Below, one piece after another: positions 1 to 37,893 of a stretch of DNA of 37,893 nt. The notes beneath the pieces are model-generated. The model did not search any database. It was not told the origin of the DNA and saw only the letters and a program-made list of their open reading frames with translations. The position numbers and the translations under genes are program-made. Positions within the stretch are counted from its first letter, which is position 1. Every line of letters starts with the position of its first letter. This DNA is from Mesomycoplasma hyorhinis ATCC 17981 (GTDB taxonomy: Bacteria; Bacillota_I; Bacilli_A; Mycoplasmatales; Metamycoplasmataceae). Where the stretch lies: the NCBI RefSeq assembly GCF_000383515.1, contig NZ_KB911492.1, positions 1 through 37,893 on the forward strand. The letters are read 5' to 3'.

Positions 1-65
1 CAGAATCAGGATCACAAGAAGCAGCTCCTAAATCTTCAGAATCAGGATCACAAAAAACTACTTAA
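1..65 (+). CDS. C-terminal end of an unknown gene (partial)
   Basis: Only the last 20 codons and the TAA stop are present, in the frame starting at base 3. They encode a Ser/Gly/Gln/Glu-rich tail in which ESGSQ occurs twice, 36 bases apart (bases 3-17 and 39-53), so the end of this protein is made of 12-residue tandem repeats. A strong terminator follows at once. Such tails occur on mycoplasma surface proteins and also on some cytoplasmic proteins, so the function cannot be told from this fragment. Confidence 0.6.
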   Translation, partial: ESGSQEAAPKSSESGSQKTT

Positions 66-80
66 AAAGAAATTACAAAC

Positions 81-112
81 AAAAAACCCAATATTTGTTG
101 GGTTTTTTGTTT
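81..112 (+). terminator. Rho-independent terminator
   Basis: An 11-bp perfect stem (81-91 pairs with 98-108) with a 6-base loop runs into a T-rich tail. It ends the upstream partial gene and lies before the gpsA promoter. Confidence 0.85.
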
Positions 113-131
113 TTTAAAAGCTTTTTTCAAT

Positions 132-137
132 TAGAAT
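132..137 (+). promoter_or_regulatory. Candidate -10 box of gpsA
   Basis: TAGAAT sits 8 bases before the gpsA ATG and no Shine-Dalgarno sequence lies between them. Transcription would start at or next to the start codon, giving a leaderless or nearly leaderless mRNA. No clear -35 box is visible. Confidence 0.45.
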
Positions 138-145
138 TTTAAATT

Positions 146-1147
146 ATGAAATTACAAAAAATTAGTATTATAGGTTCAGGAGCTATGGCTACTGCCACAG
201 CCAAAGTTATTTATGATTCAGGATTTAAAAATATTTGAATTTATGGAATAGATAATGAAGAATTAGAACAACTCTCACAAGGAAAAAATTTAAAATATTT
301 TCCAAGTTCTACACAAATTCCACATTTTAATACAAGTAATAATTTAGAACAAATACTTAATAATGTTGCTTATATTGTAATTGCTTTACCTTCAAAAGTA
401 GTAGATGTTGTATTTAAACAAATATTACAATTAACTAATAATGAAGTGTATATCATTAATGCATCAAAAGGTTTTTATCCAAATACTTTTTTATCTTTAC
501 AACAAGGAATGCGTCAAGAAGCTAAAGATAATAAATATGTAAAAGGAATAGTTTCTTTGCTAGGACCATCACATGCTGAAGAAATTATAAAACAAGCTCA
601 TACACTTGTTTGTTTGGTTAATAAGGATAGTAATATTTCCAAACAAGTACAACCACTATTTACTAATTCTTATTTTCGTACTTATTTAGTAGAAGATGAA
701 ATAGGAGCAGAAATTGGTTCAGCATATAAAAATATTTTAGCTATTGGATCAGGAATGCTTTTTTCAAAAGGATTTGGTATTAATACAGTAGCAGCTTATT
801 TAGCACGTGGGCTTTCTGAAGCAAGAAAATTAAACTCATTCTTAGGTGGCCAAGATACCACTTTAATGGGTCTAACAGGTCTTGGTGATCTAATTGTAAC
901 TGCACTATCTGACTTATCAAGAAATTATTCATTTGGATATGAATTTATCCAAGATAAACAAAAAGCTTTACAGACAAGTAAAACAGTTGAAGGCTTAGTT
1001 GCACTTGATAATGTAATCAAAATTGCAAAAACCAATAACCTAGATTTACCAATTGCTTTATCCCTTTATCAAATTATCTATCAAGATCATAATTTAGATG
1101 ATATTATCAAAAAGCTTTGAAATAGAAATTTGAAATTAGAAGATTAA
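146..1147 (+). CDS. gpsA: Glycerol-3-phosphate dehydrogenase [NAD(P)+]
   Basis: This 333-aa cytoplasmic enzyme interconverts dihydroxyacetone phosphate and sn-glycerol 3-phosphate, linking glycolysis to phospholipid synthesis. The N-terminus has the Rossmann dinucleotide motif IIGSGAMATA (residues 8-17). The central part has INASKG and the catalytic-lysine segment SAYKNILAIGSG typical of GpsA, followed by GLTGLGDLIVT. The length is normal for the family. The frame contains TGA codons read as Trp, including one near residue 31 and one four-fifths of the way from the last methionine to the end; the reading continues past a TGA at 1118-1120 to TAA at 1145-1147. It stands alone between two terminators with its own -10 box. 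Confidence 0.95.
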
Positions 1148-1170
1148 TAATAATAATAATATTGTAAATA

Positions 1171-1220
1171 AAAAAACTCAGAAAGTTAGTTAATATACTC
1201 ACTATCTGAGTTTTTATTTT
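1171..1220 (+). terminator. Rho-independent terminator after gpsA
   Basis: AAAACTCAGA pairs with TCTGAGTTTT across a loop of about 22 bases, followed by a T-rich run. A short (TAA)5 trinucleotide repeat at 1145-1159 overlaps the gpsA stop just upstream. Confidence 0.8.
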
Positions 1221-1262
1221 AAAAAAAATTTAAAAAAAATCTTTGTATTTTAAAAATTAATA

Positions 1263-1283
1263 TATAATAGTGGGGAATAGTGG
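1263..1283 (+). promoter_or_regulatory. mraZ promoter with two MraZ-type operator repeats
   Basis: TATAAT at 1263-1268 is a good -10 box. Overlapping and following it are two direct repeats AATAGTGG (1266-1273 and 1276-1283) spaced exactly 10 bases. MraZ proteins are known to bind G-rich direct repeats about one helical turn apart upstream of their own operon, so these are likely operators for autoregulation. Their position over the -10 box and the transcription start would fit repression. Confidence 0.65.
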
Positions 1284-1295
1284 TAAAAAGTAGAT

Positions 1296-1739
1296 ATGTA
1301 TGGGACAAATTTAAGAACATTAGATGAAAAAAATAGATTAGCAATTCCTAGCATTTATCGCCAAGAATTAGGTAATGTATTTTATATTAGTCTTAGCTTA
1401 GATCAAGTACTAGAAATACGTTCTGCCGAAGAATTTGACAAAATTAAGAACAAAATCTCACAAGCAAACTCATTAAACAAAAATATTCGGAACTTTGCAA
1501 GATTTTTCTTCTCTAATACAACTCAGGTTTCTCCAGACAAACAAGGAAGAGTACTTTTACCAAAGAATCTACTAGAACTCTCTGCTATTCAAAACAAAGA
1601 GCTCATACTTGTTGGAGTAGGGAAAAAATTAGAAATTTGACCAAAAGATAGATTCAATCAACTACAAAGTCAATTCCAAGATGCTGATAACATCGAAACT
1701 CTTGAAAAAGAACTATTAGAATCTGGAGTTGAACTTTAA
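1296..1739 (+). CDS. mraZ: Transcriptional regulator MraZ
   Basis: This 147-aa DNA-binding protein heads the division cluster. It carries two AbrB-like SpoVT repeats: the first begins [18 protein letters not shown], and the second contains [14 protein letters not shown] around residues 78-91. MraZ forms ring-shaped multimers that bind repeats upstream of its own gene, and such repeats are visible here at 1266-1283. The reading frame passes a TGA(Trp) at 1638-1640 and ends at TAA 1737-1739. The stop shares its last A with the start of rsmH (TAATG), indicating translational coupling. Ribosome binding is weak, so the start was chosen from the conserved N-terminus. Confidence 0.95.
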
Positions 1740-2635
1740 TGGATCATATACCTGTTTTGCTTGATCAAGTGATTGATCAGCTTAATATTAAAGAAGATGG
1801 TATCTATTTAGATCTTACTTTAGGACGTGGTGGTCATTCGACTCAAATTTTAAAAAAACTTACTAGTGGCAAGCTTATAGTCTTTGATAAAGACAAACAA
1901 GCAATTGAACAAACAAAAGAAAAACTCTTAAAAATTTCTTCAAATATTGAATTTATTTGATCTGATTTTAAAGATTTTGATCAAGAACTAAAAAAACTTC
2001 AAATCAACAAAGTAGATGGTGTATTACTTGATTTAGGAGTATCTTCACCTCAGTTAGATCAAGCCAATAGAGGATTTTCATACAACAAACAAGCTCGTTT
2101 GGATATGAGAATGAATCAAGCTCAAAGCTTTTCAGCTTATGAGTTAGTAAATGAATACTCAAAAGAAAAATTAGTTAATATATTCACAAATTATGGACAA
2201 GTACCTTTTGCAAATAATATTGCTGAAAATATTGTAAAACTAAGACCTATTACTTATACAACTGAACTTGTAGATATAATTAAACAATCATTACCTAACT
2301 TTGTACTTAGAAAGAAAAACCCTGCTAAAAATGTTTTTCAAGCAATTCGAATTGAGGTTAATCAAGAACTTGAATCACTAAATATCTTTTTATCCAAAAT
2401 AGATAAATTCTTAAAAAAAGATGGCAAATTAGCAATTATTACTTTTCATTCTTTAGAAGATAAAATTGTTAAAAACTATTTTAAACAATTACTCAAGCAA
2501 AACCAAACTTTATTTTTTGAAACAACCCAAGCAAAATATTTAGTTAAAACTACTTGAGCAAATCAAAAAGAAATAGATAATAACAAACGTGCAAAAAGTG
2601 CTAAATTAAGAGTGCTCACAAAACTTATAAATTAA
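1739..2635 (+). CDS. rsmH: 16S rRNA (cytosine(1402)-N(4))-methyltransferase RsmH
   Basis: This 298-aa S-adenosylmethionine-dependent enzyme methylates C1402 in the ribosomal P site. It begins [12 protein letters not shown], contains [11 protein letters not shown] (SAM-binding loop, near residues 25-35), [12 protein letters not shown], the ARLDMRMN segment, [18 protein letters not shown], and [15 protein letters not shown], and ends in the family-typical [12 protein letters not shown]. All motifs are in one frame when TGA is read as Trp. It overlaps mraZ by one base and precedes ftsZ by 56 bases, as in other mycoplasma division clusters. Confidence 0.95.
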
Positions 2636-2691
2636 AAATACTTTAATTTTCTATATAAAAATTAATTGAAAAGATAACATGAGAAGGAAAA

Positions 2692-3816
2692 ATGTCAAAT
2701 AACAACCAAAACTCTGAAGTAATCAAAGCTAAAATCATCGCTATAGGTGGCTGTGGGGCAAACATCTTAGTGGATTTTCTCAAACATAGACAACTTCAAG
2801 ATATTTCTTATTTGTTAGTAACTACCAAAACAGGAAATAATACGTTAAGATTTTTTAATCCTTCACAAACTATGTTATTAGATGACAAAAGCTCAGAATC
2901 AGGATTTGAATTAAATCCGATTCAAGCTGAGCGGGCAGCTCTTTTAGCAGAGCAAGATATTAAAAAACAATTAGTAGATACTAAACTACTATTTATTCTT
3001 GCCGGTATGGGCGGAGCAACAGGGACTGGAGCTTCACATATTTTTGCAAAAGTAGCCAAAACTCTGAAATCTTTAACTATAGCTATTGCTATCCAACCTT
3101 TTGATTTTGAAGATAGTAAAAGGCTTTCAAGAGCTTCTGAAGGAATTAAAAAACTACAAGAAAATTCAGACGCGCTAATTGTAGTTTCCAATTCTAAAAT
3201 CGCGGAGCTATACAACGGCATAAGTATTTCAGATTCTTTTACAAAAGCTAATCAAATTATTTTTGATATTATTCAAACTATTATTGATTTAATTAGTAAA
3301 CAAGCTTTTGTAGAAATTGATTTTTCAATCTTAAGAAAAGCAATTAGAAACCACAAAAAATTGTTCATAAATTCAGGCTTAGGATTTGGAAAACAAAATG
3401 GTCAAAGGGCCAAAAGAGCAGCTCAACAAGCATTGATTGATTCAGTTATTGATTTTGATTTTAAATTAACTAAACAAGTAATTATAATAATTTCAGCTAA
3501 AAATTCTTATTCAGAAGAAAAAAGAGAAATCATCAATACAATTGTTCAATTTCTAGAATCTAAAGGTGCACGTAATTTTGAATACTCTTGTGGTATTTAT
3601 TTAGCACCAGAACTAGATGAAAACATTAAAGTAGGTTTAATCATCTCAGGTGATGAATCACATTTAACTCTTACATCACAAATAAATCATAAGATCCAAG
3701 AAGAACCACGTACATTTAATAAACACTCTAATAACTTAGAATTTGAAGATGATCAAGATGCACAAGCATCACAAGGTGGCGATGATTTATCAAATCCCTT
3801 TGGAGCTGATTTTTAA
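2692..3816 (+). CDS. ftsZ: Divergent cell division protein FtsZ
   Basis: This 374-aa tubulin-like GTPase forms the division ring. The start is set by a strong RBS (GAAGGA) 5 bases before ATG. The N-terminus has the IAIGGCGAN nucleotide-binding loop, and the tubulin signature GMGGATGTGAS lies near residues 103-113, so GTP binding is likely retained. The T7 loop, canonically N-x-D-F-A-D in FtsZ, reads EIDFSIL here (residues 208-214): one Asp remains (D210), but the second, catalytic Asp is Ile213 and the Asn is Glu208. The C-terminus is acidic and Gln-rich and ends NPFGADF, without the usual conserved FtsA/SepF-binding peptide. This suggests altered GTP turnover. The mraZ-rsmH-ftsZ context supports the identity. 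Confidence 0.93.
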   Translation: MSNNNQNSEVIKAKIIAIGGCGANILVDFLKHRQLQDISYLLVTTKTGNNTLRFFNPSQTMLLDDKSSESGFELNPIQAERAALLAEQDIKKQLVDTKLLFILAGMGGATGTGASHIFAKVAKTLKSLTIAIAIQPFDFEDSKRLSRASEGIKKLQENSDALIVVSNSKIAELYNGISISDSFTKANQIIFDIIQTIIDLISKQAFVEIDFSILRKAIRNHKKLFINSGLGFGKQNGQRAKRAAQQALIDSVIDFDFKLTKQVIIIISAKNSYSEEKREIINTIVQFLESKGARNFEYSCGIYLAPELDENIKVGLIISGDESHLTLTSQINHKIQEEPRTFNKHSNNLEFEDDQDAQASQGGDDLSNPFGADF

Positions 3817-3879
3817 ATCACATAAGTTCAAAATCTAATCACCTACAACAACAAAACCATTAATTTATTTATAACACTT

Positions 3880-4000
3880 ATTATACAAAAAGCCAATTGA
3901 ATTTAATAAACTAGCAAACTCATAAGTACAAAACGAGGTCTATGAAGTTATGTACCACAAATGCCAGTTTAGAAAAATAAATTGGTTTTTTGTTTATTTT
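3880..4000 (+). ncRNA. Candidate structured small RNA with its own terminator
   Basis: Between ftsZ and the PEBP gene lies a nested fold. The outer stem pairs 3887-3898 with 3980-3991 (12 bp, one G-T pair), the inner stem pairs 3907-3916 with 3962-3971 (10 bp, one mismatch), and a 5-bp stem pairs 3921-3925 with 3948-3952. The outer stem runs into a T-rich tract like a terminator. TATTATA at 3880-3886 just before the fold could be a -10 box giving a transcript of about 105 nt. No reading frame of note is present. It resembles no RNA family known to me; an elongated ftsZ terminator is the alternative. Confidence 0.45.
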
Positions 4001-4024
4001 CAAACATTTTTTTTACTTTTGTTT

Positions 4025-4030
4025 TAAAAT
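4025..4030 (+). promoter_or_regulatory. Candidate -10 box of the PEBP-like gene
   Basis: TAAAAT lies 7 bases upstream of the ATG at 4038 and there is no Shine-Dalgarno sequence. This suggests another leaderless or nearly leaderless transcript. Confidence 0.4.
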
Positions 4031-4037
4031 TTTAGCT

Positions 4038-5261
4038 ATGATAAAAATCGAAATTAAAGATGTAAAAGATGGTGTGTTACACACAGAATTTGGAAATGCT
4101 AATTTAGGTGGTAAATACAAAAATACAGTTAGTTTTCCTTTAAAATGAAGCAAAGTTAAAGGGGCTAAGTCATACGCTATTACTTTAATTGATCTAGAAG
4201 CAACAGGAGCTATGGGAATTATTTTTATTCACTGAGTAGCTGCTAATATTAAAACCAATAAACTAGGATGGGATTTTTCATTTCAAAATAGGGATAAAAT
4301 TTTTCAATTTGAAAATAGTTTAACAAATAAAGCAACAAAATATTTACTCCAAGCACTTTATAATGACCATCCAAACGGTGTTTATTTTGGTCCATTTCCT
4401 CCTGATCAAGATCATAACTATGAACTACGTGTTTATGCTTTAAATGTAGAAGACATTTTTTTAACAAATCCTGAATTAAAAAAGATGGATTTATTTTATG
4501 ATGATTTTTTAAATTTAATCGCTAACAAAGTAATTGATCAAGGTTTTACTACCTTTTTATATCGTGCAAAAACAAAAATGAATCAAGATTATCATCTAGA
4601 GCAATTAAATCTTAGCCAAAAACAATTAAACGCTCCGTTAGCAAAAGATCAGCAAAACTTTTTTGCTACTGAAAAAATAATAGATTTTGCCATATTCTCT
4701 GATTCCTTTAGCAAAATTGGTGATGATACCTACTTATTAGAAACAAAAAACGTAATGAATTTATCTAAAGAAGCTCAATTTCAAGCTGAGGAATTAGTGT
4801 TAAAATGAAACAAACTCAATGATGTTAAAGAATATGTCATCATACTTTATAGCACAGCTGAAAATACAACTCTTGGCGTCTCACTTGTTAAATGAGTAAA
4901 AGTAGGAATTAAAACATCAGATTTTGCAAATGATCTCATTGTTTCTTCACAAGCTAAAGAAAATGTAAAAATTTCTACTTCTTTTGCTTCAATTAGTTTG
5001 GCTAATATTGCAAAAGCAGCGCAATTAGATCCAAAAGCATTTGATTCAATTTTAAATGGATATGGATTAGCATATATTCCATCACTTTCAAATAATCAAG
5101 GAAACCATCTTCTAAAAGTTTATGGTTTAAATCAAGAAATCGATTGATTACAATATCAACAAGAATTAAATCGGGAGTTAAATTTAGCGGATGTATATAG
5201 GAAAATTAAATCCAAAGTAATCGCTAAATCAGAAAAAGTAATCAAAATTAAACAATATTAA
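4038..5261 (+). CDS. Tandem PEBP (YbhB/YbcL-like) protein
   Basis: This 407-aa protein resembles the phosphatidylethanolamine-binding / Raf kinase inhibitor-like family, which normally has one domain of about 160-190 aa. The first half carries the family order: a strand ending FPLKWSKVKGAKSYAITLID, then FIHWVAANI, then YFGPFPPDQDHNYELRVYAL. The second half repeats it in weaker form: ELVLKWNKLNDVKEYVIILY, then VSLVKWVKVGI, then AYIPSL with NHLLKVYGLN. The gene therefore looks like an internal duplication with a degenerate second copy lacking the Pro-rich ligand loop. There is no signal peptide, so it is probably cytoplasmic. Biological role is unknown. A strong terminator follows. Confidence 0.75.
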
Positions 5262-5264
5262 TAC

Positions 5265-5309
5265 AAAAAATTACTCTCTTAAAAATATGAGAGTAATTTT
5301 TATTTTTTA
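5265..5309 (+). terminator. Rho-independent terminator
   Basis: AAAATTACTCTC (5267-5278) pairs perfectly with GAGAGTAATTTT (5289-5300), followed by T-rich sequence. It separates the PEBP-like gene from the recombinase gene. Confidence 0.9.
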
Positions 5310-5382
5310 AATAATGAATTGCTCAAAATCCTTCATTTTCTTCATTGATTTTGTTTTTGTGTGTGAATTGATACGGAGGAAA

Positions 5383-6306
5383 ATGAAAAAATTAGATATA
5401 CTATTTCATCAATATTTTAAAAACTGAATATATTTGTATAAAAAAGATTCTATAAGATCAATTAGCTTTCAAAAATATCAAACTACATTGGATTGAATTC
5501 TTAAATTAGCTCCTGATCTAAAACTAAAAGAAATTGATAGATACAAATATCAAGAAATTTTAAATACGTATGCAAAAGATCATGAAAAATCAACAACACT
5601 TGATTTTCATCATCATATTAAAAGAGTTTTACTCGATGCTTTTGAAGATGGATTTATTAAAAAAGATCCAACTAGAAATGTTGTAATCAAAGGCAAAACA
5701 CCAGCTAAAAAAAGGCCGAAGTTTTTAAGTTTATTTCAACTACAATTGTTATTAAAAACTCTTGATTTAAGAACAACAATTAACTATGATTGATTAATTT
5801 TATTAATTGCTAAAACAGGACTTAGATACTCTGAAGCAATTGCCGTTACACCTGCTGATTTTGATTTTACAAAGCAAATTTTAAACATTTCAAAAACTTG
5901 AAATTACAAAGAAGACGGTGGTTTTCTTCCAACTAAAAACAAATCTTCTATAAGAAAAATACCGCTTGATTGACAAACTTGTTCACAATTTTCAACTTTA
6001 GTTGCTAATCTACCACAAAATCAGCCTATTTTTTTATTTAATCACAAAATTTTTAATTCAACAATTAATGAAATACTACATAAAAAATGTTTTTCAGTTA
6101 ACATCCCACAAATTTCTTTACATGGATTAAGACACACTCATGCTTCTATTTTACTCTACGCTGGTGTTTCTATTGCTTCGGTAGCTAAACGTTTAGGTCA
6201 CGCAAGTATGAACACAACAGAAAGAGTTTATTTACATATAATTAATGAATTAGAAAGCAAAGATATCGACATAGTAATGCGTTCTATTTCAACACTAATT
6301 AACTAA
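5383..6306 (+). CDS. Tyrosine recombinase / phage-type integrase
   Basis: This 307-aa site-specific recombinase has a SAM-like core-binding N-terminal domain (about residues 1-105) and a complete catalytic domain. Visible catalytic residues are Arg148 in TGLRYSEA, Lys185 or Lys187 in TKNKSSIRKIPLD, His247-x-x-Arg250 in LHGLRHTHAS, His273 in RLGHASMNTT and the nucleophile Tyr283 in ERVYLHI. The RBS GGAGGA sits right before ATG. It is more like mobile-element integrases (Tn916/phage type) than XerC/D by its general layout, but this is judged by eye. It is solitary between two terminators: no att repeats, excisionase or other element genes were found nearby. It could be an element remnant or a DNA-inversion recombinase. 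Confidence 0.88.
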
Positions 6307-6330
6307 TATTAATAAAATCAATTCACGCAA

Positions 6331-6364
6331 TAGAAAAACAAAAGGAAACCCTTTTGTTTTTCTA
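6331..6364. terminator. Bidirectional terminator between integrase and pepF1
   Basis: A perfect 15-bp stem (6331-6345 with 6350-6364) with a 4-base loop separates two convergent genes. It is A/T-rich on both flanks and can serve both strands. Confidence 0.88.
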
Positions 6365-6366
6365 AA

Positions 6367-8196
6367 TTATTTGCTTGTAAATAGTTTTTTACCTAATTTT
6401 ATATATTCTTCAATATTTTTATTAAAAACAGCAAAAGCTTGTTGGTAAATCTTATCATCATCTAAATCCACTCCTGCGTCTTTTAAGATCAATGCAGGTC
6501 AATTAGATCCTCCAGCTGATAAGAATTTAGCAATATATTGTTCAAGAGCTTTGGTTCCTTGTTCTTTATATTTTTGAAAAAATACATTAGCTACGATAAA
6601 ACCAATTGCATATTTGTAAACATAATATCCATAATAAAAATGAGGAACAATTACTGAATAAATATTTTGTGGTTGATTAAGTTTGTGTTTTTGTTTATTT
6701 GTTTCATATTGGTTTAAAACATTAACATAAACTTTTTCCATTTCACTATAGGAGTTAATTGGAACCCCTTGATCTACTAGATTGTAAAGTTCGTATTCAA
6801 ATTGTGCTCATTGAGTTTGTTTAATTACTGTTTGGTAAAAATCTGAAATTGCTTCTTCTAAAAGACTAAATTTAACTTTATTGTCTTTAGTATTTGAAAT
6901 TACGTAATCATTTAACATCAATTCGTTAAAAATTGAAGCTATTTCAGCTAAAAAGATAGGATAACTAGCTTGGGCATACGGTAGTGATTTATCAGAATAA
7001 TATGAATGCATAGAATGTCCTAATTCATGAGCTAATGTTGAAACTGAATTAAAACTAAAATCAAAGTTCATTAAAATATATTTTTTATTTACTCCATATG
7101 TTCCACCAATTGAATAAGCGCCACTTACTTTGTTATTCACATTGTAATAATCAACTCATCTTTTTTCAAAGGCTTCTGTAACTACTTTTTTATACTCAGA
7201 ACCCAAAGGTGAAATTGCTTTTAAAACAAAATCTTGTGCTTCTTTTACTGTGTAGTTTTGTTTGATTTTGACCAATGGTACCAAATTATCTCAAGGTCTT
7301 AAATTTTTGTTGAATCTAGCTTTAAAAAAGCTTTTTTTCGCAGCTCTGAACTTATTTACTCCTTTTGCATTTGCTTGCACATTTTTAAAAAGTTTTTCTA
7401 ATAAAGATTTAGAAATTTTATCAGGATAAATGCAATACTCAACTAATGAAGGATAATTTCTAATTTTAGCTTCGGTAGATATTTTTTTAACATGTTGGTA
7501 CAAAAGTGAAGAATAAGTTTCTTTGTGAACTAAATATCCTTGTAAATAATTTTTATAAGCTTGTTCTCTGACATATTCGTCTTTGTTTTTTAACAATTTG
7601 CTATAAGTTGAAATAGTAAGTGGAAGAGATTTTTGTTGCCTTGTTTTTACTGATTTAAATTTAGTTTCAGAGTTGTTTAAAATTGAAAAAGTAGAATCTA
7701 ATTCAATGTTTCCAAAAGAAGTTTTAGATAAATACTCTTCTACTTCATCTGCTAATTTATGTTTTTTAGATTCAATTAAAAAATCAATTTTCTTTTTGTA
7801 AATTTTAACTTCTTCATTATCTTTTCAACTCATAACTTTGTCAATATTTTGAAAAAATAAATTTTCCACCGAACCTAATTGTGATTCAAATTGTGAAATT
7901 TTATAACTAAATTCACCAAAATATTTGTTAAAAAGCGGATCAACTAAATTGGTATTTAATTTATTAGAAATATAATTGTGTAATTTGTTTGTAAAAATAG
8001 AAAAATCTTCAAAAACTTTTGTGTATTCTAAAAAGTTTTTAGCTGAATCAAATTGAGTATCTTTTTTTGCTAATATTTGTTCTTTATAAATATCTATTTG
8101 CTTGAGATGTTCTTCAACTGATTTATTTTCTAGTAAATCTTCTAAATCAAAACGATATTTTAAAGGAATGTCTTCATATTTTTTATATGTTTTCAT
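6367..8196 (-). CDS. pepF: Oligoendopeptidase F, copy 1 (M3 family)
   Basis: This 609-aa cytoplasmic zinc metallopeptidase cleaves short peptides brought in by oligopeptide importers. It begins [21 protein letters not shown], has the zinc site [14 protein letters not shown] with HELGH at residues 390-394, and [14 protein letters not shown] about 25 residues later, which supplies the third (Glu) ligand in M3 peptidases. The tail has [20 protein letters not shown] and SAGGSN, typical of PepF. The reading needs TGA as Trp at several sites. It is a paralogue of the gene at 24234-26060, with HELGH at the same residue number. It lies downstream of the opp block on the same strand but behind a terminator, so it probably has its own promoter. 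Confidence 0.95.
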
Positions 8197-8238
8197 AATT
8201 TACTCTTTCTTTTTGTTTTTAAAATTTTACTAAATAAT

Positions 8239-8274
8239 AAAAACTAATCAAGGAATTTTTCTTGATTAGTTTTT
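8239..8274. terminator. Terminator of the opp operon
   Basis: A perfect 14-bp stem (8239-8252 with 8261-8274) lies 23 bases beyond the stop of the OppA-like gene and before pepF1. It separates the two minus-strand units. T-rich sequence lies on both sides. Confidence 0.88.
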
Positions 8275-8296
8275 GTTTTAATGAGGAATTTTATAC

Positions 8297-11002
8297 TTAA
8301 TTATTTGCTTCTACAGGTAAACCTTTTGTATTATTATTAATATCAAAAGCAAATTGGAGTGAGAAGGTAAATGTACTTCCGACACCTCTTAGTCGAGAAA
8401 TTGTTCAGTAAGTATCTACTTCCATCAATGGTACAATTGGAGCACTTTCTCTTAATATTTTTTCAAATACAGCAATTAATTTAAAGACTTCAATTGAGTT
8501 TCAACCCTCACTTTTTTCTTCAGGAGTAAATACTCCGTTAAAAAAGGCATTGACTCTTTCGTTGTAATCAGTAGTAGATTCTGAAAAAATTGGATTTGTG
8601 ATTACATTACCGTTTATATCTGTTGCATAAACTGGTTTTGAATCTTTGTATTGTTTAATTACTGGTTTAGTTTTTACTTTTTTGGTTTTTGGATCGATTT
8701 CCATTTTTCTTGTAATTAATTCTTTGAATTTAGATAAAAATTTACCTTCAATTTCTAAACGTTTTACTACTTCTTCTTGTTGTTGTTTAGTAAGTGACAT
8801 TCATCAATTTTGATAAGTAAATGAAGAAGAAGGATTGTAAACTAAACCATTGAATTTATTATCTTCTGGGTTAATTTCATCAGCTGTAAAAAATGCAGTT
8901 ATATAACCTTGTGCTGTAGAACCAAAAGTATCAAAGTTTTGTGTTGTAAGATCAAAATCACCACTAATTATTCTTTCTTTGTAAATATTTTCAGGCAGAG
9001 CAACTATATCAACATCAATAAATTTATTAAATGCTCGATTTATTTGATCTTGGATTCCAATTGCAATTCCGGTTTGACTAGCTCCTGAATAAATAAATTC
9101 TAGTTTTATTTGTTTTAAATTTGGATGTTTTGCTTTGAATCTATTCAAGTAAAAATTAGCTGTTTTTACATCATATGAAGGATCTTTACGTGAGACGTTT
9201 TCAAAATTATAACTTTTAGCTAAGTGATCAATAAAAGGTAGTGATTGAATTGGGAATTCTTTTTGTTTTCCATTTTCAACGTATTCAGTTTTAAAAGTTT
9301 GTCCATCAAAAAATGTTTCAAGATTAATTCCACGTTCTGTTTTTGCTTGACCAAAAGCTGTTCAAGTTGTAACTCCAAATGAAGAATCCAACTGTGATAA
9401 TTTAAGCATAGCTTCACGATTAATAGCGTAATAGATAGCTTTTCTTAAATCAGGATCTTGTAAATAACTATTTCCTCTTTTAGAATGATCTAAATTAAAT
9501 TGCAGAGCAATGGTTCCATATCCTTGGGATTTTTCCATGTATTTTCTACTTGCTAACTCAGATCAAAATCTCTTTTGAAAAACTGGTGAAATTTGTGAAA
9601 AAGCAATATAACCATCAGAGAATAAGTTAGATACTAATTCAGGTTGATCAGCAAAAAAGACTTTGACTTCATCAGGAACAGTTTTATCAGCTGAATAATA
9701 AGAAGCTCTTTTAGTTAAAAGCATATTTCCTTGTGGACCTAGTTTTAAATCTTTAATATCAAAAGGTCCATTTCAAAGAAATTTAGAAAGTTCTGATCCT
9801 AAGTCATCTCTGTTTTTTAAATCATATTCAACAAATTTTCTATTAATTGGTAAAAGTAAAGAAGAAGTTATTACTCTAGCGTATAAATCGGTTAATGACT
9901 TTGGTGCTGAATCTTCAAATTCAATTCTTAAATCATACTCATCAGCTGCAAAAGCATCATATTTTGCAGTAAGTTCTGGACCATCAAATTCTTGTAATGG
10001 ATCTAAAAATGGGTTTTTAGTTAGTGTTTTTGTAACTTGTTGGCCTTTATCATTTAAAAAGGAAATTTGTGTTGAATTAACAGAAAATGAAGGATTTAAT
10101 GCTTTATTGTCTTTTAAAATTGTTCTTATTTCTTGATTGGAGAATTCATTGAAAATTCTTCCTGTATAAAGACCTATTGATCTTGCAATAGTTTGCATTT
10201 TTTTAACTAATTCTTCATCACCTTTGTTTTCAGATTGAAAAATTGGTTGGGATTGATCCTCGACAATTTGTCCTTCTTCATTTTTTATGAATCTTCTTCT
10301 ACCAAAAGGATTTTTATAAATAATTCCAAATTGTTTTAAGTAATCATTTTGCACATCTCTCATTGCTCTGACATTTTTAATATCCATATTTAAGAGCTCA
10401 TTTAATCTAGTTGAAGCTGTGTTGGTATCTACGATGTATAAAATAGTATCAATAAAATCTTGTGCTTTTACTGGATCACCATTTGATCATTTAGAAGCAC
10501 CTTTGTTTAAATGTGATAAAAAAGTAACGTACTTATTTTCAGAGTTTTGAATTCCAATAAATGAAGGGGAATTTTGCCCAGAAGGAGCTAAAACTCCTGT
10601 GGTAACTCCAAAATTAGCAATTGGATAACTACTTCCTTGATCAGTAATAGCGTCTCTATTTTTTAAAATTTTTGAACCCACTGTTTCTGGAACACTACTT
10701 TTGTAGTTTTCAAAAGTAATAGTTGGTAATTTTAAAATATTTCCAATTGCGGTGTTAGCAGCTGGTGCTGTTTTTACTAAACCTTCAACTAATGATGGCA
10801 TTATTTTAAATGTAGCATTAGATTTTATATAGTTTAAAGTGTTAATAGGAGGTATAGAAATTCCAAAAGATGCTAATTCTTTCTTTGCATCAGAAGAGTT
10901 AAAGTTATTAGTTTCACTAGCAGGAGAACAAGCAAGAGCTACCAAAGGCGAAAAAAGCAAAGAAGATGATAGTAATAATTTAATTTTGTTTGATTTTTTC
11001 AT
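8297..11002 (-). CDS. OppA-like oligopeptide-binding lipoprotein
   Basis: This 901-aa lipoprotein is the likely extracellular substrate-binding component of the Opp importer encoded upstream. The N-terminus is a signal peptide of basic residues, a hydrophobic stretch and the lipobox VALAC with Cys25, followed by a Ser/Asn-rich linker. The body resembles the SBP_bac_5 family only weakly, but LKLEFIYSG-like strands, IDVDIVALPENIYKERIISGDFDLTTQN and YNPSSSFTYQN fit its C-terminal lobe. At 901 aa it is larger than most OppA proteins, as is usual in mycoplasmas. The start is preceded by AAGGAA, and only 14 bases separate it from the PDxFFG stop, so the genes are co-transcribed. All pieces are in one frame with TGA as Trp. 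Confidence 0.82.
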
Positions 11003-11016
11003 ATTGATTCCTTTTT

Positions 11017-14000
11017 TTAACTAAATTGACTCTTAATTGTTATGAAGTATTGATTATCTTTGGTTTTTTCTATATAAACTGGAGCTTGTGTATAAATTTT
11101 TCCATTTTCTGCTAAGTAAGTTGTATCCGCTGGTAAATGTAATAAACCTTTTAACTCATTTTTGTTTTTATCTGCAAAGAAAATTCTTAATCTTTTTTCG
11201 CCTTTAACACCTGGATTAATTAAAGCATTAGAAAAAGTAGATAAAATGGATCAGTTAGTTACTCAAGAAGCATATCCTTCATCTTTTAATGTTCATTTAG
11301 AAGATTCATCTGCTTGACGTTTAAAGTAGAAAATGTTGTTTGTGTTTTCTTTTTGTACTTTTAAGAAATATCTTTGACCAGTAGTTGGATCTTCAAAAGC
11401 TAAGTATTCAAGCTTGTCATTATCAGCTAAAGTGTTGTATCCTCAAAATGCAATTTGATCTCTTAAATGATCTCTTCAAAGTGAAGAAATTGTTTGTCTT
11501 CCTATACCTTGTGATTCTAATGTATAGTATCAAACAGCAGAAGCTCTATCTGTTACTTTGTTACCTTTGAGATCTTTAATACTTATGTTGTCATCTTTAA
11601 TACTTTCACGATTTTCATCATAAATTTGTCAATCAAGTACTTTTCTTTGGAAACGATCTTTGAAGAACCCATTATTTGAATAATTAGTAAATCCAATGTA
11701 GTTTTCTAATCTTACATATTGTTGAGTTGATCTATTTAGTCTTACTTTTGGCCCAACTCCACTATATGCATTATCTTGTGCAAAGGGTCCATAGAAAGTT
11801 TTTCAAAGGCTATCTAATGCTGAAACTGTTGGAGTAATATATTTGTTAACTTGATCAGAAGCTATTGCATCTATTTTACTGATTTCTTCATCGGTTTCTT
11901 GAGTTTGTTTTTGAATTTCTTTTTTAATATCTAAAATTTTAGCTTTTTTATCATCATCTAATCATTCGTAGTTATCTCATTTTGCATTTTTAAATGCTTC
12001 TAATTTGTTTTTTTGTTCTTGAGTTTGTTCTGATTGTCTTTTTGAAATAGCTGCTTCTATAAGTACTTGTTTATCTTGTGCTGCAGCTCTGTAAATTTTT
12101 GCTAAATCTGCATATTGTTTATTTAAATCTGATTCAAACATATGAACATAAAAGTTAGCAATGGATGGATTAGATGTAAAATCATAACCTAAACCTTTTC
12201 CTTGTGATAGAGAAACAGGATTTGTATATGATTGAAGTCATTTTTTAGAAAAACTTGGATCAACAAAGAACTCATAACCTGTATTTTTTTCAGAAAATCC
12301 ATTTAAATATGAAGGGATATTATTTAATGTAGTAGTTGAAGGAAGATAAGTTGTTTGTACTAAATCTCTAGTTAGTGATTCTGCATAATTATAAACATAA
12401 TCAGAGAAGAAATCGCTTACTCTATTTTCAAATCTTGATGAATTAAATTTATCTATTGAGCTAAAGTTCAGATCAGTTGTGAAATATCTTGTTGAATCAG
12501 CTAATTCTCTATATCATTGATTTTTAGTTGCTAAATTTGAATATGTAAATAAATCTTTGGTTCCTATTAAATATTGAAGTTCAAATAATCTAGCATTGGA
12601 GATATCAATATTTTTATCTTTTAAATAACGTGATAATAATCTATTAATTCTTGATTTTGAAGCGTCATCTTTTTCTATATTAGATTTTAAAATACTTGCA
12701 GTATCTAAATTTAAAGAATTAGTAGTATCAATTTGTGAAATGTAATCAATTCCGATTCTACTTTGGCTTGCTAATGCTTCTTGAAGTTGTAAAATAGAAG
12801 GGTCAACGTTATACATTGTATCTATTCCATTAGATGCAAGTGCTTCACCTCTGCTTAAATCTATAGTGTTAAATCCACTATAACCTACATTAGATAAGAA
12901 TAATTGATCAATATTTTTATTTGTGAATTTGTTATTTTTAATTAATAAATTAAATGAAGATTTTTCAAATTTATCCATTAATTCATTTGCAGTATTTTGC
13001 ACCATATCTTCAAGTTCTTCATCTGTTTTATCACTAAGAACTAATTTTAATTTTGCAAGTAATTCTGCTTTAGTTTTTATTGTAAAATCACCATTAAATA
13101 GAGGTTTTTTCTCTTGTTCTAAAATATAGTTGTATAAATCAAATTTAGTAAGGGCATAATCTACATCTCAAGTACGATATAGTTCTTGATTATCATCTTG
13201 AGCTATTCTAAATTTATAAACATCAATTGAAATAAAATCTATAAATGAAGCCAAAGTTGTAAAGACTGTTTGTTGTTCATTTTCTTTGTTTTTAACAAAA
13301 AAGTTTTTGTCAAAAAATTCTTCTTTATCTCAATTATCTAGATAAATTTTAGATTTATCAAGAACGGTTTTACCATTTTCTACTTTAGATTTAAAGGCAA
13401 ATTCACCTTTTTGCCCAAAGAATTTAGTAGTTATATCTTTGGTGACTTGTTTTCCTGTAGCAGTATCTTTCTTTTTCAATTGGCTTTCTAAAAAATCATA
13501 ATCAAGATTTAATAATTGTCACAATGAAGATTTAAGAATGGAAATTTCTGTTCTTGAAGTTTCTGTTCTAGGCGCAGTATAAGTAGCATCTAAAATAATT
13601 TTGGCATTTGAAGATTTTAATTTTACTAAGTAATCATATTTTGGATTTTGATAATACTCATTATCTCCTATTTTAATTACTTTTGCCATTGGCATAGAAG
13701 CACTTGTTAGTGATAGTAATTGCTGTCTTCTTCTTTCTCCTAAACTATAATATTTGAAATATTCTTTTAATAAATTAAGGAAAAATTCAACATCTTTTTT
13801 ATCTAAATCTTTATTTGTAGCATTGTTATGGATTTTTACAGAATCTAAAACTTTATCTGCAACTATGTCAAATATGCTTGATAAATCTAAGAAGTTTCTA
13901 TAAATTGATAAACTTGTATTAAGTTCACCATATTGAGTACCTTTCAATTTACTGTTAATGTTGTCTATAACTTTAGATTCAATAACTGATCTTTGTTGAC

Positions 14001-17000
14001 GTGCTATAAATAAAATTAGATTCATCAATTTGTAAAATGAAGAACTTCTTAATGAAACTAAATCACTAAGATTAGCAAATAAATCTTTTTCTTTTGCATC
14101 TGAGTAAAAACTATCTTGTTTTATTAAGTTTTTTTGTTCTGGAGTTAACTTATTAAATGCTTCATCATTATAGTAACCATATTTGAGTTTAAAAGCATTT
14201 AAATCAAATACTTTACCTTTTTCATCTTTATTTCTAAAGTCAATTTGATCACTTTGTGGATATGAATAATTAGAATTATTTCCTAATTTAGTTCTGTAAT
14301 CTTTAGTAAATGAATCAAAATTAACTTCAACATTAGTTTTTGGATTAATTCGGCCACTTAGATTATAGTAATAGTAATAAATGAGCTTTATATATTCATC
14401 TTTAACAGTTTTATTTTGTGAATTACGTACTCCTGCTATTCTTGATTCTACTACATCTTGAACTTCTTTAGTTAAATCTAAAGTTGAGTTATTGAGTTTG
14501 CTTAAATCAAGACTAAAAGTTAAATTTTTTTCTTTTGTGTCTTTAAAATCGTCATAAGAATAGAAAAATTCTCTAAGGTTACCATTTAAAAACTGGCTTA
14601 AAAAAGTTCAATATTTACTTGCATTTGCTGGATTTTTAGAATTAGCAACTCCATCGCTAGTTTTAAAGTTTCATGTGGAAATGCTTGATGATGTATCTCA
14701 TCCATTATTTTCATATTTTTTTATTAATTTGGAATTAAATGAACTTGTTAATTTATCAATTGCTTTTTTTAATTCTGAATAAGATGTTGGATCATCAAAA
14801 GTGTTTATATCAATTAAAGGTCTTCCATTTTTGTAAAATAATGTTGGTTTAAAGTTTTTAAACTTCATTATTTTTGGATCAGATTCTGAAGGATATGTTT
14901 CATATGTTCCTGCAATAATTTGACCTTTGTCATCAAATTTAATGATGTTTCCTTTACCATCTACTAAAGATCTGTTGTAAAGATTATTAATATCACTTCC
15001 TAAAATATAACTATCCGGCGCTTTACTTAATTCTTCTAAATTACTGTTATCACCAAAGAGATTATCTTTTATTTCATTAAATAATTTTTGTTTTTGTAAA
15101 AAACTTTCTAATTTTTGATTTAACTGTGCTAATTTGTCTTGAGCAGCTTTGTTTGTATTTTGATCTTTTGATGCTTTTAATTGTTCATTTTGTTGAGCTA
15201 TTTGTGCTTGTAAATCACTTACTTCAGTGTTTATTGCTAAAAGTAAAACATCTACAATGGATTTGAATTGAAGTAATACTCAATCTTGAGGGAAAAATCC
15301 TTCAGGAATTTTTGTTTTACCTGTTCCAGAAGGTAAAGTTTTATATTGTTGAGATAATAATTCAATATTTTTTTCTAAAGATTCGATTTGTTCTTGAGTA
15401 ACATTTTCAAATCCTGCTTGTTTATTTTTGGCTTTTTCTAATAAAGATTTAAGTTGTTGAACTCCATATTTATTAAGATCATCTAAAGTTTCAATTTTAA
15501 CTTGATCAAAGATTTGCTCCACACTAAGAGATTTAACATCAAGATGTCGCTCTAATAAAGTAAGTAATTTTTTAAAATTTTCAGCATTATTTACTAGTGA
15601 TTGATAAGTAATAAGTTTGGTTTGTAAAGCTAATTTAGATAATTGTTCTTGATTATTTGGTTGATTATTTGCTTGGTTTTGTTGATTAGAATTTTGTTGT
15701 TTTTGTTCTGCTTCTAGTTTTTTTAACTCAGGTTGAAACTCTTGTACAAGTTCATCAATTAATGAATTAAATGAAGAAAGATTTGATTTGTAAAACACTG
15801 CAAGTGCTCTTTTTACTTTTGCACGATAAATGGATTTAGCTTGATCTTCAGTAAAATTATTATCCAATTTTGCGCTTGCTACAATGTTAAATTCTTTTTC
15901 AAAAATTTGTTTTAAATCATCAAAAGAAATATGAAAGGTTTTATCTTGATTTTTTTTGTTTGCTTGAGATAATACTTTATCAAGAAAATCACTTACAAAA
16001 GTAGCAAATTTTTCTTTATCTAATTTTTCTTTAGAAACAGGTGGAGTTAGTTCTAAATCATGCAAGCTAACTTGGGCATTTTGTGCAAAAGAGTCTTTAT
16101 TAGCAATACGTGAAAGAACTTCATTACCTAATTTAAAGTACTCGGAATTTCCTTCGATTTTAGGACTAATTGTTCCTGAATCAAAATCAAATGCGTTTAA
16201 TAAATATAAATCATATAATTTAAGATTTCTTAAATCAGCAGCTGTTTTTAAATTTTCAAAAGATTGTAAGTATCTTCTTGCTTTGTTATCGATTAAATCT
16301 TCAGTGGGTTCTCCTGGACGAGATCCAAAAATATCTTTTTCTGTTTCTCAACGTTGTGGAATGTCACCTTTTGCTTTGTTAAATGTATAGTTAGAATACA
16401 AACCATTAGCTGATGGTTCATATGTTGCATTTGCACTTCTTATTTTAAGACCAGAAGATCTTGCATCTAGGTAAAGTTGTAAGATATCTTTGTTATATAA
16501 ACCTTCAGCTGCAATTCCACCACTTGTTAAAGCAGCAGCTTGAATTGCTTTGGATTTTTCAGAAATATTTTGGGCATATTGAAGTGTTTGGTGATGACCA
16601 TATTCGTGTTGTCCAACGTATCTTAAATAGTTTATTCCGGTAGTTTTAAACTTATCTGAACTAGCTTTTAGTAACGAAATGAAAGAAATACGATCTGTTG
16701 AATAAAATCCAGTATATTTTCCATCCGCTATTGAATAAGTTATTTCACCTGTTGTTGGATTAATTGATTTTTCTAAATGTGTGCCGTCAATTTCAGTTGC
16801 AACGTATGGATCATTTTCTAAAACTGTATCAATTAAACCATCGTAATAATCAAGAAATAGTGTGTAAGTTTTTGTGGGTTTTAAATCAATAATTTCATCA
16901 TTTTCTTTAATTATTCTTGGAGTTACTCTATCAAAGTAATTAACTGATCATTTAAAAGTTCTAAATTCTTCTTCAGCTTGTTTTAAATCTGGATTGTTGC

Positions 17001-19281
17001 TTGCAAGATTAATTTCTTTTACAATTGTAAATTCAGCATCTGATTTAGCTTTAGCTTCTGGTTTAGCATTTAAAGTATTAACCAAATTTAAAGCAGCATC
17101 CACAAAAGAAGCAAATGAAGAAATATTAGTTTCTAAAGTTTGTTCAGTAACAGATGTAACACCATCATCTGTTGAATCTAAATAGGTGTTATTAAGTTCT
17201 GCTTCATCTAATTGTTTATTTCAAAGCTTTTCTAATTGTAAAAGTAAAGCGTCGATATTTTGTGAATTTGTAAGATTATGTTTGGTGTAAAACTCTTTTA
17301 ATTTAGTTAAATGTTTTTGTAAAAATGAAACTAAACTTGGATCAGTTATTGATAAAGTTTGAGTTTTAGCATCAAATGAAAGAGCATTTAATAAATTAGG
17401 AAGTTTTGAATTTGGAGTTTTTTGTAAATCAGTAAAAGTTTTTAAAACTGGTGTTAATTTAGTTGAAAATGTTGTATCTTTTGCAAATTGTTCTAAATAT
17501 GTTTTATATTTATCTTCATCTGTTAGTTTAATTTCTAAGTGATCTTTGTCTTTTTTAACAACATCTAAAATTGAAACTTTTTTTAATTTTTTAAAATCAA
17601 AATCTTCACCATAATTATCTTCAGCGTATTCTAAACTTTGGTGAAATGTAGTTTTTTTACCATCTTCGTAAAGGTAAATTGTATTTCCTTTTGTAGATTG
17701 GAAATTATAAAAATTTCTAAATCCGTTAGTTGCTAATTTTTCTAATTGCGGTTGTGTTTCTTTAATAAATTCAAGAAGCATTAATGAATTTAATTCATCT
17801 TTATTAGTTCCATTTGCTAAACGATTAATTCTAAAATTGTAACTAAATTTTAGTTGTTTTTGATTTTGTGAATCTCTTTCTTTTTTAGTGTCAAAATCTG
17901 GATTTGAGATTACAAAATCAACAGTTTCTAAATATTGTTCAGGTACATCATCTGGATATAAACGATATTGTTCTCAATTAGCATCTCTGTGTTTGTTGAT
18001 TAATTTTTCAATTGTATATTCTTTATCTACTTGTGTTGTATCAAGAACAACTTCAGGATTATTGGCCAAAGATATATTGTGATTTTTTGCAAAAATGTAT
18101 AAAGCTGTTGTAAATTTAGCAACTAATTGCTGATGTTTTGCACTTGGTTCGTCTTTATCACTGAAAGCATAAAAATAAGTATCTTCTGGTTTTAATTTAA
18201 GAGCTTCAAGTTTTTTTAACTCTGCATCGTAATCAACATTAAATGAAATGTCTTTGTTTAATCCAGTTGCTTTTTTAGTAGGAGTTATCACTTCAACAGA
18301 ACCATCAGCTCTGGTATTTTTTATAGAAACTAAATCTGGATCATTTAAACCATTTTCAAACACAGGTTGTTGTGCTTTAATTGTTTGTTGTTGACTTTGT
18401 TGTGTTGCATTTTGTTTTGCTTTTTCCAATGTTGCTTTTAAAGCATTATAAAGACTATATCTGTGGATTTTTTTACCTAATAATAAATCAAGACCAACAA
18501 CACCACCAGCTGTGAATTTATCTGGATAGTTAGAAATTACTAATCTTTGCGGAATGGTTTTGATATATTCTTGCAATTGTTCTTTTGTAAAAGCAAGTGA
18601 ATTAAATTGATATGTTAAACTATCAGGTCCATTTCCTCTTCCTGCGTAATTAGAAGCTAAAGGAAGAGAACCAAAGAATGCATCAGGGTAAAAAGTAATA
18701 TTGGTTTCTTCTTTTCTTTTTCCTTGATGTTGCCCCAAAGTTATTGCATTTCCATTTACTATAACTCCTTTTTTAAGGGTAAATGAAGAAAGTGAAAGAG
18801 TTTCTGGTCCTCAGGAAACATTTTTAATAAATCATTTTGCATAATCCACAAATTCTTGAGGACTTAATGCTTCAAAATATTCATTAATAAATGTCATCAA
18901 CCCTATTTTTACTCTAAAGATAGGAGTCTGGCGATTGTGAGTTTTTAAAAATCATAAACGAAAATCTTTAACTGACATAGTCATTTTACCATTTACTCTT
19001 TGTTGTAAAATAACCATTGAATTTTCATTTTGAGGATTATTTGGATCTAAGTTAGAATCGAATTTTGCTACAACTTGTCCTACAGAGTCAAGAAAATCTG
19101 CAGAACTTACTTTAGTTAGGTTTGTTACTGCATTTGAATCACTTTGTTCTAATTGCAAGTGATAAACACCTAATTCATTATGCTCTCCGTATAATTTAAT
19201 TCCACCAATAACAGCTCCTGATGCAGCTACAACTGAAGTCGTTGCTATTAAAAACTTAGCTCCTGCTGTTAATTTTTTCAT
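11017..19281 (-). CDS. Giant PDxFFG-type surface protein with HEYGH motif
   Basis: A single open frame of 2754 aa was checked through every interval between the longer TGA-free segments: there is no TAA or TAG. The N-terminus has two lysines then a hydrophobic stretch (residues 9-28, IATTSVVAASGAVIGG core) and should be a signal anchor. PDAFFG lies at residues 199-204, matching the mycoplasma protein group named after PDxFFG. At residues 892-896 is HEYGH within YVGQHEYGHHQT, an HExxH zinc-metallopeptidase signature. A Gln/Asn-rich linker lies near residue 1190-1210, and the C-terminal half is rich in predicted helices. A strong RBS (AAGGAG) precedes ATG, and the gene overlaps the end of oppF by 13 bases. 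The position inside the opp operon suggests a partner in peptide capture, perhaps a surface protease. That function is inferred. Confidence 0.85.
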
Positions 19282-20603
19282 GTTTTATAAACTCCTTTTT
19301 TTCATTGAGAAACTTCGTCTTTTGTAGCTAAAACGAAGTGATTATTACCCAAATTAACTCACTCTGGTTGATTATCTTCTGAATATTCATGAATTTGCGG
19401 ATCATATACATAACCAAGTAGTGATTTAGATGTTGAATCAATCGCGGGAATAGCTTCCATTAATGATTTAGTATAAGGATGTAGAAAATTTTGCATTATT
19501 TCTTTGGTTGGACCTATTTCTAATAATTTACCTTTGTTAATAACAGCTATCCTATCCGAGATGTACTCAACCATTCTTAAATCATGGGAAATAAATAAAA
19601 TTGTTAAATTATATTTTTGTTTTAAATCTTTAAAAATATTAATAACTTGTGCTTGAATGGAAACGTCAAGAGCAGAAATTGGCTCATCAGCGATTAATAA
19701 TTTTGGTCTTAAAACTAAAGCTCGTGAAATACCAATTCTTTGTTGTTGACCACCGGAAAATTCTAAAGGAAAACGCTTTAGTACACTTTCGTCTAGACCA
19801 ACGGATTTTAGCATCTCTAAAATCAATTCATACTTGAGTTTTGCGCTTGAAAGTGCTTCTTTTTCCTTTCTAGTTGCTTGTGATTGTTGTAAATATGCTT
19901 GAGCTTTTTGAGTGTTTTGTTCTGCTAATTCATTAAGAAATTTAACATAGAGATAATCGTAAGCTAACTCTTTGTTTTCTTCTTCTAATTGGAAAAACTT
20001 ATTTAGATATAACTCTTTTGTATGTTCTGATCAGTTGTTGTCTTTTGCTAGAATATCAACTAAATTTCGAAAAACATTTTCATCAAAATTTTGGAGAAAA
20101 ATTTTTTTAATGCCACCTTTGGTTTTAAGCTCTAAATTATCAATTCCTTCTGAAACTACTTTGAAAATGTTTTTATGAGGATTTAGTGAACTAACTGGAT
20201 CTTGAAAAATCATTTGTACATTAGCTACTAAATAATTATTTAATTTTGAATTAATTTGTGTTGTTTTATGCGGTAATGTTTCGCTACCTATAGTAATTGA
20301 ACCAAAACTATGTGAAGTCAAAGCAGCTAGTGCTGAACCTGTTGTTGATTTCCCACTTCCTGATTCACCAACTAGTGAGAGGATTTCTCCTTTGTAAATA
20401 TTCATATTTAAATCAGAAATTGCTTTTAGTGTATTTTTACCACTCCCGTAAGTAATATCCACACTTCTGAATTTAACTAATTGTTCTTTTTCTGGATATG
20501 CATCTAACATAGCTTGAGTACCTTTGGTTAGTCTTCTTGCTACTGTTTTATTTAGAATTCCATATTTTTTAATTCGATGTTCTAAGTAAAATTTATCTTC
20601 CAT
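19269..20603 (-). CDS. oppF: Oligopeptide ABC transporter ATP-binding protein OppF
   Basis: This 444-aa cytoplasmic ATPase powers peptide import together with OppD. Walker A GESGSGKST begins at residue 79, the Q-loop is FQDPVSSLNP, the signature is FSGGQQQRIGISRAL, Walker B is LLIADEPISALD and the switch His is in FISHDLRM. Between Q-loop and signature there is an insertion of roughly 90 residues, rich in charged residues and coiled-coil-like, not found in ordinary OppF. The ATG at 20603 was chosen because GAAGGAAG lies just upstream; an in-frame ATG at 20678 would extend further into oppD. It overlaps oppD by 11 bases and the PDxFFG gene by 13. Confidence 0.92.
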
Positions 20604-22038
20604 ATCTTCCTTCATTTTTAAAGCTATTAGTTGAATTACTTGAATGTGTTCTTGCTCATTGTGCTTGTTTTTGAGCAATTAATTCAGGTGGATTTACTTT
20701 TGGTGCTTTTGGATCAAGTAGTGCTGATTTTACCCTGTGTGTTTCAGATAAGTAATAGAAATTAGGTTCTACATAAAAATCTTGTTCAAGAGCATAATCA
20801 TTTCTAACTGCAAAAGCATCTCCAACGATTTCGTTTAACGATGAAGGCACAACTCCACGAATTGTTGAGAGTCTACTTCCTTTGTTTAAATCTGGCATAG
20901 ATAAAATTAGCCCTCAAGTATATGGATGTTGTGGATTGTTTAGAATTTCATCTCTTGTTCCTTCTTCTATAACTTGACCTGCGTACATAATTGAAATATA
21001 AGTAGCAAGTGAAGCAACAACTCCTAAATCATGTGTTATGAAGATAATTGTAATTTTTAATTTCTTTTGTAAATCTCTTACAATATCTAAAACCAAAGCT
21101 TGCACTGTAGTATCTAAAGCTGTTGTTGGTTCATCCATAACAATGATTTTAGGCTCAAGTGATAAAATAGCTGAGATAACAACACGTTGAATCATTCCTC
21201 CAGATAATTCATGTGGATAAAGTTCCATTACTTGTTCTGGATTGTTGATTTTTGTTAGTTTTAAATATTCAATTGCTTTTGCTTTTGCTTCTTTTTTGGT
21301 CTTAACAATTCCGTTAATTAACATTCCTTCTGTAATTTGTTTTCCGACTTTTTTAGTTGGATTTAAAGTGGAAATTGGGTTTTGAAATACAGCTGAAATG
21401 ACTTTTCCACGGTAATTAGACAACTCTCAATCTCTAAAGGAAAAATCTTGCACTTCATTGTTAAATAATTTAATTGATCCTTCTTCGATTATTGCATTAT
21501 TTCCTGTTAAACCATACAATGCTGAAGTAATAACTGATTTTCCAGATCCAGATTCACCAATAACTGCATGAATTTCACCTTCGTAAAATTTAATTGAAGT
21601 ATTTCTAATTACTAAAGAACGATAATTATGAATTGCTGGATTACTAAAGGACAATCTTAGATTATCAATTTCAGCAACGATTTTCTTTTTACCAAAGGAA
21701 AAATTTTGATATTGGACATTTTTTGCAAAAGATTCAAAATCAAAATGTTGTCTATTATATGCTAATTTAAAACGCTTTTGTACTCTTTGTAAAAATGGTG
21801 TTTCGGCTCTTCTTTTTTCTTTAAGAGCTTGTTTTTTCAAAGCAAATTCTCTGGATTTAAACTCATCAGTTAAAGCTTTGATTCTTTTATCTTTTAATTC
21901 TTGTGAATCTGCTGAATTTTGAATAGCTTGTAACTTCGAAGCAAAATCTGCAACATTTTTTTCTAATTTCTTTTCAAGTCTTAATTCAATTTGATTCACT
22001 TTGGGATTCATAGCAATTGTAGTTCTTAATTGTTGCAT
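20593..22038 (-). CDS. oppD: Oligopeptide ABC transporter ATP-binding protein OppD
   Basis: This 481-aa partner ATPase of OppF has Walker A GESGSGKSV at residues 161-169, Q-loop VFQNPISTLNPT, signature LSGGMIQRVVISAIL, Walker B IIVMDEPTTALD and switch His in FITHDLGVVA. The C-terminal oligopeptide-type extension is present. In ordinary OppD, Walker A starts near residue 40-50; here a lysine/glutamate-rich coiled-coil-like extension of about 110 residues precedes it. ATG overlaps the oppC stop (TAATG), so translation is coupled. The true stop at 20593-20595 is reached only by reading a TGA at 20656-20658 as Trp. Confidence 0.92.
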
Positions 22039-23009
22039 TATCTTTGTCTCCTTAATGAATCTTGAAGTGCATTTCCTATCATTTGCACAGCTGATGTTAA
22101 TAAAATTAGTAAAAATGCTGGGATTAAAACATATCTAGGATATAGTGTTACAATTGGTATTCCATCATTAATTGCATTACCTAAAGTTGGTACATTTGGC
22201 AATGAAAGCCCTATAAATGCTAATCCAGTTTCTCCTAAAATGGTTCCTGGTATAACAAAAACAACGTTAGTAATTAATAAAGGAATAATTAAAGGTACGA
22301 AGTTAAAAAGAATTTTTCTATTTGGAGTTCCAAGCACTCTAGATGCTGAAACTCAAGTGAAGTTTTTAGCTCTTTTAACTTGAGCTCTAACTTGATTAGC
22401 TAATCCAATTCATCCTGTAATGTTAAAAGCAAAAACTAATACTCAAAATGAAGGTTTTAAAACAAGTGTCATTAAAATTAGAATTAAAATTGTTGGTACG
22501 TTAGAAACTACTTTGATTACAAAGGTAAATACTTTGTCAAATATACGAAAATGACCCATTAAAACTCCAAAGAAAGTTCCAACAGCAACTTCAATTATTG
22601 CAACAATAATACTAAGAGCTAAAGAAAAACGAAGTCCATGTCATAAAAATGCTCAAACATCACGACCTAGATTATCAGTTCCTAAAATAAAGTTTTCAGT
22701 AAAGTAATTTAAGTTTTTTTGATTAGGTCTAGTTTCAATTGGATTTCCAGTAGTAAAAGGAAGAATTATTGCCAATAAAATTAGAAAAGCTATGATAATT
22801 ACACCAAAAACACCAGCAAATGAACGAGAAAATCTGTTGATAAAGTCTTTAAATGCATTTTGCTTTGGTTGAAAAAAGTTTCTATCAAAAGCTTCTGCCT
22901 CTTTAGACATTAATTTTCATTGTTGATAAGCCAATGGTTGTAAAACTGCATTTGGTGCTGATACTTCTTTTAAATATTGACTAATTGAATTGTTTTTTGT
23001 AATGGTCAT
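22038..23009 (-). CDS. oppC: Oligopeptide ABC transporter permease OppC
   Basis: This 323-aa inner-membrane subunit has a cytoplasmic N-terminal segment of about 60 residues. The first membrane span (FAGVFGVIIIAFLILLAII) is followed by NPIETRPNQKNL and LGTDNLGRDV, a signature of the OppC/DppC subfamily. The end has the IPGTILGETGLAFIGLSLP EAA-loop region and NAINDGIP. The ATG at 23009 was preferred over the in-frame ATG at 22910 because it overlaps the oppB stop as TAATG and continues through one TGA(Trp). It forms the translocation channel with OppB. Confidence 0.93.
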
Positions 23010-24124
23010 TATCTTGCCTTTCTTCTGATTCTTGGATCTAATAATTCATAACTTATATCTCTTAATGTATAGGAAATAATAGTAAGTAAAGAATAAATTG
23101 AAACTAAAAATAAAATAATATTAAAGTCTTTTGCTTGGATGGCATCAATTAAAATTCCCCCGGACCCTGCAATTAAGAAGATTTTTTCAACAAAAACAGA
23201 ACCCACAAACGAACCCAAAACAACACCAGGGAAAAATGTTGCTATTGGAAATAAAGAAGCTTTAAGTGCATGTGTTCAAACAAATCTATTTCTTGTTAAA
23301 TTCTTTAAATATGCAAATTTAGCATGCATTGAGTTTAATTCATTATTTAATTCATATCTAATATATCTAACATAAGAAACAATTGAACCAATCGATAGCG
23401 CAATTGCTGGTAAAACATACGTTGCAAAATCTTGAAAATCAAATACATAAGGTATTTTTGTTGCTTTACCGATAATTAATAGAATTAAAGAAAAAACAAG
23501 TGAAGGTATTGAAGATAAAACTGCAATTGCTACTGTTGAGAAATTATCTAAAAACTTTCCTGGATTTTTACCTACAAATATTCCCAAAGGCACTCCAATT
23601 GCTATTGTTAAGAACACAGAAAAGATTCCTACAGAAAATGAAGTTAAAAATCTTTGTCAAATAAAGGAGTTAATATCCACTCTAGGTCTTAGAGTTAATG
23701 AAATTCCAAAATCTAGATTAATAAAGTGTCATAAATAATTAAAATATCTTTGAATCAATGGTAAATCAAGCCCATATTTAGCTAATTCAGCTTTTTTTTG
23801 CGCTTCAGATAATCCTGTTAAAATTCCTAATTCACCTGGTGTGGAATTTATCAGGAAAAATACAAGAGTTATTACTATTCAAGCTACAACAATAAATTCA
23901 AGCACTATTTTGAACAATTTTCATAAAAACTTTAAAATCACCGAATCTTTTGAAAATAATTCTTCTCAAAAACTCGTCCTTTTTCTAATGTGTGCTTTAC
24001 TTAAGTTAATTTGATTATTATCAATTTCAATATTTGACATTGATGAAATTTCACTTGCGTTGGCAAATTCTTGTTTTGGTTTTTGGTTTTTTGAAAATTT
24101 TAATTCTATTTTTTTTGTTTGCAT
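23009..24124 (-). CDS. oppB: Oligopeptide ABC transporter permease OppB
   Basis: This 371-aa inner-membrane permease pairs with OppC. Its hydrophobic segments include FLTIAIGVPLGIFVG, LVFSLILLIIGKATKIPYVF and LPAIALSIGSIVSYVRYIRYEL, with the EAA-type loop near AKFAYLKNLTRNRF. It ends GSGGILIDAIQAKDFNIIL and a terminal DPRIRRKAR, as in DppB/OppB proteins. The start at 24124 is set by AAGGAA upstream; a longer reading from 24160 is less likely. The soluble N-terminal segment of roughly 60 residues before the first span is longer than usual. It heads the oppBCDF genes, about 110 bases after pepF2, with possible -10 TATAAT in the gap. Confidence 0.92.
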
Positions 24125-24159
24125 TTTATTTCCTTTTTTTAAAAATATAAAAAAACACA

Positions 24160-24176
24160 CTAATAGATTTTATTAG
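24160..24176 (-). promoter_or_regulatory. Small hairpin in the oppB leader
   Basis: CTAATA (24160-24165) pairs with TATTAG (24171-24176) and is followed on the minus strand by a T-rich run. It may be a weak terminator for pepF2 or an attenuator before oppB. A TATAAT on the minus strand lies about 20 bases further upstream, so opp transcripts could begin here and read through the hairpin. Confidence 0.35.
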
Positions 24177-24233
24177 CATATTTTCTTAGTAATTATAAAT
24201 TTTCATTTATTTTCTAAAATAGAAAGTAAATTA

Positions 24234-26060
24234 CTAATTTTTAAATAGTTTATTACCTAATTTTATATATTTTTCAACGTTATCTTCTAGTATACTAAAA
24301 GCTTGTTGATAAATTTTGGAATCTTCTAAATCTATTCCTGCATCTTTTAAAACTAAAGCAGGTCAATTAGATCCTCCAGCTGATAAGAATTTATCAATGT
24401 AATTTTGCAATTGTGCTTTTCCTTCTTTTTTGTACCTTTGAAAAAACACATTAGCAACGATATATCCTATAGCATATTTATATACATAATAACCATAATA
24501 AAAATGAGGAACAATTACTGAGTAAATATTGCTTTTATCACCTAATTTTACTTTGTTAGCTTCCATTTCATATTTATTCACTACATCAACGTAAACCTTT
24601 TCGATTTCTGTGTAAGAATTAACTGGTTGCCCTTTATCAATTAAATTGTACATTTCATATTCAAATTCAGCCCACTTTGTTTGTTTAATTACTACTTGAT
24701 AAAACTCTAAAATTGAATCTTCTAGTAATTTAAACTTAGTAAAGTCATTTTCTGATTGTTCAAAAGCTTTATCAACTAACATTAATTCATTAAAAATTGA
24801 AGCAATTTCAGCTAAAAAAATTGGATAACTAGCTAATGAATAAGGCAATCTTGTATCTGAAAAATATGAATGCATTGAATGTCCTAATTCATGAGCTAAA
24901 GTAGAAACTGAATTAAAAGTAAAATCATAATTCATTAAAATGTATTTTTTATCTAAACCATAAGAAGCACCAATTGAATAAGCTCCGCTTCTTTTATTGG
25001 CAACATTGTTGTAATCAACTCAACAATCTTTAAAAGCCTTTTTAATCATATCTGTGTATTCTGATCCCAAAGGCTTTAAAGATTCAAGAACTAAGTTTTG
25101 AGCTTCTTCAATGCTATAATTTTCTTTGATTTTAACCAACGAAACTTTATTATCTCAATCTTTCATTGGCTTATTAAACTTAAATTTAAAAAATTTGTTA
25201 CGAGCTTTTTTAAATTTATTGTAAATATTTGTATGATTTTGCACATTTTTAAATAAATTTTCTAACAAAGAAACACTAATCCGATCGGAAAATAAACAAT
25301 ATTCAATTAAAGAGTTAAAGTTTCTAGCTTTAGCATCCACGGATTGTTTTTTAATGTGTTGATATAATAAAGAAGAATAAGTTTCTTTATGCATTAAATA
25401 TGCATCTAAGTAATTATTGTAAGCTTGCTTTCTAATATCTTCATCTTTATTTTTCAAAAGTGTTGAAAGTGTAGCAATTGTTAAAGAATGCTTCTTATTT
25501 GAAGCAGAAATTACATCTTTGAACTTTGTTTCTGAATTATTTAAAACTGCAAAAGTTGAACTTAAAGAAACTTGACCAAAAGAAGTTTTAGTTAAATATT
25601 CTTCAACATCATCACTTAATCTATGTGCTTCAAAATCAAGATATTTTTGAATTTCTAATCTGTAATTTTTAACTCTTGGATCATTTTTATATTGATTAAT
25701 TAAATCTTTCTTAGCAAAAAAAAGATTTTGAATTGAACCCAAAGATGAATAAAAATTACTCATTTTAAACTTGTATTGACCAAAAAGTTTATTAGTTTCT
25801 GCATCAACTAAATTTGTATTTAGTTTATTTGAAATGTAATTTAAAACTTTATTATTATAAATTGCGAATTCTTCTGAAAGCTTTTGATAGGCTAAAAAAT
25901 TATCAACTGTATCAAATTGACTATCTTTTTTGGCAATTAGTTGTGAAATATACTCATCCATACCTGCTAATTTGTCTTCAATAGTACGACCTTCTAAAAG
26001 GAAGTCTAAATCAAATCTGTACTGTTTTGGAATGTCTGAATATTTTCTATAAGTTTTCAT
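24234..26060 (-). CDS. pepF: Oligoendopeptidase F, copy 2 (M3 family)
   Basis: This 608-aa zinc metallopeptidase is a paralogue of the protein at 6367-8196. It begins [21 protein letters not shown], with the zinc motif [14 protein letters not shown] (HELGH at residues 390-394) and [16 protein letters not shown]. The ending [20 protein letters not shown]...SAGGSN is almost identical to copy 1. It is encoded immediately before oppB on the same strand. Imported peptides would be hydrolysed in the cytoplasm by this enzyme. The upstream region carries a weak RBS (AGGA) 9 bases before ATG and faces efp divergently. Confidence 0.95.
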
Positions 26061-26252
26061 ATTTTTGTCCTAATTGCATTTTTTCATTAAGTATACAATA
26101 AAAATTAGAAAATTTGCATTTTTTATTAATTTTTTATTTTTTATTAGTAATTCAAATTTTCAATAAAAAAGAATTTTTTCTATTTTGCAAGAAAAATAAA
26201 GTAAAATTAACTCAATTTAGAACTTATTTATTAACTAAAAAAGGAAAAAGCA

Positions 26253-26813
26253 ATGATTAACGTAAACGAATTTAAACCAGGTATTACTTTTAAAGATGAC
26301 GGGCAAATTTATGCTGTGATTGAATCACAACATTCCAAGCAAGGTCGTGGTCAAGCCAATGTCAAAACAAAAGTGAAAAACCTAAAAACAGGAGCTATTA
26401 CTTTAAAAACCTATTCAGGTGGAACCAAAGTTGAAAAAGCTCATATTGAAAAATTAACAATGTCTTATTTATACAACGACGGAACAAGCATAGTTTTAAT
26501 GAATGATACTGATTATGAACAAATTAGTATTGACATTGAAAAAGTTCAATGAGAAGTAAATTTTTTAGTTGAAGGAGCAAAAGTTTTAGTTAGAAAATAC
26601 AAAAATGAAGTATTAGATATTGAACTAAAACCAAAAGTTGAATTAATTGTAACAACAGCTTATGACGCTGTAAAAGGAAATACTTCTTCTAATCCTTCAA
26701 AAAAAGTGATTGTTGAAACTGGATATGAACTCGATGTTCCTCTATTTATTAAAGAAGGTGAAAAAATAATTGTATCTACTGAAACAGGAAAATACGTTTC
26801 AAGAGGAGATTAA
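26253..26813 (+). CDS. efp: Translation elongation factor P
   Basis: This 186-aa, three-domain, tRNA-shaped factor rescues ribosomes stalled on polyproline. It begins MINVNEFKPGITFKDDG, and the domain I loop that reaches the peptidyl-transferase centre is HSKQGRGQA (residues 27-35), so the tip residue is Arg32 rather than the common Lys. Domain III contains GYELDVPLFIKEGEKIIVSTETGKYVSR. The RBS AAAAGGAAAAAG precedes ATG by a few bases. A TGA at about residue 100 is Trp. Followed after 2 bases by a small gene, then tkt, so the three are probably co-transcribed. Confidence 0.95.
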
Positions 26814-26815
26814 TA

Positions 26816-27127
26816 ATGAATTTTGTAGTTGTAAATTATTCTTTAAATCAAGAATATTTAGTATATAAAAAAGCTTTTAGTTCACAAGTTAAAAAGGCGC
26901 TAAACAAACTAGATAGCTTCACAATCAAGCATTTGGATGTCAACATTAACCTCAAGTCAACAAATTTGACTCTCAAACTTTATATCAACACCAAAGCTAA
27001 CTTTAAATATGCAACTACTGTTAATAAAATTTTAAGCAAAACAAGAGAGGCAATAAAGTTATTAATTAATACTGAGCCTGAAAATATTTATTTAATATTT
27101 AACAAAGAAATGAGAAAAAATGCATAA
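26816..27127 (+). CDS. Small Asp23/Gls24-like protein
   Basis: This 103-aa protein has no membrane segment or signal. The central alternating pattern (LDVNINLKSTNLTLKLYINT, then a helix KILSKTREAIKLLINT, then a final strand ENIYLIFN) resembles the strand-helix-strand core of the Asp23/Gls24 (DUF322) envelope-stress family. The match is by pattern only and the family assignment is tentative. It starts 2 bases after efp and overlaps tkt by 8 bases. Confidence 0.6.
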   Translation: MNFVVVNYSLNQEYLVYKKAFSSQVKKALNKLDSFTIKHLDVNINLKSTNLTLKLYINTKANFKYATTVNKILSKTREAIKLLINTEPENIYLIFNKEMRKNA

Positions 27128-28967
27128 AAATATAGAAGAATTAGCAATTAATACTTTAAAAATGAACGGAGTTGCTGCTGTTAATCAAGCAAATTCAGGG
27201 CATCCTGGAATTGTTTTAAGTGCTGCTAATATTGTTCATACTTTATTTACTAGACATATGAATTTTGATCCACAAAATCCACAATGAATTAATAGAGATC
27301 GTTTTATTTTATCAGTTGGTCACGGATCTGCTTTATTATATTCACTATTAAGAGTAATTGGATTGATCTCTAAAGAAGATTTAAAACAATTTCGTCAATT
27401 AAACTCTAAAACTCCAGGGCATCCAGAATACAGACACACAAAAGGAGTAGAAGCAACAACAGGACCATTAGGTCAAGGAATTGCAATCGCTACTGGAGTT
27501 GCAATTGCTCAAGCTCATTTAGAAGTAAAATTTAAAGAAATTGATCACTACACTTATGTTTTATGTGGAGATGGTGATATTCAAGAAGGTGTAGCAAATG
27601 AAGCATTTTCATTAGCTGGACACTTAAGATTAAACAAATTAATTGTTTTATATGATTCAAATAATATTCAATTAGATACAAGAGTAGAAGCAACTTTTAC
27701 TGAAGATGTAAAAGAAAAAATGACTGCATTAGGATTTAATTATATCCTTGTGGAAAAAAATGAAGTTGATGCTATTGATCAAGCAATTACTAAAGCAAAA
27801 CAATCTAACTTACCTTCATTTATTGAAGTAAAAACAATAATTGGTGAAGGAGCTCCAAAAGCAAATACCTCAGAAGTGCACGGTGCACCATTAGGTAAAG
27901 ATATTGAAGTTTTAAAGCAAAATCTAAATTGAACTTATGATGAATTCGAACTACCTCAAGAAGTAAAAAAATTCTATGAAGATACATTGATTAAAAGATC
28001 TCAAAATGCTTTTAATAGCTTCAAAGTTTCCAAAGAACTCCAAAATTGAATTTTAGCTTCTGATAAAGAGCAAAAAATTGAAATTGATATTAAAGAAAAC
28101 ATTGCTACTAGAGCAAGTTCAGGTGCTGTTATAGAGCATTTAAACAAAAATCTTGAATCTTGAATAGGTGGTAGTGCTGATTTAAGTAGCTCAACTAAAG
28201 CAAAAGGTGCAGATGGAGATTTTTCTATAAAAAATAGAAAAGGAAGAAATATTCTATTTGGAGTTAGAGAGTTTGCAATGGCAGCAATTGCAAATGGACT
28301 TGCTCTTCACTCTCACTTTAAGCCTTTTGTTTCTACTTTCTTTGTTTTTGCTGATTATTTAAAACCAGCATTAAGACTTTCTTCTTTAATGCAGCTTCCT
28401 GTAACTTATATCTTTACTCACGATTCAGTTCAAGTTGGTGAAGATGGTCCAACACATGAACCAATTGAACAACTTGCTATGTTAAGATCTGTTCCTAATT
28501 TAAATGTTTTACGTCCTGCTGATGAAAAAGAAGTAAAAGCTTCATATGAAATTGCAATAAATTCTAAACTAACACCAACTGTTATTGTTTTAACTAGACA
28601 AAATATTACTTCTTTAGCAAACACAAATCAAGAAGAATTTAAAAAAGGAGCTTACCTTGTAAGAAAATCTAAATCTAAATTTGCAGTTATAGCTACTGGT
28701 TCAGAATTAGCTATTGCACAAGAAATTGCTAATGAATTAGATTTTAATTTAATTTCTTTATCTAATTGACAAAACACACCTATTTGAGATGCTTCTAAAG
28801 CGGTTTCTATTGAATTGGCTTCAACTTTTGGCTGAACAAAACACGCTAGTTTAAACATAGGAATTGATACATTTGGAATTTCTGCTCCAGTAAAAGATAT
28901 ACTAAAACAAATTGGCTTTGAAAAAGAAGCAATTATTAAAAAAATTAAAACTTTTGTAAACAAATAG
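27120..28967 (+). CDS. tkt: Transketolase
   Basis: This 615-aa thiamine diphosphate enzyme of the non-oxidative pentose phosphate pathway transfers two-carbon units between sugar phosphates. Visible features are [11 protein letters not shown] near residue 26, [13 protein letters not shown], the GATGPLGQG-type loop ([10 protein letters not shown]), the thiamine-binding motif GDGDIQEG with downstream NN, and the pyrimidine-domain sequence [17 protein letters not shown] followed by [20 protein letters not shown]. The C-terminus has [14 protein letters not shown]. Slightly shorter than bacterial enzymes (about 660 aa). Several TGA codons are Trp. The start at 27120 overlaps the small upstream gene. 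Confidence 0.96.
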
Positions 28968-29011
28968 TTTTTTAAATAAATAATAAAAAAAATATGAACA
29001 AAATTGTGAGC

Positions 29012-29049
29012 AGATCCCCTTTTTTTTAGAAAAATAGAAAAGGGGATCT
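29012..29049. terminator. Bidirectional terminator between tkt and lanKC-like gene
   Basis: AGATCCCCTTTT (29012-29023) pairs with AAAAGGGGATCT (29038-29049); this is one of the most GC-rich stretches in the local sequence. The TAG stop of the minus-strand lanKC-like gene (29048-29050) overlaps the stem, so it serves both genes. Confidence 0.88.
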
Positions 29050-30675
29050 ATCATTCTTTCAACATTTTTTTATTTTGTGAATTTTTATTTTTATTAAAAT
29101 CATTCAAAAGATAAAAACAATAAAAAATTAAACTTGATATTTTTAATTTATAGATATTTTTATAATGAACTTTTTTGTTTTCTGTATTTTCAAACTCTAA
29201 ATCATTAATAACAGAAAAAATCAATTTATGTTTTCAACTTTCGAATTTAAACTTAATTTTTGGATTTTTAGCTAAAATATTTTGCACTTTATTGATTATA
29301 TAATTTTCTGAAAACATTAAAAATGCTTCTTTTTTATAGCATTTTTGTTTAATTTTTTCTAATTTTTGTACAAAATTAACTTTTTCTGGATTTTTGTATA
29401 AAAGTAAATTAAGTGATTGAAAAATATAAGATTTTAAACCAAAAAACTTTGTAAATTTTCAAAACAACAACAAATCCAAAGAAAATAAATATTTATCTTT
29501 TTTAAAGTAAAAATGATTAAAAAAATGTTGTAATAGTACAATTGCTAACTTAAAATAATCTTTTTGAAAATGAGTTAATTTATTTGATTTATCAATTTGG
29601 AATAAATCTGTATCTAAAATAACATTATTTTTTAAATCAAATTTCTTTTTAAAATCTTCATTAGTGAAAAAAGAAAAATCATAATCTATAAAGTGAAATT
29701 TATTCTTGTTTGTTATAATGAAATTTCCTAAATTAATATCCTTTAAAATAATGTTATTTTTATGATGCAAATCAATTGTTTTTACCAAATTTATAATTAA
29801 ATTAAACAAAAATTTAGAATAATGTTCGTGATTAGTTAATGAATAAATTAGATTAGAATTTAATACATTTCCTAAATCTCTACCATTTATAAACTCTTTT
29901 ACAGTATAAAAAAGTTGTTTTCAAAAAATGATTCTATAAAAATAGATGGATTAATAATTTTTCAAAACTTTTGTTCACGTTTTCTTAAACTCACCAAAGC
30001 AACTTTTGAATCAAAATAAGTATAAATGTGAGTTTGTTTAACTGTTAGTGTTAGTAATTTATTTTCATTTTGTTTAGCACCTAAAAAAATAAATCCAGAA
30101 GTATTTTGATATATGTTATAGGGTAATCTATATTGTGAAAGTTTAGGTGAATCTTTTGGTTTTTCTGCAAAAACATCCTTTACAAATGAAGGTAAATAAA
30201 AATATGATTTACTTCTATCTGGTTCTTTTTTTCTGAGTAATGGGATTAACAAAATATGGTCTTTTGCTATGATTTGTTCCAAATCTATAAAAAATAATAG
30301 AATTTTTGTACTGCTTGTCTACTGAAATATTTAAGCCTTTATATTTTTTTAATAGTTGATACAAATTTTCGATATGTAGTTTAAAATCTTCTTCATTTTT
30401 TGGATAAATTGTAATTAATTTACCGTACATTTGCAAATCTAAACTTTTTGAAGAATAAATCTTGGCTAATTTATGGTTTTTAAATGCTTAAATTCTAAAA
30501 AATTATTTACACAATATGTGTAAATAATTTTTATAACTTTGTAGTAATCCCTTATTCTGGGAGCTATATGAATTTTTCAACCTTGAAATAGTAGCGGGTA
30601 ATTATGAAAAATTAAAAACTTAAAATTTTCATTTTTTGATACATTATAATTAACATTTGATGAAGAGACAACCAT
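29048..30675 (-). pseudogene. LanKC-like lanthipeptide synthetase (lyase + kinase), three frameshifts
   Basis: The conceptual product of about 540 aa matches the N-terminal part of class III/IV lanthipeptide synthetases. In order: QGWKIHIAP (residues 31-39), YGKLITIYP, KNSIIFYRFG and PDRSKSYFYLPSFV of the phosphothreonine/serine lyase region, then a kinase domain with TVKQ (ATP Lys), LRKREQKFW (helix C Glu), LKDINLGNFII (catalytic Asp and Asn) and HFIDYDFS (metal Asp). About 150 residues follow, without a recognisable LanC cyclase; full LanKC proteins are roughly 800-900 aa. The frame changes three times: at T5 30477-30481, T7 30226-30232 and A6 29908-29913 (plus-strand bases). Apart from these there is no stop other than the final TAG. 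The ATG lies 16 bases after a small Cys-peptide gene. It could be decayed, phase-off, frameshift-expressed or mis-sequenced. Confidence 0.75.
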
Positions 30676-30681
30676 AATTTA

Positions 30682-30687
30682 ATTATA
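30682..30687 (-). promoter_or_regulatory. Possible internal -10 box before the lanKC-like gene
   Basis: TATAAT on the minus strand lies 6 bases before the ATG at 30675 in the short gap after the Cys-peptide gene. There is no Shine-Dalgarno sequence for the synthetase gene, so a leaderless transcript from here is possible beside read-through from the peptide gene. Confidence 0.35.
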
Positions 30688-30691
30688 ATAA

Positions 30692-30862
30692 TTATTTTTT
30701 ATAAATAATTATTGTGCATTGATTTGTGTCAATTTTTTCAAGTTCATTTTGTTTTGCTGCTAAATTCATTTCTTTATAACTAGTGTTTAATTTATTAAAA
30801 TCTAAAGAATCCAAATTATTTAGTAAATTTGCGTTGAGTAAAATAGTTGATAAATTGTTCAT
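30692..30862 (-). CDS. Candidate RiPP precursor peptide (56 aa, one Cys)
   Basis: This 56-aa peptide directly precedes the LanKC-like gene on the same strand, with 16 bases between. It starts MNNLSTILL and contains an amphipathic segment LLNNLDSLDFNKL (residues 13-25), resembling the helical Leu-rich leaders of class III/IV lanthipeptides. The only Cys (Cys49) is near the end in KIDTNQCTIIIYKK, with Thr46 three residues before and Thr50 just after. A Thr46-Cys49 thioether ring would be sterically ordinary. No double-Gly or other obvious protease site is present. A GAAAG-type RBS and TATAAT lie upstream. It is too small to prove by sequence alone, but the position and composition favour a synthetase substrate. 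Confidence 0.65.
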   Translation of the reverse strand: MNNLSTILLNANLLNNLDSLDFNKLNTSYKEMNLAAKQNELEKIDTNQCTIIIYKK

Positions 30863-30884
30863 ATATACTTTCTATGTAAATTGA

Positions 30885-30890
30885 ATTATA
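30885..30890 (-). promoter_or_regulatory. -10 box of the peptide/synthetase operon
   Basis: A perfect TATAAT on the minus strand lies 22 bases upstream of the precursor ATG, leaving room for a short leader that contains AGAAAG as ribosome binding site. No convincing -35 box is visible, as is common in mycoplasmas. Confidence 0.55.
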
Positions 30891-31023
30891 TTAAAGTAAA
30901 ATGTAAAAAAATTTTAAAATACAAAACATTATTAAGTTAATTTTTACAATAAAATTTTACTCTTTTTTAAAAAAGACATAAATTTTACTATTTTAAAAAA
31001 TGGGTTATAAAAATTTTAGACTT

Positions 31024-31860
31024 TTATTTCATCCATCCCAGTCTGGATTTAAAATTATGTTTTTTGTTTAAATCTAAAACTAATGGAGTCAAGGTTACTA
31101 AACAAAAAGTATAAACAGGAAGTGTAATTGTAGATTTAAGAATTATTGGAGTTAAATAAAAAAAGAAATACTGTGAAATATATCTATCTTTTCCTGTTCT
31201 GTTTAAAAATCTATTGTAGTATCTAACAAATGCAATTGGATGTCAAAAATATCTAAAGACAACAAAAATAAATACTAAAATAACAAAAACTACAAATGCC
31301 AATCTTCATTTTCTATTATGTGTTTTATGATATAGAAACAATAATGTTCCACCAACAAAAAAAGCAAATGAATAAATCACAGCTAAAAGACCAATAATTA
31401 ATTGTTTATTAAAAATCCCTTTTCAGGATTTAGAAGTTCTTTGAATTTCTGAATCAGGCATTTTGAGGTAGTAAATTAAAACTACAGATGCAACTATAAA
31501 AGTAAGGACTGTTGGAAGAAGAAGTCAAATATCCCTTTTAGAATTTAACAAAAAGAGAAATCCTGATGCAATAATAGCAATAAGAGGAGGAATAATTCCA
31601 TACTCATATGCTCAAAGATGAATTTGTCCTTTAATTAATGCGTTCATAATATCAAATATAAAAGCAACAACAGCACCTTTAAATGTACCTAAAATAATTC
31701 CTAAAAATAAATAGAAAGGAATTTCAAAAGCTACATTAAACCTAGAAGGTAAATGTACTTTTAAAATAAACGTTAACGCTGAAAATATTGCTAATAAAAA
31801 ACCACTAATTACAATATCAAATGTTGAAAATAGGAAAAAAGTTTTTCAATTAATTTTCAT
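31024..31860 (-). CDS. ECF transporter substrate-binding (S) component
   Basis: This 278-aa integral membrane protein begins MKINWKTFFLFSTFDIVISG and has several hydrophobic spans. The stretch FEIPFYLFLGIILGTFKGAVVAFIFD (described here by its key parts: a Pro-containing span, then G-x-x-x-G-x-x-K-G and a final Asp) is typical of vitamin S components, where it forms the substrate pocket and energy-coupling contact. The C-terminal part (about residues 130-278) has more membrane spans and a positively charged tail ending GWMK. The family resembles FolT/RibU-like components, but the vitamin cannot be told. It must use EcfA/A'/T encoded elsewhere. AGAAGG precedes ATG. The frame needs many TGA(Trp) codons, so standard-code tools miss it. 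Confidence 0.78.
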
Positions 31861-32068
31861 AACACCTTCTTTCTTTTTAAATTTATAAAAAATTTAATCT
31901 AAAAAACATTATATTAAAATAAGTTTATAGATAAATTTTTAAATTAATACAAAAATAAAAAACTTTTTAAAAAATACATAATTAAAAAAATAGTGATAAA
32001 ATTGCAAATTATTCAAGATTAAAACTTGATTAATTCAACTTTAGTAAAAACCAGTAAAAAAAATAGGT

Positions 32069-32599
32069 ATGATGTCTAAAGATAAAGAAAAGCAAAGCAC
32101 AATTAATGTGCAAGCTTATAAATTTAATGGCAAACTTTATTGTCAGTGAAATACAGCTAAAATTGTTCAAAATACATCAAAACACTTGATATTGAACCTA
32201 AAATGGTCTAAAGTTAAAAGTGATAAATCACATTGAGTTGTAAAAGAACCTACATTATGAATCTTTCCAAAACACAAGTTTTATAATGCACTAGTAAGAT
32301 TTAAAGCAAATGAGGTAAATATTTATATCAACTTAGCATCGCCATTTATTTTAGAAGATAACACAGTAAAATATATAGATTTTGATTTGGATTTAAAAAT
32401 TTGCCCGCAAAAAACAATAAAAATTTTAGATGTTTTAGAATTTTTTACAAATTCTTTAAAAATGAAGTATTCTCATAAACTAAAAGACGTTTTAATAGAT
32501 CAAATAAACGAACTAATAAGAGATAATCTAAAAAGTAAGTATATATTTGATAATGAAGTTGTCTTGAATTATCTAAAGCTTGCAGAAAAAAATTCTTAG
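32069..32599 (+). CDS. DUF402-family protein (nucleotide phosphatase-like)
   Basis: This 176-aa protein has the DUF402 pattern in order: WKEP-like VVKEPTLWIFPKHKF, then VNIYINLASPFI, then VKYIDFDLDLKICP and KILDVLEFF. Characterised members hydrolyse nucleoside di- and triphosphates using a cluster of Asp/Glu that binds metal; here the Y-I-D-F-D-L-D cluster is intact. The adjoining Asp-Glu cluster of the D-x-D-E-F type reads LDVLEF, so one acidic residue is missing. The gene starts with two in-frame ATGs (32069 and 32072) preceded by TAGG. It is a stand-alone unit with its own terminator. Confidence 0.72.
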
Positions 32600-32623
32600 C
32601 TAAAGTTATATAAAATTATAGAT

Positions 32624-32655
32624 AAAAATCACTTAATTTAAGTGATTTTTATTTT
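32624..32655. terminator. Terminator between DUF402 gene and decayed gene
   Basis: AAAAATCACTTAA pairs with TTAAGTGATTTTT as a nearly uninterrupted palindrome (32624-32650), followed by T-rich sequence. It lies between two convergent genes. Confidence 0.85.
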
Positions 32656-32657
32656 TA

Positions 32658-32970
32658 TTATTTAGAAGTTTGTTTTTCTGTATTCTCTTCAAAGGTTTCT
32701 TCCAAATCTTCTAAATCTTCTTCAATATCTGATAATAATTTTTCAGTTTTAGGGATTATGTTTCTTGCTTTGGAAAGAGACTCTTTAACTTTAAATTTAG
32801 AATTTTTTACAAATTCAAAATCTTACTTTGAAAAATGAGATTGTTTCTTTGAATTAGATTTTAAAATTTGGATTTTAGTTTCATTATCTGGATCTGAAGA
32901 TTCTACATATCATTTGCCATCTTTTTTGTTTACACCTACATTTTGATGTATATAAAAATTCTTCGGACAT
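32658..32970 (-). pseudogene. Decayed small gene (frameshift and nonsense codon)
   Basis: A strong RBS (AGAGG) precedes ATG at 32970, and the first codons read MSEEF. A frameshift in a T5 run then moves to the frame encoding NVGVNKKDGKWYVESSDPDN, which after SHFSK meets an in-frame TAA; beyond it the same frame stays open and encodes a Glu/Lys-rich helical tail ending ENTEKQTSK. Repaired, it would give about 103 residues. The N-terminal KDGKWYVES part is reminiscent of small DUF2188-like proteins but this is weak. It faces rluA-type gene divergently. Confidence 0.6.
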
Positions 32971-33072
32971 ATTTTTAACCTCTTTGATTATATTTGTACT
33001 TAAATTATATTCCTAAAATAAAACTCAAGAAGAATTTTTAAAATCTTGAAAAAGCATAATAACTTATTTTGT

Positions 33073-33078
33073 TATAAT
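33073..33078 (+). promoter_or_regulatory. -10 box of the RluA-family gene
   Basis: A perfect TATAAT lies 16 bases before the ATG at 33095 and 7 bases before an in-frame GTG at 33086. There is no Shine-Dalgarno sequence, so the mRNA is nearly leaderless. Confidence 0.55.
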
Positions 33079-33094
33079 TTTTATTGTGAAAAAA

Positions 33095-33979
33095 ATGAAA
33101 TTAATCGCAGATGAGCAAACTAGATTAGATATTTTTTTAAGAAAAAAACTCGAACTTAGTCGAGTTTTTGTTCAAGAAATTATTGCAAACAATCAAGTTT
33201 GAGTGGATAATCAAATTGTAAATAAGAAAAATTTTATTCTCAAACAAGGAAGTCAAATTGAAGTTCATTATCAAGAAAAAGAACAGAATATCATTGCAAA
33301 AGCACAAGATATTGAACTTAAAATTGTTTTTGAAGATGAAAATGTAATCGTAGTTGATAAACCAACAAATATGGTTGTTCATCCAGCTCCTGGAAATTAT
33401 GAAAATACATTAGTAAATGCTTTAGTTTACAAATTTGCTCAGCTTTCAAATGTCAATGGTTCTCTAAGACCTGGAATTGTTCATCGACTTGATAAAGATA
33501 CCTCTGGTCTTATGTTGGTTGCTAAAAACGATAAAATGCATAATTTTTTAGCTCAGCAATTAAAAGAAAGAAAAATCAAGCGAAAATATTACGCAATTAT
33601 AGAAGGTCAACTAGAGAATCAAATCAGTCATATTAACTTACCAATTGCTCGTGATGAAAAAAACAGAAAGAAAATGAGTGTATCTCATTTTAATTCCAAA
33701 GAAGCTATTACTCATGTCTTTGTTGAAAAATATTTTCATTATAAAAAGAAAGTGTTTTCCTTTGTAAGATGTGAATTAGAAACTGGTCGAACACATCAAA
33801 TCAGAGTTCATTTAGCGTATATTAAACATCCTGTTTATGGCGATCCTGTTTATGGTAAAAAAGTTGATGATTTTAATCAAAGACTTCATGCTTATGAAAT
33901 TGAATTTATAAATATTGATGGTAAAACTTTAAAATTTAATTCAAAACTACCAAAAGAATTTGATATTGTAAATCAATAA
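33095..33979 (+). CDS. RluA-family pseudouridine synthase (RluD-like)
   Basis: This 294-aa enzyme isomerises uridine in RNA, most likely 23S rRNA. It has an N-terminal S4 RNA-binding domain (about residues 1-75, LSRVFVQEIIANNQVWVD) and a catalytic domain with VVDKPTNMVVHPAPG, GIVHRLDKDTSGLMLVAK (catalytic Asp in HRLDKDTSG), and ELETGRTHQIRVHLAYIKHPVYGDPVYG. The length and S4 domain fit RluD/YlyB rather than RsuA. An in-frame GTG at 33086 could extend it by three residues. Confidence 0.93.
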
Positions 33980-33993
33980 AATTTGTTAATATT

Positions 33994-34025
33994 AAAAAAA
34001 CTTACTAAAAATAGTAAGTTTTTAT
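33994..34025. terminator. Bidirectional terminator
   Basis: AAAAACTTACT pairs with AGTAAGTTTTT (34013-34023) across a short loop, followed by T-rich sequence. The minus-strand ABC gene ends inside it (TAA at 34022-34024). Confidence 0.85.
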
Positions 34026-35650
34026 TTATCTAAATAAATTATATAATCAAATGCTTGTTCTCTTTTGTTGTCATTATGATGTGAAATATAAATTAATGTA
34101 AGGTCTTGATCATTTAATAATAAATTTAGAGCAATTTCCAAATTTTCTTTATCAATGTTAGATAATCCTTCATCTATTATTAACACATCTTTTTTAAAAT
34201 ATAAATTTCTTGCTAACACTATTCTTTGCATTTGACCAGTTGAGACATCATTATCATCTTCTTGTCCTAAGATTTTATTTTTATCTATTGTTTGCAAATT
34301 TAATTTTTCAATTAGGTTATTTAGCTTGTTTTTATCAGAATTTTCTTCAAATAAAACAATATTATTTTCTATATTTGCTTCAAGTAAAAGCGAGTTATTT
34401 GCTAGATAGTTAAAGTGTTTGTTTATTCATTTAAAATCAATCTCTTTAACTTCATATTTAGCATTTAGTAAAACATTTCCATCATAGTTTTTCTCAAGAC
34501 CTAAAAGAATTCTGGCAAGCGTAAACTTACCTGAACCATTTGAACCTTTTATAATGTATTTTTTAGCTGGATATATAATTAAATTTTTATTGTTATACAA
34601 TGTTTTATCCTTTAATTTTAAAGAGAGATTTTTAATTAAAATGCTTGAAAATACTTCATTTTCTAAGTTAAATGCACTTACTGTAAGTGTTAAATTAAAT
34701 GGTGCAATATTTTGTGTATCTTGAATTTCTTTTTTGGCCTTTTTTACTTGAAGAAATTTTAAAATATCTTCAATTGTTTCATTTAGATGATCAAAAAAGT
34801 TATCTAACAAAGAACCAACAAATGCAATAATTGAAACTGATTTAATCAACTCAAATACATCATTTTTATGAACTAAACCAAAATAAACTATTATCACACC
34901 ACTTACAAAAAGTTTAAAAACTAAATTTAAATTTTCTGAAATTAAAGAAAAAAACTTAGAAGTTTTTAAATAATTATTGTAAACATTTAAATTTGCATCT
35001 AGTTTTTTTGCAAATAATTTATTAAGTTTTTCTTTTTTATTTAGAGTATACAACGCTGGTAAATAAGAAATGATACCTGTTATATTTTCATTAAATTTAT
35101 TTCAAGATTCTGTTTTTGCAATAAATGTTTTTTTTAATTTTGGCTTTATAAATAAAGAAAAATTAAAAAATAATACTAACAAAGCTACTATAGTAACTCC
35201 AAGAATTCACTTGGTATAAAACGCAAAAATTAAAATTGCAATTATATATAAAAGATTTTTCAAAATTTCAATTAATGCTAAATAATATTTTTCAATTCTT
35301 TCTCCAATGTTGTTTTTAATTTGTGAATAATAATAACCTTCAGAATTTTTGTTATATTCACTTAAATTAACCTTATCAAAAACCTTAATTGTTTTAGAAA
35401 CAAGTTTGAGTTTTAAAATATTTATAAAACCTGTAAAAACAGCATTATGATAACCTGTAAAAACAGCAGAAACTATAAAAGATAGAATTAGAATAAGTGA
35501 AGTAATAACAAGTTTTTGATAGTTATGTTCTTCTAGAAATGTAAACAAATAGTAAGGAGCAACTGTAATAACAAAAGATGTAATTAAATATTGTAAAACA
35601 TAAAAAATATTTCAAATATTAAATAAAAATAATTTTGATTTTGTACTCAT
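34022..35650 (-). CDS. ABC half-transporter 2 (membrane + ATPase), altered Walker A
   Basis: This 542-aa protein has an N-terminal membrane domain of about six spans (ALYTLN and long helices to residue ~300) and a C-terminal nucleotide-binding domain. Walker A is GSNGSGKFTL (residues 369-378): the Lys is kept, but the next Ser/Thr, which binds Mg, is Phe. The signature is VSTGQMQRIVLARN instead of LSGGQ, Walker B is VLIIDEGLSNID with the catalytic Glu, and the switch His is in YISHH. Domain order is that of exporters of the lantibiotic/bacteriocin or lipid type, without an N-terminal peptidase. It starts 12 bases after the preceding half-transporter with AGAAGGA as RBS, so both form one operon and probably a heterodimer. 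Confidence 0.87.
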
Positions 35651-35662
35651 TTTTCCTTCTTT

Positions 35663-37249
35663 TTATAGCCTAATTACCTCACCAAATTGCTCTAATATTT
35701 GTTCATTAAAATGATGACTAATAGCAATAATTGTTTTATCTTGTTGATTTAAAATGTTAGATCAAATAAGATTACTAAACTCTTTTTCTATATTATCTAG
35801 CGCTTCGTCTAAACACCAAATATCAAAGTTTCCATATTTTAATCTAGCTAAAATTATTCTTTGTTTTTCTCCTTCAGATAAAGAATCAGAAGTTACTTCA
35901 GTATCAAGTGATAATTTTTTAATTTTAAATTCATCTATTAGTGATTCCACTCTTTCTAGGTCTGGATTGTCATCTCACATAACTATGTTATTCAATAAAA
36001 TATCATTAAAAATTGTGTTTTGATTGTCAATTAATCCAATGTTTTTTAATGTATTTTTAGGATTTAATTCTTTTGTATCAACTTCATTATTTATCAAAAT
36101 TGTACCTTCGTAATTTGTTTCTAAATTAGCTATTAACTTTAAAAGTGTTGATTCTCCACTTCCTGAAGCTCCAACTATTGCATATTTTTTATTTTGCATA
36201 ATTTCAAGATTTAAATTTTGAAAAATGAAGTCATTTTCATTACTTTTATATGATAAATTATTTAATTTTATTGACTTAATTTTATCTATGTTTTCAACTT
36301 TAAAACTTGGTTGTTCGTGTGTTTCTAATATTTTTTTCAATGTTGGACCATATGTCATTAAAGGAAAAATTGAATTAAATAAAAGAGTAAAAGAAAAACT
36401 AATAATTATTAAATAAGAAAGCAAAAGAATAAAGCTTGATTTTCCTATGAAATTATTATAAATTAGTAAAGCAATTTCAACTATACTAATTCCAACAAAT
36501 AAAACTGAAATAAAATTTCCAAATGAATTTGCTCAATCTGTTTTTAGATTAAATTTAAATTTATTTGCATATATATTTTCAGTTTTTTTAAATATTAAAT
36601 TATTAAAAATATTAACTTTATTAAAGAAGTAAAATATAGAAAATAATGAAAAAGTTTTAACCTGTTTTTGAGCATATTCTTCATATTTTTGCATTAATAT
36701 TTGGAATTTATATTGAAATCTTGGAATAATTATTATAAAAAAGGCAAGAATTAAAAACTGTGAAAAAATTATTGTTAAAAACATTATTCAAGATCATTGA
36801 CTTAAAACAAATATAAAAACTAATGGTATTGTAAACGAAGAAATAAATTTAAATAAATAATCATGGAAAATCTCCAAAAGAAGCATTGTTGAATCTAAGT
36901 ATTCATTAAACAATGCAACGGTTTTATTTCTTTGTTTGCTAATTTGAGAAAAACTCTGATTAGATAAATTATCTATTATTTTTTCTTGAAGTAATTTATA
37001 TGTTTTTCTAGTAACAGATATCTTAAAAGCAGTTAAAATCCACTGAATTATTATAGATAAAACAAGTGAAAATAAACAAATTAATAATCAAATTAAAAAC
37101 TCATCAAATTTAATTTCATTTAAAAAATAATCAACAATATATTTGTATAAATATAAATTTAATGATAAAAATGCTACAAAGATATTTTGTAGCACAAAGA
37201 TAAAAATATTTTTGGTTTTATCAAATGATAAAATTTTTAAAATGCTCAT
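35663..37249 (-). CDS. ABC half-transporter 1 (membrane + ATPase), Walker A Lys replaced
   Basis: This 528-aa exporter-type subunit has membrane spans in the first 270 residues, for example FLTIIFSQFLILAFFIIII, and an ATPase domain. Walker A reads GASGSGESTL (residues 360-369): the invariant Lys is Glu366 (codon GAA), which should abolish ordinary ATP binding. The signature is LSEGEKQRIILARL, Walker B IWCLDEALDNIE and the switch His lies in AISHH. The frame is open throughout with TGA as Trp, so the gene is intact apart from this substitution. It is preceded by a 57-codon ORF whose stop is 10 bases before this ATG, and it leads into the second half-transporter. Confidence 0.87.
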
Positions 37250-37259
37250 AAATATCTTT

Positions 37260-37433
37260 CTATAAAATTTTCATTATATATTTTTGTACAAAAAATGTTA
37301 AAGTGATTTTTAAAATTTTTTGTTTTATCTTATCAATATTATCTTTGAGAACAATATTTTCCAAATTATCTACTTTATCTAAAAGTGAAATAAAAAAATT
37401 AGATAATTTATTATCATATAATGAAATTTTCAT
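37260..37433 (-). CDS. 57-aa peptide gene heading the ABC operon
   Basis: This 57-aa ORF starts MKISLYDNKLSNFF and has one of the best ribosome binding sites in the window (AAGGAG, 9 bases before ATG). It encodes a Lys/Ile/Leu-rich, probably helical peptide with the central NLENIVLKDNIDKIKQKI and no Cys, no Trp and no signal peptide. The TAG is 10 bases before the ABC start. A role as substrate, immunity or leader peptide of the transporter pair is possible; nothing in the sequence decides between these. It is intact and probably translated. Confidence 0.55.
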   Translation of the reverse strand: MKISLYDNKLSNFFISLLDKVDNLENIVLKDNIDKIKQKILKITLTFFVQKYIMKIL

Positions 37434-37472
37434 ATATTATTTCTCCTTTCTTTCATATAAGAAAATTTTACT

Positions 37473-37514
37473 TTTCTTTCTTTCTTTCTTTCTTTCTTTT
37501 TTTTTTTTTTTTTT
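37473..37514 (-). repeat. (GAAA)6-A18 simple-sequence tract upstream of the ABC operon
   Basis: On the plus strand this is (TTTC)6 at 37473-37496 followed by T18 at 37497-37514. It lies 40-81 bases upstream of the 57-aa gene, between the ABC operon and a 5'-truncated hsdS. Such tracts change length by slipped-strand mispairing. In mycoplasmas, GAA-type repeats upstream of a promoter are known to switch genes on and off (for example vlhA in M. gallisepticum). On the minus strand TAAAAT (plus 37464-37469) adjoins it as a possible -10 box. Confidence 0.85.
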
Positions 37515-37523
37515 AAGAAATAA

Positions 37524-37893
37524 AAAGATTCTTTTACACTCACTTGACAACAGTGTAAGGTTGGAGAGTTGTTTGAATTAGATGGAGGAGGATTTGTTTC
37601 TAAATATGAAATTCAAAATAATCCTGGCAAGTATCCTGTTTATTCATCGCAAACCACCAATAATGGAACAATGGGTTATATAAGTTCATATAAATATGAT
37701 TTAGAATGTTTAACTTGAACCACCAGAGATTATGCTGGTGTAGTGTTTTATAGAAACGAAAAATTCAGTGTTTCTAATTCTGGTTTATTAATTTTTAAAA
37801 GAAACATAATTTACAATTATCGATATTTTTTATTTGTTTTTCAAATGGCAGATATTCAAAAATCAATGACTGCAGGGAACATTCCACAATTTA
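37524..37893 (+). pseudogene. hsdS: Type I restriction specificity subunit HsdS, 5'-truncated and cut by window end
   Basis: The frame from 37524 encodes FTLTWQQCKVGELFELD followed by GKYPVYSSQTTNNGTMG, LTWTTRDYAGVVFYR and SVSNSGLLIFKR, then MADIQKSMTAGNIPQF. This is the usual start of an HsdS target-recognition domain (TDD-W-x-x-R-K-L-G-E-like). There is an in-frame TAA immediately upstream (37521-37523) and no start codon before GEL, so the normal 15-20 leading residues are missing. The break lies next to the T18 tract. It may be a silent specificity cassette that recombines with an expressed hsdS elsewhere, or a remnant. TGA codons are Trp. The 3' end is outside the window. Confidence 0.75.

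What the first reader, a model, noticed from the sequence alone, without database searches (positions are those of the whole stretch)
29048..30862. Candidate lanthipeptide-like locus in a mycoplasma: Cys peptide plus LanKC-like lyase-kinase
A 56-codon ORF for a peptide with one Cys near its C-terminus sits 16 bases upstream of a gene whose conceptual product carries the lyase motifs GWKIH, YGKLITIYP, FYRFG and PDRSKSYFYLP and all kinase residues (Lys, Glu, Asp, Asn, Asp) of class III/IV lanthipeptide synthetases. The LanC cyclase domain is absent, so the predicted chemistry would be phosphorylation and elimination giving Dha/Dhb, with any ring closed spontaneously or by another enzyme. I know of no described mycoplasma lanthipeptide. 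The seen part is the motif order; the substrate link is inferred from position.
Basis: partly seen in the sequence, partly recalled or inferred. Interest (0 to 1): 0.92.

Follow-up and report, generated by a model that had tools for sequence, protein, structure and literature searches.

The report
Decayed mycoplasma lanthipeptide gene cluster
The window holds a broken copy of a gene system that, in related mycoplasmas where it is intact, looks able to make small ring-shaped (thioether-bridged) peptides called lanthipeptides, a kind of natural product I found no report of from these minimal bacteria.

Summary
The minus-strand pieces at 29048-30675 are a class III-like lanthipeptide synthetase (LanKC): two pieces hit Pfam RamC_N (E 4e-12, 6e-9) and NCBIfam LanKC, and six lyase residues shown to matter in ThurKC are retained. 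In this genome the copy is dead: three frame breaks, a missing 3' end, no other LanKC or LanC in the genome, and altered Walker A motifs in the two linked exporter genes (34022-37249). RamC_N matches occur in 25 of 320 genomes of the order; about 17 encode a long protein (596-763 aa), and close pairs show dN/dS 0.17-0.26. Near them lie a small ORF ending in Thr-x-x-Cys and a pair of ABC genes: 12 of 25 loci have such an ORF directly upstream, against 3 of 188 control genes. Intact proteins keep a shortened LanC-like tail, so the missing cyclase here is truncation. Best reading: the remnant of a mycoplasma class III-like lanthipeptide system, kinase and lyase making Dhb/Dha and Cys closing small T-x-x-C rings. 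Chemistry, product and role are inferred. No report of a mycoplasma lanthipeptide was found in the open-access library. New variant of a known kind.

The parts
30692..30862 (-). 56-aa candidate lanthipeptide precursor, Thr-Asn-Gln-Cys near the C terminus
   Evidence: 16 bases upstream of the synthetase remnant. Best match among 15 candidate precursors of other loci is G057 (43% over 44 aa); 2 of 2000 shuffles score as high against any of the 15. It did not rank in a leave-one-out profile test, so it is likely, not certain.
30466..30675 (-). LanKC remnant, piece 1: lyase domain start (GWKIH, EFKHLK)
   Evidence: RamC_N E 5.9e-9; LanKC E 7.8e-10; ThurKC 8sao E 2e-4
30215..30436 (-). LanKC remnant, piece 2: lyase domain (YGKLITIYP, DKQYKNS, YRFG), other frame
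   Evidence: RamC_N E 4e-12; LanKC E 6.6e-12; ThurKC 8sao E 7.5e-5
29899..30282 (-). LanKC remnant, piece 3: lyase-kinase linker and kinase N-lobe (Lys, Glu), other frame
   Evidence: No family hit alone; homologous to the intact G013 LanKC
29048..29911 (-). LanKC remnant, piece 4: kinase catalytic loop and following helical part; ends where the LanC-like tail should begin
   Evidence: 84% identity over 286 aa to G013 LanKC residues 273-558; dN/dS 0.15 on 253 codons
35663..37249 (-). ABC exporter half-gene 1; Walker A reads GASGSGEST (Lys to Glu)
   Evidence: 72% identical to a G013 ABC gene that follows a T-x-x-C peptide; G013 reads GESGTGKST
34022..35650 (-). ABC exporter half-gene 2; Walker A reads GSNGSGKFT (Ser to Phe)
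   Evidence: 71% identical to the G013 partner, which reads GSNGSGKST
37260..37433 (-). Second precursor-like peptide, 57 aa, without Cys in its reading frame
   Evidence: Homologous over 46 aa (0 of 2000 shuffles as high) to the G013 peptide that ends RFTILCVIIQQ

Best explanation
The locus is the decayed remnant of a class III-like lanthipeptide system that is intact in other Mycoplasmatales. In the intact systems a short precursor is encoded just before, or near, a LanKC of about 600-760 aa. The kinase domain phosphorylates Thr/Ser of the C-terminal core, the N-terminal lyase removes phosphate to give Dhb/Dha, and the Cys three residues on adds to it, closing one or two small (methyl)lanthionine rings. 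A reduced LanC-like tail without evident metal ligands may assist. Two ABC half-transporters export the product, and leader cleavage is by an unknown protease. Shown: homology, conserved lyase residues, gene neighbourhood, recurrent T-x-x-C tails, selection on intact copies, decay in the window. Inferred: the chemistry, ring pattern, export and any biological role.
For: Family hits of the pieces. Intact relatives: RamC_N to 7e-41, NF038151 LanKC to 4e-79, class III scoring above class IV; profile A1 against class III crystal structures 8sao/8sap/8sam E about 4e-85. Six ThurKC lyase residues (K65, H67, K94, K117, D152, R163; roles in PMC10604976) correspond, to columns invariant in the alignment of 14 mycoplasma proteins, and the window pieces keep them. 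T-x-x-C-tailed ORF directly upstream in 12 of 25 loci against 3 of 188 control genes, one of the 3 being itself a candidate precursor; further candidates in G234, G283, G057, G101 and G013. ABC genes near the LanKC in 21 of 25 loci by signature. dN/dS 0.17-0.26 in close pairs. Only one LanKC gene and no LanC-like gene in the own genome.
Against: No product or enzyme activity is known. Precursor sequences are very divergent: a leave-one-out profile ranked only 4 of 16 first, and not the window's. G003, G133/G134, G152, G037 and G136 have no convincing precursor. PF05147 fails or is below cut-off in 4 of 6 intact proteins scanned, so enzymatic cyclisation is uncertain. The NCBIfam equivalog cut-off (575 bits) is not reached by any (best 267). 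ABC pairs of this type also occur in genomes without LanKC. The control count was not corrected for relatedness among loci, and the motif rule was chosen after seeing the first examples.
Confidence: 0.85

Rival explanations
1. The enzyme only dehydrates (phosphorylates and eliminates); thioether rings close spontaneously or not at all, and the product is a Dhb/Dha peptide.
For: The LanC-like tail is short and divergent; no PF05147 match at E<=0.05 in G002, G003 or G076; no invariant Cys or His in that part.
Against: G157 and G234 match PF05147 (5e-13, 5e-7); GxxG positions of the tail are invariant; Cys follows Thr at a fixed spacing in nearly all peptides; class III cyclases lack zinc ligands anyway (PMC10604976).
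Confidence: 0.2
2. The frame breaks are sequencing or assembly errors and the window locus works.
For: Draft genome of 24 contigs; low dN/dS of the last piece (0.15).
Against: Three breaks in one 1.6-kb gene while the flanking long ORFs are open; the 3' end is missing; missense changes in both Walker A motifs; the second peptide has no Cys in frame; no LanC-like match anywhere in the genome.
Confidence: 0.07
3. The protein is a kinase/lyase recruited to another task (modifying cell proteins), and the small ORFs are chance.
For: SpvC/OspF-type lyases act on proteins (PMC10604976); several loci lack a clear peptide.
Against: Recurrent T-x-x-C peptides and adjacent exporters; best match over the lyase-kinase unit is to LanKC, not to stand-alone kinases.
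Confidence: 0.06

Closest known systems
Class III lanthipeptide synthetases LanKC (ThurKC, PDB 8sao/8sap/8sam)
   Same: Domain order lyase-kinase; K65, H67, K94, K117, D152 and R163 equivalents invariant; no evident zinc ligands in the tail; precursor next to the gene
   Different: 596-763 aa against about 875; cyclase-like tail shortened and mostly below the PF05147 cut-off; cores carry T-x-x-C rather than the S-x2-S-x3-C motif described for class III
Class IV lanthipeptide synthetases LanL
   Same: Same three-domain order
   Different: Lower scores in all six relatives scanned; no conserved Cys/His candidates for zinc ligands
Firmicutes class III clusters with unlinked proteases (PMC8960859)
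   Same: No leader protease recognised beside the synthetase
   Different: Different peptides and core motif; paired half-transporters in the mycoplasma loci

Membership tests
Class III lanthipeptide synthetase (LanKC) | N-terminal phospho-Ser/Thr lyase domain of RamC type with catalytic residues | tested here: met
   PF25816 over cut-off in window pieces and relatives; six residues invariant, mapped to ThurKC with PMC10604976
Class III lanthipeptide synthetase (LanKC) | Central Ser/Thr kinase domain with Lys, Glu, Asp, Asn, Asp | tested here: met
   Invariant or nearly invariant in 14 relatives; Pkinase hits in most relatives scanned; in the window spread over two broken pieces
Class III lanthipeptide synthetase (LanKC) | C-terminal LanC-like cyclase domain without zinc ligands | tested here: inconclusive
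   Window: absent by truncation. Relatives: short tail, PF05147 5e-13 to no match
Class III lanthipeptide synthetase (LanKC) | NCBIfam equivalog NF038151 above its cut-off of 575 bits | tested here: not met
   Intact relatives score 152-267 bits over the lyase-kinase part; hence 'class III-like', not filed as an equivalog
Lanthipeptide biosynthetic gene cluster | Adjacent precursor peptide with Ser/Thr and Cys in the C-terminal core | tested here: met
   12 of 25 loci within 70 nt against 3 of 188 controls; present in the window
Lanthipeptide biosynthetic gene cluster | Linked transporter | tested here: met
   ABC genes near 21 of 25 loci; in the window about 3 kb away with altered Walker A
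Lanthipeptide | Thioether (methyl)lanthionine in the product | not testable with these tools
   Needs mass spectrometry

The most novel reading that the evidence does not exclude
Mycoplasmatales carry a widespread but patchy, repeatedly lost family of class III-like lanthipeptide systems with a reduced cyclase tail and T-x-x-C mini-ring products, used by wall-less host-restricted bacteria against competitors or as signals: a natural-product pathway in near-minimal genomes.
Probability: 0.6. Interest if true: 0.78.

Novelty: new variant of a known kind. Interest (0 to 1): 0.62.

Why it matters
Mycoplasmas have small genomes, and one published survey found no biosynthetic clusters in its two Mycoplasmatota genomes (PMC11278768). 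A lanthipeptide synthetase in 25 of 320 genomes of the order, under purifying selection where intact, would mean that wall-less, host-bound bacteria make modified peptides. It also suggests why they could be overlooked: the mining pipeline I read requires a PF05147 match (PMC7268733), which most of the mycoplasma proteins scanned miss, and precursors are small ORFs that are often not annotated. The reduced cyclase tail gives a natural test of how little cyclase a class III enzyme needs.

Tried and rejected
Single-protein scan of genome contigs with the window's last piece found no relative. The alignment was too diverse for the search for related loci. Leave-one-out profile of the precursors was mostly too weak to rank them. 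The A2 precursor search of the family mostly recovers its own training members; the one new hit (G093) had no LanKC context. A tree of the lyase-kinase part has weak deep branches, an outgroup that failed to extract, and does not settle transfer against vertical descent. No structure prediction was run: the stated input rule does not list loci from the genome search, and an unaligned 253-aa piece would give a poor model. The broken gene was searched only in pieces.

Full report
What is there. On the minus strand, with TGA read as Trp, the window carries a 56-codon ORF (30862-30692) followed after 16 bases by pieces of one gene in changing frames down to 29048. Taken one by one and not joined, the first two pieces match the lyase domain of class III lanthipeptide synthetases (Pfam RamC_N E 5.9e-9 and 4e-12; NCBIfam LanKC 7.8e-10 and 6.6e-12) and, more weakly, the class III synthetase structure 8sao (E 2e-4 and 7.5e-5). 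The last piece is weak against family models but 84% identical to the kinase part of an intact homologue in the same genus, G013.

State of the gene. The frame changes three times. Homology to G013 stops at 29054, at residue 558 of 712, right beside the hairpin-like sequence that follows the transketolase gene, so the C-terminal part is gone. The own genome has no other RamC_N place outside this gene and no LanC-like match. Long ORFs around it are open, which speaks against poor sequence as the cause.

The rest of the cluster. Some 3 kb away on the same strand lie two ABC half-transporter genes (37249-35663, 35650-34022). They are 71-73% identical to a G013 pair that is preceded there by a peptide ending RFTILCVIIQQ. 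The window has the homologue of that peptide (37433-37260), but without a Cys in its frame. Both window transporters have an altered Walker A motif (GASGSGEST, GSNGSGKFT), where the G013 copies read GKST. These are missense changes that frame errors in reads would not explain. The picture is recent decay of the whole system: the last LanKC piece still shows dN/dS 0.15 against G013, with a lower dS (0.51) than four neighbouring genes (0.87-1.06), which may hint at a separate, more recent history of this gene.

Relatives. RamC_N matches occur in 25 of 320 genomes of the order, in 9 of 50 genera. About 17 of the 25 loci studied encode a long protein of 596-763 aa, one of them with a doubtful start; the others are broken or run off a contig. 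Across 14 of these proteins the invariant positions include Lys, His, Lys, Lys, Asp and Arg equivalent to ThurKC K65, H67, K94, K117, D152 and R163, residues whose replacement reduced or abolished dehydration in ThurKC (PMC10604976). The kinase Lys, Glu, Asp, Asn and Asp are also kept. Class III models score above class IV in all six relatives scanned. The C-terminal tail is short, with invariant GxxG-type positions but PF05147 matches ranging from 5e-13 to none. Close pairs show dN/dS 0.17-0.26, so the intact copies are maintained.

Precursors. Directly upstream of the synthetase, or upstream of the linked transporters, sit peptides of about 34-68 aa whose ends read, for example, ITIICKITTEKCSK (G092), ITIVCGFTWKCTIKQD (G076), ITLICITWKCQEN (G117), ITFFCTTIVCK (G234) and TTKCTIITLIC (G057). 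A small ORF with [ST]-x-x-C in its last 16 residues lies within 70 nt upstream in 12 of 25 loci, against 3 of 188 other genes in the same regions, and one of those 3 is preceded by the G013 peptide named above. The rule was set after seeing the first examples, and related loci were not corrected for. The window peptide ends DTNQCTIIIYKK and aligns best with the G057 precursor (2 of 2000 shuffles as high), but a leave-one-out profile did not pick it out; I take it as a likely precursor.

How it would work. By the established chemistry of LanKC enzymes, the kinase phosphorylates Thr/Ser in the core, the lyase eliminates phosphate to Dhb/Dha, and a Cys adds to close a thioether; here the spacing implies four-residue rings. 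Whether the reduced tail helps close them is open. Export by the ABC pair fits its position near 21 of 25 loci, although similar pairs also occur in genomes without LanKC. No protease dedicated to the leader was recognised. All of this is inference from sequence.

Known or not. Searches of the open-access library for lanthipeptide and related terms with Mycoplasma, Tenericutes or Mollicutes gave no report of a mycoplasma lanthipeptide. A 100,000-genome survey required a PF05147 match and does not mention the group in its main text; a lung microbiome survey counted zero clusters in two Mycoplasmatota genomes. Subscription papers were not searchable. I rate it a new variant of a known kind: it works like class III, differs in length, tail and core motif, and fails the NCBIfam equivalog cut-off. 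The window's own copy is a pseudogene, which lowers its direct interest; the family it reveals is the finding.

Noticed in passing
L036:2298-2712 (G013): A second, broken partial LanKC 5' end in inverted orientation, and as with the intact copy, type I restriction specificity (hsdS-like) sequence lies beside it; suggests DNA rearrangement at this locus.
   Followed up: partly
L030, L043, L049, L050, L051, L032, L054: LanKC copies in several other species are also broken, some by what looks like a single frame change (L050); repeated loss or phase variation.
   Followed up: no
L040, L041: What look like mobile-element ORFs (near-identical 404-aa and 424-aa ORFs in both species) sit within or beside the ABC genes next to LanKC in G101 and G098.
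   Followed up: no
window 11017-19281: Very long minus-strand ORF of 2754 aa followed by a 901-aa ORF at 8297-11002; not identified.
   Followed up: no
L078 (G000:C18), L075, L076, L077: Further pairs of the same kind of ABC half-transporters in genomes with and without LanKC, without a T-x-x-C peptide beside them.
   Followed up: partly

What the first reader, a model, noticed from the sequence alone, without database searches (positions are those of the whole stretch)
29908..30481. Synthetase is split by three frameshifts, each at a 5-7 base A/T run
Shifts occur at T5 30477-30481 (minus-strand reading CAT TTA AAA ACC, a T-TTA-AAA heptamer of the X-XXY-YYZ slippery type; shift -1), T7 30226-30232 (shift +1) and A6 29908-29913 (shift -1). 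The remaining coding sequence is well conserved, with all kinase residues and no other stop, which suggests recent or reversible inactivation. Alternatives are phase variation by slipped strands, ribosomal frameshifting, or base-calling errors in homopolymers. Against general errors: the neighbouring 8.3-kb gene is unbroken.
Basis: seen in the sequence. Interest (0 to 1): 0.72.

Follow-up and report, generated by a model that had tools for sequence, protein, structure and literature searches.

The report
Decayed mycoplasma lanthipeptide synthetase gene
A mycoplasma carries a recently broken gene for an enzyme that makes ring-shaped (lanthipeptide) peptides; related mycoplasmas still have uninterrupted copies with matching peptide and export genes, which is an unexpected trait for such small, wall-less bacteria.

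Summary
Three single-base length differences, each in the A/T run named, split one minus-strand coding sequence (code 4) into four open pieces. The gene is a class III lanthipeptide synthetase (LanKC: lyase, kinase, cyclase). A sister species (G013) has the uninterrupted ortholog (734 codons stop to stop). Compared with it, the window lacks about 3.7 kb next to the remnant: the 3' end of the gene (cyclase part) and two downstream ABC exporter genes. The two exporters that remain nearby have Walker A substitutions absent in G013, and one candidate peptide gene has no cysteine. So this is a young pseudogene in a decaying pathway. A reversible switch, ribosomal frameshifting and general sequencing error are all poorly supported. 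'Recent' fits (dN/dS 0.07-0.20, like intact neighbours); 'reversible' does not. The wider result is more interesting: LanKC-type genes occur in 25 of 320 genomes of the order, uninterrupted in 17, broken in 7, cut off by a contig end in 1. They are usually followed by ABC exporters and preceded by a small ORF with a C-terminal T-x-x-C motif. I found no paper describing lanthipeptides of mycoplasmas in seven searches of an open-licence library.

The parts
30469..30675 (-). LanKC remnant, piece A: N-terminus and first half of lyase domain
   Evidence: Open under code 4 from an ATG; 78% identical to G013 LanKC residues 54-107; RamC_N match E 4.7e-6 at 30472-30651
30218..30487 (-). LanKC remnant, piece B: second half of lyase domain
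   Evidence: Pfam RamC_N E 1.3e-13, NCBIfam class III LanKC E 6e-13; 87% identical to G013 residues 107-192
29902..30318 (-). LanKC remnant, piece C: lyase-kinase linker and kinase N-lobe
   Evidence: 82% identical to G013 residues 186-295; no family match alone
29051..29950 (-). LanKC remnant, piece D: kinase domain and start of the C-terminal region; truncated
   Evidence: NCBIfam LanKC E 7.7e-7, Pkinase E 0.0013, below its cut-off; 84% identical to G013 residues 295-580
30477..30481 (.). A/T run at break 1
30226..30232 (.). A/T run at break 2
29908..29913 (.). A/T run at break 3
28999..29054 (.). Junction: G013 has about 3.7 kb here (LanKC 3' end and two ABC exporter genes) that the window lacks
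   Evidence: Homology with G013 ends at 29054 and resumes at 28999; the G013 LanKC C-terminus has 0 matches in the own genome
30695..30862 (-). Small ORF upstream of the remnant, candidate precursor peptide (56 aa, contains T-N-Q-C)
   Evidence: Position and T-x-x-C as in relatives; no sequence relative beyond weak matches in 15 genomes of the genus; inferred
34022..35650 (-). ABC exporter 2, Walker A reads GSNGSGKF
   Evidence: ABC_tran E 1.5e-20; G013 counterpart reads GSNGSGKS
35663..37249 (-). ABC exporter 1, Walker A reads GASGSGES
   Evidence: ABC_tran E 2.6e-23; G013 counterpart reads GESGTGKS
37263..37433 (-). Small ORF before ABC exporter 1; aligns with a G013 peptide ending in TILC plus a short tail; here no cysteine
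   Evidence: 48% identity over 50 residues; alignment

Best explanation
The locus is a young pseudogene of a class III lanthipeptide synthetase (LanKC). In uninterrupted relatives the enzyme should phosphorylate Ser/Thr of a small precursor peptide (kinase), remove the phosphate (lyase) and close thioether rings to Cys (cyclase); the product would leave through ABC exporters encoded next door. In this genome the gene has three frame breaks by slippage in A/T runs, and its 3' end with two exporter genes has been lost, so no complete enzyme can be made. Shown: the breaks, the missing segment, the uninterrupted ortholog, the family and the retained active-site residues. Inferred: enzyme activity in relatives, the precursor role of the small ORFs, and that the loss is final.
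For: Breaks confirmed by alignment with G013; 3' end and exporter pair absent inside a contig; no match elsewhere in the genome for the G013 LanKC C-terminus, for an ortholog of the first missing exporter (best match 42% identical, which is ABC exporter 1) or for a LanC-type cyclase; Walker A changes in both remaining exporters against G013; a neighbouring small gene is broken too. Family: 15 of 15 uninterrupted relatives match RamC_N and the class III LanKC model, and the best solved structures are LanKC (E 2e-86). 7 of 25 order genomes with the gene have it broken, so loss is recurrent.
Against: The dN/dS of the pieces is no higher than in neighbours, so there is no sign of long relaxed evolution; that test averages both lineages and has little power. 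The candidate peptide 30695-30862 is still open. No reads and no second strain were available.
Confidence: 0.92

Rival explanations
1. Phase variation: the gene is switched off and on by slipped-strand changes in its A/T runs.
For: Breaks lie in A/T runs, and the rest of the sequence is well conserved. Six further loci have a single break each.
Against: Three separate runs would have to change together and the 3' end would still be missing. Runs at the breaks are 5-7 bases, no longer than in uninterrupted relatives (up to 9). No break position is common to all broken relatives.
Confidence: 0.03
2. Sequencing or assembly error in homopolymers; the gene is intact in the cell.
For: All breaks are one-base differences in A/T runs; the assembly has 24 contigs.
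Against: 0 of 465 runs of 5 or more are off in 22 other window genes against 3 of 52 here, p 0.001. Errors would not remove about 3.7 kb within a contig.
Confidence: 0.04
3. Programmed ribosomal frameshifting makes a continuous protein.
For: A T TTA AAA heptamer lies at break 1 in the right frame.
Against: Such heptamers occur once per 58 codons here (177 in 10,264 codons of 19 genes) and four times in piece A alone. No notable downstream fold (z -0.96), none at breaks 2 and 3, and no excess in six other broken loci: 4 of 6 have one where about 3.3 are expected from the rates printed. The sister species needs no shift.
Confidence: 0.01

Closest known systems
Class III lanthipeptide synthetase LanKC (ThurKC; solved chains 8sao, 8sam)
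   Same: Lyase then kinase order. ThurKC lyase residues Lys65, His67, Lys94, Lys117, Asp152 and Arg163 (passages read in PMC10604976) line up with residues invariant in 15 of 15 uninterrupted mycoplasma relatives and kept in pieces A and B. That the chain 8sao is ThurKC is my reading of the entry names and numbering.
   Different: The window copy is broken and lacks its C-terminal part. In G013 the protein is shorter (734 codons in all, against 859 residues in 8sao_B), and LANC_like is detected in only 4 of 15.
Class IV LanL
   Same: Same lyase-kinase plan; 15 of 15 match NF038150.
   Different: Lower score than for class III in the member shown (100.6 against 174.1 bits). Zinc-ligand cysteines, which define LanL cyclases (recalled), were not seen in the aligned C-terminal region, though no formal residue test was run.
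Mbov_0121 family ABC transporters (NF045998)
   Same: Best NCBIfam match of both window exporters.
   Different: Scores 110-135 bits against a cut-off of 500; the matches start at profile positions 145 and 148, so the N-terminal peptidase part is absent.
VenL-like phosphothreonine lyase domains in mollicutes (PMC4159009, passage read)
   Same: That 2014 paper lists mollicutes among classes with VenL-like lyase domains.
   Different: The passage gives no gene cluster, precursor peptide or mycoplasma species.

Membership tests
Class III lanthipeptide synthetase (LanKC) | N-terminal phospho-Ser/Thr lyase domain with its catalytic residues | tested here: met
   RamC_N in piece B and, weaker, piece A; residues kept
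Class III lanthipeptide synthetase (LanKC) | Central Ser/Thr kinase domain with Lys, Asp, Asn, Asp | tested here: met
   Residues kept in pieces C and D; LanKC E 7.7e-7, Pkinase E 0.0013 under its curated cut-off
Class III lanthipeptide synthetase (LanKC) | C-terminal LanC-like cyclase domain | tested here: not met
   Absent from the window copy and the own genome; present in weakened form in relatives (LANC_like 4 of 15). The window copy is therefore filed as a remnant of a member.
Class III lanthipeptide synthetase (LanKC) | One continuous reading frame | tested here: not met
   Three breaks
Class III lanthipeptide synthetase (LanKC) | Whole-protein score over the NCBIfam NF038151 cut-off (575 bits) | tested here: not met
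   Pieces 48.1 and 27.9 bits; even the uninterrupted G013 protein gives 174.1 bits
Lanthipeptide gene cluster | Precursor peptide gene with Ser/Thr and Cys in the core | tested here: inconclusive
   Small T-x-x-C ORF upstream of 15 of 21 LanKC genes against 8 of 214 other genes; the window ORF has TNQC but no confirmed relatives
Lanthipeptide gene cluster | Thioether product | not testable with these tools
   Needs mass spectrometry
Phase-variable gene | Run length varies between clones or strains | not testable with these tools
   One genome per species, no reads

The most novel reading that the evidence does not exclude
Mycoplasmas of at least three families carry a compact class III lanthipeptide system (LanKC, ABC exporters, and a 34-80 residue peptide with a hydrophobic T-x-x-C core). 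Having no cell wall, the producers might be naturally safe from products that act on wall precursors of competitors. The system is lost repeatedly, and this window shows a lineage in the middle of losing it.
Probability: 0.55. Interest if true: 0.75.

Novelty: new member of a known kind. Interest (0 to 1): 0.5.

Why it matters
Reduced genomes of host-bound, wall-less bacteria are not where one expects peptide natural-product pathways. The remnant leads to 17 uninterrupted genes of the family, many with candidate precursors and exporters beside them, so the question whether mycoplasmas make modified peptides, and for what, becomes directly testable. As a pseudogene alone the finding is ordinary.

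Tried and rejected
Reversible switch, ribosomal frameshift and sequencing error were tested and set aside. Rfam over 28900-31100 gave nothing. A relative of the window peptide 30695-30862 was sought in 15 genomes of the genus; besides itself only matches with E 0.015 or worse. The idea that lyase and kinase are encoded as two overlapping genes in some relatives (breaks near the domain border in G136a, G152 and G037) was considered; the second frames show no ATG near their start (seen by eye), so I did not adopt it. In six single-break loci the frame change has the same sign; with six loci this is weak and fits a bias in small length changes. The first scan of genome contigs found no relative; the second listed 80 of 175 relatives, of which one is a mollicute (Mycoplasmoides fastidiosum, L054). 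The tree gives no clean single mycoplasma clade: 2 changes at the least, one origin not ruled out.

Rows left out: alignment A2 holds 15 of 17 uninterrupted proteins (near-copies G158 and G077 left out). The upstream-ORF count used LanKC genes of 21 of 25 genomes; G000, G037, G136 and G283 were not in the LanKC set, and G283's LanKC frame was counted among 'other genes' in the 600-base variant. Of its 15 hits, those of G134 and G057 are doubtful by eye. The tree used 26 of the 79 non-mollicute loci and no broken mycoplasma copy except the first frame of M. fastidiosum. In one search only the 22 loci in the list were annotated.

Full report
What was reported and what is there. The window comes from a genome of 806,507 bases in 24 contigs whose genes read through TGA as tryptophan. 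On the minus strand between 30675 and 29051 four open pieces follow each other in different frames. Aligned with an uninterrupted ortholog from a sister species (G013, same genus), the remnant is 86.1% identical over 1613 bases. It has uncompensated one-base length differences near 30483, 30235 and 29912; other gaps are in frame or cancel each other.

Family. Piece B matches Pfam RamC_N (E 1.3e-13) and the class III LanKC model (E 6e-13); piece D matches the LanKC kinase part (E 7.7e-7) and, weakly, Pkinase (E 0.0013). Piece C alone matches no family but is 82% identical to G013. Uninterrupted mycoplasma relatives match RamC_N and NF038151 in 15 of 15 cases, Pkinase in 7 and LANC_like in 4. 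A profile of them finds LanKC crystal structures first (E 2e-86). Six lyase residues tested by mutation in ThurKC (passages of PMC10604976) line up with invariant columns and are kept in pieces A and B. The kinase Lys, Asp, Asn and Asp are kept in pieces C and D. Neither the pieces nor the uninterrupted G013 protein (174.1 bits) reach the NF038151 cut-off of 575 bits, so this branch is divergent.

In G013 the gene is open over 734 codons and is followed by two ABC exporter genes and then transketolase. In the window, homology to G013 stops at 29054 and resumes at 28999, so about 3.7 kb is absent: the 3' end of the gene and both exporters. The G013 LanKC C-terminus has no match in the window's genome, the best match to the first missing exporter is the 42%-identical exporter at 35666-37240, and no LanC-type cyclase is found. 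The order of the surrounding shared genes is otherwise kept. Direction of change is inferred: full-length genes in 17 genomes make loss in the window more likely than gain in G013.

Further decay. Two exporters 3.3 kb away are shared with G013 (71-73% identical). Their Walker A motifs read GASGSGES and GSNGSGKF in the window, while the G013 counterparts and the two further G013 exporters all have GKS. A small ORF before exporter 1 (37433-37263) aligns with a G013 peptide that carries TILC near its end, but has no cysteine. A nearby small gene (about 32658-32970) is broken by a frame change and a stop against a 127-codon G013 ORF.

Age. dN/dS against G013 is 0.10, 0.07, 0.15 and 0.20 for pieces A-D, and 0.03-0.20 for 12 neighbouring genes. 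Inactivation is therefore recent compared with the split, although this test averages both lineages.

Alternatives. General error: 0 of 465 A/T runs of 5 or more are off in 22 unbroken window genes, 3 of 52 in the remnant (p 0.001). Frameshifting: heptamers of the slippery type occur once per 58 codons in 19 unbroken genes and four times in piece A, no notable fold follows, and there is no excess in other broken loci. Switching: runs at the breaks are not longer than in uninterrupted relatives, no break position is common to all broken genes, and the 3' end would still be missing.

The wider system. RamC_N occurs in 25 of 320 genomes of the order, in 9 of 50 genera and three families. The gene is uninterrupted in 17, broken in 7 (G000, G037, G092, G104, G136 with two copies, G152, and G283, which is Mycoplasmoides fastidiosum) and cut by a contig end in 1 (G096). 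An ABC exporter frame lies within 6.5 kb in 20 of 22 loci looked at, mostly directly downstream; in the other two, G096 and G104, the gene lies at a contig end. Within 260 bases upstream, a small ORF with [ST]-x-x-C in its last 22 residues precedes 15 of 21 LanKC genes and 8 of 214 other genes (p 1e-13). With the stricter T-hydrophobic-hydrophobic-C the counts are 11 of 21 and 2 of 214, and both of those two lie before ABC exporters of LanKC clusters. Some LanKC genes, such as that of G003, had no such ORF nearby. In a tree with 26 other bacterial LanKC the 18 mycoplasma rows cluster (2 changes, against 14.2 in shuffles), but one origin is neither shown nor excluded.

Literature. Seven searches of an open-licence library (listings read) showed no paper on lanthipeptides of mycoplasmas. 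A passage of PMC4159009 mentions VenL-like lyase domains in mollicutes. A word search of PMC7268733, a survey of over 100,000 genomes, found no mention of Mollicutes, Mycoplasma or Tenericutes. Most subscription papers are not held, so this is not proof of absence.

Verdict. The locus is a young pseudogene of a class III lanthipeptide synthetase, with lesions that slippage alone cannot reverse. On its own it is ordinary; as a pointer to an apparently undescribed set of mycoplasma lanthipeptide clusters it is worth following.

Noticed in passing
window 32658-32970 (-): Small gene broken by a frame change and an in-frame stop compared with a 127-codon ORF of G013.
   Followed up: partly
window 37470-37520 and 37524-37892: A CTTT repeat followed by a long T run stands before an hsdS-like piece; G013 has several hsdS-like copies and fragments around the same cluster, a possible shuffling locus. 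The name hsdS is recalled, not from a family search.
   Followed up: no
L030:2012-2107 (-) (G013:C1:399018-399155): A second, short fragment of a LanKC lyase domain in G013, a remnant of another copy.
   Followed up: no
L040, L047, L028, L029, L048, L054: Other mycoplasma LanKC genes with a single frame break each, in Mycoplasmoides fastidiosum too; true loss, switching or assembly error cannot be told apart here.
   Followed up: partly
L037 and L038: Repeated 410-429 aa ORFs that look like insertion elements lie between or beside LanKC and its exporters.
   Followed up: no
window 6367-8196 and 24234-26060: Two pepF-like peptidase genes (name recalled) flank the opp-like cluster; both match a single gene in the G013 stretch, at 64% and 85% identity.
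   Followed up: no

What the first reader, a model, noticed from the sequence alone, without database searches (positions are those of the whole stretch)
30692..30862. Precursor-like peptide with leader helix and a Thr-x-x-Cys end
The peptide has LLNNLDSLDFNKL as a Leu-rich amphipathic leader and KIDTNQCTIIIYKK as tail, with Thr46 and Cys49 spaced for a small lanthionine-type ring. Only one Cys exists, which differs from most known class III substrates. It has its own TATAAT and RBS.
Basis: partly seen in the sequence, partly recalled or inferred. Interest (0 to 1): 0.8.

Follow-up and report, generated by a model that had tools for sequence, protein, structure and literature searches.

The report
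Lanthipeptide precursor beside broken mycoplasma synthetase
The small gene encodes the starting peptide of a ring-containing natural product (a class III-type lanthipeptide) that many mycoplasmas appear able to make, but in this genome the enzyme that would make the ring is wrecked, so this copy is probably a leftover.

Summary
The ORF is real as described: 56 codons, window 30862-30692 (-), one Cys, Thr46-x-x-Cys49. The window is a mollicute using TGA=Trp. The ORF lies 17 bp upstream of a class III lanthionine synthetase (lanKC) gene. That gene is a pseudogene here: it is split over shifting frames, and its 3' end and the two exporter genes that follow lanKC in the relative G013 are deleted. 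The genome has no other lanKC.

In the same order, 25 of 320 genomes carry the lyase domain, usually lanKC followed by two ABC genes. In 16 of the 25, the window's among them, a 34-68 aa peptide just upstream ends in Thr-x-x-Cys. In nine relatives picked without regard to this motif, 16 of 16 Cys have Thr/Ser at position -3 (shuffles: mean 2.6, maximum 9). Among 91 small window ORFs this peptide ranks first in similarity to those precursors. A profile of the relatives does not find it (E>1).

Best reading: the orphaned precursor of a compact class III-type lanthipeptide system with [T/S]xxC cores, whose peptide would form a single four-residue methyllanthionine ring. A single Cys is normal in this family, the promoter claim is not above chance, and the pathway is dead in this assembly.

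The parts
30692..30862 (-). Precursor peptide 1 (56 aa): leader about residues 1-44, core IDTNQCTIIIYKK with Thr46-x-x-Cys49
   Evidence: ORF; adjacency to lanKC and TxxC shared with relatives; rank 1 of 91 small ORFs
30868..30890 (-). TATAAT (30890-30885) and TAGAAAG Shine-Dalgarno-like stretch (30874-30868)
   Evidence: read directly; promoter-like sites not above shuffled DNA
29048..30675 (-). lanKC pseudogene: lyase domain split over two frames, then kinase part in further frames; stops at the residue equivalent to 558 of the 712-residue G013 protein
   Evidence: PF25816 RamC_N in two frames; tblastn with G013 LanKC shows the frame changes; only LanKC-like stretch in the genome
29000..29053 (.). 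Deletion junction: the end of lanKC and its two ABC genes (3.7 kb in G013) are missing between here and the transketolase gene
   Evidence: window 29054 aligns to L030 10946 and window 28999 to L030 14686
37260..37433 (-). Second precursor-like peptide (57 aa) with a strong Shine-Dalgarno (AAAGGAG); its G013 homologue ends RFTILCVIIQQ, the window copy has no Cys
   Evidence: 49% identity, E 2.8e-8 to G013; sequences; rank 2 of 91
35663..37249 (-). ABC half-transporter 1 (528 aa), directly downstream of peptide 2; Walker A reads GASGSGEST (G013: GESGTGKST)
   Evidence: Pfam ABC_tran 2.6e-23; Walker A; dN/dS 0.20
34022..35650 (-). ABC half-transporter 2 (542 aa); Walker A reads GSNGSGKFT (G013: GSNGSGKST)
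   Evidence: Pfam ABC_tran 1.5e-20
31024..31860 (-). ECF-type transporter S-component-like gene, conserved neighbour upstream of the cluster (79% identical in G013)
27120..28967 (+). Transketolase, conserved neighbour beyond the cluster; fixes the deletion end point

Best explanation
The peptide is the precursor (LanA) of a class III-type lanthipeptide cluster. In intact relatives LanKC would bind the helical leader, its kinase domain would phosphorylate the core Thr, its lyase domain would eliminate phosphate to give dehydrobutyrine, and its cyclase domain would add the Cys three residues on, closing a four-residue methyllanthionine ring (one or two rings per peptide). The two ABC half-transporters would export the product. 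In the window's genome the cluster has decayed: lanKC is frameshifted and has lost its 3' end, its exporter pair is deleted, and peptide 2 has lost its Cys, so peptide 1 is now an orphan that is probably not modified. Shown: gene order, homology, the [T/S]xxC rule and the breaks. Inferred: the chemistry, export, product activity and lack of modification in vivo.
For: RamC_N lyase domain is found next to the peptide and in 25 of 320 genomes of the order. Relatives have lanKC plus two ABC genes. A [T/S]xxC-ending peptide lies just upstream of lanKC in 16 of those 25 genomes, the window's among them. Background test: a T..C-ending small ORF sits upstream of 8 of 14 lanKC against 8 of 214 other large ORFs, p = 2e-7. 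In 9 peptides from the unfiltered list 16 of 16 Cys have S/T at -3, with 0 of 20000 shuffles as high. P0001 ranks first of 91 window ORFs. The LanKC profile hits ThurKC 8SAP at 1.9e-85, and all top 20 fold matches are class III synthetases or curvocidin CuvL. The kinase Lys, Glu, catalytic Asp, Asn and metal-binding Asp are invariant or nearly so. Decay.
Against: A profile of the relatives' precursors does not find this peptide at E <= 1, so sequence kinship rests on pairwise scores, position and the TxxC end. The closest relative, G013, has no copy of peptide 1. The mollicute LanKC proteins score far below NCBI's cut-off for class III LanKC (174 of 575 bits), and their cyclase part is short and only weakly recognised (LANC_like E 0.006). 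No product mass is known.
Confidence: 0.85

Rival explanations
1. The cluster is live: the frame changes are sequencing or assembly errors, or an intact lanKC lies in an assembly gap, and the peptide is modified in this strain.
For: The synthetase pieces still show dN/dS of 0.07-0.16 against G013, so decay is recent. The contig ends inside an hsdS gene beside the cluster, and G013 carries a second lanKC 5' fragment.
Against: Besides several frame changes, 3.7 kb holding the end of lanKC and both exporter genes is missing with both flanks aligned. No other LanKC-like stretch exists in a 98.7% complete genome. All other window genes checked are open. Peptide 2 has lost its Cys and both remaining ABC genes have altered Walker A motifs.
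Confidence: 0.08
2. The peptide is a chance ORF in AT-rich DNA that happens to lie before the synthetase remnant.
For: The profile search misses it, no homologue in the closest relative, promoter-like signal not above chance.
Against: First of 91 small ORFs and 0 of 2000 shuffles; only Cys in a TxxC at the C-terminus, exactly as in the relatives; right place and strand, 17 bp before lanKC; 66 points and shared TxxCTII stretch with the G042 precursor.
Confidence: 0.05
3. The peptides next to lanKC are unmodified secreted peptides or pheromones, and LanKC acts on something else.
For: Two ABC genes follow lanKC in most relatives. No modified product has been measured.
Against: All 16 Cys of the unselected set sit exactly three residues after Thr/Ser, and no other spacing exceeds 3 of 16. 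This is expected of thioether rings and has no reason in unmodified peptides.
Confidence: 0.03

Closest known systems
ThurKC/ThurA class III lanthipeptide system (Bacillus thuringiensis; PDB 8SAM/8SAO/8SAP; PMC10604976)
   Same: Best sequence and fold match of the mollicute LanKC. Same order of lyase, kinase and metal-independent cyclase; amphipathic leader helix in the precursor.
   Different: ThurKC chains are about 860-900 aa, the mollicute enzymes 596-740 aa with a reduced cyclase part. ThurA cores have many Ser/Thr and a labionin; these have a bare [T/S]xxC.
Streptococcal class III systems SalKC/SalA and PneKC/PneA (PDB 9UGQ, 8W7A and others)
   Same: Same enzyme class, next best fold matches. 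A Streptococcus mitis LanKC locus fetched here has a TxxC-ending small ORF upstream (VATYKCSVHKG).
   Different: Walker et al. (PMC7268733) give Sx2Sx3C as the core of the S. pneumoniae family III 3; the mollicute cores lack it.
LanKC of goat-gut Clostridia MAGs (RGIG2532, RGIG2248; L063, L064)
   Same: Among the best non-mollicute matches over most of the enzyme's length (28% over residues 35-650); upstream peptide MKEQVIELNLLPKEVDNEEDIVITFMCPVTGS ends in ITxxC.
   Different: Much shorter leader; found in MAG contigs only; not in the tree because the motif filter missed them.

Membership tests
[quoted passage not shown]
   Relatives up to 136 bits against a cut-off of 27; window pieces 50 and 36 bits in two frames
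[quoted passage not shown]
   Pkinase E down to 2.8e-11 in relatives; D330, N335, D348 invariant and K230, E251 in at least 90%; fold hits to the CurKC kinase domain
Class III lanthionine synthetase (LanKC) | C-terminal LanC-like cyclase without zinc ligands | tested here: inconclusive
   No conserved Cys or His in the C-terminal part, fitting class III; but the domain is short, LANC_like is only E 0.006 and much of it has low pLDDT. In the window this part is deleted
Class III lanthionine synthetase (LanKC) | NCBIfam NF038151 curated cut-off (575 bits) | tested here: not met
   G013 LanKC 174 bits; still better than class IV NF038150 at 101 bits
Class III lanthipeptide precursor (LanA) | Short ORF with C-terminal Cys encoded beside lanKC | tested here: met
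   Window 30862-30692, 17 bp before lanKC; same in 15 other genomes of the order
Class III lanthipeptide precursor (LanA) | LxLQ-type motif in the leader | tested here: inconclusive
   Not in the window peptide (LNNLDSLDFNKL), but G157/G158 have EILDLQI
Class III lanthipeptide precursor (LanA) | Core S/T-x2-S/T-x3-5-C (labionin or lanthionine) motif | tested here: not met
   Window core has TxxC only; relatives have [T/S]xxC as the constant feature
Class III lanthipeptide precursor (LanA) | (Methyl)lanthionine or labionin in the product | not testable with these tools
   Needs mass spectrometry

The most novel reading that the evidence does not exclude
Mycoplasmas and relatives carry an undescribed, patchy family of class III-type lanthipeptide clusters with shortened LanKC enzymes and minimal cores in which every Cys closes a four-residue ring with a Thr or Ser three residues before it. 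These clusters are gained and lost, and this genome shows one being lost beside hsdS-linked rearrangement.
Probability: 0.7. Interest if true: 0.75.

Novelty: new variant of a known kind. Interest (0 to 1): 0.62.

Why it matters
Mycoplasmas have among the smallest genomes of free-growing cells and are not known as makers of modified peptides; the papers searched here describe no lanthipeptide from them. A compact lanKC-ABC-ABC cluster with its precursor, with the lyase domain in about 8% of the genomes searched in the order, would mean that such organisms keep a costly peptide-modifying pathway, perhaps for competition or signalling on host surfaces. The small enzymes and one-ring cores would also be a minimal system for studying metal-independent thioether formation. 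The window's copy is a case of recent loss: the enzyme is broken while the precursor is still open.

Tried and rejected
Profile A2 of the relatives' precursors against 135 genomes: finds 11 genomes strongly but not the window; kept as evidence against. Direct search with the window peptide in its genus: only weak chance-like hits, E 0.015-0.11, which on reading were pieces of other frames. The piece at 37433-37260 was first taken for a LanKC end fragment; BLAST gave nothing consistent and the G013 homologue showed it to be a second precursor. Alignment A3 held one row typed with three residues left out (G002); it is not used as evidence. The darobactin-family hit of the window peptide (E 0.035, 14 of 45 bits) is taken as chance. 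The tree groups the mollicute enzymes together (95/79, just short of starred) apart from the sampled others, but with long branches. No base was put back in any broken gene.

Full report
What was checked. The window as a whole reads cleanly only with TGA as Trp, so it is a mollicute; it is a whole contig (C8) of an 0.81 Mb, 24-contig genome that is 98.7% complete. The peptide occurs once in that genome. A TATAAT lies at 30890-30885 and a TAGAAAG at 30874-30868, but promoter-like sites there are as common as in shuffled DNA.

Neighbours. Seventeen bases downstream starts a gene for a class III lanthionine synthetase (LanKC). Its lyase domain (PF25816 RamC_N) is split over two frames, 36 and 50 bits. 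With the 712-residue LanKC of the same-genus genome G013 as guide, the window DNA follows the protein in pieces that change frame several times from residue 33 to 558 and then stops. The missing part is a deletion: window 29054 aligns to G013 locus position 10946 and window 28999 to 14686, so 3.7 kb holding the end of lanKC and two ABC transporter genes is gone, and the transketolase gene follows. A LanKC profile finds no other copy in the genome. The pieces still show dN/dS of about 0.07-0.16 against G013, so the loss is recent.

Relatives. RamC_N occurs in 19 of 135 genomes of the family and 25 of 320 of the order. Where lanKC is intact it encodes about 600-740 residues and is usually followed by two ABC half-transporters of 520-560 residues. 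Listing all small ORFs upstream of lanKC, without any filter on sequence, showed peptides with the same kind of end: KITFFC, YTIFC, LTILC, ITIFC, ITIVC, ITLIC, LTTKC, ITIIC, TTYVC. A second pass and the loci outside the family added G086 (KITFYC), G157/G158 (MTINEILDLQINTEKETPVFASEAIIQITIICKA, which also has an ILDLQ stretch like the LxLQ leader motif of class III given in PMC7268733), G233 (TLICHTRIC) and G283 (NTSKCNVNTVVC). With the window this makes 16 of the 25 genomes. G003 and G022 have less certain candidates (NTNAC without a clear start codon; TRGC before a broken lanKC).

Statistics. A T..C-ending small ORF lies upstream of 8 of 14 lanKC genes and of 8 of 214 other large ORFs in the same loci (Fisher p = 2e-7). 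In the nine distinct peptides from the unfiltered list, 16 of 16 Cys have Thr or Ser exactly three residues before; 0 of 20000 shuffles of the tails come near (mean 2.6, maximum 9), and no other offset exceeds 3 of 16. Seven of those Cys are second cysteines that played no part in spotting the peptides. Against these relatives and G013 peptide 2, the window peptide has the highest total alignment score of 91 small window ORFs (382; peptide 2 379; the next 281), and 0 of 2000 shuffles reach its best score, 66 with the G042 precursor. A profile of the relatives misses it at E <= 1, so the kinship is real but thin in sequence.

A second precursor. Window 37433-37260 (-) encodes a 57-aa peptide with a strong Shine-Dalgarno, directly before an ABC pair (37249-34022). 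G013 has the homologue in the same place (49%, E 2.8e-8), and that copy ends RFTILCVIIQQ, a TxxC; the window copy has no Cys. Both window ABC proteins have altered Walker A motifs where G013 has GESGTGKST and GSNGSGKST, and their dN/dS of 0.19-0.20 is above that of the neighbours tested (0.02-0.14). This ABC pair is distinct from the deleted one (43-51% identical to it). The whole system therefore looks as if it is decaying in this species.

What the enzyme is. A profile of 16 mollicute LanKC proteins matches ThurKC, a class III synthetase of Bacillus thuringiensis, at 1.9e-85. The AlphaFold2 model of the G013 enzyme (pLDDT 70.5) has as its best 20 PDB matches class III synthetases (ThurKC, SalKC, PneKC, the CurKC kinase) and curvocidin CuvL. 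Kinase residues K230, E251, D330, N335 and D348 are invariant or nearly so. No Cys or His is conserved in the short C-terminal part, which fits the metal-independent class III cyclase described in PMC10604976. The enzymes fall well below NCBI's LanKC cut-off (174 of 575 bits for G013), so they are class III-type but divergent and short. In a tree with other bacteria the mollicute enzymes group together (95/79), with long branches.

How it most likely works (inferred from the class). LanKC binds the leader, phosphorylates the core Thr/Ser, eliminates phosphate, and joins the resulting dehydro residue to the Cys three positions on. This would give one ring (window peptide 1, G002, G013, G086, G094, G157) or two rings. 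The ABC pair would export it. The leader protease is not in the cluster; each of seven checked family genomes has one full-length Mbov_0121-type ABC transporter elsewhere, a family described as having a peptidase domain, which is a candidate only. Activity, whether antibacterial, surfactant or signal, is unknown.

Novelty. Class III lanthipeptides are known. What appears new is their presence across mycoplasmas and relatives, the compact enzyme and the bare [T/S]xxC core. Searches of the held papers for mycoplasma with lanthipeptide, lantibiotic, LanKC, or Mollicutes with RiPP clusters found no description; the library holds open papers only. None of 13 precursors scanned matches an NCBIfam family above its cut-off. 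TxxC-ending small ORFs were also seen beside lanKC in goat-gut Clostridia and Streptococcus mitis loci, so the core type reaches beyond mollicutes.

Verdict. The single Cys is ordinary for this family, the promoter is unproven, and the pathway is broken in this genome.

Noticed in passing
window 37433-37260 (-): Second precursor-like peptide upstream of an ABC pair; its G013 homologue has a TxxC end, the window copy has lost the Cys.
   Followed up: yes
window 37569-37893; L030 7903-8814; L047 1183-2436: Type I restriction specificity (hsdS-like) genes or fragments sit beside the lanKC loci in both genomes, and G013 carries a second, broken lanKC 5' end near one of them; suggests hsdS-linked inversion or duplication moving the cluster's 5' end.
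   Followed up: partly
window 35663-37249 and 34022-35650: Both ABC proteins have substitutions in the Walker A motif compared with G013 (Lys replaced in one, Ser in the other).
   Followed up: partly
L028 (G002) around 7460-7510: The G002 precursor has a strong Shine-Dalgarno but no ATG at the expected distance; it is open from an internal TTG.
   Followed up: no
L063, L064, L125, L141: TxxC-ending small ORFs also lie upstream of LanKC genes in goat-gut Clostridia and Streptococcus mitis-type contigs.
   Followed up: partly
window 6367-8196 and 24234-26060: Two paralogous oligoendopeptidase F-like genes flank an oligopeptide ABC transporter operon in this window.
   Followed up: no
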